A stretch of DNA of 59,757 nucleotides from Desulfoscipio geothermicus (lineage in GTDB: Bacteria; Bacillota; Desulfotomaculia; Desulfotomaculales; Desulfallaceae), in the NCBI GenBank assembly GCA_016841905.1, contig JAENYF010000017.1, positions 1-59,757 of the forward strand, given 5' to 3'. A program made the translations under genes and the position numbers. The notes under the pieces are model-generated. The model was given only the letters and a program-made list of their open reading frames with translations. It made no database searches and had not been told where the DNA came from. The first letter of the stretch is position 1; each line of letters opens with the position of its first letter. Shown here in pieces: positions 1 through 59,757 of the stretch.

Positions 1-326
1 TATACTATAGGTGGGGATGCTTTTTGTGTTTTATATGGACTTTTTCAGTGGTCTCTAACGCACAAGGGTTTAAGCTTATTTTAAGGGTGCGAAAGTTAAG
101 TATCTCAATTTAAGTGGCTAATAAGATACCGGAACAAAAAATTGAAGGAATTAGAGATTGGTGACGGGGTTTTACTGGGGTGTTACCCGACTATTAGCCC
201 AAGGGGGAGCTTAGGTTATTTAGTGTTAATCCCAGCTCAATGCATTAAAATAAAGGTTTAAAGATTGGCAATCTGGCATTTAACCAGCAGCCTGACACTT
301 GGGTTGTCAAGCAATTTTAATTATGC
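1..326. other. Intergenic, no gene seen
   Basis: I see no convincing coding frame, RNA gene or strong terminator here. It is AT-rich leader sequence ahead of mug. The window edge may cut the neighbouring gene's flank. Confidence 0.5.
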
Positions 327-851
327 ATGGGGAATATTGATATGTTAAAGCCGGTACCAGATATTTTAGAAATAAACCTAAAAATAATTTTTGTGGGCTA
401 TAATCCCAGCCTCCGTTCATCGGAAACAGGACACCACTTTGCCAACCCGAGCAACCGGTTCTGGAGTATTTTGTACAAGGCTGGGTTAACACCGCGCAAA
501 TACAGCCCGGAGGAGGATGCCAGTTTACTGGAACTGGGGTATGGTATTACGAATATTGTGCCCGGTCCAACCCGGGCAGCCGCTGAAATAACGTGCAAGG
601 AATATCAGGAAGGCGCAGTCGAGCTGCATCGGAAGCTGGCATATTGCAGGCCACATGTAGTGTGTTATGTAGGCAAGGGGGTATACGAAAAATATAGTGG
701 TCGGCGGAATGTACCCTGGGGTAAGCAAATGGAACCCGTTGTACCCGGAATTACCGACTTTGTGGTCCCCTCCTCAAGCGGCCTGGTACGCATGAAACTA
801 GATGAGGTGGTTGCGATTTACATAGGGATAAAGGAGTTTATTGCTGGGTAG
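327..851 (+). CDS. mug: G/U mismatch-specific uracil/thymine DNA glycosylase (Mug/TDG family)
   Basis: Removes uracil (and related lesions) mispaired with G from double-stranded DNA, starting base-excision repair in the cytoplasm. The protein has the two family-2 UDG signatures: VGYNPSLRSS near residue 23, where the Asn matches the catalytic Asn of Mug, followed by HHFANPSNRFW, and a C-terminal VPSSSGL that corresponds to the DNA-intercalating NPSGL loop. At 174 aa the length is normal for Mug. The track start is ATG 327, but the ATG at 342 is a serious alternative because the GGGG at 329-332 would then act as its ribosome binding site. It stands alone, with decayed sequence downstream and another repair gene (uvsE) beyond. 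Confidence 0.9.
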   Translation: MGNIDMLKPVPDILEINLKIIFVGYNPSLRSSETGHHFANPSNRFWSILYKAGLTPRKYSPEEDASLLELGYGITNIVPGPTRAAAEITCKEYQEGAVELHRKLAYCRPHVVCYVGKGVYEKYSGRRNVPWGKQMEPVVPGITDFVVPSSSGLVRMKLDEVVAIYIGIKEFIAG

Positions 852-988
852 ACCTTGATTTGGACAGTTCCCAAGCATTGGATAGGACAACTGTTGCACC
901 TGCAGTATAGCAATGCTTCACAGAAAAATTACAGGCCAAATTAAACAGCCTCAGCCCGAAGGAAGTTCGAACCAAGGCTGTAGTTAGT
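852..988. other. Non-coding gap with no recognisable feature
   Basis: This is part of a 670-bp stretch between mug and uvsE. No intact gene is seen here. The adjoining 989-1359 carries gene remnants on the minus strand, and 1360-1521 again shows nothing I can name. Confidence 0.5.
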
Positions 989-1165
989 CTAGTTTTGGAA
1001 CTGACTGCTTGACGGGGTGTGTTCAGAGATTAGCAGGGGTTGAACGTTAGGTCTAATGTGATTACTCAGGGCTATAACGCGATGGAATAAACATAACAAA
1101 TGGGCCGACGCACTACATGCCCGTTGAGATTTACGCGGACTTCCGTTTAAACCAATAATTTTCAT
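989..1165 (-). pseudogene. Remnant of an NADPH-dependent FMN reductase / flavodoxin-fold gene
   Basis: On the minus strand an ATG at 1165, preceded by a GGCAGGTG ribosome binding site, opens with MKIIGLNGSPRK. This is the classic beta1/P-loop start of the NADPH-dependent FMN reductase (iron-sulfur flavoprotein) family, where GSPR binds FMN phosphate. After these 12 residues the frame continues for about 46 codons of unrelated sequence and stops at 989-991, so only the 5' end of a real gene survives. It probably arose by deletion. The alternative is a short unrelated ORF, but the match of start, ribosome binding site and motif makes that less likely. Confidence 0.6.
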
Positions 1166-1233
1166 TTACTCAACACCTGCCTATTAAAATTCATAGTACT
1201 GCCTACACACCTTGAGCTTAGCTTCACGATTGA

Positions 1234-1359
1234 TTACAAATGGTTTCCCATATATGCTCTCGGAACTGTGGTCAACTGCCCCATATCTATATGGTCAAAA
1301 ATTTTGCTCACAAAGAAAAGCAAGTCGTGCAACTCCTTGGCTTGCTGAGACCGGTCAAG
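1234..1359 (-). pseudogene. Unidentified coding remnant upstream of the flavodoxin remnant
   Basis: A 41-codon minus-strand frame bounded by stops has a protein-like composition, including KELHDLLFFVSKIFDHIDMG. A different frame then continues (GKPFVINREAKLKVC) and stops just before the ribosome binding site of the FMN reductase remnant. It looks like the frameshifted 3' end of an upstream gene in the same lost operon. I do not recognise the family. Confidence 0.35.
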
Positions 1360-1521
1360 CTAGTTAACTCGCTACTTTTACATAAAAAAACAATGTGGTA
1401 ATCATTAGACATATTAATTCTAGCGGCAACACTACATAAATAGCCTTTGAGCTTCACAAACTGGAGGTAGACGTTGCACAAGTTGGTTTACGTTGGTTGT
1501 AAGAGGCATCCGGTGATTAGA

Positions 1522-2490
1522 TTAAATTCTGATACTTGCTGCGCTTACCGGTACAATGCCAGGTAATTGGCTCAAGTCTTGAACTAGTTTAAACATTGCC
1601 TGGTCCTTTTGCTTGGCTTCAACCATTACATCCAGGTCTATTTGCATTTCCCGCGCCAGCCTTAAAAAGTTATACACGCTGCCTGGCTCCACATAATCAT
1701 GGTGACCGCGATTGTCAGCCTCACTTTTGGGACTAGATACGTGAATTTTAGGCGGTAACCCGGTCTTCTGCCAGGTGGTCACAAATCCAGGATAAATATC
1801 TTCTAGGCGGCTATCCGTTTCGTGGTTACAGCTGAAGTGATGGATATCCAATACCATAGGCAGCTGCAGTTTTTGGCATAAGCAGAGCGTGTCCCGGGCG
1901 GTAAATGTTTTGTCGTCATTTTCCAAGGTAATGCGCCTGGCTATATCTTGTTGAATACGGGCCCAGTTTTCGGTGAACTTATCCAGCGCAGACTCCTTGT
2001 TACCATAACCGCCACCGATGTGAGTAATTAACTTGGCCTGGTCATTTAGCCCCATAAAGTCCAGGAGCCGGCAGTGGTGCACAAGATCGGCAACTGATGC
2101 ATGGAAAACATCCTTGCGGGGGGTATTAATCAATGTGAAATGGTCAGGGTGAAAGGTAACTCTCATTTCATGCTGTTTAACGAAGTCTCCTAGTTGCTGC
2201 AGCTGGGGACTAAGCTCTGTTAAGTAATCCCAACCGGTTAACCCTGGGTGAGTGGCAAGTGGAATAATCTTTGAGGAGAAGCGATATAGCTTTACCCCGT
2301 TGGCCTGGCAATGCCTGAGCAGGCGTAGTGTATTGAACAGGTTTTCCCCGGCTACCCGCTTAACCTTAACCAGTGCCGCTCCGGAGTCTTGCCGGGCAAG
2401 CTGTTGGTAATTCTTATAGGTTACTGTTTTGGAAGGAGAGGCTTTCTCCAGCAATACCGACATGGCGACAAAGCCAAAACGTACGAGCAT
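1522..2490 (-). CDS. uvsE: UV DNA damage endonuclease
   Basis: UvsE nicks DNA 5' of cyclobutane dimers, 6-4 photoproducts and some other lesions, giving an excision pathway independent of UvrABC. At 322 aa it matches the usual TIM-barrel length. Metal-binding signatures are in order: FHPDHF, HIGGGYG, TLENDD, VLDIHHF, IHVSSP and VEAKQK, which supply the His/Asp/Glu ligands expected for the Mn cluster. The ATG at 2490 has an AAGGTGAG ribosome binding site. It is transcribed toward mug, with degraded sequence between. I looked for a canonical LexA box upstream and did not find a good one. Confidence 0.95.
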   Translation of the reverse strand: MLVRFGFVAMSVLLEKASPSKTVTYKNYQQLARQDSGAALVKVKRVAGENLFNTLRLLRHCQANGVKLYRFSSKIIPLATHPGLTGWDYLTELSPQLQQLGDFVKQHEMRVTFHPDHFTLINTPRKDVFHASVADLVHHCRLLDFMGLNDQAKLITHIGGGYGNKESALDKFTENWARIQQDIARRITLENDDKTFTARDTLCLCQKLQLPMVLDIHHFSCNHETDSRLEDIYPGFVTTWQKTGLPPKIHVSSPKSEADNRGHHDYVEPGSVYNFLRLAREMQIDLDVMVEAKQKDQAMFKLVQDLSQLPGIVPVSAASIRI

Positions 2491-2636
2491 GAGATCTCAC
2501 CTTGTTTGAACGCATATGTTTTAGCGATTTATTTATAATGTGCCCAAAAGGTAGGTGGTTATCCCATACTCAACCGGGGTTAGACGAAGTTTGGATCTGA
2601 GCCTTGTGGCGGTGGCCACCTTAATAATCAAGCAAA

Positions 2637-2664
2637 CGGGAGACCAGCTCAAGGCCTGCTCCCG
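2637..2664 (-). terminator. Hairpin downstream of the hydrolase gene
   Basis: CGGGAG at 2637-2642 pairs with CTCCCG at 2659-2664. On the minus strand it is followed by TTTGCTTG, so it may terminate the hydrolase transcript. The U-tract is weak. Confidence 0.4.
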
Positions 2665-2684
2665 CCGTCTTAAGTAACACCCGC

Positions 2685-3476
2685 CTAGCCGCGGAGAAAA
2701 TCAATGATCATAGCCCACGCAGCCGAGTCAAAATACCAGTCACCATGTCCAGACTCCAGAAGTTCGTAGCGCGCACCCGGTATTTGTTCGGCCAGCGCCC
2801 GGGTTATGTCTGGTGGGCAGCTGTTATCATACCGCCCGCCGATAACGAGGGTTGGAGCTTTAATCTGCGGCAGGCGGGCAAAGGTATCGTGCCTGAGTAC
2901 GGCATATACCTGGTTGTTATAGCCCCGAAGATGTGCTGGGTTAGCCTGTAGTGCTGCCAGAGCAGCCTTTGCCTGCTGCTCTGCTTGGCTTACCATATCC
3001 GGGTGGGCGGCAACCCAGACTTCGTCCTTTCGACTATCCGATAATTCGAACTTTTCGGCAGTAGACATTTCATTTAATTTGTCGATCACCTGGGGTCCAG
3101 AGTTCACGCCGCCCCCATTGGTAACGGACAGAACAAGTCGTTCCACCTTGGCAGGGTAACGCAGCGCCAGTTCCTGAGCCACCATACCCCCCATTGAAGC
3201 GCCAAGGAGATGGTAACGCTCCCAGCCTGCCGCTTCCGCCAGACCGGCAGCATCATCGGCCAGTTCGGCAATGCTGCAGGGTTCTTGCGGACTATCTGAT
3301 TCCCCGAGCCCTCGGGGGTCAAAAGCAAGTATTCTGAAATATTGAGGGACAGGGGTGGCGAAGATGCTTATGGGGTCCTTTAAATCGGCACCTATGCCGT
3401 GAATAAAGAGGACACGTGGTCCGGTGCCACGAATTTCATAGTGCAGGTTAATACCATTAACTTGGGTGAAAGGCAT
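2685..3476 (-). CDS. Alpha/beta-fold hydrolase
   Basis: A 263-aa soluble alpha/beta hydrolase, closest in style to 3-oxoadipate enol-lactonase/haloperoxidase-like esterases. The sequence shows the oxyanion-hole FIHGIG, the nucleophile elbow GASMGG (Ser about residue 95), a late acidic residue in GGRYDNSCP and the catalytic His in ESGHGDWYF, so the triad looks complete. The substrate cannot be read from sequence. It is divergent from a TetR-family regulator across a 212-bp gap that carries two similar short palindromes, which suggests the regulator controls this enzyme, perhaps as a detoxification or catabolic pair. Confidence 0.85.
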   Translation of the reverse strand: MPFTQVNGINLHYEIRGTGPRVLFIHGIGADLKDPISIFATPVPQYFRILAFDPRGLGESDSPQEPCSIAELADDAAGLAEAAGWERYHLLGASMGGMVAQELALRYPAKVERLVLSVTNGGGVNSGPQVIDKLNEMSTAEKFELSDSRKDEVWVAAHPDMVSQAEQQAKAALAALQANPAHLRGYNNQVYAVLRHDTFARLPQIKAPTLVIGGRYDNSCPPDITRALAEQIPGARYELLESGHGDWYFDSAAWAMIIDFLRG

Positions 3477-3544
3477 TGTTTAATCACTCCTTGTTTTTTT
3501 CGCCGGTCTAATGCGATTTTATCCTAACCAAATGACTAATTAAA

Positions 3545-3555
3545 GACATTAAGTC
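3545..3555. promoter_or_regulatory. Candidate TetR operator, hydrolase side
   Basis: GAC-ATTAA-GTC is a 3+5+3 palindrome in the divergent intergenic region, near the hydrolase start. It shares the GAC-N5-GTC layout with the site at 3637-3649. Assignment as an operator is inference. Confidence 0.35.
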
Positions 3556-3636
3556 ACTAATGATGGTGAAAAAATGCCCTTTTGGGCAACCTTTACATTT
3601 GTTATTGTGACTGATATGATCATTATAAAAACTTGA

Positions 3637-3649
3637 TGACTTTTTGTCA
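3637..3649. promoter_or_regulatory. Candidate TetR operator, regulator side
   Basis: TGAC-TTTTT-GTCA is a perfect 4+5+4 palindrome about 40 bp before the regulator start. It resembles the site at 3545-3555. A further TGAC half-site lies near 3533. Binding by the adjacent TetR protein is inferred from position only. Confidence 0.4.
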
Positions 3650-3688
3650 ATAAGTAGTCATAAAAATAACGCCAAAGGAGTTGAGATA

Positions 3689-4285
3689 ATGGCTAAGTTT
3701 ACAGACAATGAAAAGGAACAAATTAGGCAATGTCTTTTAACTAAAGGTAAAGAGCTATTTATTCAATATGGCCTAGACAAAACCAGCATTGATGATCTGG
3801 TGCAAGCCTGCGGGATTGCTAAAGGCTCCTTTTATAAATTTTTCTCCTCCAAAGAAGAGCTTTTTTATGTCATCATACAACAACAAGAAGAGATTAAGAA
3901 CCGATTAATCGGTGGACATCTGCAGGAGAAGCTTCCTCCTAAAGAGTTGATCTCTTCCTTCCTACATATAGCTTTTGCACTGGCCGATGAAAATCCTCTT
4001 TTGCAGCAGTGGTTTAAGGAAGGAGTAGCTGAACGAGTTAGACGCAAATTGCCAAAGCATCTGGTAAAAGATTTTTCACGAGATCATACCCAAGATGGGA
4101 TCGCATTTGTTGAAGCTTTAATTCAGCGCGATGTGTTCAAAGAACAGGCTCCAGAAGTAATCAATGGGGTATTGCATACCATTATGCTGCTCCGGGTACA
4201 TAAGGAAGAGATTGGGTCAGAGTTATTTCCTAAAGTCATGAGCGTAATTATCGATTATATTGCCGAAGGCTTAACGAAAAATTGA
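3689..4285 (+). CDS. TetR/AcrR-family transcriptional regulator
   Basis: A 198-aa repressor-type protein. The N-terminal helix-turn-helix spans about residues 10-55 with the typical TSIDDLVQACGIAKGSFYKF recognition pattern followed by FSSKEELF. The rest is an all-helical ligand-binding and dimerisation domain of unknown ligand. I chose ATG 3689 over an upstream in-frame start at 3644 because AAAGGAG at 3674-3680 sits 8 bp ahead of it. The gene is divergent from the alpha/beta hydrolase and ends in a strong bidirectional hairpin. Confidence 0.9.
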   Translation: MAKFTDNEKEQIRQCLLTKGKELFIQYGLDKTSIDDLVQACGIAKGSFYKFFSSKEELFYVIIQQQEEIKNRLIGGHLQEKLPPKELISSFLHIAFALADENPLLQQWFKEGVAERVRRKLPKHLVKDFSRDHTQDGIAFVEALIQRDVFKEQAPEVINGVLHTIMLLRVHKEEIGSELFPKVMSVIIDYIAEGLTKN

Positions 4286-4327
4286 TGAAACGACCAATAT
4301 TAAACTGAAATATGGTTTAAAAAAAAC

Positions 4328-4359
4328 AGTGAGCGAAAAATACATATTTTTCGCTCACT
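4328..4359. terminator. Bidirectional terminator, 14-bp perfect stem
   Basis: The arm 4328-4341 pairs perfectly with 4346-4359 around an ACAT loop, between the convergent TetR and lipoprotein genes. On the minus strand it is followed by eight T residues, so it is a clear terminator for the lipoprotein gene. Confidence 0.85.
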
Positions 4360-4390
4360 ATTACAAGACAATGTATCGACTCATACCGGC

Positions 4391-5323
4391 TTAATGCTTT
4401 AGTGTTAGCGGTTGCAAGGAATTGTCAGCTATAATATTCTCCACCTCTTCAAAGCCGGTTGGAAATGCGTAGTTATACCGCGCGGGCAGGGCAAAAACGT
4501 ATTTGTTATTGCGGCTAAGCTCGCTTGGTCCCATGGGCGCTACGCCGATATGAAATTTTTCCTGCTGTAGTGAGTTCCACTGGTCAAGGGCAAATAGCAG
4601 GATAGGTATGTCCTGCCGCTGGTTATGCTCAGTCCACAGGGGATGTCTGATGGAAATCATTGGTCCGGAGGCAGCAGCTTCAGCCCCCTGCCCGCCAGGT
4701 GGAAAACCTTCCCACTGATCAGTGATAATCGTATAGTTTTTCCAGCTTTGTGGCAAGGAAAAATTGAACCCATATGGTATGTTTTTATAGACAATGGTGC
4801 TGATTTCCTCGTACTCACCCAGTGTGACAGCATTAATTAGCCAGTGGTTATTAATTTTCTCTACCACGAGGGTAATAGGACGCTTGGCAGCAATCCCGCC
4901 GTTTTTCTTCTCCGGGCTGGTGATTTCAATAATTTCACCTTTAACCTCGTAGGACTTTTCCGATATTTTGTTAAACGATACAATTTCAATACGATCCGGC
5001 CACGGACTTGATACTAATCGCCCGGGAGCATTCTGCGGATCATCTTGCCATTTGGTTAACAGCGTGGGGGATACCAATCCGCTGTAATTCTCATGCATGC
5101 TTACTTGAACTAGATCCTCAGGTGCTGACAGTGAAACAGATTGCAATTTCCTGCCGAAATCTTTGATCAGCCCGGTAATCAGAGCCTCATCGTTTGCATT
5201 ACTCGGCTGCTGGCTATTGGGGGATGGTTCCACTTTTGACTGAGTTTGGTTACCTCCGCCGGAACAGCCAATCAAAGATATACTTAGTAAAAAGATCAGT
5301 GCTGGCAAAAGTTTTTTTTTCAT
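4391..5323 (-). CDS. Lipoprotein of unknown function
   Basis: A 310-aa exported lipoprotein: MKKKLLPALIFLLSISLIGC is a type II signal with the LIGC lipobox, followed by a Ser/Gln/Asn/Pro-rich linker. I place the start at ATG 5323, which has AAGGTGGGGG just upstream, rather than at the GTG 12 bases earlier that lies inside that ribosome binding site. The C-terminal half (from about residue 180) has a GFNFSLPQSWKNYTI segment, a pattern seen in other Gram-positive lipoproteins of unknown role. It should be anchored on the outer face of the membrane. No function can be named. Confidence 0.8.
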   Translation of the reverse strand: MKKKLLPALIFLLSISLIGCSGGGNQTQSKVEPSPNSQQPSNANDEALITGLIKDFGRKLQSVSLSAPEDLVQVSMHENYSGLVSPTLLTKWQDDPQNAPGRLVSSPWPDRIEIVSFNKISEKSYEVKGEIIEITSPEKKNGGIAAKRPITLVVEKINNHWLINAVTLGEYEEISTIVYKNIPYGFNFSLPQSWKNYTIITDQWEGFPPGGQGAEAAASGPMISIRHPLWTEHNQRQDIPILLFALDQWNSLQQEKFHIGVAPMGPSELSRNNKYVFALPARYNYAFPTGFEEVENIIADNSLQPLTLKH

Positions 5324-5544
5324 ATTTACCCCCACCTTTAAATGTTCATCTATTTTACTAGACGCCTAAATATGTCTTTTTGTTGCACTGTTTTGTACTT
5401 TTCCGCTGTTGCCTTAACGCCAGAGAAAAAAATTAACAAAATAGTTTGACAGCTAAGATTATTTATAATACAAACTGTTCTTGACATTATTATTAAAATA
5501 CTTTAATCTATTGGTAAAGTATTATAGGTATTAAGTGTATTAAA

Positions 5545-5637
5545 TATCTCCGAGTCTGGCAACCTAAACAAATGGTATGGTTGCCCGGCCATAGGGTACA
5601 CAGGGAAACTGGTGTGCCTCCCATTGCGGAAAGGGGA
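5545..5637 (+). ncRNA. Putative Moco/Tuco-type riboswitch aptamer 1
   Basis: The architecture seen is a closing stem TCTCC (5547-5551) with GGGGA (5633-5637), a second stem GGCAACC (5558-5564) with GGTTGCC (5579-5585), then GGCC at 5587, GGGAAAC at 5603 and CCATTGCG at 5621. These blocks recur with identical spacing in the next element, which supports a conserved RNA. From memory the CC[U/C]CCAUUGCG-AAGG block and stem order resemble the molybdenum/tungsten cofactor RNA motif. I could not run a covariance model, and the family name is less certain than the existence of a structured RNA. Confidence 0.55.
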
Positions 5638-5659
5638 ATTTAGCTTTTGCAAGGTTTTT

Positions 5660-5694
5660 AAAGCTTTGTCCTTTTTTGCATGTGGCAAAGCTTT
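5660..5694 (+). terminator. Terminator-like hairpin after aptamer 1
   Basis: AAAGCTTTG at 5660-5668 pairs with CAAAGCTTT at 5686-5694, followed by an AT-rich tract with several T runs. It could be the expression platform of the first element. Confidence 0.5.
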
Positions 5695-5712
5695 ATATAA
5701 TTTTATAGGGTG

Positions 5713-5810
5713 CTCTCTGGAGCCATATAACCTAAAACGATTCAGTCATGGTTTACTGGCCATTGGGCTCAATGGGAAACTGTTGCGCCTTCCATTGCGA
5801 GAAGGAGAGT
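5713..5810 (+). ncRNA. Putative Moco/Tuco-type riboswitch aptamer 2
   Basis: This is a second copy of the element at 5545-5637. The closing stem is CTCTC (5713-5717) with GAGAG (5805-5809), the second stem AACC (5729-5732) with GGTT (5750-5753), then GGCC at 5758, GGGAAAC at 5774 and CCATTGCG at 5792. The offsets from GGCC (16 and 34) are the same as in copy 1, while the stems differ in sequence but still pair, which is what a selected RNA structure predicts. The family assignment is tentative. Confidence 0.55.
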
Positions 5811-5817
5811 TGGATTC

Positions 5818-5871
5818 GGCATTTAATGCCGGGCTAGCTTTGCTTTACGCAACCTCTGCCCGGCTTTATTT
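5818..5871 (+). terminator. Terminator (and possible alternate hairpin) after aptamer 2
   Basis: GCCGGGC at 5828-5834 pairs with GCCCGGC at 5858-5864, followed by TTTATTTATTT. A competing hairpin, GGCAT (5818-5822) with ATGCC (5826-5830), shares the GCC arm, as expected of a switch between terminated and read-through states. Confidence 0.65.
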
Positions 5872-5956
5872 ATTTGTCGGTGCAATTTAATAAGCTGGCG
5901 AAGCGGTGTCTGGACAGTCTTAGGACTACTCAAAATTCTAGAGGTTGGTGGAGTAT

Positions 5957-7699
5957 ATGAAAGCAAATGAAATAATGGTTCCCATCAATGTATCATTGAA
6001 GCCTGATAGCACAATGAAGGATGCTCTGCTTGTTTTCCGCAGCACCAAGCTAACAGGAGTATCTGTGCATGATCAAGACGGGCGGTTAATTGGCATGTTT
6101 ACCCGCGATATTTTAGATGATTGCCTGCTTAAGGGAACTCACCTTGAAACTTGTATAAAAAAATATTACCTGCGTGAAATAATGTGCATTCGTGAGGATA
6201 TAACTATTAATAATCTTGCTGATATCATCAGCTGGCTGCGCAGCTCCCGTATTGTGCTGACCCCAGTAATTGATATTAATGGCCGGCCTGTTGGCATCAT
6301 AAACCACACTGATGCAATCAGTCAATTGCTTGACCACATTAGATTTACATACAAGGAAATAGCTGATATTTTTCAAAAAACACCCTGTGGGCTTGTGGCT
6401 ACCGATGTACAGGGAAAAATAACTTTAGTTAGCGTGTACCTTAAACAGACCTTGCCTAATATCCGAGTTGGCAAGCAAATTAAGGAATTATTAGCAGGCC
6501 TATCCTTTGAGAAAATCATCAATGGGGTATCTGCTGAACCCCAAAAGGTCAAGTTTTTTTCAAGAGATTTAATTGTCAATGGACTGCCGATGATGCAAGG
6601 AGGCAGGATAAACGGCGCGATTTTGCTCTTGCAAGAAACTGCAGCCATTTCGGCATCTAATCACAGCAAGAATGAAGAAAACAGGCAAGAATTATCTCTG
6701 GTAAATAAGCTTAAAGACAATAACCAGGTATTTAAGCCAAACGGCACTAAGTATACAATTGATTGTTTTATTAGTCAGAGCACCTGTATGGCCAAAATAA
6801 AAAGCCAAGTTTTGCAAGCCGCAAAAAGCTCTTCCACAGTGCTTATATGCGGTGAAAGCGGAGCTGGGAAAGAATTATTAGCCCAATCGATCCATAATGC
6901 CAGCAATCGTTATAAACGTCCCTTCATCAAGGTAGATTGTACAGCAATTTCTGCAGGGCTAGCCGAAATAGAATTGTTCGGCTACGAAGGAGGGGTGTTT
7001 ACAGGCGCTCTCAAGCATGGAAAACCGGGCCAATTTGAGCTGGCTGATGGTGGCACAATTTTTTTAGATGAAATTGGCAGTCTGCCCTGGTCCCTGCAAG
7101 GTAGATTACTGCGGGTGCTCCAGGAGAAAGAAATTGAACGGGTGGGGGGGATCACAACCAAGAAAATTGATGTCCGTATTATTGCTGCGACAAACCGGGA
7201 CTTGTATAAGCTTACTTTAGAAGGGCGGTTTAGAAAAGAGCTTTATTACCGGTTAAACGTTTTGGACATCACTATACCTCCATTGAGAGAGCATATTAAA
7301 GATATTCCTCTATTAGTCAATTACTTTGTAGATAAGTTTAATCAAAAATATGGCAAGCAAATTAAAGGCGTTACGGATGATACCATGGCTTTCTTTAAAA
7401 CTTATCAATGGCCCGGAAATATTGGGGAGCTGGAAAATGTTATTGAACGAGCCATTGCAGGCTGCCACCTTGATTTGATTCAAATTGATCTTTTGGGAAC
7501 TACTGCTTGGGAGCAAAATAAAAAACTGGAACACGTTGTTTTAGCCGAATCAACCAAAGAACTAGCCAGAGAGGCTCAGAAAAAGGCTATTGCAAATGCA
7601 TTGAAGATAACTAAGGGCAATAAGTCCAGGGCGGCTAAACTGCTAGGTATTAGCAGAACTACTTTATATGATAAATTAAAAACTCAGATTACTATGTAA
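5957..7699 (+). CDS. Sigma-54-dependent activator with CBS pair and PAS domain
   Basis: A 580-aa enhancer-binding protein that should use ATP hydrolysis to open sigma-54 promoters. Order: two CBS domains (about residues 1-120, often nucleotide-sensing), a PAS-like domain (about 125-225), an AAA+ domain (about 265-500) with Walker A GESGAGKE and Walker B GGTIFLDEIG, and a Fis-type helix-turn-helix at the C-terminus (SRAAKLLGISRTTLYDKLK). The sigma-54 contact loop reads GVFTGA instead of GAFTGA. I prefer ATG 5957 over the TTG at 5945, since GAGG and GGTGG lie ahead of it. The gene lies behind two tandem putative riboswitches, so its synthesis may respond to a cofactor. Target operons are not in this window. 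Confidence 0.9.
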   Translation: MKANEIMVPINVSLKPDSTMKDALLVFRSTKLTGVSVHDQDGRLIGMFTRDILDDCLLKGTHLETCIKKYYLREIMCIREDITINNLADIISWLRSSRIVLTPVIDINGRPVGIINHTDAISQLLDHIRFTYKEIADIFQKTPCGLVATDVQGKITLVSVYLKQTLPNIRVGKQIKELLAGLSFEKIINGVSAEPQKVKFFSRDLIVNGLPMMQGGRINGAILLLQETAAISASNHSKNEENRQELSLVNKLKDNNQVFKPNGTKYTIDCFISQSTCMAKIKSQVLQAAKSSSTVLICGESGAGKELLAQSIHNASNRYKRPFIKVDCTAISAGLAEIELFGYEGGVFTGALKHGKPGQFELADGGTIFLDEIGSLPWSLQGRLLRVLQEKEIERVGGITTKKIDVRIIAATNRDLYKLTLEGRFRKELYYRLNVLDITIPPLREHIKDIPLLVNYFVDKFNQKYGKQIKGVTDDTMAFFKTYQWPGNIGELENVIERAIAGCHLDLIQIDLLGTTAWEQNKKLEHVVLAESTKELAREAQKKAIANALKITKGNKSRAAKLLGISRTTLYDKLKTQITM

Positions 7700-7979
7700 T
7701 TAAAATTATAAGCAAGATCTAAGCAATGAGTATTAATTCTGCATGTTCATTTATTGAGTAAATGATGTCGGATGCAAGAGCGAGGCAATTTGCGCCGCGG
7801 ATGGAAGCTTTATTATTACCAATATACAGCTCAGGTAGGCTGGGGATGCGCTGGGGCTAAACGAAGCAGAGATTGAATGGTTGGCAGGCAGCAAAATCAC
7901 AGCAGTCATTTATATATTTATGTATCCTCATGAGCCAATATATCAGTACGTTAATTCAGTACAATCTCATGAGCAGTTT
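7700..7979. other. Intergenic, no supported gene
   Basis: Only short frames are present. One stretch around 7850-7930 reads protein-like (GLNEAEIEWLAGSKI) but is interrupted and unidentified. I do not call a gene. Confidence 0.4.
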
Positions 7980-8010
7980 AAAGACCGGTAGCGTATACCG
8001 GTCTTTGTTT
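7980..8010. terminator. Terminator between convergent genes
   Basis: AAAGACCGGTA at 7980-7990 pairs with TACCGGTCTTT at 7996-8006, followed by GTTTGTG. It ends the activator transcript and may also serve the convergent SPOCS gene. Confidence 0.75.
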
Positions 8011-8037
8011 GTGCAAGCCTCTGGGAACTGAAGCTGT

Positions 8038-9363
8038 TTAGGTTAACTGCCCTACGCAGAGCAAGCTAACATTGGCCACGATTACAGCGCTGGTGTTTAC
8101 AGGTCTGCTTGGCGGTGGCTTAGGTTCAGGTTCGCATGGCGGTGGTATATAAGGTGGTTCAGGTTCGCATGGCGGTGGTATATAAGGTGGTTTTGGTTCG
8201 CATGGCGGTGGTATATAAGGTGGTTTTGGTTCGCATGGCGGTGGTACATAAGGTGGTTTTGGTTCGCATGGCGGCACGTACGGTGGCACAAAGGGTGGTT
8301 TTGGCTTAAGTGGTGGGGGCAACCACCCTCTAGTCTGATTTCCGGAATTAATGGGTTCAAAGCTAAAGCGCACCAGTGCTTCCCTGGTCTCCTCGGGCGT
8401 CTGGACATTAATACAAAAATTAGTGTAGCTGCCGTCTGAAATCTGGCTGGCAGTCCAACTTTTGTTTTCTTTGGCGATTACTATGCCAAACTCGTCAAGT
8501 AATATGACTTCCGCTGTAAGGGTATAGGCAGCCATTCCTTGCTGCGCTTTCTGGTAGCCCAGGATTTCTTTCGCATCAAAGCAAAAGCGGTACTGGCTGT
8601 TGGGGGCGACACTGGGATAAGAACGGGTAATGGTTTGGAACAAAACTGCTGGTTCACTGGGATCAGCCCCCAACAGGGCACTACCATGGCGCAGGATGTT
8701 GCTTCCGTTCCAAAATATGGGGACAGTATCGGTAGCCCAAGCTTGAATGTTACCGTCCTTTAGCAGATTTACATTGTCGGGACACCTGTCATTTAACTGC
8801 GGGCAAACCTGCACAAAAATTTGCCTTTCTTCCACCACCTTGACCTGGAAAATCAGCAACCCGGTTTGCGATAGCCTGGACCCCTTCCTTAAATCCCAGC
8901 GCATATCGATGGCCTTGTGGTGTAGCTGGATGAAAACATTATCCTCGTTAACAACAGGTTGCGGCACTTCTAATGTAGCATTTTTGGTAAAAGGGATGTC
9001 TTCTCCCACGTGCTTGACGTGGTCGTTCTTATCTACATAATAAATTTGCTTATGCAGTGTCCCGCTGATCAGTATTTTTTTTACTACAGGCTGGCGATGT
9101 GTGCTCCAGTGCCAGCCGAATTTTTCCCAGCCTTCTTCTTCGATAACACTGCTCCACCTGTCTCCATTCTCATGCACAAAAACCGGCCTGGCCTCAAAGT
9201 CTTGCAGGCGCGCGTCAATGTGATCAATTTTTTGGGCTGATTCGGGTAAAGTTGCAACGTTGTCGACAATAACTTGCACTTCCGCTTCTGCCAGTACTAC
9301 GGGAACCTTTATTTTTACGCATAAAACATTATCTGGTTCATTGTAGAAATATTGAATAGGCAT
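8038..9363 (-). CDS. SPOCS (DUF3794)-domain protein with proline-rich repeats
   Basis: A 441-aa protein of unknown function. The N-terminal third holds a SPOCS/DUF3794-like segment (VVKKILISGTLHKQIYYVDK, then PFTKNATLE), a domain found in spore-coat or cell-surface proteins of spore formers. The middle (about 200-340) is a beta-rich region without a family I can name. From about residue 350 comes a low-complexity tail built on an 11-residue unit CEPKPPYIPPP, encoded by a 33-bp tandem repeat, then a hydrophobic C-terminal segment. The Cys in each unit could form disulfides or attach the protein to a coat. The ATG has a GGAGGGAGG ribosome binding site. A spore-surface role is inferred. Confidence 0.75.
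   Translation of the reverse strand: MPIQYFYNEPDNVLCVKIKVPVVLAEAEVQVIVDNVATLPESAQKIDHIDARLQDFEARPVFVHENGDRWSSVIEEEGWEKFGWHWSTHRQPVVKKILISGTLHKQIYYVDKNDHVKHVGEDIPFTKNATLEVPQPVVNEDNVFIQLHHKAIDMRWDLRKGSRLSQTGLLIFQVKVVEERQIFVQVCPQLNDRCPDNVNLLKDGNIQAWATDTVPIFWNGSNILRHGSALLGADPSEPAVLFQTITRSYPSVAPNSQYRFCFDAKEILGYQKAQQGMAAYTLTAEVILLDEFGIVIAKENKSWTASQISDGSYTNFCINVQTPEETREALVRFSFEPINSGNQTRGWLPPPLKPKPPFVPPYVPPCEPKPPYVPPPCEPKPPYIPPPCEPKPPYIPPPCEPEPPYIPPPCEPEPKPPPSRPVNTSAVIVANVSLLCVGQLT
8129..8293 (-). repeat. 33-bp tandem repeat inside the SPOCS gene
   Basis: Unit starts at 8129, 8162, 8195, 8228 and 8261 give a strict 33-bp period, each beginning GGTTCGCATGGCGG on the plus strand. Copies vary by a few bases (for example P-to-E and I-to-V changes), and the last one diverges after 8274. 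It encodes the CEPKPPYIPPP units. The near identity suggests recent slippage or recombination and probable length variation between strains. Confidence 0.9.
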
Positions 9364-9967
9364 ATATCAATCCTCCCTCCTTTTCCCCAGGGGGGATGTT
9401 GCTCTTAAAAAGACCCCTCTGGTTAATACAGGTGCTAATTATATATATGCAAAAGCAAATAGTTTTGTGCAGGATGTGTCATTAATTGCGTCAGTTGAAG
9501 AACAATTAGTTAATCCCTATTAAGGGCGCCGAGCAGGTTGTATGCAAGTACAAATTTTGTATCTAACATAATCTAGTTAACAGTATATATTCGGCCCAGA
9601 TAACTGATATTATTGTTATTCCCAAGTAAAGGTGAAGGTATTTGCAATTTAGAAAGAGTATATATTCCACCAAATAGTGAAAGTTATACAAAGAACCGTA
9701 AATAATATTACATTATTAAGATATATAATTTTACGGTCAGTCACTAAGGTAATTATAGTGATAGTTGATAATTAATAAAATAGAATTCATTAATTTGCCT
9801 GGTTAAACCCTCCAAAATTTTTCACCTCAGGGAGCAATTATTCTATAATGCAATATTAACAGATACATGTAAGTTATTTATAATAATCTTAGCTTACTTT
9901 CAAAGCCATAAGATTAGCACAGGAGAATTGAACTGATAAAACCGAATAATAAAGGAGAGGGAATTAA
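9364..9967. other. AT-rich divergent intergenic region
   Basis: 604 bp separate the SPOCS gene (minus) from khtT (plus). There is a long weak inverted repeat (ACCGTAAA near 9691 with TTTTACGGT near 9735) and no coding frame. I looked for a c-di-AMP riboswitch, which would suit a potassium transporter, and did not recognise one. Confidence 0.5.
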
Positions 9968-10465
9968 TTGAGCACATTTAAGGAAACCGATCTGCCGGGG
10001 ATAGGGAGAAAGTTTCAGGTTGATACCCGAAGCGGCGATAAACTGGTAATCTTAGTCCATGATGACGGGAAACGTGAAATGCACCATTTTGATTATAATG
10101 ACCCGGATGAAAGCATATCGATGGTCACTCTTGATGATTCCGAAGCCCGCCGGGTAGGAGCTATTCTCGGAGGTATGGTATATATGCCCAAAGCCCTTGA
10201 ATCAGTGGATGTGGCTTTTGACGAAATGGTTATTGAATGGTTCAAGGTTGAGCGTGAAGCTAAAGGTGCCGGCATGACGATCGGTAAGCTGGAGATCCGC
10301 AAGAAAACTGGGGCAGCGATTATTGCTGTAATCAAGCAGAATCACGAGAAAATTGTAAACCCTGGGCCTGAACAAGTCATCTTTGTGGGGTCTACTCTAG
10401 TTGTTCTCGGGGAAAGGGGACAGGTTAAGGCGTGTAAACGGCTGATAGAAAAAGGGAGTATTTAA
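9968..10465 (+). CDS. khtT: K+/H+ antiporter regulatory subunit (KhtT-like, RCK_C domain)
   Basis: A 165-aa cytoplasmic regulator. The C-terminal half (about 85-160) is a TrkA-C/RCK_C domain with GKLEIRKKTGAAIIAVIK and FVGSTLVVLGERGQVKACKR, as in Bacillus KhtT, which gates the partner antiporter in response to pH and, in characterised homologues, c-di-AMP. The N-terminal half matches the short domain found in KhtT-type proteins. The start is TTG with AAAGGAGAGGG ahead. The stop lies 3 bp before the antiporter gene, so the pair is an operon. Assignment is firm at family level. c-di-AMP control here is only inferred. Confidence 0.88.
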   Translation: MSTFKETDLPGIGRKFQVDTRSGDKLVILVHDDGKREMHHFDYNDPDESISMVTLDDSEARRVGAILGGMVYMPKALESVDVAFDEMVIEWFKVEREAKGAGMTIGKLEIRKKTGAAIIAVIKQNHEKIVNPGPEQVIFVGSTLVVLGERGQVKACKRLIEKGSI

Positions 10466-10468
10466 TTT

Positions 10469-11713
10469 ATGGAGCAGAATCTTCTTTTTGAAATTGGACT
10501 GGCCATCGGTATTATAGCTGTAGCCGGGCTGCTGGCTGCCTGGCTGCGGTTTTCCATAGCCCCATTATTAATTTTGTCCGGGCTGGCTGTGGGGCCACAC
10601 ATGCCATTTATTGGAATCTTCGATTTAAGGTTTATCGAAAGCGTTCCCTTAATAGACTTTATGGGCCAGCTTGGTGTGTTGTTTCTGATGTTTTACCTTG
10701 GTCTGGAATTCTCCGTGGGCAGGTTGTTAAAGGCCAGCAGTGCCATATTTAAAACAGGATTAATTTATATGGGCATTAACTTTAGTATAGGGCTTTTGTT
10801 GCCATTTATCCTGGGTTGGCCAATGAAGGAAATCTTAGTCGTGGCCGGGATTATGACGATATCATCAAGTGCTATCGTGGCTAAGGTTTTAGTTGAGTTA
10901 AAACGTGCTGTGCGGCCTGAAACTGAAATGATTCTTGGCCTTATGATGTTTCAAGATGTCTTCGTGGCTGTATATCTGTCTGTTGTTTCAGGACTTGTTT
11001 TAACCGGCTCGACATCGACAATACTGGTTGCGAAGTCAGCCTTGGTGGCGTTGGGTTTTATGATCGGGATATTGCTAATAGGCCGCAAATTTATTTCCTT
11101 ATTAAACCGTGTGCTTGATATTCCCTCAGATGAAGTGTTTATGTTGGTATTATTCTCTGCCTTAATCACAGTCGCCGGTTTTTCAGAAGCTATTCATGTC
11201 GCCGAAGCTATTGGGGCATTACTAGTCGGGCTTATTTTGGCTGAAACTGAACATATTGAGCGGATTGAACATTTGGTGGTACCCTTTAGAGATTTTTTTG
11301 GCGCCCTCTTTTTCTTTAGTTTTGGGTTGAGTATTGACCCTTTGGCGCTGTCTGGTGCGGTATGGCCCGCTATCATTGCGGTTTTGCTTACGGTGCTAGG
11401 GAATTTTGTTTCAGGTATGATCTCCGGGCGTTTATCAGGCTATTCACACCGGGCTTCAGTAAATATTGGGTTAACCATCATAGCAAGAGGAGAGTTTTCG
11501 ATTATTTTAGCCGGCCTTGCTAAGGCCGGGTCCCTGTTACCCATACTTCAATCCTTTGCTGCACTTTATGTTTTGATTCTGGCCATTTTGGGGCCGCTGC
11601 TTACCAAAGAGTCCAAGTGGATTTATGTCCTGTTAAGCCGTTTGTTTAAGTGGCCTCCCATCGAAGATAAAAATAGAGTTAAACAAAAGAGAAGGGTCGT
11701 TGCTGAGCATTAG
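10469..11713 (+). CDS. khtU: K+/H+ antiporter, CPA2 family (KhtU-like)
   Basis: A 414-aa integral membrane protein with about 12 hydrophobic segments, of the monovalent cation:proton antiporter-2 family. It should export K+ (or another monovalent cation) against proton entry, helping pH and potassium homeostasis. Family features include the glycine-rich early helices (FLMFYLGLEFSVGRLL), FQDVFVAVYLS with the ion-binding Asp, and a late IARGEFSIILAGLAKAG segment typical of KefB/KhtU-type proteins. It ends without the RCK_N domain of Kef proteins, consistent with a separate regulator (khtT) 3 bp upstream. Confidence 0.88.
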   Translation: MEQNLLFEIGLAIGIIAVAGLLAAWLRFSIAPLLILSGLAVGPHMPFIGIFDLRFIESVPLIDFMGQLGVLFLMFYLGLEFSVGRLLKASSAIFKTGLIYMGINFSIGLLLPFILGWPMKEILVVAGIMTISSSAIVAKVLVELKRAVRPETEMILGLMMFQDVFVAVYLSVVSGLVLTGSTSTILVAKSALVALGFMIGILLIGRKFISLLNRVLDIPSDEVFMLVLFSALITVAGFSEAIHVAEAIGALLVGLILAETEHIERIEHLVVPFRDFFGALFFFSFGLSIDPLALSGAVWPAIIAVLLTVLGNFVSGMISGRLSGYSHRASVNIGLTIIARGEFSIILAGLAKAGSLLPILQSFAALYVLILAILGPLLTKESKWIYVLLSRLFKWPPIEDKNRVKQKRRVVAEH

Positions 11714-11770
11714 CCGGGCTATCTTGTGCTGCAAGCCACTTGTATTAAAAATAAGCACCGGGAGTTCCAA

Positions 11771-11800
11771 AAGCCCAGCTTTTTTTTGCCAGCTGGGCTT
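11771..11800. terminator. Terminator hairpin after khtTU
   Basis: AAGCCCAGCT at 11771-11780 pairs perfectly with AGCTGGGCTT at 11791-11800. The T-run lies in the loop on the plus strand, and GGGCTTTTGG follows the stem on the minus strand, so it may act for the convergent gene as well. Confidence 0.65.
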
Positions 11801-11894
11801 ATGAGTACATCATCTCTAAAGACTTAGAACTTTAGCTGTCAACCTTTTAATAAGCTAAAACCAATTATCTGGTTATAGCTTTAGCTTCGGTGAG

Positions 11895-12320
11895 TTACGC
11901 GTTTGCGTCAAGTTTTTTAATCTGTAACCACGTAGAAATAGTCGGAGGTGTTACATTTCTGAGTACAGCAGGGTCAGGTAAGGTTCCCGTGTTACGCATG
12001 GTGATGACATCTCCGGCGGCGAGAGTGAGTGCAAAGCCCCCGGTTATACTTTGACCTGCGGCATTAAACGAAGCTACAACAGCATCATTAACCGCTATTC
12101 CCCAGTCCTGAGGGTTATTGCCTGTTGTGTTAATTGCAAAAGTAATTTCGTAGTCACCGGCCAACTCAACAATAATCTCTTCTTCCCCAGGCGTATGAGT
12201 AATATTGAACAACGGGCCGTTGTTACTATAATTGATTTCATCGCCTTGTGGTACATTTTGGGTGCCCAGCTGAAATACATAGCCGTAAGCACATAAACCA
12301 GTGCACATCGCAGTTCCCAT
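11895..12320 (-). CDS. BclA C-terminal-like jelly-roll surface protein
   Basis: A 141-aa protein resembling the trimeric C1q/TNF-like C-terminal domain of the exosporium glycoprotein BclA: GEEEIIVELAGDYEITFAIN, then AAGQSITGGFALTLAAGDVI and a final STWLQIKKLDA strand. There is no collagen-like GXX region and no obvious signal peptide, so it is essentially the jelly-roll alone after a short Cys-containing start (MGTAMCTGLCAYGYVFQLG). I set the start at ATG 12320, which has AAAGGAGAGA upstream, not at the more distal in-frame start at 12413. A spore-surface or exosporium location is inferred from the family. Confidence 0.75.
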   Translation of the reverse strand: MGTAMCTGLCAYGYVFQLGTQNVPQGDEINYSNNGPLFNITHTPGEEEIIVELAGDYEITFAINTTGNNPQDWGIAVNDAVVASFNAAGQSITGGFALTLAAGDVITMRNTGTLPDPAVLRNVTPPTISTWLQIKKLDANA

Positions 12321-12413
12321 AATATCTCTCCTTTTCATATTTTTTATGGAAATTAAGAGATGTTTGCTACCTGAGTTCTCTTCTTTTCCATGCTCCAGAT
12401 TATGTAAGCCCAA

Positions 12414-13010
12414 TAGTAAATGTTACAAATACTGACAAAATTCTTTTCCAGATAGTGTTGTCCTCCATTTAGGTATCAGGCATTCATAAGAACGACATTG
12501 CCTTTGCGAGGGAGAATCTAATGGTCAAAGCAGGTGTGGTGGCTTGTGGCTGGCGCGGGTTATTTATGGATTAAGAGAACGAATTTGAGACCGGCAGGGT
12601 TATAATAAAGGCAGCAAACCCGGATGTTTACATGAGAGGCATTCATCCCAACCCAAAGGAGTCACCACAGAGGTAGTGATTGATGGGATGGGTAGAATAG
12701 GCAGTTGGAGGGGGTAAAAGGAGCAGGCTCCAAATATGGATAACAGAAGTTTTCCAGCTTTACTAGTTGAAGTATCTTTAATTTTGCGCGGATTGTCTGC
12801 CCGGTGGTAGCTATGGCATCAGCTATTATCTAAATGGATAAGCTTTTTGGATGTATTTAGCGAGTCTTTGGGCGATTCGATTAATACGCCACGCTTCAAT
12901 TGAATTTAACAGTAGATATGCGGGGGCGCGGTCTGTATTGTTATTAGTGGGCTGATTGGCATTGGCGCGATAGCTACACGGTGTTGATGCTCCGGAAGAC
13001 AGCAGTTCAG
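12414..13010. other. Long intergenic stretch, possibly decayed sequence
   Basis: About 600 bp with only short frames, such as a hydrophobic run around 12920-12980 that ends at a stop. It looks like decayed coding sequence, but nothing is identifiable. Confidence 0.35.
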
Positions 13011-13015
13011 GCCTG

Positions 13016-13048
13016 GAAAAAAAGAAAAAGCCGGGGGTAACCCGGCTT
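13016..13048 (-). terminator. Rho-independent terminator of the small unknown gene
   Basis: On the minus strand, AAGCCGGG (13048-13041) pairs with CCCGGCTT (13036-13029), followed by TTTCTTTTTTT. It lies about 50 bp past the stop of the 13099-13410 gene. Confidence 0.85.
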
Positions 13049-13098
13049 AATTAACTGAGCGCGTAAGAATGGAGGCGATTTTCCATTAAAATATCTGG

Positions 13099-13410
13099 TT
13101 ATTTCCGCTTATTTAAATCCACGTAAACAGCGCTTTCCTCTGAATTATACTCAGCAGCAAAATTGCCTTTAGCCAAATTGAGATCAAAATATTTTAACAC
13201 ACCCCTGGAACCAATTTTATTTTTGGTAACCTTCATGCCACTTTCATCAACGCTCCGGATGCGTAGTTTATTTGTGTCCTTATCATAAGCTACTTCTACT
13301 TGATCACCCTTGAGTTGGTCAGCTATTTTAGTGCCAAGCCGTATATGATGTTTAGTAATTGCAACTATATTTTCACTGGTTGACCTTGGCCGATATACTT
13401 CAAAAGCCAC
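13099..13410 (-). CDS. Conserved hypothetical small protein
   Basis: I do not recognise a named family. The 103-aa protein is basic and soluble. It begins MAFEVYRPRSTSENIVAITK and has short beta strands such as DQVEVAYDKDTNKLRIRSV, which gives an AbrB/MazE-like impression without a clear motif, and ends AVYVDLNKRK. The GTG start at 13410 has a perfect AGGAGG 8 bp upstream, and a strong terminator follows, so it is a real monocistronic gene. A DNA- or RNA-binding role is possible but only a guess. Confidence 0.7.
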   Translation of the reverse strand: MAFEVYRPRSTSENIVAITKHHIRLGTKIADQLKGDQVEVAYDKDTNKLRIRSVDESGMKVTKNKIGSRGVLKYFDLNLAKGNFAAEYNSEESAVYVDLNKRK

Positions 13411-13865
13411 TATGTATTCCTCCTAATATTCAGTTAGTTCATATAATTATACATATGTAGTCAATAGCTGCCACATGCATACATCGTGCTATTATGTTTT
13501 GAAGAATTAATTATCAACCTTATACTAACCGGAAAGTTAGCATCGATGCTCAACCAATAAACTGAATATCTTGCCGGTCCATACTTGCTGCTTACTAAAA
13601 AAAAGCAGATGTGTTAATACAAACTGGATATGTTTTGTAGATACAGCTCAGATCGCCTACAGGTTATTGTTGCTGGTTATACTTTTTACGCAATATCATG
13701 TTGCGCATGCTAAACAAATATGTAGCAGTTAGATGAGATTACCCTCTATATGCTTAGACATTACTCTGAAGATGCTTTTTATTATGGGGTAGATATTGCT
13801 CCCAACATGAACACCACAGCAAATATACCCAACCAACTGAGGATAAAAAGCAGCAGTAAATAAAA
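13411..13865. other. Intergenic, no supported gene
   Basis: AT-rich sequence between the small unknown gene and the tRNA-Leu terminator. It holds a short hydrophobic minus-strand frame at about 13785-13865 that lacks a start and ribosome binding site. Nothing is called. Confidence 0.4.
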
Positions 13866-13867
13866 AA

Positions 13868-13894
13868 ACCGAACGTGATAATTTCACGTTCGGT
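13868..13894 (-). terminator. Terminator of tRNA-Leu
   Basis: ACCGAACGTGA (13868-13878) pairs with TCACGTTCGGT (13884-13894). On the minus strand TTTTTTTATTTA follows. It lies about 30 bp past the tRNA 3' end. Confidence 0.88.
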
Positions 13895-13921
13895 CTCGTG
13901 CCCTTATTTTTCGGGCTTTTC

Positions 13922-14004
13922 TGGTGTCGGAGACGGGACTTGAACCCGTACGGTCGCCCATACGCCCCTCAAACGTACGCGTCTGCCTATTCCGCCACTC
14001 CGAC
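13922..14004 (-). tRNA. tRNA-Leu (anticodon GAG)
   Basis: On the minus strand the acceptor GTCGGAG pairs with CTCCGAC, and CCA is encoded. The anticodon stem TACGT/GCGTA encloses the loop TTGAGGG, giving anticodon GAG for Leu codons CUC/CUU. A long variable arm (TGGGCGACCG region) identifies a class II tRNA. The T-arm holds GGTTCAAGTCC. Length is 83 nt. Confidence 0.95.
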
Positions 14005-14024
14005 TTATGCGTCATGCAAATAAA

Positions 14025-14053
14025 ATTATATGATTACAGCACCAGTTTGTCAA
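14025..14053 (-). promoter_or_regulatory. Consensus sigma-A promoter for tRNA-Leu
   Basis: On the minus strand TTGACA and TATAAT are separated by exactly 17 bp, about 21 bp before the tRNA 5' end. Confidence 0.85.
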
Positions 14054-14077
14054 GGGTGTATATTTAACCATTCATGA

Positions 14078-14650
14078 TCACTGCCTGTCGTAGAGCCAGG
14101 TATAGATCCGGTAATGCCACAATACCTTACTCACAAAGTTTCTGGTTTCCGGGAAGGGAATAGCTCTGATGTCCGATAGTTCTCCTGATATCTTATTCTC
14201 TTGCAGCCATTTTGTTACGTTACCACGTCCGCCGTTATAGGCGGCCAGTGTGATTATTTTATTGTCGGCGAATTCATCCTCCAAATTGGCTATATACCAG
14301 GCACCCATCCGGATATTGGTTGTGGGGTCGAATAGCAGGTCCGGGTGGTAGGGGTAGAGGTTGGTTTGCCTGGCTATCCATTCACCGGTCTCGGGCATGA
14401 TTTGCATTAGACCTCTGGCGTCTTTCGGCGAAACAGCATTCGGGTTGAAGCCGCTTTCCGTTTTCATGATGGCAGTTAAAAAATACGGGTCGATATCATT
14501 CGCGGCGGCATATTTGAATATTTGGTCGCTGAAATGCATGGGGTAATACAGCTTCACGATGCTAGTAAAGTTAAAAGCCAAAACCAGCATTAGTATAAAT
14601 ATTATAAATCTGAATTTATTTAATCTGCGTCTGCGGGCGGTCAAGCACAT
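14078..14650 (-). CDS. Lytic murein transglycosylase (SLT domain)
   Basis: A roughly 190-aa membrane-anchored lysozyme-like enzyme that cleaves peptidoglycan glycan strands to 1,6-anhydro-muropeptides. After a basic start and one hydrophobic segment (FRFIIFILMLVLAFNF) comes the SLT domain with the catalytic Glu in AIMKTESGFNPNAVSPK, then ARGLMQIMPETGEWIA and AAYNGGRGNV, all typical motifs. The ATG at 14650 overlaps coaE by 35 bp. A TTG at 14644 has better spacing from GGAG, so the exact start is uncertain. Overlap with coaE shows translational coupling. Confidence 0.9.
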   Translation of the reverse strand: MCLTARRRRLNKFRFIIFILMLVLAFNFTSIVKLYYPMHFSDQIFKYAAANDIDPYFLTAIMKTESGFNPNAVSPKDARGLMQIMPETGEWIARQTNLYPYHPDLLFDPTTNIRMGAWYIANLEDEFADNKIITLAAYNGGRGNVTKWLQENKISGELSDIRAIPFPETRNFVSKVLWHYRIYTWLYDRQ

Positions 14651-15233
14651 CACTCCATATTTGCCGCACTTGTTTTATGGTGTCCTCGAGATTACCGCTG
14701 TTGTCGATAACCCTGTCTGCGTAAGGTATCTTGTCCTCCTGGGGCATTTGGGAGGCCAAACGACTGGATACCTGTTCTTCGGTTGCCGTATCCCGTTTCA
14801 TCACCCGCTGAATTTGGGTTTCACTGTTCACGGTGACCAGCCAGACTTCATCCACTAATTTATACAAACCTGTTTCAATAAGCAGCGGGGCTTCGATAAT
14901 CAGCAGCGGAGCATCAGGTTTGCTTTTATAATCAGCCATTACTTTTAATAATTCGCTTCTAATGATAGGGTGTACAATTGCATTGAGCTGTTTTAAGGCC
15001 TCAGAGTCGTGAAAAACAATTTCCGCCACTTTTAATCGGTCTAGGGTGCCGTCTGGGTTTAAGATGCCTGCGCTAAAATATTGGACGATTTGCTGCAACC
15101 CTGCTGTCCCCGGAGACACTATATCCCTGGCCACCTGGTCTGTATCGATCACCCGGGCGCCAAGCTCTTTAAAACAACGGGCTACACTGCTTTTACCGCT
15201 GCCTATGTTTCCAGTTAAGCCAATGATTAACAT
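14616..15233 (-). CDS. coaE: Dephospho-CoA kinase
   Basis: Catalyses the last step of coenzyme A synthesis, ATP-dependent phosphorylation of dephospho-CoA at the 3' hydroxyl. The 205-aa protein starts MLIIGLTGNIGSGKSSVA with the P-loop GNIGSGKS, followed by RVIDTDQVAR and the middle segment LLIIEAPLLIETGLYKLVDE, and RLASQMPQEDK near the end, all typical of CoaE. The ATG has GGGGGGAATATC ahead. The order polA-mutM-ytaF-coaE matches that in Bacillus subtilis. Confidence 0.95.
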   Translation of the reverse strand: MLIIGLTGNIGSGKSSVARCFKELGARVIDTDQVARDIVSPGTAGLQQIVQYFSAGILNPDGTLDRLKVAEIVFHDSEALKQLNAIVHPIIRSELLKVMADYKSKPDAPLLIIEAPLLIETGLYKLVDEVWLVTVNSETQIQRVMKRDTATEEQVSSRLASQMPQEDKIPYADRVIDNSGNLEDTIKQVRQIWSDVLDRPQTQIK

Positions 15234-15426
15234 ATGATATTCCCCCCGAAATACAATTATTATTAATTCTCCCGGGTTTAAGTATGGTCCTGCTGGTTGT
15301 GTTTAGATATAACATGAATATTAAAGAAAATTTTTGTCCGGTGCAAGGTGAATAGTAATAGCTAACCTACTAAATAGTGCCCATATTAATGTTGTATAAT
15401 TAATTTAATAAATTTTAGGCTGATCC

Positions 15427-16068
15427 CTAATGGATTTTAAACAATCCCAGGGCAATAAGTATGGGACCGGATAATGTAGTTAATTTTGTGCTTATCCTGG
15501 TGCCGAAGTTTTTACCGACCAGCTGGCCCAGGTGGTTGAGCAACATATGTAAGAAGCCAGCCATTAAGGCAGTGTATATAATGTTAAATCCCAGTAGGGA
15601 AGCGGCAAAGCCAGCAGCGAAAGAATCCAAGGACAGGGCCAAGCCCAGCATTACCACCTCATACTTGGAGATGACGTCGTACTTGTCCGGGTGTTCCCGG
15701 TAAAACCTTCGGGAAATTTGCAGTACCAGTCCCAGCGTGCGGATATGAACGGGTATTACATGGTCTGTTCCCCTGGTATAGCTGGTTTTGGCCTGATTGC
15801 GGTTTTCCTGCCAAGCCTGGACCAGGTACCATATGCCTAGCAACAGTAAAATAGCCCCGCCCAGCTTGTGGGCAAAGGCTGCAGAGAAATAATGGGTTGT
15901 TGCACTGACTAGCATCATAGAGGCAGTGATGGCAGCCATAAACATGAGGCTAATTACGGCCAGTGCGGTAAGAGGCAGTTTGATATTGCGCACGCCGTAG
16001 GCCAGGCCTACCGCAAAGGATTCCATGTTTAGCGCCAGCGTAAATGCTGCCAGAGCGATAAGCTCCAT
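15427..16068 (-). CDS. ytaF: Sporulation membrane protein YtaF (MntP-like)
   Basis: A 213-aa membrane protein with six predicted helices in two related halves (LALNMESFAVGLAYGVRNIK and LALSLDSFAAGFAASLLGFN), a repeat pattern shared with the MntP/YtaF manganese-exporter-like family. The acidic residues in the N/DSFA motifs could bind a divalent cation. Its place between mutM and coaE copies the B. subtilis order, where ytaF is a sporulation gene. The transported substrate is not established. The ribosome binding site AGGAGAG precedes the ATG. Confidence 0.9.
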   Translation of the reverse strand: MELIALAAFTLALNMESFAVGLAYGVRNIKLPLTALAVISLMFMAAITASMMLVSATTHYFSAAFAHKLGGAILLLLGIWYLVQAWQENRNQAKTSYTRGTDHVIPVHIRTLGLVLQISRRFYREHPDKYDVISKYEVVMLGLALSLDSFAAGFAASLLGFNIIYTALMAGFLHMLLNHLGQLVGKNFGTRISTKLTTLSGPILIALGLFKIH

Positions 16069-16153
16069 AGGAATTTCTCTCCTTGTTGCCGTAGTGTTTC
16101 TCTGCTCAATACTATGGCGATGTGGGGTAGAGTGTGCACCTGGCGTGGAGTGG

Positions 16154-16987
16154 CTAGTTATGCTCTCGCTGGCAAGCGGGGCAGAAGTATGAGCTGCGTC
16201 CGTTTATTTTGATGCGAGTGATGGCTGTGCCGCAGTGGTTACACGCGCAACCTTCGCGGTTGTATACCTGCAGCAGTTCCTGGTAGTTGCCCTTGCGGCC
16301 ATCTCCGTCCACATAGTCTCTAAAGGATGTGCCCCGGTTATCGATGCCCTCCTGCAGGACTTCCATGATCGCGTGATATAGTTTGGCTATTTCCCGGGGG
16401 GACAGCGAATTGGCGATGCGCTGGGGATTCAGGTGGGCCCGGTACAAGGCCTCGTCGGCGTAGATGTTGCCCAGGCCGGCAATAAAGGTTTGGTCCAGCA
16501 GCAATGATTTAATGCGCACACGTTTACGTTTTAGCTCACGCCGTAAAAAAGTTCTGGTGAACTCCCGTCCTAAAGGCTCAGGTCCCAGGTCTTTTAAACC
16601 TTTAACTTGGTTCAAAGCCTGCTTCGGGGCGATCTGCAATCGCCCGAACTGCCGCATATCGTTAAAGCGCAGTTCGCTGCCGTCGCTAAGGGAAAGGACT
16701 ACATGGGTATGCTTGGCCAGGGGTTCGGAGGGCTCAGTATAGACCAGCCGTCCGGTCATGCGCAGGTGGATAACCAGTACGTTATCACTGGTTAGGTACA
16801 GCAGCAGGTATTTGCCGCGCCTGCCCAGTCGGGTAATCTTGCTGCCTGTAATTTTTGTGCTGAATTCTTCAGGGCTGGGATCCCGAATAATTTTAGGCAT
16901 GAGTATCTCGACGCCAATTATGGTTAGCCCGGTTATTTTTTTGTCCAGGGTTCTTTTGATTGTTTCTACTTCAGGTAGCTCTGGCAT
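16154..16987 (-). CDS. mutM: Formamidopyrimidine-DNA glycosylase
   Basis: Excises 8-oxoguanine and formamidopyrimidines and cleaves the abasic site by beta/delta elimination. The mature N-terminus PELPEVETIKRTL carries the catalytic Pro1 and Glu2, and K in RGKYLLLYL matches the conserved catalytic Lys. The H2TH region (LDQTFIAGLGNIYADEALY) and the C-terminal four-Cys zinc finger (CACNHCGTAI...YFCPACQ) are intact. The length of 277 aa is normal. The start lies 2 bp after the polA stop, so it is co-transcribed with polA. Confidence 0.96.
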   Translation of the reverse strand: MPELPEVETIKRTLDKKITGLTIIGVEILMPKIIRDPSPEEFSTKITGSKITRLGRRGKYLLLYLTSDNVLVIHLRMTGRLVYTEPSEPLAKHTHVVLSLSDGSELRFNDMRQFGRLQIAPKQALNQVKGLKDLGPEPLGREFTRTFLRRELKRKRVRIKSLLLDQTFIAGLGNIYADEALYRAHLNPQRIANSLSPREIAKLYHAIMEVLQEGIDNRGTSFRDYVDGDGRKGNYQELLQVYNREGCACNHCGTAITRIKINGRSSYFCPACQREHN

Positions 16988-16989
16988 GT

Positions 16990-19641
16990 TTATGGCACCT
17001 TTCTGACGTCATACCAATTGGGTCCTATTTTTAAATCAACGACCAGCGGTACATCTAGCTGTAGGGCGTTTTCCATGTATTCCCTCACCAGTTCCTTGAC
17101 CACCGGTAACTCCTCCGCGGGCGTGTCAAAAATAAGTTCGTCATGTACTTGTAAAATCATTTTTGTTTTCAAGTGATGGCTTTTTAATTCATGATATATT
17201 CTTACCATTGCCAGCTTAATTATGTCTGCAGCGCTGCCCTGGATGGGCGTGTTAATGGCCGTGCGTTCGCCGAAGGCTTTGGTTATCCGGTTGCGGCTTT
17301 GCAGGTCCGGCAGGTAGCGGCGCCGGTTAAGCATGGTTGTGGTGTATCCTTTTTCCCGAGCTTCAGCAATTTTCTGGTCGATAAAATCCTTAACGCCGGA
17401 GTAACGCTCAAAATAACTGCGGATGTATTTACCGGCCTCAGCCCGGCTGACTTTAATGTCCCTAGCCAGGCCAAAATCGCTTATCCCGTACACAATGCCG
17501 AAGTTGACTGCCTTGGCACGGCTACGCATTTCCGGTGTCACTTGCTCTAGGGGCACGTTGAATACCTCAGAGGCTGTGCGGGTATGGATATCCTGCCCTT
17601 GTATAAAAGCACTGACCAAGTTTGGATCCCCAGACAGATGGGCAAGAATGCGCAGCTCAATTTGGGAGTAATCGGCTGCTAGGATCAGGTTGCCCGGCTG
17701 GTGAGGAACAAACACCCGTCTGACTCTGCGACCTTCTTCCAGCCGTATTGGGATATTCTGTAAATTTGGATTTGAGCTGGACAACCGGCCGGTGGCAGTA
17801 ACATTTTGGTGAAAGGTAGTGTGTATTTTGCCGCTGGTAGGGTTAATTAGTCCGAACAAACCGTCGATATAGGTTGATTTTAGTTTAGCCAGCTGGCGGT
17901 AGGCCAGAATTTTATCCACGATCGCGTGGGTGGAGGCCAGCTCTTCCAGCACCGAGGCATCGGTAGAAAAACCAGTCTTAGTTTTCTTGAGCACCGGCAT
18001 ACCCATTTTGTTGAACAATATATCACCCAGCTGTTTAGGGGAATTAATATTGAATTCTTCGCCGGCCAGCTGATAAATTTCCTGCACCAGGCTTTTAATC
18101 TGCTGTCCCGTTTCCTCCGCCATATTGCATAAGATCTGGGGATCCACGGCAACCCCTTCCATTTCCATATCCGCCAGCACTGTCACCAGCGGCAGTTCAA
18201 CCTCGTAATACAGCCGGTCCATACCGGTGTCCGCCAGTTTTTGGTGCATCAGCTGCTTTAAGCGCCACAGTATGTTCACGCGGGCCGCGGTTGCAGCTTC
18301 GCCTGCGGTGGGCAAAACCAGCTGCAGGTACTGCAGAGCCAGATCCGTGAGTGTATTTTGGGAGACGCTGGGATTTAGTAAGTAATCGGCCAGCAGCAGG
18401 TCAAATTCGAGACTCTGCAGGGACCGATTATGACGGTGCAACAGCCACAAAGTCTCCTTGCCGTCGGCGCAAATGATTTTTATTTGCGGATCGTCGCAAA
18501 TGTCTAAGATAGTGTCCAGCGCCTTGGCTTGTTTTTGTACCGGCAATATGTATTCAGTACCACCGTCGGTGGCGGCTAGGGCAGCATAGCTGATACCGGT
18601 CTGTCGGCTGCCTGCAAGCTCTAGCACGACTATCCCGGACGTAATGGACGTCTTCCTTACCTGTAGCAGTTCCTCTGGTGATGACACCTTTTGGTACTGC
18701 ACAAAATATGTGCCCAGTTCAACCTGCTCAACGGTTGTCTGGTCAGGGAGCTTATCGTTGTTATCTCGCTCGTTTGCCTTATTGATAATGTTGTGGATAA
18801 GAGTTTTAAATTCCAGCCTGCTAAATATATCTAGGAGTGCCGGGTAGTCAGGTCCCAGCCATTTAAATTGTTCAATTTGTATATTTAAGGGCACCTGGCG
18901 GTCAATGGTGGCTAAATTTTTAGATAACAAGGCCTGGTCCCGGTGTTCGACCAGTTTATTCCTCCAGCGGGCGGGCAGCTTGTCAACGTCAGCAATTACA
19001 TCTTCTACGGTTCCGTGTTCCTGGATCAGCTTCAACGCTGTTTTCTCACCGATACCTGGTACACCGGGAATATTATCGGAAGTATCCCCCATCAGCCCTT
19101 TGATATCGATAATTTGCACCGGGCTGACTCCGTAACGGTCCCAAACTCGCCCTTCATCGTATTCTTCCATTTCTGTGATGCCTTTTTTAGTGAGCAGCAC
19201 GCGCACACGGGGGGAAACCAACTGGAGGGCATCCCCGTCGCTGGTGAGTACAACCGCCTCTAAATCGCTGACCTCGGCTAAGCTGGCGAGGGTGCCGATA
19301 ATATCATCCGCCTCATAGTTGTCCAGTTCCAGTATGCTGATGCGCATGTGACGTAGTACTTCCTTGAGCAGCGGGAACTGAGGCCGCAGCTCGGGCGGAG
19401 TGGCCTTGCGGGTAGCTTTATAAGCTGCATAACTATCATGTCTAAAAGTGATTTTGCTTTTATCAAAGGCTACGGCAACATAATCAGGCTCTAATTTTTG
19501 CAGCACTTTAAAAAGCATATTGGTAAAACCATACACGGCGTTAGTCTCCGTGCCATCGCTGGTACACAGATGGGGAATAGCATGAAAAGCCCGGTGGGCC
19601 AAGCTGTTACCGTCTATGATTAGGAATTTATTCGGGCACAT
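16990..19641 (-). CDS. polA: DNA polymerase I
   Basis: An 883-aa polymerase for Okazaki fragment processing and repair synthesis. The N-terminal 5'-3' flap nuclease domain (1-290) keeps its acidic residues (IIDGNSLAHRAF, DNYEADDIIGTLA, DIKGLMGDTSDNIPGVPGIG). The middle exonuclease-like domain lacks the DxE motif (it reads VVLELAG), so 3'-5' proofreading is probably absent, as in Bacillus PolA. The polymerase domain has motif A AADYSQIELRILAHLSG, the O-helix RSRAKAVNFGIVYG and motif C QVHDELIFD. It heads the polA-mutM unit and is divergent from the S41 protease gene. Confidence 0.97.
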   Translation of the reverse strand: MCPNKFLIIDGNSLAHRAFHAIPHLCTSDGTETNAVYGFTNMLFKVLQKLEPDYVAVAFDKSKITFRHDSYAAYKATRKATPPELRPQFPLLKEVLRHMRISILELDNYEADDIIGTLASLAEVSDLEAVVLTSDGDALQLVSPRVRVLLTKKGITEMEEYDEGRVWDRYGVSPVQIIDIKGLMGDTSDNIPGVPGIGEKTALKLIQEHGTVEDVIADVDKLPARWRNKLVEHRDQALLSKNLATIDRQVPLNIQIEQFKWLGPDYPALLDIFSRLEFKTLIHNIINKANERDNNDKLPDQTTVEQVELGTYFVQYQKVSSPEELLQVRKTSITSGIVVLELAGSRQTGISYAALAATDGGTEYILPVQKQAKALDTILDICDDPQIKIICADGKETLWLLHRHNRSLQSLEFDLLLADYLLNPSVSQNTLTDLALQYLQLVLPTAGEAATAARVNILWRLKQLMHQKLADTGMDRLYYEVELPLVTVLADMEMEGVAVDPQILCNMAEETGQQIKSLVQEIYQLAGEEFNINSPKQLGDILFNKMGMPVLKKTKTGFSTDASVLEELASTHAIVDKILAYRQLAKLKSTYIDGLFGLINPTSGKIHTTFHQNVTATGRLSSSNPNLQNIPIRLEEGRRVRRVFVPHQPGNLILAADYSQIELRILAHLSGDPNLVSAFIQGQDIHTRTASEVFNVPLEQVTPEMRSRAKAVNFGIVYGISDFGLARDIKVSRAEAGKYIRSYFERYSGVKDFIDQKIAEAREKGYTTTMLNRRRYLPDLQSRNRITKAFGERTAINTPIQGSAADIIKLAMVRIYHELKSHHLKTKMILQVHDELIFDTPAEELPVVKELVREYMENALQLDVPLVVDLKIGPNWYDVRKVP

Positions 19642-19658
19642 AAGGCACCTACCTTTTT

Positions 19659-19690
19659 GTGAAAATACTGATTCTAGTCAGTATTTTCAC
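19659..19690. promoter_or_regulatory. 13-bp perfect inverted repeat just upstream of polA
   Basis: The arm 19659-19671 (GTGAAAATACTGA) and the arm 19678-19690 (TCAGTATTTTCAC) flank a 6-bp spacer, starting 17 bp before the polA start codon. There is no T-run in either direction, so it is more like an operator or a leader hairpin than a terminator. Confidence 0.55.
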
Positions 19691-19864
19691 CGGTAGAGCA
19701 CAAAATACCTGCCGGGTAATTCTAATATGTGTTTAGTATTTGTATAAACAATTTTTTTTGTGGCAGGAATTTTTAGTTTAGCAAGAGAAGTAATTATTAA
19801 ACATAGATAATTGGCGCCGCGGTGAATACGGCTAAGGATAACCTTAGGGGGAGGTAGGCTAACA

Positions 19865-21319
19865 ATGACCAAGCGGTTTTTTTTCATTTTGGCATGTGCT
19901 TTTTTGCTCACTTTTAGCTGGTTTCCGCCTGCCCAGGCCGCTGACGATTTTGAAAGCGGCGCGGCTTTGGTTGTCGAGTTTATGGATTTGCTGCATGAAT
20001 ACCACCTGAACAAACCTGATGCTACAGTCTTAACGGAGGGGGCAATCCAAGGCTTGCTGGACAGCCTGGAGGATCCTTATGCCGATTATTTCAGTGTTGA
20101 AGAACTTAAAGGGTTTACTGACACTTTAAATGGCGATCTTGTGGGGGTGGGTATTGAAGTTGTACCCGGCGAGCAGTATCCCCAAGTATTGAATGTAATA
20201 CCCGGTACCCCTGCTGAAAAGAATGGAATAAAGGCCGGCGATGTCATAAGAGCTGTTGACGGACAAAGCATCTCAGGCTGGTCCTTGGACGATGCAGTGA
20301 GTAAGATTCGAGGTACCGTCGGCTCCAAGGTGGTTTTAACAATTAAGCGTGGTAAGGATGTTTTTGATATAAATCTTAAGCGGGCTGATATTCATGTGCC
20401 CTCGGTAAGCCAGGAAATGCTGCCGGGAAATACAGGTTATATCCATTTAGCTGCCTTTGGTTCTACTTCCAGCCAGGAATTTAACGATGCTCTGCACAGT
20501 CTAAGAGCTGCCGGCATGGAAAGCCTGATTATAGATTTGCGTAATAACGGCGGCGGTTACTTGGATGGAGCGGTGGATATACTTGGTAATTTTGTGGCAG
20601 AAGATACTCTGGTGGTCAGCACTTTGGACGGGCAGGGACACCGGGAGGAGATACGTACACTGGAGCCAGCTACTGCTGATGCTCCGCCAATGGTGGTTTT
20701 AGTTAATGAATATAGTGCCAGTGCTTCGGAGTTGCTGGCCGGAGCGCTGCGAGATTATAAAATTGCTACCCTGGTAGGGGATGTAACCTACGGCAAGGGT
20801 GTGGTGCAGACTATTTTACCGCTTAGTTCCGGCGGTGCCTTGAAATTGACGGTTTCTAAATATCTTACCCCGGCGGGCCACGATATTGATCAGGTAGGAC
20901 TTATCCCGGATCATTACGTGCTAATTGCAGAATTGCAAAGGGAAGTCGCTTGGCAATTATTGCACCCGGAGGAGGTACCGGATTTAGCCTTGGAACCCGG
21001 TACTGGCCGTGCAGTTTTAAACGGCTGGGCTTTGAAGAATACCCTTGCAATTGAGAAAAAAGACAATGTGTATGCGCTGCCTTTACGCCCGGTGTTGGAA
21101 GCCATGCTTTATCAAGTATTTTGGCAGGACGGTGTAATTAAAGTATTTGCAGGCCAGCAGGAAGTGTGGAGGAGCAGACCTTTAGTGGGTAAGCGCAGCG
21201 GCAGGTCTGATGTTTTTATGCAAGATGGGATCAGTTATTTATCTGAGAATTTATTGAAGCAGCTGAATATTGATATAGTAAAGGAAAAAAATAAAATCAC
21301 TTTAACCAGGAAAAGATAA
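19865..21319 (+). CDS. S41 family C-terminal processing protease
   Basis: A 484-aa exported serine protease of the CtpA/CtpB type. It has a signal peptide (FFFILACAFLLTFSWFPPAQAA), a PDZ domain (about 95-180, IPGTPAEKNGIKAGDVIRAV), and the S41 catalytic core with the Ser in VLVNEYSASASELLAGALRD and the Lys in VGDVTYGKGVVQT. The C-terminal part (about 385-484) resembles the copper-amine-oxidase-N/stalk repeat that binds cell wall. It probably acts in the periplasm-like space or at the forespore envelope, where CtpB-like proteases signal. GGGGGAGG precedes the ATG. The substrate is unknown. Confidence 0.9.
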   Translation: MTKRFFFILACAFLLTFSWFPPAQAADDFESGAALVVEFMDLLHEYHLNKPDATVLTEGAIQGLLDSLEDPYADYFSVEELKGFTDTLNGDLVGVGIEVVPGEQYPQVLNVIPGTPAEKNGIKAGDVIRAVDGQSISGWSLDDAVSKIRGTVGSKVVLTIKRGKDVFDINLKRADIHVPSVSQEMLPGNTGYIHLAAFGSTSSQEFNDALHSLRAAGMESLIIDLRNNGGGYLDGAVDILGNFVAEDTLVVSTLDGQGHREEIRTLEPATADAPPMVVLVNEYSASASELLAGALRDYKIATLVGDVTYGKGVVQTILPLSSGGALKLTVSKYLTPAGHDIDQVGLIPDHYVLIAELQREVAWQLLHPEEVPDLALEPGTGRAVLNGWALKNTLAIEKKDNVYALPLRPVLEAMLYQVFWQDGVIKVFAGQQEVWRSRPLVGKRSGRSDVFMQDGISYLSENLLKQLNIDIVKEKNKITLTRKR

Positions 21320-21362
21320 TAATGGGATTGTGTTGACAAGGATTTTTAGGGAGGTGCTTTGG

Positions 21363-22724
21363 ATGCCGGATAAACAATGCTTGAGCGGTACCGGGAAAAA
21401 AACTGGCGCGAGCAATGCAAATAAGGAAAATGTGATTGATATTGGTAAATACCGCTGGTGGCGTACAGGGCAGCATCTCCGTTCAAAGCTTGCCGAATTT
21501 GCCGACCATGAAATGCTCATGGATGAGGTTGGTATGGCCAGGGAGCGATACTTCAGTGTTATTGATCCGGATTTGGCGGATTATGAAGACGAATTTTTAA
21601 TGGAGCGCTTTTTTGAATGGTTCATATTTGATTACCGGATTCGCGGCCGGACCTTGCTGGAGTACGTTATTATGGCCGGCAATTTTACCCGTGAAGAAAC
21701 AGAGTTGCTTGAAAAATGGGGCAAAAGCAGAAGTTCAATATATCAGGTGGTCAGGGTAAGTGATAACCATGCCGTAACAATAAAGGATTTGCTTAGAGGC
21801 GGTGAAGTACTGATAGCTGATCCGGACATTGTGCAGGAACTTGCACCAGGGCAGCTTTTGTTTATTCGGATATTACCAGTAGGTGATGAATTTGAGTTTT
21901 CTACGGGTGGATTGATATTGCCGGCCTATAGCAAAGATTATATTATCAGCCGGGTTACTTTTGATGCCGAGTTATTCTGGAGTAAAAATGGCAGGCGTGG
22001 CAAGTGGGATGCTTATCTGCAGCGTCGGTCCCAAATAATTAATGCACTGGTTATGGAAACAGCGTCAATTGTGTGGGGCCTTGAGGAAAGGTATGATAAG
22101 GAATTAGCTGAAGAGCTTAATAAGACGGGTGATTCTTCATCTCAGCTAGCCCAGCGTGCTACTAATGTTTTCTTAGATTATTTTTACGACCGTTGGATTA
22201 ATGAGCCAATGGATATTTTGCAGGGGCAAACTCCCCTGGAAGCTTCCCGCACTAAGACAGGGCGGAGTAAACTTCAAACCCTGCTGATGGAATTACTTAA
22301 AGTAGAAAAAAAGAGAGCCAAAAAGGGTGAGCCAGCTTATGATTTTGCTAAGGTTTGCCAGAAGTTGAATCTTCCCTTAGATAGCTGTACGGAAGGCTTA
22401 ACACACAATGACGAAGCTGGGTACGATTACTCTGAGGTCTCAAAATTAATTAAAGAAGGTTTGACTGAAATGGGGTACTCTGCCCAGCAAATTAAGTTAG
22501 CTGAAAAAATGTGGTGGGATTATAGTAAAATGGTCTCGCCAACTTTCAAAAAGCCTGAAACCTGGGCGGCGGCTGTGATATATGCTGCTAGCAGGAGTAC
22601 TGGCAATAAGTTAATTAATCAAAACACCTTGGCGCATAAATATAACGTATCAGCTTCAACAATTTCTAATAACTATAGGAATATGATCCGCACCTTGCAA
22701 ATAAATAAGAACGGGGAGTATTAG
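21363..22724 (+). CDS. Conserved protein with TFIIB/cyclin-box-like C-terminus
   Basis: A 453-aa soluble protein with no function I can name. The N-terminal half is acidic and helical (FFEWFIFDYRIRGRTLLEYV, then ETELLEKWGKSRSSIYQVV). The C-terminal 80 residues (KKPETWAAAVIYAASRSTGN, then NTLAHKYNVSASTISNNYRN) follow the pattern of a cyclin-box repeat with helix-turn-helix as in archaeal/eukaryal TFIIB, which is unusual in bacteria. ATG 21363 is chosen because AGGGAGG sits 7 bp ahead. An in-frame start at 21330 has none. It lies 43 bp after the protease gene, so the two may be co-transcribed. A nucleic-acid-binding role is inferred. Confidence 0.7.
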   Translation: MPDKQCLSGTGKKTGASNANKENVIDIGKYRWWRTGQHLRSKLAEFADHEMLMDEVGMARERYFSVIDPDLADYEDEFLMERFFEWFIFDYRIRGRTLLEYVIMAGNFTREETELLEKWGKSRSSIYQVVRVSDNHAVTIKDLLRGGEVLIADPDIVQELAPGQLLFIRILPVGDEFEFSTGGLILPAYSKDYIISRVTFDAELFWSKNGRRGKWDAYLQRRSQIINALVMETASIVWGLEERYDKELAEELNKTGDSSSQLAQRATNVFLDYFYDRWINEPMDILQGQTPLEASRTKTGRSKLQTLLMELLKVEKKRAKKGEPAYDFAKVCQKLNLPLDSCTEGLTHNDEAGYDYSEVSKLIKEGLTEMGYSAQQIKLAEKMWWDYSKMVSPTFKKPETWAAAVIYAASRSTGNKLINQNTLAHKYNVSASTISNNYRNMIRTLQINKNGEY

Positions 22725-22780
22725 CTGGTTGATTGTTCCTATATTATGAGTATTAAGTAGCTTTTGGGGGTGCCGAAGAA

Positions 22781-23395
22781 CTGGAGTTCATTAATGTTGT
22801 TCTGGAATTCTTAGCACACGAGGTAACAGCGTTTATTGCTTCGCTGGGTTACTGGGGTATTGCCTTGGGCATGGCGATTGAAAGTGCCAATATTCCTTTA
22901 CCCAGTGAAATCATTTTGCCCTTTGGTGGTTATCTGGTTTCTACCGGGCAGCTGAATTTTTTTTGGGCCGCTATGGCTGGGACGCTTGGCGGGCTTGGTG
23001 GGTCGATTGTTTCCTACTATATCGGCTACTGGGGCGGAAGGCCTTTTTTACTTAAATACGGGCGTTATATAGGCTTTTCGCAAGTACACTTCAACCAGGC
23101 TGAGGCATGGTTTCTGCGTTATGGCGAAGCTACTGTATTTTTTGCCCGGTTAATGCCGGTAGTGCGAACTTTTATTTCTCTGCCGGCTGGCATTTCGGGA
23201 ATGAATTTCTTTAAGTTTGTATTTTACTCATTTATTGGCTCGCTGCCTTGGTGTTTTTTCCTTACCTACCTGGGCCTTAAACTAGGTGAAAATTGGATGA
23301 CACTGAAACCTTGGTTTCATCGGTTTGATTTTATAATTGTGGCTGCTATCATCGGTGGTATACTGTGGTTGTTGGTTAGGAGGAGGCGCCGTTAA
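22781..23395 (+). CDS. DedA-family membrane protein with non-canonical start
   Basis: A DedA (SNARE-associated/VTT) membrane protein, a family linked to lipid flipping and membrane homeostasis. Signatures: ESANIPLPSEIILPFGGYLV, GGLGGSIVSYYIGYWGGRPF and FFARLMPVVRTFISLPAG. The first canonical in-frame start is TTG 22865, but that removes the first helix. The frame stays open upstream to 22757 and encodes a normal DedA N-terminus (FINVVLEFLAHEVTAFIASLGYWG as two pieces around residues 4-27). I therefore place the start at CTG 22781, about 8 bp after GGGGGTG. ATT 22790 is an alternative. The resulting 204 aa suits the family. Confidence 0.75.
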   Translation: MEFINVVLEFLAHEVTAFIASLGYWGIALGMAIESANIPLPSEIILPFGGYLVSTGQLNFFWAAMAGTLGGLGGSIVSYYIGYWGGRPFLLKYGRYIGFSQVHFNQAEAWFLRYGEATVFFARLMPVVRTFISLPAGISGMNFFKFVFYSFIGSLPWCFFLTYLGLKLGENWMTLKPWFHRFDFIIVAAIIGGILWLLVRRRRR

Positions 23396-23547
23396 AACTT
23401 ATGTATCCAAGTGCTACCTGTTGCTAAGTAACCTGAAGTAATTGCAGTGGTGATATACTATTTGTGCAAGCCTGCGGTGTCAGGATAATAACTTAAGCAA
23501 TTAAATGGCGTTAATCATAAATTAAATTAAGAAATGAGTAAACCTTA

Positions 23548-23586
23548 AAATACGTAGGGGAACTTAAATAGTTCCCCTACGTATTT
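23548..23586. terminator. Bidirectional terminator, 16-bp stem
   Basis: The arm 23548-23563 and the arm 23571-23586 pair perfectly around a 7-nt loop, with T-rich flanks on both strands, between the convergent DedA and pdaB genes. Confidence 0.9.
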
Positions 23587-23614
23587 TTTATTGCTGTGCG
23601 TTTCATAATAACTT

Positions 23615-24367
23615 TTAGTCTACTACTCCAGGTCCGAGTTTCAGTAACTCATTGACAGTTACTAGACTATATCCTTTTTCACGCAGCCCGTCAATCACAG
23701 CGGGTAGTGCAGCCGGGGTGCGGTCACAGGTATCGCTTGCGTGCATTAATATTATGGCGCCGGGGTGGGCTTTTTCCAATACCCGGCTGGTGATTTGCTT
23801 CACGGATTTATCTTTTTGCCAGTCCAGCGAATCGTCACTCCACTTAATCGATTTATAACCTAAATCAGCAATAGTTTGGCGGACCATGTCATTCCAGTCA
23901 CCGTTGGGGGTGCGTATAAGGTTTGGTTCGACACCCGTGACTTCTTTAATGTCTTGATGTGCGGTCATGACCTCCTTCTTGATCCACTCAGGGTCATGTT
24001 CGCTGTAGTTAACATGCAGGTTGCCGTGACTACCGATTTCATGTCCATCAGCGGCAATCCTTTTGGGAATCTCCGGATATTTTTTTACCCAGGGACCACT
24101 AAGGAAAAAAGTTGATTTTACCTCCTTTTCTTTTAACACATCTAGCACCGGTCCCGGAACCTGGGTGCCCCAACTGATATCAAAGGTTAACGCTACCACT
24201 GGTTTATCAGTCTGTACTTTGTAGATCTCGTAGGGTTGTGGTTCGACATCAGTGGGTACTGTATTTTGTTGCAATATGACGATAAATAGGCTTGCGGTGA
24301 AAATTATCAAAGCGCCCATCAGTAAGTTGTGTAGAATCCTTTGCCTGCTCAATAAGTAAACACGCAC
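23615..24367 (-). CDS. pdaB: Polysaccharide deacetylase, sporulation PdaB type
   Basis: A roughly 250-aa NodB-homology deacetylase with one N-terminal membrane anchor (ILHNLLMGALIIFTASLFIV). The catalytic domain has motif 1 VALTFDISWG, motif 2 HEIGSHGNLHVN (metal-binding His residues), motif 3 IRTPNGDWND (usual R-x-P) and the late HASDTCDRTP with LMH. TFDISWG is the PdaB hallmark. PdaB is needed for maintaining spores late in sporulation. I favour the GTG at 24367, which has AGAGGTG at good spacing, over the GTG at 24376 that lies inside that ribosome binding site. Confidence 0.88.
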   Translation of the reverse strand: MRVYLLSRQRILHNLLMGALIIFTASLFIVILQQNTVPTDVEPQPYEIYKVQTDKPVVALTFDISWGTQVPGPVLDVLKEKEVKSTFFLSGPWVKKYPEIPKRIAADGHEIGSHGNLHVNYSEHDPEWIKKEVMTAHQDIKEVTGVEPNLIRTPNGDWNDMVRQTIADLGYKSIKWSDDSLDWQKDKSVKQITSRVLEKAHPGAIILMHASDTCDRTPAALPAVIDGLREKGYSLVTVNELLKLGPGVVD

Positions 24368-24682
24368 ATCTTTCACCTCTTTAAAATTTAAGTTATTAAT
24401 CCGCTAGCTAAACGTCGCTATTCTTCTCGCTGCCCATCGGGTAAGAGGACACACTTACCGGAACTTGGGAATTTCTTAGGGACAAACATGTATCCAACTA
24501 ATGGCCAGCTATCATATGAGATACTAGCGACGCTAAGCTTTTGGATAATAAATTCTAAGCATTCAGGGGTAATTAAACCCAGCTGAATTAAAGAATTTAT
24601 AATAGGGTATTTCCAGGGAAAGGTCATTATGTTAAATTTTTTTAGGTTTATTAATGAAAATTATTCCAAGGCGGTGTTATAA

Positions 24683-25828
24683 TTGTTAACGATAAACCTG
24701 TTGAAAAACTGTATGGCAACCGCTTGTTTCCTAATCTGCTGCAACTTTACTGCATTGTCTGCCGCTTATGCCAAGGACGAGCCACTTAATATCAATGCCC
24801 GGGCGGCCATTTTAATGGATGCTGCAACTGGCCAGGTCTATTACGCTAAGGATGCTGAGCTGAGACGCTCACCGGCCAGTTTAACCAAGCTAATGACAGC
24901 TATACTGGCCGTGGAAAACGGTAAAATGGATGATATGGTTACCGTCACAGAACGGGCTGCTTCGGTTTCTGTAGGGTCTACGATTGGTTTGAATAAAGGT
25001 GACCGCATAACTTTGGAAAATTTACTCAAGGCAGCTTTGATCACTTCAGCAAATGACTCCACGGTTGCCATAGCCGAACATGTCGGGGGTAATCATGACA
25101 GCTTTATTTACCAGATGAATCGAAAAGCGGTTATACTGGGTGCTGCGGACACCAGGTTTACTAATACGAACGGGTATTATGAGCCACAGCACTATACTAC
25201 CGCTTACGATTTGTGCTTAATTACCCGCTATGCACTGCAGAAGCCATATATCAATAAACTGGTTGCCACCAGGGAAACCGTCATCCGGTGGGTCGAGCCG
25301 GAGAAGGAAAAAGAAGTGCATAATACTAACCGGCTGCTGCGTGCTAACGAATTTCAGGGTATAGACGGGGTTAAAACCGGCAGTACAGCCCGGGCGGGTA
25401 ATTGTTTGATCGCATCAGCCACCAGAAGAGATAAGCGTTTAATTGCGGTGGTTTTGCATGCCGGTAACCGGTACCGGGAAGCTGCAAAATTGCTGGATTA
25501 TGGTTTTTCCGAAGTGCGCCCGGTGACCATATTCCCCGCTGGTAAGGAAATGGTCGAAATACAGGTAAAAGACGGTATTTTTGCAACACTGCCTTTAACT
25601 GTAGCAGAGCCTGTGCGGGTTGAGATAGCGAGAGATCAGCAGCTTAACATTAAACTAAATTTATCACTGAATAGCAATACTGTGGCGCCGGTGCGGGAAG
25701 GCCAGAGGCTCGGTCATGCCGTATTTACCATCGACGGCTACCAACTGATCAAGGTACCACTGGTAGCGGCTAGGGAAGTGCCACCAGTAGCTTTATTAGA
25801 CCGTATGCTATACTGGTTTTCCAAATGA
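24683..25828 (+). CDS. dacF: D-alanyl-D-alanine carboxypeptidase (DacF-like)
   Basis: A 381-aa penicillin-binding protein of the DacA/DacF group, which trims the terminal D-Ala of peptidoglycan stem peptides. A signal peptide (CMATACFLICCNFTALSAAYA) is followed by the SxxK motif in RRSPASLTKLMTA, SAND for SxN, and GVKTGSTARAG for KTG. The C-terminal PBP5-type beta domain and an amphipathic tail end the protein. The start is TTG with AAGGCGGTG ahead. DacF shapes spore cortex cross-linking in Bacillus. The cluster with pdaB supports a sporulation role. Confidence 0.88.
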   Translation: MLTINLLKNCMATACFLICCNFTALSAAYAKDEPLNINARAAILMDAATGQVYYAKDAELRRSPASLTKLMTAILAVENGKMDDMVTVTERAASVSVGSTIGLNKGDRITLENLLKAALITSANDSTVAIAEHVGGNHDSFIYQMNRKAVILGAADTRFTNTNGYYEPQHYTTAYDLCLITRYALQKPYINKLVATRETVIRWVEPEKEKEVHNTNRLLRANEFQGIDGVKTGSTARAGNCLIASATRRDKRLIAVVLHAGNRYREAAKLLDYGFSEVRPVTIFPAGKEMVEIQVKDGIFATLPLTVAEPVRVEIARDQQLNIKLNLSLNSNTVAPVREGQRLGHAVFTIDGYQLIKVPLVAAREVPPVALLDRMLYWFSK

Positions 25829-25855
25829 TTATTTTTGGGGGAGAGATGTAAGAAG

Positions 25856-26866
25856 ATGCAGTACAGAAAACTGGGTCGTACCGGACTTAATGTGTCGGTA
25901 ATTGGCTTTGGGGGAATTCCCATACAACGGGTACCTGACAATGAAGCTACGACCATTGTGCAGCATGCTTTGGACAAAGGTATTAATTTCTTTGACACCG
26001 CTCGGAGCTATACAGATAGTGAAGCTAAAATGGGTGAAGCGTTAAAAAGAAGCCGGTCCGAGGTAATCATTGCTACTAAATCTATGGCCCGGACCAAGGA
26101 CGGTATGGCCTTGGATATTCAAACCAGCCTGGCTACGCTGGGCATAGATTATATTGACCTTTACCAGTTACATAACGTGAAAAGCCAGGAAGCTCTTGAA
26201 CAGGTGTTTAGACCGGACGGAGCGTTGGTTGCTTTAAAGGAAGCTCAAAAGGCAGGAGTGGTCAAGCATATCGGTGTCACAGGTCATGTTAAGAGCCATT
26301 TACTAGCAGCGCTGAAGTCAGGTGAGCTGGATACAGTGCAGTTTCCTTTTAATGCAGTGGAAACGAGTGAAGCGCAGGAGTTGTTTGAGCTAGCGGAGCA
26401 AGTGGGCGCCGGTATCATAATTATGAAACCGCTGGCTGGGGGAGCTTTAAAAAGCCCCAATCTAGCGCTGCGCTTTATACTGGAGCACAAAGTATCTACT
26501 GTCATTCCTGGGATGGATTCAATTGAGCAGGTGGATGAAAATACGTTGGCTGGCCAGGAACTGCTGCCCCTTGCTGCAGATGAAAAAAACGCACTGGAAG
26601 AGGAAGCTAGTACCTTGGGGGCTGCTTTCTGCCGACGTTGTGAATACTGCCAGCCCTGCCCCCAGGGTATTGATATACCGATGGTTTTTTTACTGGACGG
26701 GTACTCTACTAGGTATGGTTTAAAAGGCTGGGCCAGGGAACGTTACTGGGCGCTGCCGACTAAACCAGATGCCTGTATGGAATGTGGAGCCTGCGAAGAA
26801 AAATGCCCCTACAGCCTTCCCATACGCCGCATGCTAGTGGAATCAGCGGTGAGGCTCAGGGACTAG
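25856..26866 (+). CDS. Aldo/keto reductase fused to a 4Fe-4S ferredoxin module
   Basis: A 336-aa oxidoreductase. The TIM-barrel aldo/keto reductase domain (1-260) has MQYRKLGRTGLNVSVIGFGG, FFDTARSYTDSE with the catalytic Tyr, TKS with the Lys, and YIDLYQLHNV. The C-terminal part carries CRRCEYCQPCPQGIDIP and CMECGACEEKCPYSLPIR, the incomplete ferredoxin-like clusters common in anaerobe members of this family, probably for electron transfer to the barrel. ATG 25856 is used, with GGGGGAGA upstream, not the TTG at 25835. The substrate is unknown. It follows dacF by 27 bp. Confidence 0.9.
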   Translation: MQYRKLGRTGLNVSVIGFGGIPIQRVPDNEATTIVQHALDKGINFFDTARSYTDSEAKMGEALKRSRSEVIIATKSMARTKDGMALDIQTSLATLGIDYIDLYQLHNVKSQEALEQVFRPDGALVALKEAQKAGVVKHIGVTGHVKSHLLAALKSGELDTVQFPFNAVETSEAQELFELAEQVGAGIIIMKPLAGGALKSPNLALRFILEHKVSTVIPGMDSIEQVDENTLAGQELLPLAADEKNALEEEASTLGAAFCRRCEYCQPCPQGIDIPMVFLLDGYSTRYGLKGWARERYWALPTKPDACMECGACEEKCPYSLPIRRMLVESAVRLRD

Positions 26867-26877
26867 AATTTCCCCCC

Positions 26878-26906
26878 TTGACATTTCCCCTGCTATACGG
26901 CATAAT
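26878..26906 (+). promoter_or_regulatory. Promoter of tRNA-Val
   Basis: TTGACA at 26878-26883 and CATAAT at 26901-26906 with a 17-bp spacer, 35 bp before the tRNA. Confidence 0.75.
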
Positions 26907-26941
26907 AAATAATGCACGGGTGGGACAAGTATAGTATACTC

Positions 26942-27016
26942 GGGTGCATAGCTCAGGGGGAGAGCACTTCCTTGACGCGGAAGGGGTCGTAGGTTCAATT
27001 CCTACTGCACCCACCA
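26942..27016 (+). tRNA. tRNA-Val (anticodon GAC)
   Basis: The acceptor GGGTGCA pairs with TGCACCC, and CCA is encoded. The D-arm is GCTC...GAGC. The anticodon stem CTTCC/GGAAG encloses TTGACGC, giving anticodon GAC (Val GUC/GUU). The T-arm GTAGG-TTCAATT-CCTAC is intact. Length is 75 nt. Confidence 0.95.
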
Positions 27017-27021
27017 AAAAA

Positions 27022-27062
27022 ACGGAGTACTGTAATTACTGCGGTACCTCGGTTTTTTTTTA
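27022..27062 (+). terminator. Terminator of tRNA-Val
   Basis: GGAGTAC pairs with GTACCTC with a single bulge, followed by a run of at least eight T residues. Confidence 0.75.
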
Positions 27063-27270
27063 CATTTTTACTGCAATTAAAATTCCATCACCATCTCAAT
27101 ATACATTTTTTAAATATCTAACGGTTATTTGGGCAGGCAGGTTTTGAGCCTACCATTGTTCTGGTGTGGCACTAGCTAATTTTTGGCATCAATGAGTTTT
27201 AAAATTTTTTAACAGTTAACTGCCTATATAGTGTATTATAGGTTGAGAGGGTTTATTAGATAATGGAAAG

Positions 27271-28107
27271 GTGGTTACCAGACTTATCGTGGACAAAAAT
27301 ATTAATGCCATGTATTTTAGTGCCACAGGCACTACCCAAAAAATAGTATTAGCAATAGCCAATAAAATTGCTGAATATGATGGTCAAACTGTAAAAAATA
27401 TCGATTTTACCTTACCGGAAGCCAGGAAGGTAGCGGCATCGTTTACAGCAGATGATTTAGTAGTTTTCGGCGTTCCAGTCGTTGCAGGAAGAGTCCCCAA
27501 TGTTTTGCTTAAATATTTGGATACTCTGGTGGGAAATGGTTCATTAGCAGTTCCTGTAGTACTTTACGGCAATCGCAATTACGATGATGCGGCTATTGAA
27601 TTAAAAGGTATACTTGAATCGAAAGGCTTTCAAGTTATTGCCGCAGCTGCATTTATCGGAGAGCATTCCTTTTCTAAAATACTGGCTAAAAACCGGCCTG
27701 ACGAAAAAGATATGGCCATAGCAAATGATTTTGCCGAGCAAATATATAAAAAATTAAACGGTCCGGATAGCACAAAACCTGTATATGTGCCAGGCAACCA
27801 GCCTTTGGGAAGTTATTATGTGCCCAAAACTGCAAATGGTGATCCGATTGATATTAGAAAGGTAACTCCCAAAACAAACACTGAAGTTTGTACAGATTGT
27901 AAGCTTTGTGCCCATGTCTGTCCAATGGGCTCTATTGATGAAGAAGATGTTACCAAGCTAAATGGCATATGTACCAAGTGTGGAGCTTGCATTAAGAAAT
28001 GTCCTGTGGAGGCCAAATATTTTGATGACCCGGGCTTTTTAGAACATAAGCAAGATATTGAGGTTAAATTTGCTAGTCGTAGAGAGCCGGAGTTGTTTTT
28101 ATCTTAA
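27271..28107 (+). CDS. EFR1-type flavodoxin-ferredoxin protein
   Basis: A 278-aa redox protein joining an N-terminal flavodoxin-like domain (MYFSATGTTQKIVLAIANKI is the FMN-phosphate loop) and a C-terminal double 4Fe-4S ferredoxin (CTDCKLCAHVCPMGSI and CTKCGACIKKCPVEAKY, eight Cys). This is the EFRxx/EFR1 family of anaerobes. It likely shuttles low-potential electrons, with the partner unknown. The start is uncertain: GTG 27271 has only GAGAGG some 20 bp upstream, and GTG 27289 is an alternative that also precedes the flavodoxin strand. Confidence 0.85.
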   Translation: MVTRLIVDKNINAMYFSATGTTQKIVLAIANKIAEYDGQTVKNIDFTLPEARKVAASFTADDLVVFGVPVVAGRVPNVLLKYLDTLVGNGSLAVPVVLYGNRNYDDAAIELKGILESKGFQVIAAAAFIGEHSFSKILAKNRPDEKDMAIANDFAEQIYKKLNGPDSTKPVYVPGNQPLGSYYVPKTANGDPIDIRKVTPKTNTEVCTDCKLCAHVCPMGSIDEEDVTKLNGICTKCGACIKKCPVEAKYFDDPGFLEHKQDIEVKFASRREPELFLS

Positions 28108-28300
28108 CATTGAACAAGCTGTCTAAGGATAAAGCATACGGACAGACTAAGTGCATCGGACCATATGTTAGTCTCTTAAGTAAAGCATATACGACTTAGA
28201 TTTTTATTCATCGGCTTTTAGTAGACTAGGTTTACCTAGCAACTAAAGGTTACCATATAACACAATTGATTTAAGTGTCTTTTGCATAAATTATTATGTT

Positions 28301-28342
28301 AATCTAATAACGCCGCAGTTAATACTGCGGCGTTATTAGATT
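28301..28342. terminator. Bidirectional terminator, 19-bp perfect stem
   Basis: The arm 28301-28319 pairs perfectly with 28324-28342 around TAAT. It lies between the convergent EFR1 and SDR genes, 14 bp from the SDR stop. Confidence 0.85.
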
Positions 28343-28355
28343 AACTCGGGCGGTA

Positions 28356-29180
28356 TTATTTTCCTCCCGCGACTCGTAATACTTCACCACTGATATAATC
28401 CGACAACGGCGAGGCCATCAGCAGCACAGCGCCGGCACCTTCCTCGGGAGTGCCGAACCTTCTGAGGGGTATCATAGGTTTGAGCATATCACGCCTGTTT
28501 TCCGGGATACCGACGGATACTTTTTTGCCGTCAAGTTCAATGAGATCATTCTTTTCTTTAACCTGGGTGAGACGGGTCTCGATAAAACCGAAGGCTACCG
28601 TGTTGACACAAACATTTAAAGGTCCCCATTCTTTGGCCAGGCTTTTGGTAAAGCCCACCAGAGCTGCTTTGGCACTGGAGTAGTTGGTCTGCCCGGCGCT
28701 GCCGTCCAGGCCTGCGGTGGAGGCAATGTTAATGATTTTACGGGTTATCAGACGACCTGCTTCTTTGTCTTTTTTGGCAGCTTTTCGTATATAGGGGGCG
28801 GCAGCCCGGATAATCCGGAAGGGAGCGGTTAAATGTATATTAAGCATGGCGTCCCACTGTTCATCGCTCATTTTATGGATAACCGCGTCCCATATGTAGC
28901 CGGCGTTATTGACAATCACATCGATGCTGGATCCAAAGGCTGCCACAGCTGTTTTAATTAGGCTGTCCGGAAATGCCGGGTCGGTTACATCTCCTATACA
29001 TGCCACAGCCTGACCACCGCAGGATTTGATTTCCTCTACTACTTCATTTGCCGGGCCTGCGTCTAAATCACTTACCACTACACGACCGCCCTCTTGGGCA
29101 AAAAGTAATGCGGTAGCCCGCCCGATGCCTCGACCGGAGCCAGTGATAATGCAATTTTTATCTTTCAGCATAAGTTCCAA
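28356..29180 (-). CDS. Short-chain dehydrogenase/reductase (FabG-like)
   Basis: A 274-aa SDR. It has the nucleotide-binding GSGRGIG at about residue 15, VSDLD at the end of beta2, NNAG near 95, and the catalytic NIAST...YSSAK triad, all intact. It resembles 3-oxoacyl-ACP reductases/beta-hydroxyacyl dehydrogenases. No fatty-acid genes are adjacent, so the substrate is open. The TTG at 29180 has AGAGGTG at 8 bp. The ATG at 29171 is an alternative. Confidence 0.88.
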   Translation of the reverse strand: MELMLKDKNCIITGSGRGIGRATALLFAQEGGRVVVSDLDAGPANEVVEEIKSCGGQAVACIGDVTDPAFPDSLIKTAVAAFGSSIDVIVNNAGYIWDAVIHKMSDEQWDAMLNIHLTAPFRIIRAAAPYIRKAAKKDKEAGRLITRKIINIASTAGLDGSAGQTNYSSAKAALVGFTKSLAKEWGPLNVCVNTVAFGFIETRLTQVKEKNDLIELDGKKVSVGIPENRRDMLKPMIPLRRFGTPEEGAGAVLLMASPLSDYISGEVLRVAGGK

Positions 29181-29504
29181 CTAAAAAACACCTCTTTTGT
29201 ATTCTTTTAGCGTACCGCTGCATCTTTTCTATAGTCATCCTACTTTAATTTTTGAACTCCTTTAGTTCAAGCCCTGCTGCAATTTTATTGTTCCGAAATA
29301 ACGCCGGGTATTATAGCGTACTGGGAACAGCATAATAAATACACCTGCTCACGATGACAGGTGTGCACTTTCCTTAGTCGATTAGTTCATTCTGGACAAT
29401 TGTACAATAAACATAATCTTTGTATCCAATTGAAAATATTTATACTAAATAGTTGCTTGAAATGTTATTGTTATGGAAGGTGCCTTTAAAGTTTTATGTT
29501 CAGC
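29181..29504. other. Intergenic with weak hairpin
   Basis: 324 bp between the SDR and carbonic anhydrase genes, which both run on the minus strand. ACACCTG (29341-29347) pairs with CAGGTGT (29358-29364) and may be a weak terminator for the carbonic anhydrase transcript. Nothing else is seen. Confidence 0.45.
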
Positions 29505-30149
29505 TTATTCTGCGTTGTTTAACCATTGTACCTCACCCGACCTTAGGTGGTATTCTGCACCTGCGATGGTCAGTTTCCCATTGGCTAAAGCATGTTCCAG
29601 GATGGGGCTCCTTTCAATTTCTCTAATTGTCGCTTTGACGTTTTCTTTAATGGATTTTTCAATAAGTTCTTCTTTAGACATATTTTCACCTGCTTTGGCC
29701 ATTTCCACGGCCGGTGCGATTCTCTTGACAATGGCGCTTATACTGCCAGGGGCTTCACCGCCTTCGACGGTTGCAGTTACAGCCCCACAATTCTGATGTC
29801 CCATGATCACCAGGAGGGTGACCTGGAGATGCTCGATAGCATATTCTATACTGCCCAAGGAAACCGGATCAATGATATTGCCTGCATTGCGTATAATAAA
29901 AAGGTCACCCAGACCTTGATCGAAGATCAGTTCCGGAGGTACACGGGAGTCGGAGCAGCTGAGTATGGCAGCAAAAGGTTTTTGTCCTTTTAATAAGGCT
30001 GTTCTCTTGGTGGTTCCCAGGTCCAGATTGGCCTGCTTTGCTTCCATAAATCTTTTGTTGCCGTCAATGAGCAGCTGTTTTGCCTCGTCGCCCGAGGCTA
30101 CTGTTTCCGGTCTCTCATAGACTGTACCTGATTTATCAGCATGGGACAT
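29505..30149 (-). CDS. Beta-class carbonic anhydrase
   Basis: A 214-aa enzyme interconverting CO2 and bicarbonate. Zinc ligands are visible: Cys in ILSCSDSRVPPELIFDQG with the Asp-Arg dyad, and His/Cys in MGHQNCGAVTA. RNAGN is also conserved. There is no signal peptide, so it is cytoplasmic, and probably supplies bicarbonate or CO2 to carboxylation or one-carbon pathways. AAGGAAGGAG precedes the ATG. Confidence 0.93.
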   Translation of the reverse strand: MSHADKSGTVYERPETVASGDEAKQLLIDGNKRFMEAKQANLDLGTTKRTALLKGQKPFAAILSCSDSRVPPELIFDQGLGDLFIIRNAGNIIDPVSLGSIEYAIEHLQVTLLVIMGHQNCGAVTATVEGGEAPGSISAIVKRIAPAVEMAKAGENMSKEELIEKSIKENVKATIREIERSPILEHALANGKLTIAGAEYHLRSGEVQWLNNAE

Positions 30150-30363
30150 TGTAGTATCTCCTTCCTTTTATTGTGGTGGTCCTGACAATAGGGCTGGCGT
30201 GAGCACCAGTAAGGCTGTAAGTATATAACATATAATTTACTTCCTTCCTCTCACTTAAACCTACACATCTAAGTCTCTTCCGCTGACCAGTTAGAATTCT
30301 TTTGACTTAACTTCGGCATGTTAGCAATAAGTCCTTTTCTTGTGGAGGAAATTTTTAGAATAA

Positions 30364-30389
30364 AACCCCGTTATTTTGATAACGGGGTT
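30364..30389 (-). terminator. Terminator of the CDGSH-like gene
   Basis: AACCCCGTTAT (30364-30374) pairs with ATAACGGGGTT (30379-30389), followed on the minus strand by TTATTC and further T-rich sequence. Confidence 0.75.
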
Positions 30390-30410
30390 ACTGTGCTTTG
30401 TTATAAGTGT

Positions 30411-30602
30411 TTATACATTTTGAAAATCCTGTTCCTGACATTTTCCGCTACAATATGGTTTTTTGTTTGATTTACCACAACGGCATAAAGCTGTCTGTCC
30501 TTTATTTTCAATATGATTTCCTTGTGTGTCTATCAATATAGCATTGCCGGTTATAATATACGGTCCATTTTCCAGCACCTGAATAGTAGCTTCTTCTCTC
30601 AT
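30411..30602 (-). CDS. CDGSH-type iron-sulfur protein with Cys in place of the ligand His
   Basis: A 63-aa protein of the CDGSH (mitoNEET-like) group, which binds a redox-active 2Fe-2S cluster through three Cys and one His. The core reads CRCGKSNKKPYCSGKCQEQDF. The three Cys of C-x-C...P-x-C align, but the following D-G-x-H is S-G-K-C, so the fourth ligand would be Cys. The N-terminal segment (IQVLENGPYIITGNAILID) is typical of bacterial members. The start is ATG 30602 with AAAGGAG ahead, not the longer frame from 30635. Function is probably electron transfer. Confidence 0.85.
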   Translation of the reverse strand: MREEATIQVLENGPYIITGNAILIDTQGNHIENKGQTALCRCGKSNKKPYCSGKCQEQDFQNV

Positions 30603-30839
30603 AGTCGGCTCCTTTCTTGTATGTTGAATAATCATATGATTTCCGTAATCTCTATTTTGATACCAAATTTGAAAGTTAAATTTTTCTTGTATTCTATATT
30701 TTGTTTACTACGATATACCTGCTGCCATTGAGAGGTAGGTTTCAATATGAATATTCTTGTTTATCCTGTGAAATTTTACTATGGCATTATATTACAATAT
30801 TTTCGAAGGAAAAACGAAACTTTTGTTTAAATTTAAAAT

Positions 30840-31054
30840 ATGACCAAGGGGGAAATTGTACTAGCTGTTCAGGATGATGGAAATGGGATAGCACCGGAAG
30901 TGTTTGAGAAAACAGGTACACCCTTCTTTACAACTAAAGATAATTGTACGGGGCTAGGGCTATGCTATAGCATTGCTCAGAGACATATGCCAAAATTGAT
31001 ATAAAAACTAGTGCTCATGGTACTACTTTTTTATGTCCGCTTCAAATACTAAAG
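30840..31054 (+). pseudogene. Sensor histidine kinase remnant (HATPase domain)
   Basis: The frame from 30840 to 31004 encodes VQDDGNGIAPEVFEK, TGTPFFTTKD and GLGLCYSIAQRH: the G1, F and G2 boxes of a PAS-type histidine kinase ATPase domain. It stops at 31002-31004. A second frame then continues the domain end (KIDIKTSAHGTTFLCPLQI) to about 31054, so a frameshift is present, and the N-terminal sensor and dimerisation parts are gone. This is a clear decayed kinase. It resembles kinases of the sporulation phosphorelay type, but the family cannot be fixed from this fragment. Confidence 0.8.
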
Positions 31055-31203
31055 CCTTTTAGACTCACAACTTATTATGGCCTATACCGCCTATACCTGT
31101 AAAATGTTTAACAGCTTGATAACAGCTTGAACAATAATTAAACTAAAGAGTGACTGGTCAAGGGCAAGGTATTTATTCTTTGGTAATTGAGTAAGTATTG
31201 GTA

Positions 31204-32328
31204 TTACTCATATTGGCCGCGTAATTCAGCCAGAGCCGTTTTTAGTTGTTCCGTAGTATGAATATTTTTAAGTAACTTTTCTATATTTGAGGATTTAATT
31301 GGGTTTTGCATGTCATCCATAACTGTATATACCCCGGCCCGCCTTCCCAGCTGGAAGTTAGCTTTTTCTCGCGGTGTCATACCCAGGTAGCGATCGATAA
31401 TATTAAGCAATTTATCCCGTTCGGCAGGAAGGGTACCCTCCAATTCCTGCAGCAAATTACGCATGTGATCACTCACTACCGTTGTCGTTACCCCTGCCAA
31501 TGACTCAAGCAGTAAACGCTGTTCAATAACTACCTCGTCTTCATCTAAAGGCGTAAAAGCACCACTGGTCATCATATCATGTAGCGGGGTATTTTTTAGT
31601 ACCGATAGCGTTCTAAAGCGCAGGTAATCAGGGTTTCCCTGGTTGATTACATCTGCGGTTTCCAGGGCATGTTTTCGGGTATACTCTCTGCCGCCCAGCC
31701 CGGGCATGATATACCAGCACAGCGATATATTAGCGTCTTTAATTTTTTGCCCGGCTTCAATTAATTGGTTAGCTGTGATACCCTTTTGTATTATTTGCAA
31801 AACTGTATCTGAGCCAGATTCCATGCCCATGTGTATCCTGTCTAGACCGACCTCATGTAGTTCCCGGAGTTCATCTGTACTTTTTCTGGTTACGGTGTTA
31901 GCCCTAGCGTAAGTTGTTACCCGTTCCACAAAGGGCAAGGTAGTGCGAAGGTATTGAATAATCTGCACTAAGTCACTTGTCTTTATAATTAATGAATTAG
32001 CATCCTGCAAAAAAACATTTCGGGTGCCGGAATATAGCCAGTGAGCAACATGGTAAGACAAATGGCCATAGCGTGCTGCCTCGTTGATTACCTGTCCGTT
32101 GACCTCGCCGCCTAAACCGATATGCCAGGAAATCTTCCTGATTTGCTCAGCAACCTTAGCTACCGTATCGATATCCCGTTGCACCTCTTCGACTGTGCGT
32201 CGGCTGAACTGCTTGCCCTTGTAAGTTATGCAAAAGGCACATTTATTCCAGGGGCAGTTCCTGGTAACTCTAAGCAGCAAACTATATGCTTCGCTTGGGG
32301 GTCTGATTGGACCTTGCTCGATTAACAT
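31204..32328 (-). CDS. Radical SAM protein
   Basis: A roughly 374-aa radical S-adenosylmethionine enzyme of unknown reaction. The cluster motif is TRNCPWNKCAFCITYKG, i.e. C-x4-C-x2-C, rather than the commoner C-x3-C-x2-C. Elp3/MiaB-like features follow: GMESGSDTVLQIIQKGIT and IMPGLGGREYTRKHALETADV. I place the start at ATG 32328 (second of two adjacent ATGs), 6 bp after GGGAGGAGG. Monocistronic, with decayed sequence upstream. Confidence 0.85.
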   Translation of the reverse strand: MLIEQGPIRPPSEAYSLLLRVTRNCPWNKCAFCITYKGKQFSRRTVEEVQRDIDTVAKVAEQIRKISWHIGLGGEVNGQVINEAARYGHLSYHVAHWLYSGTRNVFLQDANSLIIKTSDLVQIIQYLRTTLPFVERVTTYARANTVTRKSTDELRELHEVGLDRIHMGMESGSDTVLQIIQKGITANQLIEAGQKIKDANISLCWYIMPGLGGREYTRKHALETADVINQGNPDYLRFRTLSVLKNTPLHDMMTSGAFTPLDEDEVVIEQRLLLESLAGVTTTVVSDHMRNLLQELEGTLPAERDKLLNIIDRYLGMTPREKANFQLGRRAGVYTVMDDMQNPIKSSNIEKLLKNIHTTEQLKTALAELRGQYE

Positions 32329-32355
32329 CATCTTCCTCCTCCCAAAAGTGCGCAT

Positions 32356-32624
32356 TAACTAATTTATTACAAGCAAAAACATTGATAACTGTTTAAGTGC
32401 CTGTAAGTTATGGATGATATTAGGCAATCAGTAGAATTATGCCTGCGCCAGCAACAAAAGTCTACACCCGAAAAGTTGGTTGCGTATTAGTGCTTGAGGT
32501 AGAGATTCTTTTGCAGATATGTAAGCTATGCTGCCTGCCGCCAAGAAAAAGGCATGTAAAATTCGCCTGGGCTCCCCTAGGGTATTAATCCGGCGTAGAT
32601 AAATATTGGATACAGGTTCCCTGT
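32356..32624. other. Intergenic, nothing recognised
   Basis: I see no gene, hairpin or RNA. It adjoins the short coding remnant at 32625-32790. Confidence 0.45.
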
Positions 32625-32790
32625 TTAATTCATCAGAATTAGAAGCCTGAGGGGCAGCGGGATACCAATGGTCCTGCTGCCCTCTCCAATGATTACAAAA
32701 GCATTGTCCGGTATTTGGGCATCCCTGTTAGAGGTGTTCATCACTGCAATAGTACCTTTTGCGATGGTTGATTTAAAATTAAGTAAACCT
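32625..32790 (-). pseudogene. Unidentified coding remnant
   Basis: A minus-strand frame between stops reads as good protein: EGLLNFKSTIAKGTIAVMN, then PDNAFVIIGEGSRTIGIPLP, ending in TAA at 32625-32627. There is no start or ribosome binding site, so it looks like the surviving 3' end of a gene. I do not recognise the family. Confidence 0.35.
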
Positions 32791-32869
32791 TCGTGCTAAT
32801 TTATGCTAATTTATTACAGATTTATCATACCAGGTGCAGAGCAAAATGTAAAATGTTACAGGTTGATTT

Positions 32870-34432
32870 TTAGATCAGCAGCATCGCCATAATTGCACAA
32901 ATACTTGTTAAGATTATTGAGATCACAAAGGCTGTTTTAATAACCTGGCTTTCTATACCCAATGCATCTATAGTAGCTGCTGCGTTTTGTAATTTGGCCG
33001 GCGAAATTACACTTGCCAATCCTCCGCCAATGGCAGTTGCTGCTATCACGATCAAAGCATCGACCTTAAGCATATCTGAAGTTAGTAAGTGATATTTGGT
33101 AAACATGGCGATTGTTGATGCCTCACTGCCGCTTACAAAACCTCCAAAAAGCCCTAAAAAGGCACTAATAAAGGGATACAGGGGACCGAAGGTGTTAGCT
33201 GACGCCTGGGCTAAAACGGCAATCATATTTGAGTTAGGCTTAGTAACCTCCCAAACAGTACCCATGTCCTGCATGCCTGAGTTATTTAGCACAAAGGCTG
33301 TAGCAAAAAACACACCCGCCGCAAAAGTTGGCCTGGGAGCCCGTGCCAGCCACTTGGAACAAGTTTCTTTGATGGCTTGTCTAGAAGGTCTTAAAAGTAT
33401 AAATGATAAAATAGTACTAATTAACACCCAGGTGTAGGCGTTCCAAAGCAGCCTGGTTTTAATGATTGTGCCTGGAATTATGGAGATAGGCGTGGCGATG
33501 ACATTAAACAGTAGATTAAATATCGGTTGATAAAAGTTGATTACTAATAATATGCTGATTAATATCAACCAGGGAGATAATGCTTTTAATAAGAACATTT
33601 CTTTTTCAATTTGCCGGTCTTCTTTAGACAACCTTGAACGGTCAATAATTGGTTGGCCGGTAACCTTTAAATAGACAAGCATCATTAAGATTGTGCACAT
33701 ACCGGCAACTACACCCGTTAATACCACTCCTGAACTGAGAAAAGGAATATGACTCATGGCAATAGCGGCAGCACCGTTGGTCATGCCGGCCAGCACACAT
33801 GGGATTAATCCTTCTTTTACAAGCTTGAACTGTCCGACGATATATAACATGCCTAATCCAATCACGGTGGAGATTACCGGTAGAAAGAGGGATATCACCT
33901 TGGCCGATTCCACCAGCGGGGTACCGGTCAGGTCGCCAATGATCACCAGGGAAGAGCCCAGCAGTGCATAAGTACATAAGGCATCATAGCCAATTGCCGG
34001 CAGGGCAACAGCCACAAAGGTGCTGTAACCCATAGCCAATAAAATAGGTGGCAAAATGGATACGGGAGTTGCACCTATAGATACTAACAGAGTCCCTGCA
34101 CCTACATTAAGCAACATAATCTGAACTGCTTTATCAGTGGGGGCCAGTGTCTTAATGAATACTACTATTCTTTGCAGAGCACCGGTTGCTTGCATAAAGG
34201 TTATTTGAAAAATTGAGGCGAAGACCATCAAGGAAACCGGAAAGGAAGAAATAAAACCGGCAAGACTGGATTTGAGGCCAACCTCGAGTGAGGTGTTAAA
34301 GAAAACTAAAGCAATAATAATGGTTAATACCCAACCGACCGTACCACTGACATCTGCCGCCATTTGTCTTTTAACCATTAAATACACAATGACTAAAATT
34401 GGCAACAGCGTCAAAAAGACTAAAAAACCCAT
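32870..34432 (-). CDS. L-lactate permease family transporter
   Basis: A 520-aa membrane protein with about 13 hydrophobic segments of the LctP family, proton-coupled uptake of lactate (or glycolate). Family-like segments include FMQATGALQRIVVFIKTLAP, IGATPVSILPPILLAMGYST, FVLNNSGMQDMG and FGGFVSGSEASTIAMFTKYH. It begins MGFLVFLTLLP with GGGAGG upstream. Lactate is a common electron donor for sulfate reducers, which suits the suggested host. No lactate dehydrogenase gene is adjacent. Confidence 0.85.
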   Translation of the reverse strand: MGFLVFLTLLPILVIVYLMVKRQMAADVSGTVGWVLTIIIALVFFNTSLEVGLKSSLAGFISSFPVSLMVFASIFQITFMQATGALQRIVVFIKTLAPTDKAVQIMLLNVGAGTLLVSIGATPVSILPPILLAMGYSTFVAVALPAIGYDALCTYALLGSSLVIIGDLTGTPLVESAKVISLFLPVISTVIGLGMLYIVGQFKLVKEGLIPCVLAGMTNGAAAIAMSHIPFLSSGVVLTGVVAGMCTILMMLVYLKVTGQPIIDRSRLSKEDRQIEKEMFLLKALSPWLILISILLVINFYQPIFNLLFNVIATPISIIPGTIIKTRLLWNAYTWVLISTILSFILLRPSRQAIKETCSKWLARAPRPTFAAGVFFATAFVLNNSGMQDMGTVWEVTKPNSNMIAVLAQASANTFGPLYPFISAFLGLFGGFVSGSEASTIAMFTKYHLLTSDMLKVDALIVIAATAIGGGLASVISPAKLQNAAATIDALGIESQVIKTAFVISIILTSICAIMAMLLI

Positions 34433-34623
34433 TATCTACCATCCTCCCATACTACAATGATATTTATTAATAAACTAATAATATATTATACTAAAAATAT
34501 GAAATTGAGCAATAAGATTTTTATATAACAAAATTTAGTAAACAGACCGTAATTATATGATATAACTCTCTATAACCCGACCTTATGGACAAACCAGGTG
34601 GTGAATTTTTGCCCAAGCGACGA

Positions 34624-34947
34624 TTATATAAAATTATAAAGCAGGGCCATGATAATAATACCCATTAATAAACTATAGAAAAGACTTCTGGTCTTAATGG
34701 CTACCAGCAGCGTGGGTAGGAAGGCCCAGATATACCGGTTATTAAGGCTAATATTGATATCCCCCTCGGGCGCTAATACACTTAGCGTTGTTAAAGCGCC
34801 TAAAACTGCAGGGGCTACAAAGGCCAACCACCGTTTCAGCGGTTTAGGAAAATCAAAGCGAGAAAACAGCGCCACCGGCAGGATACGTGGTAAAAGGGAT
34901 ACCAGCGACACACCGATGAGCATGAGCCAAATACTAGTCCCGCTCAC
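34624..34947 (-). CDS. azlD: Branched-chain amino acid export subunit AzlD
   Basis: A 107-aa protein with three to four membrane helices, the small subunit of the AzlCD/YgaZH-type exporter of branched-chain amino acids. LISLLP-like segments (SLVSLLPRILPVALF) and PAVLGALTTLSVLAP are typical. The GTG start overlaps the azlC stop by 14 bp, with GGGGGTG inside azlC as ribosome binding site, showing translational coupling. Confidence 0.9.
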   Translation of the reverse strand: MSGTSIWLMLIGVSLVSLLPRILPVALFSRFDFPKPLKRWLAFVAPAVLGALTTLSVLAPEGDINISLNNRYIWAFLPTLLVAIKTRSLFYSLLMGIIIMALLYNFI

Positions 34948-35626
34948 TGATTAACACCCCCAAGCTGGCCGCAATTACTGTAGCAATAATAATATTAAAC
35001 ATATTTTCCATAGCATCAGGCATGAGATAACCAATGAGCAAACAAAAAAAAGCGGAAGCTAAGGCCACAATAACGTCTGATTTATCTTTGAGCATAAAAA
35101 TTAATAGACAGGTATACATCGCCGGTAAGGCAAAATCCAGGCCCAAATGATCAGTATTGCCAATATAACCACCCAGGACGGCTCCCAATAGTGTACTGGC
35201 GATCCAACCAAGGTGTGCGCTTAGATTTAGTCCGGCCATATAAGAAGCAGTCGGCGCATGCTCCTGATAACGGTTCATTGCTACTGCATAGGTCTCATCA
35301 GTCAAGCCATAGGATAACAGACTGCCAAGGGTAGTTGGCACGTGCCCCTTAAGGTAGGGTACCAGCGATGTAGAAAATAGTAAGTACCTTAAATTTAATA
35401 AAACATTAGCCATAATAATAGTGAATATTGCCCCACCTGCTTGTATGATACCGATGGCTACATATTGTCCGGCTCCGGTAAAACACAGAATCGACATTGT
35501 TGTAGCTTGTAAAATGGACATTCCTGCCTCATTGGCCAGCACCCCAAAGGCAAAACCAAGCGGTAAATAGCCCAAAATGATAGGGATTGAGTCTTTGATG
35601 CCTTGTTGAAGTTCATGCTTTTGCAT
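34934..35626 (-). CDS. azlC: Branched-chain amino acid export subunit AzlC
   Basis: A 230-aa membrane protein, the large AzlC subunit. The family signature GYLPLGFAFGVLANEAGMSI near the start, FTGAGQYVAIGIIQAG and LLSYGLTDETYAVAMNRYQ are clear. It exports branched-chain amino acids or analogues together with AzlD. ATG 35626 is preferred (GGAG at 7 bp) over an in-frame start at 35647. No Lrp-type regulator is adjacent. Confidence 0.92.
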   Translation of the reverse strand: MQKHELQQGIKDSIPIILGYLPLGFAFGVLANEAGMSILQATTMSILCFTGAGQYVAIGIIQAGGAIFTIIMANVLLNLRYLLFSTSLVPYLKGHVPTTLGSLLSYGLTDETYAVAMNRYQEHAPTASYMAGLNLSAHLGWIASTLLGAVLGGYIGNTDHLGLDFALPAMYTCLLIFMLKDKSDVIVALASAFFCLLIGYLMPDAMENMFNIIIATVIAASLGVLISERD

Positions 35627-35888
35627 AGGTGTCTCCGTCCGTGTCAAGAGATAGCTCCAGGTGTTGATGGTTACTATAATTATATCATGTGGGAAGCCCT
35701 GTTAACTTAAACAGGTAAGTATAATAATTTAAATCCAGAGAATAACAAGGTATTAATAATTATATTAATCGACCTTAGATGGATTATAATTCATTTTTTT
35801 GCTTTAATAAAAAGATCTCGTGTGTTAATTGTTGAATATACTTAAATGAGGACGGAGCAATCACGGTTATAAATTAAGTGGGCGAACC

Positions 35889-36212
35889 ATGCTTAATTTA
35901 GGTGAAGAGGTACGCCGCAGGGCGGAAAAGTGTTTTAATGATGGTTATGACTGTGCCCAGGCAGTGGCTTTAAGCAATATTGAAATGTTTATCGGCAGAC
36001 AGGTGGTGTTGCGCTGGCTTTGGGCACGGGATGAATTCCGGATGTGCTTGTAGTGCTGTTTCCGGAAGTGTGCTGGCCATTGGCTTATTACTGGGGGATC
36101 CGATTGTTAAAGGATTTGACCAGACAATTAGTAAACTTATTAATTTTTTCTTCATAATCTTTACCGAATCCTGCTTTCTTCAGGAAATACAATGTCAGGC
36201 CAACGTATCCTT
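35889..36212 (+). pseudogene. C_GCAxxG_C_C family protein, frameshifted
   Basis: A three-piece remnant of the C_GCAxxG_C_C (redox-active Cys) family. The frame at 35889 gives GEEVRRRAEKCFNDGYDCAQAV. A +1 shift near 35990 leads to FGHGMNSGCACSAVSGSVLA and IGLLLGDPIVKGFDQTISKL. A further shift near 36175 gives FRKYNVRPTYP and a stop at about 36212. The order and motifs match the family (C...GCSCGAVSGA-like). So the gene is dead unless the shifts are sequencing errors. Confidence 0.75.
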
Positions 36213-36356
36213 AAGAATAATCTCCTGTTGTTTCAGTCCTGTAAAAATGTTTTTCGTGTCTTAGCGATTTCTTATACCAGCACTTAATCAAAGATAATCC
36301 AATATTGCCTATGTGCAGCGAAATTATACTTGGTTATATACGTGAGGCAAATTGTG

Positions 36357-36602
36357 GTGGATAATAAAATTCCTCTATTGTTAAAAAAACAATTGGTACT
36401 TGCTGCACTTGTTGGGGCAAGCATAAACCATATGGAAGGGGCAACATCTTAGCTTATATCGGTATTGCTTTTTAACAGTCCCAAAATGGTGCTACCGGCT
36501 GCGTAGCATGAACCTGAACAAAACAAACCCGACATACAACCAGTACCAAAGCCGGAGCCACAACCGGAGACACAGCCAGACCTCACACTAAGTTCGGGGT
36601 GA
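36357..36602 (+). pseudogene. Putative secreted proline-rich protein remnant with two in-frame TAG stops
   Basis: Frame from GTG 36357 with GAGG upstream reads VDNKIPLLLKKQLVLAALVG (signal-like) to a TAG after 31 codons, continues in frame to a second TAG after 17 more, and then encodes a Pro/Glu/Gln tail (PVPKPEPQPETQPD) ending in TGA at 36600-36602. It looks like a decayed gene for an exported protein with a proline-rich linker. Confidence 0.4.
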
Positions 36603-36734
36603 GCGAAAACGAAAACCTGTGAATAAAGCTCTCGTTGGGAGCTTAGCAAGACATTAAAAAAAACAGCCATGCCCGCAAATGCCAACAGGTCAAGATGGCA
36701 TAGCTAATAAAGAGCCCGCATAAGCTTACGATTA

Positions 36735-36946
36735 TTACCTGGTTATGCTGCCATTTAGTATGATAGACCATATCCAGTAGAGAGCGGCGGGGATGATTAA
36801 TAACATATAGACAGGGAACAGTGGCGTATGCAAAAAGGCATTCATTAGAGGGTTATATTCCTTGATCCGTGGCTAACAGCCCAGGTGGTGGCTGCGTAAT
36901 CGATGACGTTTAATACTGCCAAGCCAATGAGGATATGACGCAGCAT
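36735..36946 (-). pseudogene. DUF5658-like small membrane protein, single frameshift
   Basis: From ATG 36946 (AGGAGGAT upstream) the frame gives MLRHILIGLAVLNVIDYAAT and TWAVSHG, then stops. Shifting frame near 36865 restores IKEYNPLMNAFLHTPLFPVY, LLIIPAALYW and a stop at 36735-36737. The combined product of about 70 aa matches the DUF5658 pattern (an N-terminal helix with LN.ID, HG..E.NP, and a second helix). A single missing base in GGATCAAGG would explain it. It is either a very recent pseudogene or a sequencing error. Confidence 0.75.
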
Positions 36947-37363
36947 AGCATCATCCTCCTTATTGCATTGCATTAATTTATGGTAATAAATAATATTATT
37001 TTTTAAACCATTTACTAGCCAAGCTAATTTTTGTATAAAATAGTTGGGCAAGGCATAATAATATACAGTAATATTCATTTTTCCCCGGAGTAACTGCCGG
37101 GGATTTGTTTTTAATAAAATGGTTATGAACGGTTGAGCCATAGCTTCCTTTTTTTAAAACATAGTAAATTATGTCAAGCTATCTACATGTCTATTTTAGG
37201 TCATAATGCTGAGTATTATCATAAAACACCAGCCTTATGGCAGGCGCTAATAATTTACCTGACATTATTGTTTTATTATTTGCTCATACTTGTAGCACAA
37301 CCAGTATCCGTATAGCACTTTATAGGTAAACATATAATGTTATACATAAGGGGGATCATCATA

Positions 37364-38218
37364 ATGTCACATTGCCTTTCCATTGGTGCTGCGCACCATC
37401 AAGAATTGCTTAAAGATTCTCTGGGCAAGGAACTAAGGGCGCTTAAAAACCAAGGTCTGGATGTGCGTATGGAGGAAAGCCCAGTTGGCAGCCTAACATT
37501 TTTAGCTTGCAGCGTTTCAGGCAGTGAACAGCTAGAACCGGTTTTCAAGCACCAAATAGCGGGTGTGATTGCCGATTTAATTACCAGCAAGTGGAAGGAT
37601 AAGCTGCTTAAGGATATCATTAGAAACAATTATTACTATTTTGATGAAGAGGAAAAGGTCACTATTTATGATTATGCCCAGAAAAAATTAAATCATAATG
37701 AAAGAAGTAGGGAAAAGAATAAACTGTGGATACTGCGCCGGCTGATCGAATATTTAAATTTTAACAGTAATCTGGTGATTGACGGTTTTGTTCGCTTCCG
37801 GCTTAAGGAATATGTTAACGATCTATATGATGTAGCCGATCAAGCGGTGGATGATTTTTTAAGTGAAAGGGAATATCATGAATTTATCCAGTTGTTGAGG
37901 TATTTCGTGGACATTCAAGATCCTCGGGCAGAACTGGTCAATGTGGTGTTGCGTCCCAGTGGTGTATTTAAATTATACGACGAAAAAGGCCAGGTTATTA
38001 ATAGTGACTATTTAAAGGATTTTATGGTTGAGCTGGCCGAAAATGAAATTAATTATGAGGATTTACTAGTCAGTGCTTTGATCACGATCGCTCCAAGAAA
38101 AATCACGGTGCATTTGGGAAACGACGATTTTCCAGCTAGTACCCTGGAAACTATTTGCCAGGTGTTTGCTGAGCGGGTTTCTAAATGCCAGGGCTGCTCG
38201 CTCTGCCGGCAGCAATAA
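37364..38218 (+). CDS. ytxC: Sporulation protein YtxC
   Basis: A 284-aa soluble protein of the YtxC family, conserved in spore formers and often beside thrS as here. Features: SHCLSIGAAHHQELLKDSLG at the start, a YFDEEEKVTIYDYAQKKL segment, RLIEYLNFNSNLVIDGFVRF and a Cys-rich C-terminus CQGCSLCRQQ. The role in sporulation is not worked out. ATG 37364 is used because AAGGGGGAT lies 8 bp ahead. A more distal ATG at 37337 has no good ribosome binding site. Confidence 0.85.
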   Translation: MSHCLSIGAAHHQELLKDSLGKELRALKNQGLDVRMEESPVGSLTFLACSVSGSEQLEPVFKHQIAGVIADLITSKWKDKLLKDIIRNNYYYFDEEEKVTIYDYAQKKLNHNERSREKNKLWILRRLIEYLNFNSNLVIDGFVRFRLKEYVNDLYDVADQAVDDFLSEREYHEFIQLLRYFVDIQDPRAELVNVVLRPSGVFKLYDEKGQVINSDYLKDFMVELAENEINYEDLLVSALITIAPRKITVHLGNDDFPASTLETICQVFAERVSKCQGCSLCRQQ

Positions 38219-38227
38219 TTTACGCCG

Positions 38228-38256
38228 TTGACAATAAGCAGGGAGTTAAATATAAT
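38228..38256 (+). promoter_or_regulatory. Consensus promoter for thrS
   Basis: TTGACA (38228-38233) and TATAAT (38251-38256) with a 17-bp spacer, about 35 bp before the T-box Stem I. Confidence 0.85.
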
Positions 38257-38284
38257 AATTAATGTATAATGATTTGCAATAGCA

Positions 38285-38535
38285 GTAAAAATGTTATGAT
38301 GAGGAAAAGTAAACTCTGGCCGATTCCCAGAGAGAGGGTGACAGTGGCTGGAAGCACCTTTGAATGCGGGGAGTTGAAAACCACCTTTAAACAGCTGTAT
38401 GGAAACCATAGTAAATACAGCCGGTCGGCACCGTTACACGCCTTTTAAGTGAACCTTACGAGGTTTAAATCAGGGTGGAACCGTGGGATAAACAACCCGC
38501 CCCTGGCAGGAGCATGCCGGGGGCTTTTATTTTTC
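38285..38535 (+). promoter_or_regulatory. T-box leader of thrS (specifier ACC)
   Basis: A tRNA-sensing riboswitch. The T-box antiterminator core AGGGTGGAACCGTGGG lies at 38472-38487. The terminator pairs CCCCTGGCA (38500-38508) with TGCCGGGGG (38515-38523), then a T-run. Stem I carries AGAGAGGGTGACAG and CTGGAAGC. The likely specifier is ACC at 38380-38382 followed by A, a Thr codon, in agreement with the downstream gene. Uncharged tRNA-Thr should favour read-through. Confidence 0.93.
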
Positions 38536-38571
38536 AGCATTCGCTATTTAATGAAAGGGGTATCTGCAAAA

Positions 38572-40482
38572 ATGGTTAACGTAACGTTAAAAGATGGTTC
38601 AGTACGCAGTTATGCATCTGGAACATCTTTATTAGAAATGGCCTATAACATTAGCTCCAGACTAGCCAAGGAAGCATTGGTTGCCAGGGTTAACGGTAAA
38701 TTAACTGACTTAAATGAAAAAATCGAACAAGACTGTGAGGTTGAATTTCTAACCTTTGACAGCGAAGAAGGTAAGAAGGTTTTTCGGCATAGTGCCTCAC
38801 ATGTACTGGCTCAGGCCGTACAGAGGCTGTATCCTGGCACCAAGCTGGCGATCGGCCCGGCCATTGCCAATGGTTTTTATTATGATTTTGACAAAGAGCA
38901 AAGCTTCACGCCAGAGCAACTGGCCAATATCGAAGCAGAAATGGATAAGATCATTAAAGAAGATTTGGCCTTTGGTAGGGCAGAGCTGTCCCGTGAAGGC
39001 GCCCTACGTAAATTTAATGAGCGGGGAGAGCAGTATAAAGCAGAGTTAATCGAAGATTTGCCGGAGGACGCGGTGATTTCCTGTTACCAGCAAGGTGATT
39101 TCGAGGATCTATGTGCCGGCCCGCATGTGCCCTCAACCGGACGACTGAAGGCCCTGAAACTGCTCAGCGTGGCCGGGGCTTACTGGCGTGGTAGTGAACA
39201 CAACAAAATGCTGCAGCGTATATATGGCACCGCATTCCCCAAAAAATCACAGCTGGAAGAGCACCTGCATCGCTTGGAAGAAGCTAAACGTAGGGATCAT
39301 CGCAAGCTGGGGGCGGAACTAGACTTGTTCAGTATTCATGAGGAAGGCCCCGGGTTCCCCTTTTTCCATCCCAAGGGCATGATCCTGCGCAATGAGCTGG
39401 AAAAATTTTGGCATGAAGAGCATAAAAAGCGGGGCTATGACGAAATACGCTCGCCGATAATCTTAAACCAGTCGCTGTGGGAGCAAAGCGGGCACTGGGA
39501 CCATTACCGGGAGAATATGTATTTTACCCGTATCGATGAAAATGACTATGCGATCAAGCCGATGAATTGCCCGGGCAGTATGCTGATTTACAGGATCCGG
39601 CCGCATAGTTATCGCGAGCTGCCCATTCGCATGGCCGAGCTGGGGCTGGTCCACCGGCACGAGCTTTCCGGAGTGCTGCACGGGTTAATGCGGGTGCGCT
39701 GCTTTACCCAGGATGATGCGCATATCTTTATGCTGCCTACACAGATAAAAGATGAAATATTAGGCGTTATTGATTTAATCAATGATTTTTACCAGGTATT
39801 TGGCTTTAAATATCACGTGGAGCTATCTACCAAACCGGTAAAAGCAATGGGTTCCGAAGAAATGTGGGAATTGGCCACGAGTACTTTGCAGGAGGCCCTG
39901 GAGGTCCGCGGCCTGCCTTACAAAATTAATGCAGGGGACGGCGCTTTTTACGGGCCCAAGATTGATTTCCATTTAGAGGATTGCCTGGGTCGAACCTGGC
40001 AGTGCGGCACTATTCAATTAGACTTCCAAATGCCTGAAAAATTTGACCTTACTTATGTTGGCGAAGATGGCCTAAAGCATCGCCCGGTTATGATTCACCG
40101 GGTTGTGTTTGGCAGTATCGAGCGGTTTATTGGTATTCTCACCGAGCATTTTGCCGGAGCTTTCCCAGCCTGGCTGGCCCCGGTGCAAGTGAAGGTGCTG
40201 CCCATTACCGACCGGCACCTGGAATATGCTCATAAGGTCGTGGCTATGCTTGCGCAAAAAGATATCCGGGTGGAACTGGATGCCCGTAATGAAAAGGTCA
40301 ATTATAAAATTAGAGAAGCTCAGGCGCAAAAAATACCCTACATGTTGGTGGTAGGCGATCGGGAATCCGAGACAGGGGCAGTGGCGGTACGCCACCGCAG
40401 CCAGGGTGATCTAGGAGCAGTGCAGCTGGAACAATTTGTCAAGGCTCTGGTGCAGGAAATTAATAGTAGAGAGTGTAAATAA
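38572..40482 (+). CDS. thrS: Threonyl-tRNA synthetase
   Basis: A 636-aa class II synthetase charging tRNA-Thr. Order: TGS domain (1-62, VNVTLKDGSVRSYASGTSLL), editing domain with HSASHVLAQAV and the usual Cys/His pocket, catalytic core with MNCPGSMLIY and GLMRVRCFTQDDAHIF, and the anticodon-binding domain (APVQVKVLPITDRHLEYA). The longer in-frame ORF from 38449 runs through the T-box leader. I place the start at ATG 38572, with AAAGGGG 11 bp ahead. ATG 38551 is an alternative. Confidence 0.96.
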   Translation: MVNVTLKDGSVRSYASGTSLLEMAYNISSRLAKEALVARVNGKLTDLNEKIEQDCEVEFLTFDSEEGKKVFRHSASHVLAQAVQRLYPGTKLAIGPAIANGFYYDFDKEQSFTPEQLANIEAEMDKIIKEDLAFGRAELSREGALRKFNERGEQYKAELIEDLPEDAVISCYQQGDFEDLCAGPHVPSTGRLKALKLLSVAGAYWRGSEHNKMLQRIYGTAFPKKSQLEEHLHRLEEAKRRDHRKLGAELDLFSIHEEGPGFPFFHPKGMILRNELEKFWHEEHKKRGYDEIRSPIILNQSLWEQSGHWDHYRENMYFTRIDENDYAIKPMNCPGSMLIYRIRPHSYRELPIRMAELGLVHRHELSGVLHGLMRVRCFTQDDAHIFMLPTQIKDEILGVIDLINDFYQVFGFKYHVELSTKPVKAMGSEEMWELATSTLQEALEVRGLPYKINAGDGAFYGPKIDFHLEDCLGRTWQCGTIQLDFQMPEKFDLTYVGEDGLKHRPVMIHRVVFGSIERFIGILTEHFAGAFPAWLAPVQVKVLPITDRHLEYAHKVVAMLAQKDIRVELDARNEKVNYKIREAQAQKIPYMLVVGDRESETGAVAVRHRSQGDLGAVQLEQFVKALVQEINSRECK

Positions 40483-40515
40483 GCTATGTAACAGTGTTCC
40501 CAATTGACAGGAAAG

Positions 40516-40544
40516 TTGACGGTTCTTATTGGATGTGTTATAAT
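40516..40544 (+). promoter_or_regulatory. Promoter of the infC operon
   Basis: TTGACG (40516-40521) and TATAAT (40539-40544) with a 17-bp spacer, just upstream of the L20-type leader. Confidence 0.8.
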
Positions 40545-40570
40545 AAGCCATAAACTGTATATATTGAATA

Positions 40571-40700
40571 CCAAAGCAGAAGCTACTCGCTTCTCACCCA
40601 GTAACACCCCAAGGGATTGTTTAAGGGTTAACGTGAACTATCGTAAATGTTGATATGTTTTCGGTAATAATTTGGCGGGTGCATGCACCCGCTTTTTTAA
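40571..40700 (+). promoter_or_regulatory. infC-rpmI-rplT leader (L20-type) with terminator
   Basis: An AGAAGC-TACTC-GCTTCT hairpin at 40578-40594 followed by CACCC resembles the L20-binding leader of Firmicutes, in which L20 represses the operon by promoting termination. The leader ends in a perfect hairpin GCGGGTGCATGCACCCGC at 40675-40692 with TTTTTT. Family assignment is by position and resemblance. Confidence 0.8.
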
Positions 40701-40720
40701 TTTATAGGGAGGTGAGATTT

Positions 40721-41239
40721 ATTTCTAGGGACCATCGGATAAATGAAAATATTCGGGTCAAAGAAATTAGAGTGGTGGATGAAGACGGTAACCAACTGGG
40801 TGTGCTGTCTACACGCGAGGCACTTAAGCTGGCGGAGGAAAAACAGTTGGATCTGGTTGAAATAGCGCCACAGGCCAAGCCGCCGGTTTGCCGGATTATG
40901 GATTACGGCAAATTTAAGTTTGAACAAGGCAAACGGGAGAAAGAAGCCAGGAAAAATCAGCGTATCATCAATGTCAAAGAAGTGAAGCTGAGACCAAATA
41001 TTGATGATCATGATTTTGACGTTAAGGCTAAAAACGCCATTCGTTTCTTAAAAGACGGTGATAAGGTTAAGTTAACCATTATGTTTCGTGGCCGGCAGAT
41101 CGTGCATCCCGATCTTGGCAAAAAACTTTTGCTCCGGATGGCGGAACAAGTCACTGAGCTGGCTAATGTGGAAAGACAGCCCAAGCTTGAGGGCAAAAAT
41201 ATGATTATGATTTTGGCACCCAAGCAGCAGCAAGAATAG
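40721..41239 (+). CDS. infC: Translation initiation factor IF-3, ATT start
   Basis: A 172-aa factor that binds the 30S subunit and checks start-codon pairing. [20 protein letters not shown] marks the N-terminus, with [20 protein letters not shown] and [20 protein letters not shown] the conserved core. The in-frame ORF opens at 40655, but the ribosome binding site AGGGAGGTG at 40706-40714 points to ATT at 40721, giving the usual length. An AUU start is the known autoregulatory choice in infC genes. First gene of the infC-rpmI-rplT operon. Confidence 0.95.
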
Positions 41240-41270
41240 TGCTATCTACAAGGAAGGAGTGAAGGTACCG

Positions 41271-41462
41271 ATGCCAAAAATCAAAACACATCGTGGTGCC
41301 GCAAAACGTTTTAAAAAGACGGGGACAGGTAAATTCAAGGGTTCGCATGCATTTCACAGTCATATTTTGGGGAAGAAGTCGGCCAAACGCAAGCGTAATC
41401 TGCGTAAGGCTGTTATGGTTGATAAAACTAATGAAGCTAAACTACAGCGTCTTCTCCCTTAA
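41271..41462 (+). CDS. rpmI: Ribosomal protein L35
   Basis: A 63-aa basic protein with the signature [20 protein letters not shown] and [13 protein letters not shown]. Part of the 50S subunit, between infC and rplT. ATG 41271 is preceded by AAGGAGTGAAGG. The in-frame start at 41259 overlaps that site. Confidence 0.97.
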
Positions 41463-41501
41463 TCTAGTAAAAGTTTAGTCCGCAAAAAAGGAGGAATAAC
41501 C

Positions 41502-41861
41502 ATGCCACGGGCGAAGAGTAGTGTGGTTTCACGTAAAAGACACAAGAAGATTTTAAAACTGGCCAAGGGCTATAGGGGTTCAAAAAGCAAACTATTCCGG
41601 GTAGCCAATCAGCAGGTCATGAAGTCCTTGATGTACGCTTACCGGGACCGCAAAGCAAGAAAGCGTGATTTTAGGAGACTTTGGATTACCCGCATCAATG
41701 CCGCCGCACGGGATAACGGCATGTCTTACAACCGTTTCATCAATGGTTTGAAAAATGCTGGGGTAGATATTAACCGTAAAGTGCTGGCTGATTTGGCTGT
41801 GAATGACAGCAAGGCCTTTGGGCAGTTGGTAGAAATGGCTAAGAGTCAGGCGCATTCCTAA
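41502..41861 (+). CDS. rplT: Ribosomal protein L20
   Basis: A 119-aa 50S assembly protein, and by homology the repressor of this operon through the leader. It starts [20 protein letters not shown], and the 23S-binding core [20 protein letters not shown] is intact. AAAAGGAGG precedes the ATG. Confidence 0.97.
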
Positions 41862-41918
41862 TTATATGTTGCGCCTACTTTTGCCATACGAGTTTAGTGT
41901 TATCAGTTAGCGGAAATG

Positions 41919-41955
41919 ATAAGCATGGCAGTTTTTAGACCATGCTTATTTTTAT
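41919..41955 (+). terminator. Terminator of the infC-rpmI-rplT operon
   Basis: ATAAGCATGG (41919-41928) pairs with CCATGCTTAT (41940-41949), followed by TTTTTAT. Confidence 0.88.
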
Positions 41956-42012
41956 ACTTTAGGAAATATGCTTGTCATATTTATGGCAAGCGCTAAGCAA
42001 TTAAAGTACTGA

Positions 42013-42054
42013 AAGCGCGCGCATAGGGAACCGAAAATGGGCGCGCTTCTTCTT
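42013..42054 (+). terminator. Hairpin ahead of the trmH-type gene
   Basis: AAGCGCGC (42013-42020) pairs with GCGCGCTT (42041-42048), followed by CTTCTTCTTG. It could be a second terminator or an attenuator in the methyltransferase leader. The U-tract is weak. Confidence 0.45.
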
Positions 42055-42081
42055 GTTTGTTTGGGGGGACACTCAAAGCAA

Positions 42082-42885
42082 ATGCTACAAAGTAAGCAAA
42101 ATTTGCATATAAAATATGTGCGCCGCTTGGCTCAGCGCAAATTCCGAGAGCAGGAAGGAAAATTTATCATTGAAGGGGTGCGTTTCCTGGAGGAGGCAGT
42201 GCAGGAAAACTGGCCTCTAGAACTGGTAATGCATACTCCTGGAATAACTGTGCAGTACCGGGCCGGCCAGTTGCTGGAGACTTTGGCCCGGCAGAGCGTG
42301 CCTCTCTTGGCTGTGGATGATTCGCTGTTCCGAGAATTAGCGGATACCGAATCGCCTCAGGGGATGCTGGCAGTAGCTCGGGTACCGGAGGGACTGGAGG
42401 TGGCCCCGAGGATTTGGGCTACACAGGGCCGAGATTTGATGGTGCTGGTGGATGGTATCCGGGATCCGGGCAATTTGGGCACTGTGATCCGCTGCGCTGA
42501 TGCTGCCGGGGCGGGTGGTGTGCTTCTGCTCAAGGGTTCCGTAGACCCGTATAATCCTAAAACACTGCGCTCGACGATGGGCTCTATATTTCATGTACCT
42601 GTGATGCCCGTAGGTGAACCGGACAGGTTGCTTTCACAGATGCCTGGTGCCGGTTGGCGCTTAGTGGTTGGTGAGCCCGGTGCCGGTAAGCTGATCCACC
42701 AGTGTGACTTGACAGGCCGGGTGGTGCTGGCTGTGGGCAGTGAGGCTGACGGTGTATCCGGCGCAGTACGTCAGGCAGCTTGGGAAAAAGTACGTATACC
42801 TATGCCAGGACGGGCAGAATCGTTGAATGCTGGAGTGGCTGCCGGAATAATGCTTTATGAGGCGGTTCGTCAGAGAACCCTTTAA
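42082..42885 (+). CDS. TrmH/SpoU-family RNA 2'-O-methyltransferase
   Basis: A 267-aa SPOUT (trefoil-knot) methyltransferase that transfers a methyl group from S-adenosylmethionine to a ribose of rRNA or tRNA. An N-terminal substrate-binding domain (LAQRKFREQEGKFIIEGVRF) precedes the catalytic domain with motif 1 DGIRDPGNLGTVIRCADAAG, motif 2 LAVGSEADGVSGAVRQA and motif 3 IPMPGRAESLNAGVAAGIML. ATG 42082 is chosen since GGGGGGA lies 12 bp ahead. The upstream start at 42037 lies in the hairpin. The target nucleotide is unknown. Confidence 0.92.
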   Translation: MLQSKQNLHIKYVRRLAQRKFREQEGKFIIEGVRFLEEAVQENWPLELVMHTPGITVQYRAGQLLETLARQSVPLLAVDDSLFRELADTESPQGMLAVARVPEGLEVAPRIWATQGRDLMVLVDGIRDPGNLGTVIRCADAAGAGGVLLLKGSVDPYNPKTLRSTMGSIFHVPVMPVGEPDRLLSQMPGAGWRLVVGEPGAGKLIHQCDLTGRVVLAVGSEADGVSGAVRQAAWEKVRIPMPGRAESLNAGVAAGIMLYEAVRQRTL

Positions 42886-42893
42886 AAGCTTAC

Positions 42894-42922
42894 TTGTTTT
42901 CAAAACTGCCATATGATATAAT
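42894..42922 (+). promoter_or_regulatory. Promoter between the methyltransferase gene and the pheS leader
   Basis: TTGTTT (42894-42899) and TATAAT (42917-42922) with a 17-bp spacer. Transcription would begin near 42929. Confidence 0.55.
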
Positions 42923-42961
42923 CTTTTCAATTAAAGGTCCCCAAAAAATATGGGAAAGGTT

Positions 42962-42992
42962 GTGGTTAAAGTGTTTTTAACCGCCGATTTTT
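42962..42992 (+). terminator. Intrinsic terminator upstream of the pheS T-box
   Basis: GTGGTTAAA (42962-42970) pairs with TTTAACCGC (42976-42984) around a 5-nt loop, followed by CGA and eight T residues. It lies only about 35 bp past the predicted start of transcription at 42929. Confidence 0.8.
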
Positions 42993-43094
42993 TTTGGAGG
43001 CTGTTTGAAGCAACGGGTTCCATCCGGGCATATATGCTTTATAGAAGACTTGCTGTCCACTAGTGCACCAATAATTAATTGCAGATAATAAACG

Positions 43095-43352
43095 GTTATG
43101 AAGGGGATAAGTAAGCGGCTTTTTGCCTGCCAGGGAAATGAGGCCATAGACTGGAAGCCTCATTAAGTGCTAATTCCGCTCAAATTCACCCCGGAACTGC
43201 AGCTGAACTTTTTTAGTAGGTGTAGCCGGATTCTCGCCGTTACCGGGAGCCAGGCCGATAATAACTATGGCTCGGGTTAAGTGGTTGAGCTTTTTATGCA
43301 CTAAATTAGGGTGGTACCGCGGATTATTCCGTCCCTTGGGGCGGTTTTTTAT
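43095..43352 (+). promoter_or_regulatory. T-box leader of pheST (specifier TTC)
   Basis: The T-box core AGGGTGGTACCGCGG lies at 43308-43322. The terminator CCGTCCC (43329-43335) pairs with GGGGCGG (43338-43344), followed by TTTTTT. Stem I has AGTAAGCGG, AGGGAAATGAGG and CTGGAAGC. The likely specifier TTC at 43185-43187 is followed by A and decodes Phe, which matches the downstream pheS and pheT genes. Confidence 0.93.
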
Positions 43353-43415
43353 TTTGTCTACATAAGGTGGGAATAATAGGCGCAATTGCTATTTATTTAG
43401 AGGGGGGATTAATAT

Positions 43416-44438
43416 ATGCAGGATAAGTTGAAAAATATTTTACTTGAGGCAAATCAGGTATTATCCGGGGCTAGTGACTTAGAAGAGTTAAATGATATTC
43501 GGGTGCGTTTTTTGGGTAAAAAGGGTTTGTTAACCGGTGTACTGCGGGGCATGGGTGCTCTATCTGCCGAAGAGCGGCCGGTGGTTGGCCAGCTGGCCAA
43601 TGAAGTGCGTTCGAAAATAGAGGAGGTATTAGAGCGGCGTACGGTTGAAATTAAGGAAAAACTTAGAGGGGTTCAGCTGGAAGCAGAAAGAATTGATGTG
43701 ACGCTGCCCGGCACCGCCTTTATGAGGGGGCACAGGCATCCCTTGTCAGTTATTCAGGAAGAAATTGAAGATATTTTCCTGGGCATGGGCTACACCATTG
43801 AAGAAGGACCGGAAATTGAAACGGACTTCTATAACTTTGAAGCGCTGAATTTACCTAAGGACCACCCGGCCAGGGATATGCAGGACTCTTTTTTCATCAA
43901 CCCTGAGGTGCTGCTGCGCACCCATACTTCTCCGGTCCAGGTGCGTACAATGGAGAGAACTGCGCCCGGTCTGCCGGTGCGCATTATTGCTCCTGGCCGG
44001 GTGTACCGTCGGGATGACGATGCCACCCATTCCCCGATGTTTAACCAGGTAGAAGGCCTGGTGGTAGACCGGCGAGTGACCTTTGCCGATTTAAAGGGTA
44101 CTTTGCAGGTGTTTGTGGAAAAAATGTTTGGCCACACCACCAAAACTAGATTTCGGTCCAGCTTCTTCCCTTTCACTGAACCCAGCGCCGAAGTGGATAT
44201 TTCCTGTGTTATGTGCGGCGGCCAGGGCTGCCGGGTTTGTTCCCATTCAGGCTGGCTGGAAATTCTGGGCTGTGGGATGGTGCACCCTCGGGTGCTGGAG
44301 GTATCAGGCTATAATCCCGAGGAAGTCACCGGCTTTGCCTTCGGTATGGGGGTGGAACGTATTACTATGCTTAAATACGGCATTGATGATCTGCGTTTAC
44401 TGTTTGAGAACGACTTAAGATTCCTAGCCCAGTTTTAA
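43416..44438 (+). CDS. pheS: Phenylalanyl-tRNA synthetase alpha subunit
   Basis: A 340-aa catalytic subunit of the alpha2-beta2 enzyme. A coiled-coil N-terminal arm (1-90) precedes the class II core: motif 1 around [19 protein letters not shown], the [10 protein letters not shown] segment, motif 2 [20 protein letters not shown] and motif 3 [20 protein letters not shown]. The length is usual. GAGGGGGG precedes the ATG. It is controlled by the upstream Phe-specific T-box. Confidence 0.97.
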
Positions 44439-44522
44439 AGCTGGCTTAAACTTGTATGCACTTGTGTTTATTAAAATATTTGGTCATAGATTATTAAATA
44501 GCTTATAAGGAGGTTAAAACTC

Positions 44523-46946
44523 TTGCGTGTATCCTTTAACTGGCTAAAGGAATATGTGGATATAGACGTTTCCCCCGCTGCGCTTGCTGAGTCATTAACC
44601 CTGGCTGGTCTAGCGGTAGAGGGCATGGAAGAGCCCGGCAAGGAAATTGAAAAGGTTTTTACAGGCAAAATACTTAAAATAGATACGCATCCCAACGCAG
44701 ATAAACTGGTGATTTGTCAAGTGTCGTTGGGTGGGGAGGAACAAACTCAGATAGTTACCGGGGCCACCAATGTTCGGGAAGGGCAAATGGTTCCTGTAGC
44801 TGTAGTGGGTGCCAAGCTGGTCGGTGGCTTGACAATCAAGAAGGCCAAGCTGCGCGGGGTGGAATCCCGTGGTATGCTTTGCTCGGGCGCGGAATTGGGT
44901 TTGGATCCTGATATATTGCCCGAAGATCAGCAGCACGGGATCATGATTTTATCTGCTGATACCCCTGTAGGTGTGGATGTTAAACCCTTGCTTGGACTGG
45001 ATGATGTAATCATGGAGTTGGAACTTACTCCTAACCGGGGCGACTGTATGAGCATGCTGGGTGTAGCCCGGGAAGTGGCAGCCCTGCTGCAAAACCCTTT
45101 AAAGATGCCCGCTGTTCAATTGTCGGCAGTCCCGCCCGGACCGCAGGACCAGGTACAAGTAGATATTGATGATGCTGATTTGTGCCGCCGTTATGTGGCC
45201 AGGCTACTTAAAAATGTTAAAATAGGGCCATCTCCGGCCTGGATGCAGCATTGGCTGCGGGCTGCCGGGGTGCGGCCGATCAACAATGTGGTAGACGTGA
45301 CTAACTATGTAATGATGGAAATGGGCCAGCCCATGCATGCTTTTGATTATGATAAGCTTCAAGACGGTCACATCATCGTGCGCCGGGCGGCTCCTGGCGA
45401 AACAATTATTTCCCTGGATAAAGCGGAAAGAAAACTGATTCCGGATATGCTGGTTATTACTGACTCGGTCGGCCCGGTGGCGGTAGCCGGAGTCATGGGT
45501 GGCCTGGATTCCGAGGTTACGGAGGACACCACAGCTGTTTTGTTGGAATCGGCCTACTTTAAACCCATCAGCGTGCGGCGTACTTCGCGGGATTTGGGGC
45601 TGCGCTCTGAATCCTCCTCCCGGTTTGAAAAGGGTATTGACTTAACGGGCTGCCTGCAGGCTGCAGACCGGGCAGCTGCCTTGCTGCAAGAGATGGGTGC
45701 TGCTGATACGGTGGACCTTGTGGTAGATAACTATCCCGAGCCTGCAGTGGAGAAAACTGTTCTGCTGCGCCCCGACCGGGTAAACCAGTTCTTAGATACT
45801 GATTTAACTACTGCAGAAATCAGCCGGCTGTTGATCCGCCTGCATTTTAAAGTGCAGGAAGATCATAACGGGCTGCTGGTACACGTCCCCGGATATCGGC
45901 CAGATATTAGCATTGAGGTTGATCTAATTGAGGAAGTTGCTCGGCTGTACGGGTATAATCATGTAAAAAATACTTTACCCACCGGTGTGATTACCCAGGG
46001 TTTAAGGACCGAAGCTCAGCGCTTGGCGCTCAATGTAAAAGATTTTCTGGCCCGGAGCGGTTTTGAAGAAGTAATTACGTATAGCTTTGTGAATACCAGG
46101 GTATTTGACCGGGTAAGGCTGCCGAAGGAGCACCGGTATCGTAATGTGGTGCAGTTGCAAAACCCGTTAAGTGAAGAACAGGCCGTGATGCGCACGCTAT
46201 TGTTCCCAGGCTTGCTTGAAGTGCATCAGCGCAATAGCAACCGACGTCTTAAGGATGGTGCTGTTTTTGAATTAGGGAGGGTGTTTTATCCGCGAGCAGG
46301 GGAGATCTTGCCCAAAGAGGTGCCCATGCTGGCAGCGGCAGTTACTGGTTCTACTCCAGGCAGCTGGAATATCCAACCCGTACCGATGGATTTTTATTAC
46401 CTGAAAGGTTGTCTGGATACGCTGCTGGCCTATGTGGGGGTAAAGGATGTATCTTACCGGCCTGCTGCTGATATATTCGGCTCTCATCCAGGGCGGACTG
46501 CCATAGTGCTGGCTGGCGATGTGGAGTTAGGCGTGATTGGTGAGCTGCATCCCGACGTGCAGGAAAGTTATGACCTTACTCAAAGGGTGGCGGCAATGGA
46601 GCTTAATTTCCACCGATTGCTCCAAGTTTCGAGTACATCTAAAAAGTATCAGCCACTGCCCAAGTTCCCGGGTGTGGAACGAGATTTGGCTGTAGTGGTA
46701 CGTCAAGACATACCGTCACAGCAAATCATTGACAAAATTTATCAGCACGGCGGAGATATTTTGCGTGATGTGCAAGTGTTTGATATCTATTGCGGTGCAC
46801 AGTTTGCTTCGGGCCAGCATAGCATGGCTTTTGCTTTGAAGTTCCAGGCTGTGGACCGTACGCTTACAGATGAGGAAGTAGCTTATAAAACTGATGCCAT
46901 CATGGAGGCCTTGCAAAGGGATTTTGGGGCTATATTAAGAAAATAA
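44523..46946 (+). CDS. pheT: Phenylalanyl-tRNA synthetase beta subunit
   Basis: An 807-aa beta subunit of the phenylalanine synthetase. The N-terminal EMAP-type tRNA-binding domain (about 40-155) includes THPNADKLVICQVSLGG. B3/B4 editing (FEKGIDL region), B5, the catalytic-like fold and the FDX-ACB anticodon-binding domain (FPGVERDLAVVV) follow in order. The TTG start at 44523 has AAGGAGG 8 bp ahead. It follows pheS by 84 bp. Confidence 0.97.
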   Translation: MRVSFNWLKEYVDIDVSPAALAESLTLAGLAVEGMEEPGKEIEKVFTGKILKIDTHPNADKLVICQVSLGGEEQTQIVTGATNVREGQMVPVAVVGAKLVGGLTIKKAKLRGVESRGMLCSGAELGLDPDILPEDQQHGIMILSADTPVGVDVKPLLGLDDVIMELELTPNRGDCMSMLGVAREVAALLQNPLKMPAVQLSAVPPGPQDQVQVDIDDADLCRRYVARLLKNVKIGPSPAWMQHWLRAAGVRPINNVVDVTNYVMMEMGQPMHAFDYDKLQDGHIIVRRAAPGETIISLDKAERKLIPDMLVITDSVGPVAVAGVMGGLDSEVTEDTTAVLLESAYFKPISVRRTSRDLGLRSESSSRFEKGIDLTGCLQAADRAAALLQEMGAADTVDLVVDNYPEPAVEKTVLLRPDRVNQFLDTDLTTAEISRLLIRLHFKVQEDHNGLLVHVPGYRPDISIEVDLIEEVARLYGYNHVKNTLPTGVITQGLRTEAQRLALNVKDFLARSGFEEVITYSFVNTRVFDRVRLPKEHRYRNVVQLQNPLSEEQAVMRTLLFPGLLEVHQRNSNRRLKDGAVFELGRVFYPRAGEILPKEVPMLAAAVTGSTPGSWNIQPVPMDFYYLKGCLDTLLAYVGVKDVSYRPAADIFGSHPGRTAIVLAGDVELGVIGELHPDVQESYDLTQRVAAMELNFHRLLQVSSTSKKYQPLPKFPGVERDLAVVVRQDIPSQQIIDKIYQHGGDILRDVQVFDIYCGAQFASGQHSMAFALKFQAVDRTLTDEEVAYKTDAIMEALQRDFGAILRK

Positions 46947-46951
46947 AGAGC

Positions 46952-46980
46952 AGAAACGGGCAAGTAGATTGCCCGTTTCT
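46952..46980 (+). terminator. Terminator after pheST
   Basis: AGAAACGGGCAA (46952-46963) pairs with TTGCCCGTTTCT (46969-46980), followed by TTCG. Confidence 0.85.
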
Positions 46981-47072
46981 TTCGTAATTTTATGAGATTT
47001 GGCAGCAGGAATTATTAAATATATTGCCGAATTACATATAAAGTGTCCGATAATTGCTAGGGAGGACCGACC

Positions 47073-47339
47073 ATGTCAGATGAACAGAACCTGGTGGATG
47101 TTGAAATTAATGGTGTACGCTATACATTAAAAGGCGATACATCACCGGAAAATATTTTTAAAATGTCCAGGCATGTGGATGAGCAAATTAAGCTGGTTAT
47201 GCGGCGCAATCCCAGGCTCTCCTTGTACAAAGCCGCAGTTCTGGTAGCCCTTAATATTACTGAAGAACTTTTTATTTTACGTGAAGAATATGATAGCTTG
47301 GTGCAGATTCTGGAACCCGAAAGTAAACCGAACAAATAG
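47073..47339 (+). CDS. zapA: Cell division protein ZapA
   Basis: An 88-aa ZapA homologue, which binds and bundles FtsZ at the division site. The domain pattern is VDVEINGVRYTLKGDTSPEN, a helix with KMSRHVDEQIKLVMRRNP and AAVLVALNITEELFIL, then a coiled coil. A short acidic tail ends the protein. GGGAGG precedes the ATG, and a terminator follows. Confidence 0.88.
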   Translation: MSDEQNLVDVEINGVRYTLKGDTSPENIFKMSRHVDEQIKLVMRRNPRLSLYKAAVLVALNITEELFILREEYDSLVQILEPESKPNK

Positions 47340-47348
47340 ATACCATGT

Positions 47349-47378
47349 ACTCATGGAGCGGGCTTCATGAGTTTTTTT
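47349..47378 (+). terminator. Terminator after zapA
   Basis: ACTCATG (47349-47355) pairs with CATGAGT (47366-47372), followed by TTTTTTT. Confidence 0.8.
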
Positions 47379-47468
47379 ATATTTTTTGGGATAAATTATT
47401 GTTAATTCCCTAAGTGATATAAAACGATATTTATCTTAGTTATCACAAATAAAGGAAAGGCACGATGC

Positions 47469-49193
47469 ATGAGAAACGTAGAAATTGCCTGGGCACTTTA
47501 TCAAATGGCCGATTTGTTGGATTTCAAAGGCGAAGAGTTTTTTAAAACCAGAGCCTACCGGCGGGCTGCCAGGGCAATTATAGGGTTACAGCAGCCTGTG
47601 GCAGAGTTATATGTCAACGGGGAATTAAAAAACGTCCCGGGCTTAGGTAAAAATATTATCGCCAAAATCGGTGAAATGCTAGATAACGGTGAATGTCACC
47701 TGCACAGGACACTGAAACAAGAAATTCCTCCTACACTGCTTGATTTAATGGCCTTACCTGGCATGGGGCCTAAGCGGGCAAAAATGCTTTATGAACGTTT
47801 GGGGGTAACCACTCTCGCAGAGCTGGAGCAGGCGGCCCGGGGCAAGAAAATACGGGAGTTGCCCGGTATGGGTACCAAAACCGAGCTAAGTATTGTGCAA
47901 AATATCGGCCGTTTGCAAAAGAAAACCCGTTGCGTGCCACCAGGGTTAGCCCGAGAATTGGCGGCAGAGTTAAACGATTACCTTGGCCAGCTGGCTACTG
48001 TGCAAAAGGTCACCGTTACCGGGGATATTAGACGCTGGGCAGAGCTGGTCTACAATGTGGAGCTGTTAGCAGTAACCCAGAGTAAAGAAAATGCAGAAGA
48101 GATTATTGAGGCTTTTATTACCCACCCGGCCTTGGGGGAAGTTCTTTGGCGGGAGCACGGCCGGATCCGGTTAGCTAGCCGCTGGGGAGTTCCGGTGGAA
48201 CTGGTTATTGTGGACGATGATCAGTATTGGCTGGCCTTGCTGTGGACCACCGGGAGCCAGCACCATCTGCGGCGTTTACAGCTACTGGCCTGGCAAAGGG
48301 GCTGGCGGCTAGGTCGTTATTTCCTGATTGCACGCCGGGACGGGCAGGCAGCTAAAGTAGATAGTGAAGAGGCGGTCTACCTGTTGTTGGGACTGCAGTA
48401 TGTGGTGCCTGAGCTGCGGGAAAATAACAGTGAAATTAGTGCCGCTGCAAATGGTACTCTGCCCCGCTTGCTGGAACTACCTGATATACGGGGTGATTTG
48501 CATGTCCACACCAACTGGAGTGACGGAGTGAACAGTATTGAGGAAATGGTTCAACGGGCAAAGGAAATGGGTTACTCATATATAGCGGTCACAGACCACT
48601 CTCCAAATTTAAAAATAGCTAGAGGTCTACCACCGGAAAAATTGCTGCAGCAGTTTGAGAAAATTCGGGCATTGAACAAGCAATTGGATGATTTCTATAT
48701 CCTCACCGGAGTGGAAGTGGATATATTGGCGGACGGGAGACTCGACCACCTGGACGATGTACTGGCGCAGGCTGATGTGGTGGTTGCCTCGATACACAGC
48801 GGCTTTAAACAGGAGCGTGATACGATAACGAAGCGTATTTTGGCTGCCATTGCAAATGAGCATGTGGATATAATAGGACACCCTACCGGGCGATTGCTGG
48901 GACACCGGGAGCCTTATGCTGTGGATGTGGAGGAAATTATTGAAGCTGCTGCCCGTTATAACAAGGTGCTGGAGATTAATGCCTCACCTGACCGGTTAGA
49001 CCTAAATGATTTTTACGTGCAGCTGGCCAAAGCAAGCGGCGTGCTGGTAGCTATTAACACCGATGCTCATGATTTTCGCCGCATGGAAGAGATGATTTAC
49101 GGCGTATCTGTGGCCCGGCGGGCCTGGCTGGAGCAGCAGCACGTCTTAAATACTTTGCCGCTGCCGTATTTATTAAAGGTGCTGCATAGGTAA
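47469..49193 (+). CDS. polX: PolX-family protein with degenerate polymerase site and intact PHP domain
   Basis: A 574-aa family-X DNA polymerase/PHP 3'-5' exonuclease. Helix-hairpin-helix region (1-150) has VPGLGKNIIAKIGEML and LPGMGPKRAKML. In the polymerase domain the GS-x-RR motif reads TGDIRRWAE, the usual catalytic DID reads NVE, and the third Asp in the VDLRV-like strand is Glu (PVELVIVD), so catalysis by this domain is doubtful. The PHP domain (335-574) keeps DLHVHTNWSDG, AVTDHS, GVEVDIL, VASIHS, IIGHPTG and INTDAH. It is thus probably an exonuclease or phosphoesterase. The ATG has AGGAAAGG ahead. Confidence 0.9.
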   Translation: MRNVEIAWALYQMADLLDFKGEEFFKTRAYRRAARAIIGLQQPVAELYVNGELKNVPGLGKNIIAKIGEMLDNGECHLHRTLKQEIPPTLLDLMALPGMGPKRAKMLYERLGVTTLAELEQAARGKKIRELPGMGTKTELSIVQNIGRLQKKTRCVPPGLARELAAELNDYLGQLATVQKVTVTGDIRRWAELVYNVELLAVTQSKENAEEIIEAFITHPALGEVLWREHGRIRLASRWGVPVELVIVDDDQYWLALLWTTGSQHHLRRLQLLAWQRGWRLGRYFLIARRDGQAAKVDSEEAVYLLLGLQYVVPELRENNSEISAAANGTLPRLLELPDIRGDLHVHTNWSDGVNSIEEMVQRAKEMGYSYIAVTDHSPNLKIARGLPPEKLLQQFEKIRALNKQLDDFYILTGVEVDILADGRLDHLDDVLAQADVVVASIHSGFKQERDTITKRILAAIANEHVDIIGHPTGRLLGHREPYAVDVEEIIEAAARYNKVLEINASPDRLDLNDFYVQLAKASGVLVAINTDAHDFRRMEEMIYGVSVARRAWLEQQHVLNTLPLPYLLKVLHR

Positions 49194-49240
49194 CCTGCTG
49201 CGCAAGACAAAATAAGCTCTGATGATGTAGGTGTCATATA

Positions 49241-49846
49241 ATGGTAACATTAAAATATCCAGGCGAATTTGTGTCCAACGTTGTGCTGGCCAGGGACTTT
49301 TACGCCCGGGACACCATTACTGTAGCCCGGGCATTGTTAGGTTGTGTTGTGGTACACTGCACTCCAGAGGGTATTACAGCCGGCCGGGTTGTGGAAACCG
49401 AGGCGTATTTACAGGGCGACCCGGCCTGTCATGCGGCCCGGCGGATGACTCCCCGCAACAGCGTTATGTTTGGGCCGCCTGGTTATGCTTATGTCTACTT
49501 TACATACGGAATGCATTATTGTTTTAACGTGGTGACTGCCCCTGAGGGGGTGGGTGAGGCGGTGCTGGTGCGCGCACTGGAACCAGTGCTGGGCATACCG
49601 CTGATGCAAATGCGGCGGTGCCGGGAAAACGCCCGAGAACTATGTTCCGGACCGGCTAAACTGACGCAGGCGATGGGCATCTACCGGGAGCACAATCGGC
49701 GGGATTTAACGGCGGGTGATTTATTCTTATGCCCGGGTGTAGCTGATGCCCCCATTGTCACGGTTACCCGTATTGGGATCAAGGAGGGTGCGGAACTGCC
49801 GCTGCGTTTTTACCTGCAAGATAACGGGTATGTGTCCAGGAAATAA
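49241..49846 (+). CDS. mpg: 3-methyladenine DNA glycosylase (AAG/Mpg family)
   Basis: A 201-aa alkyladenine-type glycosylase that removes 3-methyladenine, hypoxanthine and other lesions. It shows [16 protein letters not shown], the catalytic Glu in [30 protein letters not shown] (the intercalating Tyr and pocket residues) and LVRALEP. The ATG has only AGGTG as ribosome binding site. It follows polX closely and is a repair gene in a repair-rich block. Confidence 0.92.
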
Positions 49847-49897
49847 TTTATAACCTGTGCAACAGGTGCCAAATATTTGATGAGGATGTGGTTAATA

Positions 49898-50848
49898 ATG
49901 AAGTTAAGAGAAATTTATGAATACGTGGTGGCTAAGGGTATGGAGAGGGACCCTAGGGGTGCTGATGCGGTAACCCGGGATCTCGAACTGACCAGGATTA
50001 AATATAATAATTTAAAAGAAGAGGACAAAAAAGAATTTGATGTTGAAAGTCTGGTAAACCCATACAGTGACACCCGGGTACTCTACGGTAATCCGGAGAT
50101 AGAAGTTAAGCGCATGCTGGTAGGGATTGATATTGAAGCTGGTGAAGTGCTGCTAGCTGACCGCCTGAGCGAAAAAGGCTCTAAAGTAGACTTAATTATG
50201 TCCCATCACCCCGAGGGTAAGGCATTAGCGGCGCTGCATGGCGTTATGCACCTGCAGGAGGATATCTTGGCTCGGTTCGGCGTACCCATAAATGTGGCCG
50301 AGGGAATCATGGCATCCCGGATCAGTGAAGTTAAGCGTGGTTTGCTGCCAATCAACCATAACCGGACGGTTGATGTGGCTAGGATATTGGGGATCCCGTT
50401 GATGTCTGCCCATACCGTGGCCGATAACCAGGTAACCAGCTACCTGCAAGAACTCATGGATCAAGAAAAACCTGATACGCTGGGCGATGTGCTTTCAATG
50501 CTTAAAAAAATACCAGAATACGCTGAGGCAGTCAAATATAATGCCGGGCCTACTCTTGTGGTGGGGACTAAAGACCGGCGGGCTGGTAAAATACTGGTAG
50601 ATATGACCGGCGGTACAGGTGGTTCCGAAGATGCTTATGCTAAACTTTCTCAGGCCGGGGTGGGAACACTTTTGGTAATGCATATCGGAGAAAAACACCG
50701 CAAGGAAGCCGAAAAGAACCATGTTAATGTGATTATTGCCGGGCATATGGCTAGCGATTCACTGGGTATGAATCTGCTGCTGGATGGCTTGGAGGAAAAA
50801 GGCCTGGAGATAATAGCTTGCTCAGGATTGCTTAGACACAAGCAATAA
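49898..50848 (+). CDS. NIF3-like metal-binding protein (DUF34)
   Basis: A 316-aa member of the NIF3/YbgI family, hexameric proteins with a di-metal site and unsettled function. SHHPEGKALAALHGVMHLQE carries the metal-binding His residues, with a late GAGHMASDS-like stretch (IIAGHMASDSLGMNLL). An ATG at 49877 is possible, but 49898 (MKLREIYEYV) is the usual protein start. The spacing to mpg (51 bp) and the U32 gene (27 bp) suggests one transcript. Confidence 0.8.
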   Translation: MKLREIYEYVVAKGMERDPRGADAVTRDLELTRIKYNNLKEEDKKEFDVESLVNPYSDTRVLYGNPEIEVKRMLVGIDIEAGEVLLADRLSEKGSKVDLIMSHHPEGKALAALHGVMHLQEDILARFGVPINVAEGIMASRISEVKRGLLPINHNRTVDVARILGIPLMSAHTVADNQVTSYLQELMDQEKPDTLGDVLSMLKKIPEYAEAVKYNAGPTLVVGTKDRRAGKILVDMTGGTGGSEDAYAKLSQAGVGTLLVMHIGEKHRKEAEKNHVNVIIAGHMASDSLGMNLLLDGLEEKGLEIIACSGLLRHKQ

Positions 50849-50875
50849 GTGTAGTTAAGGGAGACTGATTATTCG

Positions 50876-53410
50876 ATGAGAAAACCGGAATTATTGGCAC
50901 CGGCAGGCAGCTGGGATGCGTTGGTGGCAGCGGTACAGAACGGTGCAGACGCTGTTTACCTGGGTGGTAAAAGTTTTAATGCTCGCCACAGCGCAGACAA
51001 TTTTGACGATGATGAATTAGCCAGGGCTATTGAATATGCCCATGTGCGCGGTGTTAAAGTCCACGTAACCATGAATATTTTATTGGCTGACACAGAGCTA
51101 AAGGATGCCCTGCGCTTTTTACGCATTGTGTACAACGCCGGCGCCGATGCCCTTATTGTGCAGGATCTGGGGTTTATTTGGTTGGCCAGGCTGTTCTTCC
51201 CTGATCTAGATTTGCACGCCAGCACCCAAATGACGGTGCATAATGTGCCCGGCGCGATATTTTTACGAGATGCGGGTATTAAGCGCATTGTATTAGCGCG
51301 GGAACTGGGACTGGATGAAGTATGTGAAATACGCAAACGCGCAGGTGTAGAGGTTGAAACCTTTGTTCATGGCGCTCTCTGCGTGTGTTATTCCGGGCAG
51401 TGCCTGATGTCCAGCATGATCGGCGGGCGCAGCGGCAACCGGGGGCGCTGTGCGCAGCCTTGCCGGCTGGAATACCGCCTGGTGGACGATAAAGGCAAGC
51501 AGGTGGCCGATAACACCAAGGTGGGGGATTATTTGCTCAGCCCTCGGGATTTAAATATTAGCTTACATATTCCGGAATTAATTAAAGCAGGTATTGATGC
51601 CTTCAAAATTGAGGGCAGAATGCGGCGACCGGAATATGTAGCGACGGTGACCAAGATATACCGCACTTTGATTGACCGGGCAGCCCAGGGCGGGGATTAC
51701 TTCGTCACCGATGCTGAAGCCGGCCAGCTGGCCCAGGTTTTCAATCGTGAATTTACGACTGGTTATTTTTACGGTGTGCCGGGCCATGATCTAATGAGCT
51801 TCAAACGGCCCAACAACCGGGGTGTCAGGCTTGGCCGGGTGCGTTCTTATGACCGTGATACCAATCAGGCTGAAATAGAACTAGAGGCCCCGTTGCGTGT
51901 AGGTGACGGTATAGAAGTGTGGGTTACCCGGGGAGGCCGGGTGGGTACCGAAGTGAGCCAAATTTTAGTCAACGGGCAAGATACCTCATCTGCTGATGCA
52001 GGTGCACTGGTAGTGCTTAATCTCGTGGGGCATATTTATCCCGGAGACAGGGTATTTAAGACCCATGATGCACAGTTAATGGAAAACGCTGTGCAGACGT
52101 ACTCCTCCAGCCGTGAAACACGCAGCGTACCTCTTGATTTTAAAGTGTGGGCGCGGGTAGGAGAGCCTATGGTACTGGAAGCGGCTGACCAAGAATGGGT
52201 ATATGCACGTGCAGCTACCCGGGAATTAGGCCAAAATGCTCTAAATAGGCCACTTACGAAGGAATTTTTAGCTGAACAGCTAAATCGGCTGGGCAACACC
52301 CCCTTTGTATTGAATAAACTAGAATGTGACTTAGGGGAAAATGTAATGATTCCAGTCAGCGAAATAAACGATGTGCGCCGGCAGGTTGTGGAGCAGATTA
52401 CCGAGTTAAGGGCCTTGTTACGCAAGCCGGAGAAAGCATGTGATTCTGATCTTGAAATTAGAATGTCGGTAGTACTGGATGATATGGAAATTGACCGGAC
52501 AGGCCAATTTCCAGCGCTGGCCGTTGCGGTAGGCAGCGCGTCGGAGACGCTAGCTGGGGTTAAAAACGGTGCTGAGCTGGTTTATTTCAGTGGCGATCAA
52601 TTTAAGAGCAGAAGTAAAGTAAATGTAGCTGAAATAAACCAAGCTCGGCAATACTGCAGTGATGCTGGAGTTAAGTTTTATGTAACGACACCACGTATTG
52701 CCCACGACCGGGAAATTAAACAGTATTTGCCATTTCTGCATTTATTGCTGAAAACAAATCCAGATGGTATATTAGCTTCTTCTGTCGGCTGGCTCACTAC
52801 ATTGCGGGAATTGACCGATTTGCCTCTGATAACCGACTTTTCGCTGAACGTCTTTAATCACGTAAGTGCTTTGTCTTTAAAACAACGTGGGGTCAGCCGG
52901 GTTACTCTATCAACCGAGCTTACCGGAGAGCAAGTTAAATACTTGGCAAGCCGCTCCCTGGTAGAAACTGAGGTTATTGTGCACGGTGTATTGCCGCTGA
53001 TGGTATCACGTTATTGCGTGATAGGCAGTGTGCTGGGCGGAAAGGGTGAGAACAGCAGCTGCTCCGGGCAGTGCCATAACGTGTCCTATGCACTTCTGGA
53101 CCGCAAAGGAGTTGTCTTCCCTGTAGAGACAGATCAGCGTTGTTTAATGCACATATATAATTCCCGGGAGCTGTGCCTTTTGGATACCCTTCCTTCCCTG
53201 GTGCAGGCAGGGCTAGCTGTGCTTAGAATTGAAGCTCGCCGGGAAAATGAAGCATATGTGGCCCGGGTTGTTAAAACTTACCGGAAGGTTTTGGATAGCC
53301 TGCACAATTCGCCTGTTAACCTGCCGGATTTGCAGACCACTATGGAGGAACTGGTGGCAGGGGGACCTGGTTTTACCAGGGGGCATTATTATCGAGGGGT
53401 AATGGATTAA
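50876..53410 (+). CDS. U32-family protein, two U32 halves
   Basis: An 844-aa peptidase-U32 family protein. The first half carries PELLAPAGSWDALVAAVQNG, ASTQMTVHNVPGA and the signature TFVHGALCVCYSGQCLMSS with GRCAQPC (Cys ligands of a likely Fe-S cluster). A second degenerate half ends with EVIVHGVLPLMVSRYC and CSGQCHN. This resembles RlhA/YhbU-like proteins, which hydroxylate RNA, rather than true peptidases. Substrate is unproven. It ends 22 bp before mutS2. Confidence 0.88.
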   Translation: MRKPELLAPAGSWDALVAAVQNGADAVYLGGKSFNARHSADNFDDDELARAIEYAHVRGVKVHVTMNILLADTELKDALRFLRIVYNAGADALIVQDLGFIWLARLFFPDLDLHASTQMTVHNVPGAIFLRDAGIKRIVLARELGLDEVCEIRKRAGVEVETFVHGALCVCYSGQCLMSSMIGGRSGNRGRCAQPCRLEYRLVDDKGKQVADNTKVGDYLLSPRDLNISLHIPELIKAGIDAFKIEGRMRRPEYVATVTKIYRTLIDRAAQGGDYFVTDAEAGQLAQVFNREFTTGYFYGVPGHDLMSFKRPNNRGVRLGRVRSYDRDTNQAEIELEAPLRVGDGIEVWVTRGGRVGTEVSQILVNGQDTSSADAGALVVLNLVGHIYPGDRVFKTHDAQLMENAVQTYSSSRETRSVPLDFKVWARVGEPMVLEAADQEWVYARAATRELGQNALNRPLTKEFLAEQLNRLGNTPFVLNKLECDLGENVMIPVSEINDVRRQVVEQITELRALLRKPEKACDSDLEIRMSVVLDDMEIDRTGQFPALAVAVGSASETLAGVKNGAELVYFSGDQFKSRSKVNVAEINQARQYCSDAGVKFYVTTPRIAHDREIKQYLPFLHLLLKTNPDGILASSVGWLTTLRELTDLPLITDFSLNVFNHVSALSLKQRGVSRVTLSTELTGEQVKYLASRSLVETEVIVHGVLPLMVSRYCVIGSVLGGKGENSSCSGQCHNVSYALLDRKGVVFPVETDQRCLMHIYNSRELCLLDTLPSLVQAGLAVLRIEARRENEAYVARVVKTYRKVLDSLHNSPVNLPDLQTTMEELVAGGPGFTRGHYYRGVMD

Positions 53411-53432
53411 CATAGGCAAGCAGGGAGAGATT

Positions 53433-55799
53433 ATGGACGAACGCAATTTAAAGAGGCTGGAATTTGACCGGGTGAAGGGAAAATTAGCTGAATTCGCGGC
53501 ATCAAAAATAGGCCGGGAGCTAATTGAAGAACTGGTTCCATACAGCAACCGGGATGAAATACTAATTGCGCTGGCCGAGGTGACTGAAGGTAGGAATTTA
53601 TTGCGATTGGATCCCACTGCGCGGCTGGATGGCTGGAATGATGTCCGACCTCAGGTACGCCGCTGTGAGCGAGAGGGGTTGCTGGAGCCCCAGGAGTTGT
53701 GGTATGTACTGCAAACCCTGACAGCTTGCCGGCAAATCAAACACTTTTTTAGTGAACGGCAAGAGAGGTATGCCCGTTTGCATGAAATAGCTTTAGGACT
53801 GGGTAGTTTTAAAGAATTGGAAAATAAAATTGCCCTGGCGATAGCACCAGGTGGTGAAGTGCTGGACCGGGCATCGGAGCGATTATTCAGCATTCGACGC
53901 CGGTTGGCCGCCGCCCAGCAGCGTATTAAAGACCGGCTCAATGAAATTATCCGGTCAACCCGCTACCAAAAATATTTACAGGATTCCATTGTCACCATGC
54001 GGGAAGGCCGTTATGTTGTCCCAGTTAAGCAGGAATACCGCTCTCATGTACCCGGTATTGTACACGACCAGTCGGCCAGCGGGGCCACGGTCTTTATTGA
54101 GCCGATGCTAGTGGTAGAGGCTAACAACGAAGCGCGCGGACTTTTGGCTGAAGAAAAACAGGAAATAGCGCGTATTTTAACTGAATTATCTAACGCTGCG
54201 GGTGGACAAGCTGAAGAACTGTTTTATGCTCTGGAGAACTTGGGCAGGCTGGATTTCATTCTGGCTAAGGCCCGCTATAGCGAAAGCCTGGATGCTTGGG
54301 CACCGCGTATTGTATCAGAGGCTAAACTAGATATTCGCCAGGGCAGGCACCCTTTCTTGCCGGTGAAGGCTGTACCGATCAGTATTCAACTGGGTGAAGC
54401 CTTTGACATGCTGGTAATTACCGGGCCCAATACCGGTGGTAAGACGGTATCACTAAAAACGGTGGGGCTGTTGGTGCTGATGGCTCATGCAGGTTTGCAT
54501 GTCCCTGCTGACGATGGCACGACTATCGGCATGTTTGACCAGGTATTTGCTGATATCGGTGATGAACAGAGTATTGAACAATCCTTAAGTACCTTTTCAT
54601 CTCACACCACCAATATTGTAAGGATATTAAGTGTGGCTGGCAGCAGAAGTTTAGTTCTGCTGGATGAGCTGGGCGCGGGAACAGATCCAACTGAAGGCTC
54701 AGCCTTAGCCAGAGCCATATTGGATCAACTTAGGCGCCAGGGGGCTAAGGTAGTGGCGACCACACATTATGGAGAGTTAAAGAGCTACGCCTTTGCTAAC
54801 GAGCGTGTGGAAAACGCTAGCGTGGAATTTGATATCCAAACCTTGCAGCCTACCTACAGGCTTTTGATCGGTCGGCCAGGCCGCAGCAACGCTTTTGAAA
54901 TAGCCTTGCGTTTGGGTCTTACTGAATCTATAGTGCAGCAGGCCAGGGGGTTTCTTACCGAGGAACAGGTGCAGGTGGCTGACTTGATGCAGGAAATGGA
55001 AAAATCTCGTTTACAAGCAGAGCAGGAGCAGACCAAAGCGGAGAAAATCCGCCGGGAAGCGGAGCAACACCGGGAACAATTTATGCGGGAAGCGGAAAAA
55101 ATACGGCTGCGTAAAGATGAAATAATTACCAGGGCAGTAGCTGAATCCAGGGAGATGGTTAAGAAGGCCAAGTTGGAAGCTGAACAATTAGTGGAGGAAC
55201 TGCGGGCTGCGCTAAAGGAGCAGACCACCACCACTAGGGAACAAGCGATTAGCAAAACCAGGCAGCGGCTTAAACAGATGCAAGCAAGCTTAGAGCCCAT
55301 GGCACCCGACAATGAACCCGAACACAACACTGAAATAGTGGGCGTTGTCAAACCCGGAGACGAGGTTTATATCCCTAAATATGGCCAGCGGGGTGTAGTG
55401 CTTGAAGTAACTAGTCAGGATAATCAGGTGCAGGTGCAGGTAGGCATGATTAGGATGACCATCTCCCGTCAGGAATTGCACAGTGCTTCAGGTATAAAGG
55501 CTGTCCGGCCACAGCGCTCGGGTGTCGGTCAATTGGTTCAGCAAAAGGCCCGCAATATATCCCCCCGGTTGGATATGCGTGGGATGCGGGTGGATGAAGG
55601 TCTGGCTGAGGTGGAAAAGTATCTGGATGATGCCTGTGTAGCTGGGTTGCCTATGGTGCAACTTGTACACGGTAAAGGTACTGGGGCGTTGCGTGCGGCA
55701 GTGCAGGATTTATTGAAGGAGCACCAGCGGGTCAGAACTTTTCGATTGGGCGAACAGGGTGAGGGTGGTAGCGGGGTAACCGTGGTTGAGTTGAAATAA
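53433..55799 (+). CDS. mutS2: MutS2 family ATPase with Smr domain
   Basis: A 788-aa MutS2, known to suppress homologous recombination or rescue stalled ribosomes in different bacteria. The ATPase core has Walker A ITGPNTGGKTVSLKT and Walker B LVLLDELGAGTDPTEGSAL. A charged coiled coil (about 500-610) follows, and the C-terminal Smr nuclease domain has LDMRGMRVDEGL and VHGKGTGALR. The length is normal. The ATG has AGGGAGAG ahead. Confidence 0.95.
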   Translation: MDERNLKRLEFDRVKGKLAEFAASKIGRELIEELVPYSNRDEILIALAEVTEGRNLLRLDPTARLDGWNDVRPQVRRCEREGLLEPQELWYVLQTLTACRQIKHFFSERQERYARLHEIALGLGSFKELENKIALAIAPGGEVLDRASERLFSIRRRLAAAQQRIKDRLNEIIRSTRYQKYLQDSIVTMREGRYVVPVKQEYRSHVPGIVHDQSASGATVFIEPMLVVEANNEARGLLAEEKQEIARILTELSNAAGGQAEELFYALENLGRLDFILAKARYSESLDAWAPRIVSEAKLDIRQGRHPFLPVKAVPISIQLGEAFDMLVITGPNTGGKTVSLKTVGLLVLMAHAGLHVPADDGTTIGMFDQVFADIGDEQSIEQSLSTFSSHTTNIVRILSVAGSRSLVLLDELGAGTDPTEGSALARAILDQLRRQGAKVVATTHYGELKSYAFANERVENASVEFDIQTLQPTYRLLIGRPGRSNAFEIALRLGLTESIVQQARGFLTEEQVQVADLMQEMEKSRLQAEQEQTKAEKIRREAEQHREQFMREAEKIRLRKDEIITRAVAESREMVKKAKLEAEQLVEELRAALKEQTTTTREQAISKTRQRLKQMQASLEPMAPDNEPEHNTEIVGVVKPGDEVYIPKYGQRGVVLEVTSQDNQVQVQVGMIRMTISRQELHSASGIKAVRPQRSGVGQLVQQKARNISPRLDMRGMRVDEGLAEVEKYLDDACVAGLPMVQLVHGKGTGALRAAVQDLLKEHQRVRTFRLGEQGEGGSGVTVVELK

Positions 55800-55882
55800 G
55801 TTACACACAATTGGCAAACATTGTTTATGCTTCGTTTATTTAAACAGTCAATAATCGAGTTGGCATAATTATTGTCACTCCA

Positions 55883-55913
55883 GATGCCCTCTGTTAAGTA
55901 GACAGGGGGCATC
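55883..55913. terminator. Terminator between convergent mutS2 and pbp1A
   Basis: GATGCCCTCTGT (55883-55894) pairs with ACAGGGGGCATC (55902-55913), with one G-T pair, between the two convergent genes. Confidence 0.75.
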
Positions 55914-55966
55914 TAATATGTCAGTTATTATATTTCGCCGCCCGTGTTCTTGGTTTGTGGCGGCAA

Positions 55967-58252
55967 TTAGTCGTTTTGCTGAGCCGATACAGGTTCATTA
56001 TTATCGTTTTCAAGTTCTACTGTGCTATCTTCTGCCTCACTATCTGAGTCGTCCTCTGCAGTATCCTCTTCCGTATCAGTAGTGCTATCAGACCCGTGAA
56101 TATCACATATTCTAGTTGGCTCCCGCTGGTAATTATCTGCTGTTGAAGATGATGCATATGACGCTTTGATAAATACCCTGGTTATTTTTTCCGGGCAATA
56201 CTCATTGGGTAGTAAGCCGGAAGTAGCACACACTTCAACCAATACGTGCGCATCGTCATACTTCGTCGGCACAGTACCGGCGGCAAAAATATCGTTCACC
56301 ATGTGCTGGGGTGGCGTATTATAGCTGGGTTTAAGCCCCGACTTGCTATCCACAGTGGCTCTCACTATACCTTCCGGCTCGGTAAAATCATGGGATGGAA
56401 TATTTTGATGTGCCTGGCTCATCACCTCCCGCCATATTTTAGCAGGATACGTGCCGCCATAACTTTGAGGCATTTTTTCAGGAATATCGTACCCAATCCA
56501 GACTACTCCCACAAGGTCCGGGGTATAACCGGCAAACCAGATGTCTTTGCCCTCGTCGGTGGTGCCGGTTTTACCAGCTACCGGACGCCCGATCTGTGCA
56601 CCGGTGCCGGTACCTCTTTGCACCACTGATTTCATCATATCAGTCATTAAATAAGCGGTGGTCTCCTTCATGGCCCTGCGCGGCGCAGGATCAGCTTCAA
56701 ATAGGGTAGTGCCGTTGTAATTCTCGACTTTTAGTATAGAAACCGGACTGTTATAAATACCGAGATTAGCAAAGGCCGCATAGGCAGCAGTTAATTCCAG
56801 CGGGGTTACCCCTTTCTTTAAACCACCCAGAGCTATAGCAGGGCCTGTAGGTTCAATTTCAATATCCATGCGGGAAGCAAATTCAACTGCCTTGTCAATC
56901 TTGACATGTTCCATGAGTAGTTTAACTGCCACAATATTTACCGAATAGGTCAGTGCAGTACGCAAAGTGATTAAACCCCGGTAACCTCCTCCTGAGTTGT
57001 GCGGTGAATAGTTGGCGTAACTATTATATGTAACCGGTGCGTCGTTAATTACACTGGCCGGACCCATACCATTGAACTCAATGGCCGGTCCATAGGCTAT
57101 AATTGGTTTTATGGCCGAGCCGGGCTGTCTGGTGGACATAGTTGCTCTATTTAACGATCTTTGATGGGTATGTTCTCGCCCGCCCACCAACGCTTTTACC
57201 TCACCGGTTTTTGGCTCCATAACTACCATAGCCCCCTGGGGCTGCAGTACGCCATTGCTATCCCTCAGTGAGGCAGGGAAATTGGACTGTTTAGCCATGG
57301 CATTTTCCGCGTAGGTCTGAATTTGCGGGTCAAGGGTGGTGTATACTTTCAAACCACCTTTGAACACTTTTTCATCGCCAAACTTATCTACTAGCTGCTC
57401 AGTTATGAAATCCACAAAAAATGGATAAGGATAACGGTTAGCATTAGAATCGCTGTTCCTTAAAGCTAAATCCTCCGCTTTGGCTTGTTGATAATCCTCA
57501 TTGTTAATAAATCCATAACGGTACATGTTATCCAGTACTTGATTGCGATGGGTAATGGCAGCATCTAAATTTTGAAAGGGCGAATAGTTATTAGGTGATC
57601 TAATCAGTCCCGCCAACAGGGCAGCCTCAGAGATGCTCAAGTTGCTGGTGTCTTTTTCAAAGTATGTTTGGGCTGCAGCCTGAATGCCGTAAGCACCCTC
57701 ACCAAAATATATCCGATTGAGATACATAGCCAGAATTTCTTCCTTGGAGTATCTGCTTTCCATTTTTATTGATAAAATTGCTTCTTGAATTTTTCTTTTT
57801 ATGGTTCTTTCCGGGTTTAAAAACGATAACTTAACTAGCTGCTGGGTGATTGTGCTGGCACCTTGCAAATTGCGATCTCCGCCAAAAGCACGCAGTGCAT
57901 CGTTAATAGCAGCCCTAGCGATAGCATCGATTCTGATCCCGTGGTGCTGGTAAAATAAATGGTCCTCGGCGGCCAAGAAGGCTTCCTGAACATGCAAGGG
58001 CACTTGGCCTAAAGAAACCTGCGTCCGGTTTTCCAGACCAATTTGAGTAATCAGCTGGTCATTACTGTCGTATATCCGGGTGGTGCTAGCCGGTATTAAA
58101 TTTTTCTCATTAAAGGCAGGTAAATCTACTATACTGAGTAATACTAGTCCTGCCATAGACACGGACACAGCAAATAAAAGGATACCCAGCACAAATAATA
58201 TAAGCCTGATGGGATTGAGCTTTCTTTTTTTGTGTTTTTTAGTGGTAGTCAA
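55967..58252 (-). CDS. Class A penicillin-binding protein 1A
   Basis: A 761-aa bifunctional peptidoglycan synthase. A basic tail and one membrane anchor (IRLILFVLGILLFAVSVSMA) precede the GT51 glycosyltransferase (EDHLFYQHHGIRIDAIARAA, GASTITQQLVKLSFLNPERT, LNRIYFGEGAYGIQ) and the transpeptidase with SRQPGSAIKP-type SxxK, YSVN and AGKTGTTDEG. The C-terminus is acidic (DTEEDTAEDDSDSEAEDS), unlike the Gly-rich tails of many relatives. The start is TTG with GGGGGG ahead. It faces away from the tyrS remnant. Confidence 0.95.
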   Translation of the reverse strand: MTTTKKHKKRKLNPIRLILFVLGILLFAVSVSMAGLVLLSIVDLPAFNEKNLIPASTTRIYDSNDQLITQIGLENRTQVSLGQVPLHVQEAFLAAEDHLFYQHHGIRIDAIARAAINDALRAFGGDRNLQGASTITQQLVKLSFLNPERTIKRKIQEAILSIKMESRYSKEEILAMYLNRIYFGEGAYGIQAAAQTYFEKDTSNLSISEAALLAGLIRSPNNYSPFQNLDAAITHRNQVLDNMYRYGFINNEDYQQAKAEDLALRNSDSNANRYPYPFFVDFITEQLVDKFGDEKVFKGGLKVYTTLDPQIQTYAENAMAKQSNFPASLRDSNGVLQPQGAMVVMEPKTGEVKALVGGREHTHQRSLNRATMSTRQPGSAIKPIIAYGPAIEFNGMGPASVINDAPVTYNSYANYSPHNSGGGYRGLITLRTALTYSVNIVAVKLLMEHVKIDKAVEFASRMDIEIEPTGPAIALGGLKKGVTPLELTAAYAAFANLGIYNSPVSILKVENYNGTTLFEADPAPRRAMKETTAYLMTDMMKSVVQRGTGTGAQIGRPVAGKTGTTDEGKDIWFAGYTPDLVGVVWIGYDIPEKMPQSYGGTYPAKIWREVMSQAHQNIPSHDFTEPEGIVRATVDSKSGLKPSYNTPPQHMVNDIFAAGTVPTKYDDAHVLVEVCATSGLLPNEYCPEKITRVFIKASYASSSTADNYQREPTRICDIHGSDSTTDTEEDTAEDDSDSEAEDSTVELENDNNEPVSAQQND

Positions 58253-58354
58253 GTATATTTCCCCCCTTAGGAAATATTCATCCTAGCTTATCAAAAGCAA
58301 TTATATCATACTACTACCAAAAGAATCAGTACACAAATTTGCTTGTAACCCATC

Positions 58355-58746
58355 TTGCGGTTCTTATATAATTTAAAATCTGACAAGATTACCACTACCT
58401 TTAATAGCAAGTGGCCATCCCCTTTGAATTTTACTCAGGTAATCGAATTGGCTAAATATGCCGTAGCCAGAATACTGGAACGAGATGATTCCGAAAAGCG
58501 TTTAAAAAGAGCGCTTGCTCATCAGTGTACATTAGTTTCTTTACCCATTGATACCGGCTATGACTTAGTGGACCTGGGGTGGAAGTTGAGTTGGGCGGAA
58601 CCGACCAGAAGTTTAACCTACTAATGGATAGGAGACTGAAACGGGGATACGGGGCAGGAGCTTTAGGTCACGTTAATGATGCCCATCATTGAAGGCACCG
58701 ATGAAGTGCCAAAAATGAGTAAAAGCTTACCGAAAAAAAATTCGGT
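58355..58746 (+). pseudogene. tyrS: Tyrosyl-tRNA synthetase remnant, multiply frameshifted
   Basis: Three frames together rebuild the middle of TyrRS: FNSKWPSPLNFTQVIELAKY and VARILERDDSEKRLK in frame 1 (from 58355), then GVEVELGGTDQKFNLLMDRR in frame 2 from about 58576, then LMMPIIEGTDEVPKMSKSLP in frame 3 from about 58673. GGTDQKFNLL and KMSKS are diagnostic TyrRS motifs. The N-terminal catalytic HIGH region and the C-terminal tRNA-binding part are missing. Sequence ends in a terminator-like hairpin. It is dead, and an intact tyrosyl synthetase must exist elsewhere. Confidence 0.85.
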
Positions 58747-58753
58747 TTTTTTT
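58729..58753 (+). terminator. Hairpin with T-run after the tyrS remnant
   Basis: ACCGAA (58729-58734) pairs with TTCGGT (58741-58746), followed by a T-run to 58753. Confidence 0.55.
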
Positions 58754-58809
58754 CGTGTTTGTTCAATATAGATATAACATTACTAGTGCAAGAAACCGGG
58801 GGTGACTTA

Positions 58810-59463
58810 TTGTTTAAAAAAAGAAGATCCTTTAAGAAAGTATTATTTATTGCATTATGCATCTTTTTAATAGCGACAGTATATTTTTTCTTGGATACGC
58901 GCGTGCGCCCCACGCTTTTTTCCATTGCCGAGATAGAAGTAACCCATATGGCTGTGGCGGCAATTAATCAGACAGTGCAAAAAGAAGTATCGGGAGGTGA
59001 CATGGACTACCAGGACTTCATTGCAGTACACCGAGATTATAACGGACGAGTAGCGTTAATGCAGGCGAACACTGTTTGGATAAACCGGATGGCAGCTGAT
59101 ATTACATTGGAAGTGCAGAATGAATTGCAGGATTTAAAGGCTAAACAAGTAACAGTTCCTTTGGGACAATTGCTGGGTAGTTATATTTTTGCTAATATGG
59201 GGCCGCGGATTAAAGTAGGTATTCTTCCAATGGGTACAGTTAATGTAAATGTTATCGACAGTTTTGAAGAGGCCGGTATCAACCAAACAAGGCATAAAAT
59301 ATATTTGGATTTTACCACAATGGTGCGGGTAGTAATACCGTTGCGCAGTGGCGAGGTTAAAGTCGCAACAAAGGTTCCTGTGGCAGAAAGCATTATTGTG
59401 GGGGATGTACCTGACGCTGTAATCAATATGTCGGGAGGTATATTAGGAGTTGATAGCAAATAG
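58810..59463 (+). CDS. yunB: Sporulation protein YunB
   Basis: A 217-aa membrane-anchored protein of the YunB family, expressed in the mother cell under SigE in Bacillus and of unknown biochemical role. One N-terminal helix (KKVLFIALCIFLIATVYFFL) is followed by an extracytoplasmic domain with TVPLGQLLGSYIFANMGPRI and KVGILPMGTVNVNVIDSFEE. I prefer TTG 58810, with GGGGGTG ahead, over an upstream in-frame start at 58759. Confidence 0.88.
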   Translation: MFKKRRSFKKVLFIALCIFLIATVYFFLDTRVRPTLFSIAEIEVTHMAVAAINQTVQKEVSGGDMDYQDFIAVHRDYNGRVALMQANTVWINRMAADITLEVQNELQDLKAKQVTVPLGQLLGSYIFANMGPRIKVGILPMGTVNVNVIDSFEEAGINQTRHKIYLDFTTMVRVVIPLRSGEVKVATKVPVAESIIVGDVPDAVINMSGGILGVDSK

Positions 59464-59559
59464 TGTGGTTTAACTTATATAGAAAAGGAAATAAAATGTA
59501 TTAGCCGTGTATAAAAACTGAAAAACTAATAATAATATCCTTATACAGACAAAAATTAT

Positions 59560-59588
59560 TTGACAGCGAGGTTTGTAAGTGCTAATAT
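59560..59588 (+). promoter_or_regulatory. rRNA-operon-type promoter P1
   Basis: TTGACA (59560-59565) and TAATAT (59583-59588) with a 17-bp spacer. Confidence 0.75.
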
Positions 59589-59641
59589 TTAAAAGTCGCT
59601 GAGAACCGCCAAATGCTTGATTAAAAAATGATAAAAAAGTA

Positions 59642-59671
59642 TTGACATCAAGGTTCTAAAAGTGGTATAAT
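59642..59671 (+). promoter_or_regulatory. rRNA-operon-type promoter P2
   Basis: TTGACA (59642-59647) and TATAAT (59666-59671) with an 18-bp spacer. Tandem strong promoters are typical for rRNA operons. Confidence 0.8.
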
Positions 59672-59757
59672 GTAAAACGTTGCTGATGAGCGACGATACA
59701 CAGGTCCTTGAAAACTAAACAGTGCAAAGAGATGTAAAACGGACGCCAATCGTGAAT
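59672..59757 (+). other. Probable 16S rRNA leader (gene beyond window)
   Basis: The stretch contains CCTTGAAAACTAAACAGTG (59704-59722), a sequence style that precedes 16S genes in Firmicutes. No 16S sequence is inside the window. The identification is inference from promoters and leader. Confidence 0.65.

Follow-up and report, generated by a model that had tools for sequence, protein, structure and literature searches.

Tandem P3-less Moco RNA elements upstream of a sigma-54-dependent activator gene in Desulfoscipio geothermicus

The leader and the activator gene

The DNA analysed here, referred to as the window, is a 59,757-nt stretch of the anaerobic bacterium Desulfoscipio geothermicus (assembly GCA_016841905.1, contig JAENYF010000017.1, positions 1 to 59,757). 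Near one end of it, two RNA elements of the Moco family precede the gene of a sigma-54-dependent activator, and each element is followed by a terminator-like hairpin:

5481..5509, + strand: promoter-like site TTGACA-17 nt-TAATCT, 5' of both elements, read from the sequence
5536..5652, + strand: Moco RNA aptamer 1 (RF01055), P3-less; cmscan 68.9 bits, E 1.5e-14, gathering score 36
5659..5695, + strand: terminator-like hairpin 1 (AAAGCTTTG/CAAAGCTTT) with a U-rich tail; -13.2 kcal/mol
5703..5823, + strand: Moco RNA aptamer 2 (RF01055), P3-less; cmscan 50.0 bits, E 5.4e-9, gathering score 36
5802..5845, + strand: candidate antiterminator, the P1 3' strand (5802-5813) paired with 5834-5845 and enclosing a hairpin at 5815-5830; minimum free energy (MFE) fold of the platform
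5828..5864, + strand: terminator-like hairpin 2 (GCCGGGC/GCCCGGC) with a U-rich tail; -18.6 kcal/mol
5957..7699, + strand: sigma-54-dependent activator of 580 aa, CBS-CBS-(PAS-like)-AAA+-Fis HTH, PrdR-like, from Pfam and the PrdR model

Elsewhere in the window, two T-box leaders (38287-38507 and 43089-43339) exceed their gathering score.

A preliminary description of this DNA had taken the two elements for tandem Moco/Tuco-type aptamers, and the search with the RF01055 covariance model bears this out. Both elements exceed the gathering score and align with the model from end to end, and the P3 positions are deleted in both. The three sequence blocks that had been noted at identical offsets (0, 16 and 34) are found at just two places in the window (5587-5628 and 5758-5799, + strand), and none of 100 shuffles reached two matches (shuffle mean 0.00). 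GGGAAAC is present in both elements, and P4 carries a GAAA tetraloop. The stems had been described as unlike in sequence and still able to pair; those of both copies do align to RF01055 despite their differing sequences, with some non-standard pairs in each.

Covariation was examined across the orthologous leaders and the other aptamers of the same genome, in a set of 38 P3-less aptamers made up of 10 from the activator's five leaders and 28 more of the own genome (whose 31st match, at 34.1 bits and under the cut-off, was excluded). In P1, P2, P4 and P5, 93.0% of cells were paired and both partners had changed in 13 of 24 pairs. The covariation score was 0.418 versus 0.223 after shuffling, a value reached by none of 500 shuffles, and slid partners gave at most 0.116; by a weaker measure, the count of pairs changed on both sides, 23 of 500 shuffles did as well. 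A chance motif is ruled out by the RF01055 scores, the covariation and the block-pattern shuffles.

The coding start of the activator was taken as the ATG at 5957, not the TTG at 5945 of the open-reading-frame list. Pfam matches Sigma54_activat (214 bits), HTH_8 (49.5 bits) and CBS in two stretches, and the protein has the AAA+ interaction domain, the GAFTGA-type loop and the Fis HTH of a sigma-54 enhancer-binding protein. It had been called a CBS-PAS sigma-54 activator, and all of this stands except the PAS part, for which Pfam gives no family at E 0.001; a PAS domain is nevertheless probably present, judging from the earlier annotation and from the PrdR model (NCBIfam NF041552), which aligns over nearly the whole protein. 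That alignment scores 398.2 bits where the cut-off is 795, and we do not assign PrdR identity.

Conservation and origin of the paired leader

A tree of 13 proteins separates an activator clade of six from seven others (G052, G005 and five paralogues). The clade contains the window protein and those of Sporotomaculum syntrophicum (G004, 92%), G002 (72%), G003 (71%), G011 (63-64%) and G014 (60-61%), where G002 and G003 are metagenome-assembled genomes (MAGs) labelled Desulfoscipio geothermicus and G011 is a Desulfotomaculum MAG. Five of the six members have a pair of Moco RNAs upstream of the activator gene; none was found upstream of the G014 orthologue or of any of the seven related genes outside the clade. 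A separate scan of 11 loci agrees with this distribution. The spacing between the two elements is 49-50 nt in four orthologues and 268 nt in G011. The same tandem-switch and activator arrangement is found in a named strain, S. syntrophicum strain FB. The hairpins are kept in four species, with an activator dS of 1.07 between the window and G002.

The own genome has two further leaders built to this plan, upstream of unrelated genes:

C13:58015-58298, - strand: tandem leader before a 286-aa frame
C33:19550-19838, + strand: tandem leader before a 258-aa frame

A promoter-like site similar to that at 5481-5509, which is itself absent from the output of a simple consensus scan, is seen in these two leaders and in those of S. 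syntrophicum, G002 and G003. In the aptamer tree, copies of aptamer 1 cluster together over four species and copies of aptamer 2 do likewise, so the pair predates the split of these species. In G011 the two aptamers are closer to each other than to any other copy, which suggests either an independent doubling or homogenisation. Since the C13 aptamers group with aptamers 1 and 2, respectively, the C13 leader was probably copied whole; for the C33 leader, no such copying is seen in the tree. A search of seven relatives, run as a query without a positive control, returned no homologue of the 286-aa protein behind the C13 leader. Behind 16 tandem Moco leaders in relatives, no sigma-54 activator was recognised in up to four frames each, as judged by eye on the first 60 residues rather than with an HMM.

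The claim that each element has its own terminator-like hairpin was confirmed, and its support comes from position and recurrence, since a simple consensus terminator scan of 5340-8000 found none. Each hairpin alone is just moderately unusual, with 3 of 60 shuffles equalling hairpin 1 and 1 of 60 equalling hairpin 2. Across seven tandem leaders, a terminator-like hairpin follows 13 of 14 elements (the first element of G011 is the exception), including all seven second elements examined, where it stands at the corresponding place. Hairpin 1 is resembled by those of S. syntrophicum, G002, G003 and the C13 leader; in the first position of the C33 leader, the hairpin is at the same place but of unrelated sequence.

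The second element had also been credited with a mutually exclusive alternative hairpin, which holds for some of the orthologues. The antiterminator partner at 5834-5845 falls inside the second terminator-like hairpin, and the alternative fold is the platform MFE in three of five orthologous leaders (window, S. syntrophicum and G003), whereas in the second elements of G002 and G011 the terminator is favoured. The duplex of P1 with the terminator region in window element 2 has -11.4 kcal/mol, reached by 31 of 300 shuffles; with 15 in S. syntrophicum, 15 in G003, 21 in C13 and 54 in G002 (of 300 each), the pairing is modestly better than that of shuffles, and in C33 (98/300) and G011 (151/300) it is no better. 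The corresponding pairing in six first elements was at shuffle level (51 to 221 of 300; window 93), and an antiterminator in element 1 was dropped.

The Walker A, GAFTGA and WPGNIREL motifs of such activators are usually conserved. At these three spots the window protein reads GESGAGKE, GVFTGA and WPGNIGEL, and that of S. syntrophicum reads GESGVGKE and WPGNIGEL but GAFTGA; the G002, G003 and G011 proteins have GESGTGKE or GETGTGKE, GAFTGA, and WPGNIREL or WPGNVREL. GVFTGA is confined to the window, the other 12 aligned sequences having GAFTGA. Against S. syntrophicum, dN/dS is 0.141 overall, 0.130 in the AAA+ domain and 0.070 in the HTH, which indicates purifying selection and weakens the idea of a degenerating activator despite the unusual motifs.

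Moco RNAs in the genome and putative targets of the activator

The own genome (3.08 Mb) has 31 Moco RNA matches, 30 of them above the cut-off; they span 103-124 nt, and no P3 is seen in the 30 that were aligned. At least one was found in 58 of 60 relatives, and 11 chosen relatives have 2 to 26 each. The highest count in the part of Regulski et al. (2008, PMC2408646) available to us is that of S. wolfei, with at least 15 against the 31 here; PMC9481103 may give a higher one. The family, the P4 GAAA tetraloop, the terminator-type platform and the P3-less, tungsten-linked subtype are as in that work, while the targets named there are transporters, biosynthesis genes and enzymes rather than a transcription activator.

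Several of the own-genome Moco RNAs precede surface-type proteins with SLH, cohesin, cell-wall-binding 2 or Shr-like domains; other downstream genes encode ApbE, Fe-S oxidoreductases, a BtuC/FecD-type permease, and tungstate/molybdate uptake. One surface-type protein of 1326 aa (L032:4688-8668), the second gene behind its Moco RNA, combines a weak Oxidored_molyb match (27.2 bits) with Shr-like and Cu_amine_oxidN1 domains. This switch class has another target of regulatory type, a PAS-GGDEF-HD signalling protein: a Moco RNA precedes its gene at C88 of the own genome (L037:6614-8949, the frame running off the contig) and at G003:C50:3476-6640, where it is one 1305-aa frame; the C57 copy of the gene (L038:9529-11716) is split into frames of 384 and 258 aa. 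At G000:C74:79329-79452 (L031:7330-7453), a Moco RNA of 74.7 bits with a terminator-like hairpin has only frames of 46 and 41 aa starting on the same strand within 1.5 kb, and the next frame of at least 120 aa lies 2.7 kb on; this is possibly a stand-alone RNA.

Gene neighbourhoods suggest that the activator's targets may be Mo/W oxidoreductase genes. In G052 a molybdopterin oxidoreductase gene (683 aa) directly follows the related activator, with only an imperfect promoter in the intergenic gap (TAGC for TGGC), and in G014 such a gene (686 aa) precedes the activator. On the G011 activator contig, a sigma-54 site of the form TGGCAYN5TTGCW precedes both an AOR gene and a formate-dehydrogenase-like (FDH) frame pair. 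The two upstream regions share 90.7% identity across 344 nt, and TGTATGAAAATC lies upstream of the -24 element by 112 nt (FDH) and 123 nt (AOR). This contig has six more Moco RNAs, of which one is directly 5' of moeA and another precedes the FDH promoter by about 0.5 kb. Also in G011 (L081:10-654, - strand), two cobalamin riboswitches are found about 225 nt apart on one strand.

A candidate binding site comes from a 57% paralogue at C62 of the own genome, which is without a Moco RNA and adjoins an acyl-CoA-ligase-like gene. Between the two genes is a sigma-54 promoter that relatives share; a palindromic site lying 69 nt upstream of it may serve as a model of what this regulator family binds. 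At C64 of the own genome, a homologue of the G052 oxidoreductase (62% identity) stands behind a sigma-54 promoter, TGGTATAGAAGTTGCT, and has an AOR gene 0.68 kb downstream. The upstream site there, at 111 nt, scores 6.6, a value reached by 18 of 361,246 scanned positions (0.011 expected in the 220 searched). Several results count against this regulon. The site model is derived from the paralogue, and the paralogue itself may be what binds such sites. Of 30 sites scoring at least 5.5 in the scanned sequence, four are near a sigma-54-like match, and two of these are C62 and C64. On the ungapped matrix, the scores of the G011 sites are low (-3.4).

A genome-wide pattern count and a promoter search at AOR/molybdopterin loci also count against it. 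The pattern TTGTNTGANNNTCANACAA, allowing up to two mismatches, was counted in seven genomes against its reversed control (among them G000, 8 versus 7; G002, 18 versus 14; G004, 11 versus 14) and was rejected as a genome-wide regulon test because the counts are close to those of the control, although the site of the paralogue itself was among the matches. A scan of the own genome with TGGCAYNNNNNTTGCW gave 10 sites versus 2 in the control, none of which could be linked to this activator. A relaxed sigma-54 pattern was absent upstream in 9 of 13 own-genome AOR/molybdopterin loci and matched at L090, L093, L100 and L101, the L100 match being the C64 promoter. Longer upstream stretches contained four sigma-54-like sites with a frame close behind, and the only one in keeping with the start of a gene for a Mo/W enzyme is that at C64.

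Proposed mechanism and alternatives

Same-class riboswitches in series are an established form. Tandem Moco RNAs were described in S. wolfei and Geobacter metallireducens, with putative terminators on the first two members of the S. wolfei triple (PMC2408646), and 13 doublets and two triplets are reported in PMC9481103, which includes tandem Wco switches 5' of genes unrelated to cofactor synthesis. The term used there for a same-class tandem is a pseudo-cooperative arrangement, and a like proposal had been made for the S. wolfei triple (PMC2408646). The present leader agrees with these in having complete same-class switches in series, each with a separate expression platform, and by its sequence it is consistent with the pseudo-cooperative type. 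It differs in what follows: the S. wolfei triple precedes an operon for cofactor synthesis and transport and the Wco doublets stand before, for example, hydrogenase and arsenic-response genes, whereas here the gene is that of a sigma-54 activator. We found no report of a Moco or Wco riboswitch before such an activator in the portions of open-licence PMC papers available to us. The riboswitch family and its tandem form are, then, known, and the kind of target seems to be new.

In the available part of PMC2408646, P3-less RNAs are tied to the tungsten cofactor, in that 17 of 19 host organisms had genes indicative of tungsten-cofactor metabolism; the link is a correlation. Besides the lack of a P3 stem, which is the mark of this Tuco/Wco subtype, the own genome has the corresponding gene content, namely matches to the tungstate-binding proteins WtpA (425.5, cut-off 355) and TupA-like (234.9, below its cut-off of 400) and six to AFOR_N, the AOR N-domain.

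Starting from the observed order of the elements, their conservation, their family and the absence of P3, we consider it likely that the two switches act in series and that free molybdenum or tungsten cofactor stops synthesis of the activator mRNA at either one. A single transcript, probably starting near 5516, would meet aptamer and terminator-like hairpin twice over. Free cofactor, more likely that of tungsten, would bind each aptamer and stabilise P1. In element 2, a P1 so held would release the terminator from the antiterminator that uses the P1 3' strand; with this layout, a ligand that holds P1 would promote termination, making an OFF switch. The activator mRNA would be completed only where both switches are read through, that is, where free cofactor is low. 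One ligand read twice would give a sharper, steeper response with less leakage rather than two inputs, and the CBS and probably PAS domains of the activator would be left for a second signal at the protein level. The activator in turn may switch on sigma-54 promoters of Mo/W oxidoreductase genes.

One question then is whether the sign is correct. Given cofactor-needing targets, an OFF switch would let free cofactor shut down its own consumers; physiologically, it is odd for a cofactor to repress the activator of enzymes that use it, and the opposite sign could hold. Possible ways out of this tension are an ON switch, targets needed in times of shortage, or free cofactor as a sign that enzyme demand is met. 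With an ON switch, bound cofactor would block termination and turn on the activator, giving more cofactor-using enzymes in a feed-forward manner, which would be sensible for the putative targets. We regard this as unlikely, because the alternative fold of element 2, with the P1 3' strand as antiterminator, has the layout of an OFF switch and because the E. coli Moco RNA represses (PMC2408646).

Another pertinent question is how many signals are read. The preliminary description proposed a two-input logic gate, which we did not uphold: both aptamers belong to one Rfam family and share the P3-less subtype, the simplest interpretation being that a single ligand is sensed at two points, and the tandem form was already published. 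Guanine-PRPP tandem Boolean gates (PMC5912903) also have two aptamers per leader, but theirs bind different ligands and ours are of one class. A gate in which one element senses the molybdenum cofactor and the other the tungsten cofactor or a derivative would fit the separate grouping of aptamers 1 and 2 by position in four species, the altered core of aptamer 2 in those four (CUCUGAGCC or CUCUGGAGCC replacing CUCCGAG) and its lower score in the window and S. syntrophicum. The altered core leaves a small chance of a differing ligand preference. With family shared, with P3 lacking in both as the published mark of one subtype (PMC2408646) and with the G011 copies closest to each other, such a gate appears quite improbable. 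Least probable of all, in our opinion, is a relic or mobile cassette without sensing, the activator being expressed by leaky read-through. Three tandem leaders of one plan before unrelated genes in the own genome, the lower score of element 2 in two species and the motif changes in the activator could be taken that way; against it, the stems covary, the hairpins are kept in four species over the divergence given above, and the activator is under purifying selection.

Beyond the serial OFF switch, we suggest tentatively, and with more doubt than belief, a cofactor-gated sigma-54 regulon whose leader, with its promoter and two switches each ending in a stop, is a portable cassette copied before other genes. 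The doubled tungsten-cofactor riboswitch would set how much activator is made, and the activator would control Mo/W oxidoreductase genes. This would be an AND gate across two molecules, in which the RNA would sense the cofactor and the CBS/PAS activator a second metabolic signal.

The published Moco and Wco riboswitches, as far as the sources available to us describe them, act locally, on genes for cofactor, transport and enzyme functions. If the proposed mechanism is true, two switches on a sigma-54 activator would allow one cofactor pool to steer distant genes, and this leader would provide a concrete system for studying the ligand of P3-less Moco RNAs and the benefit of a tandem for the same ligand.
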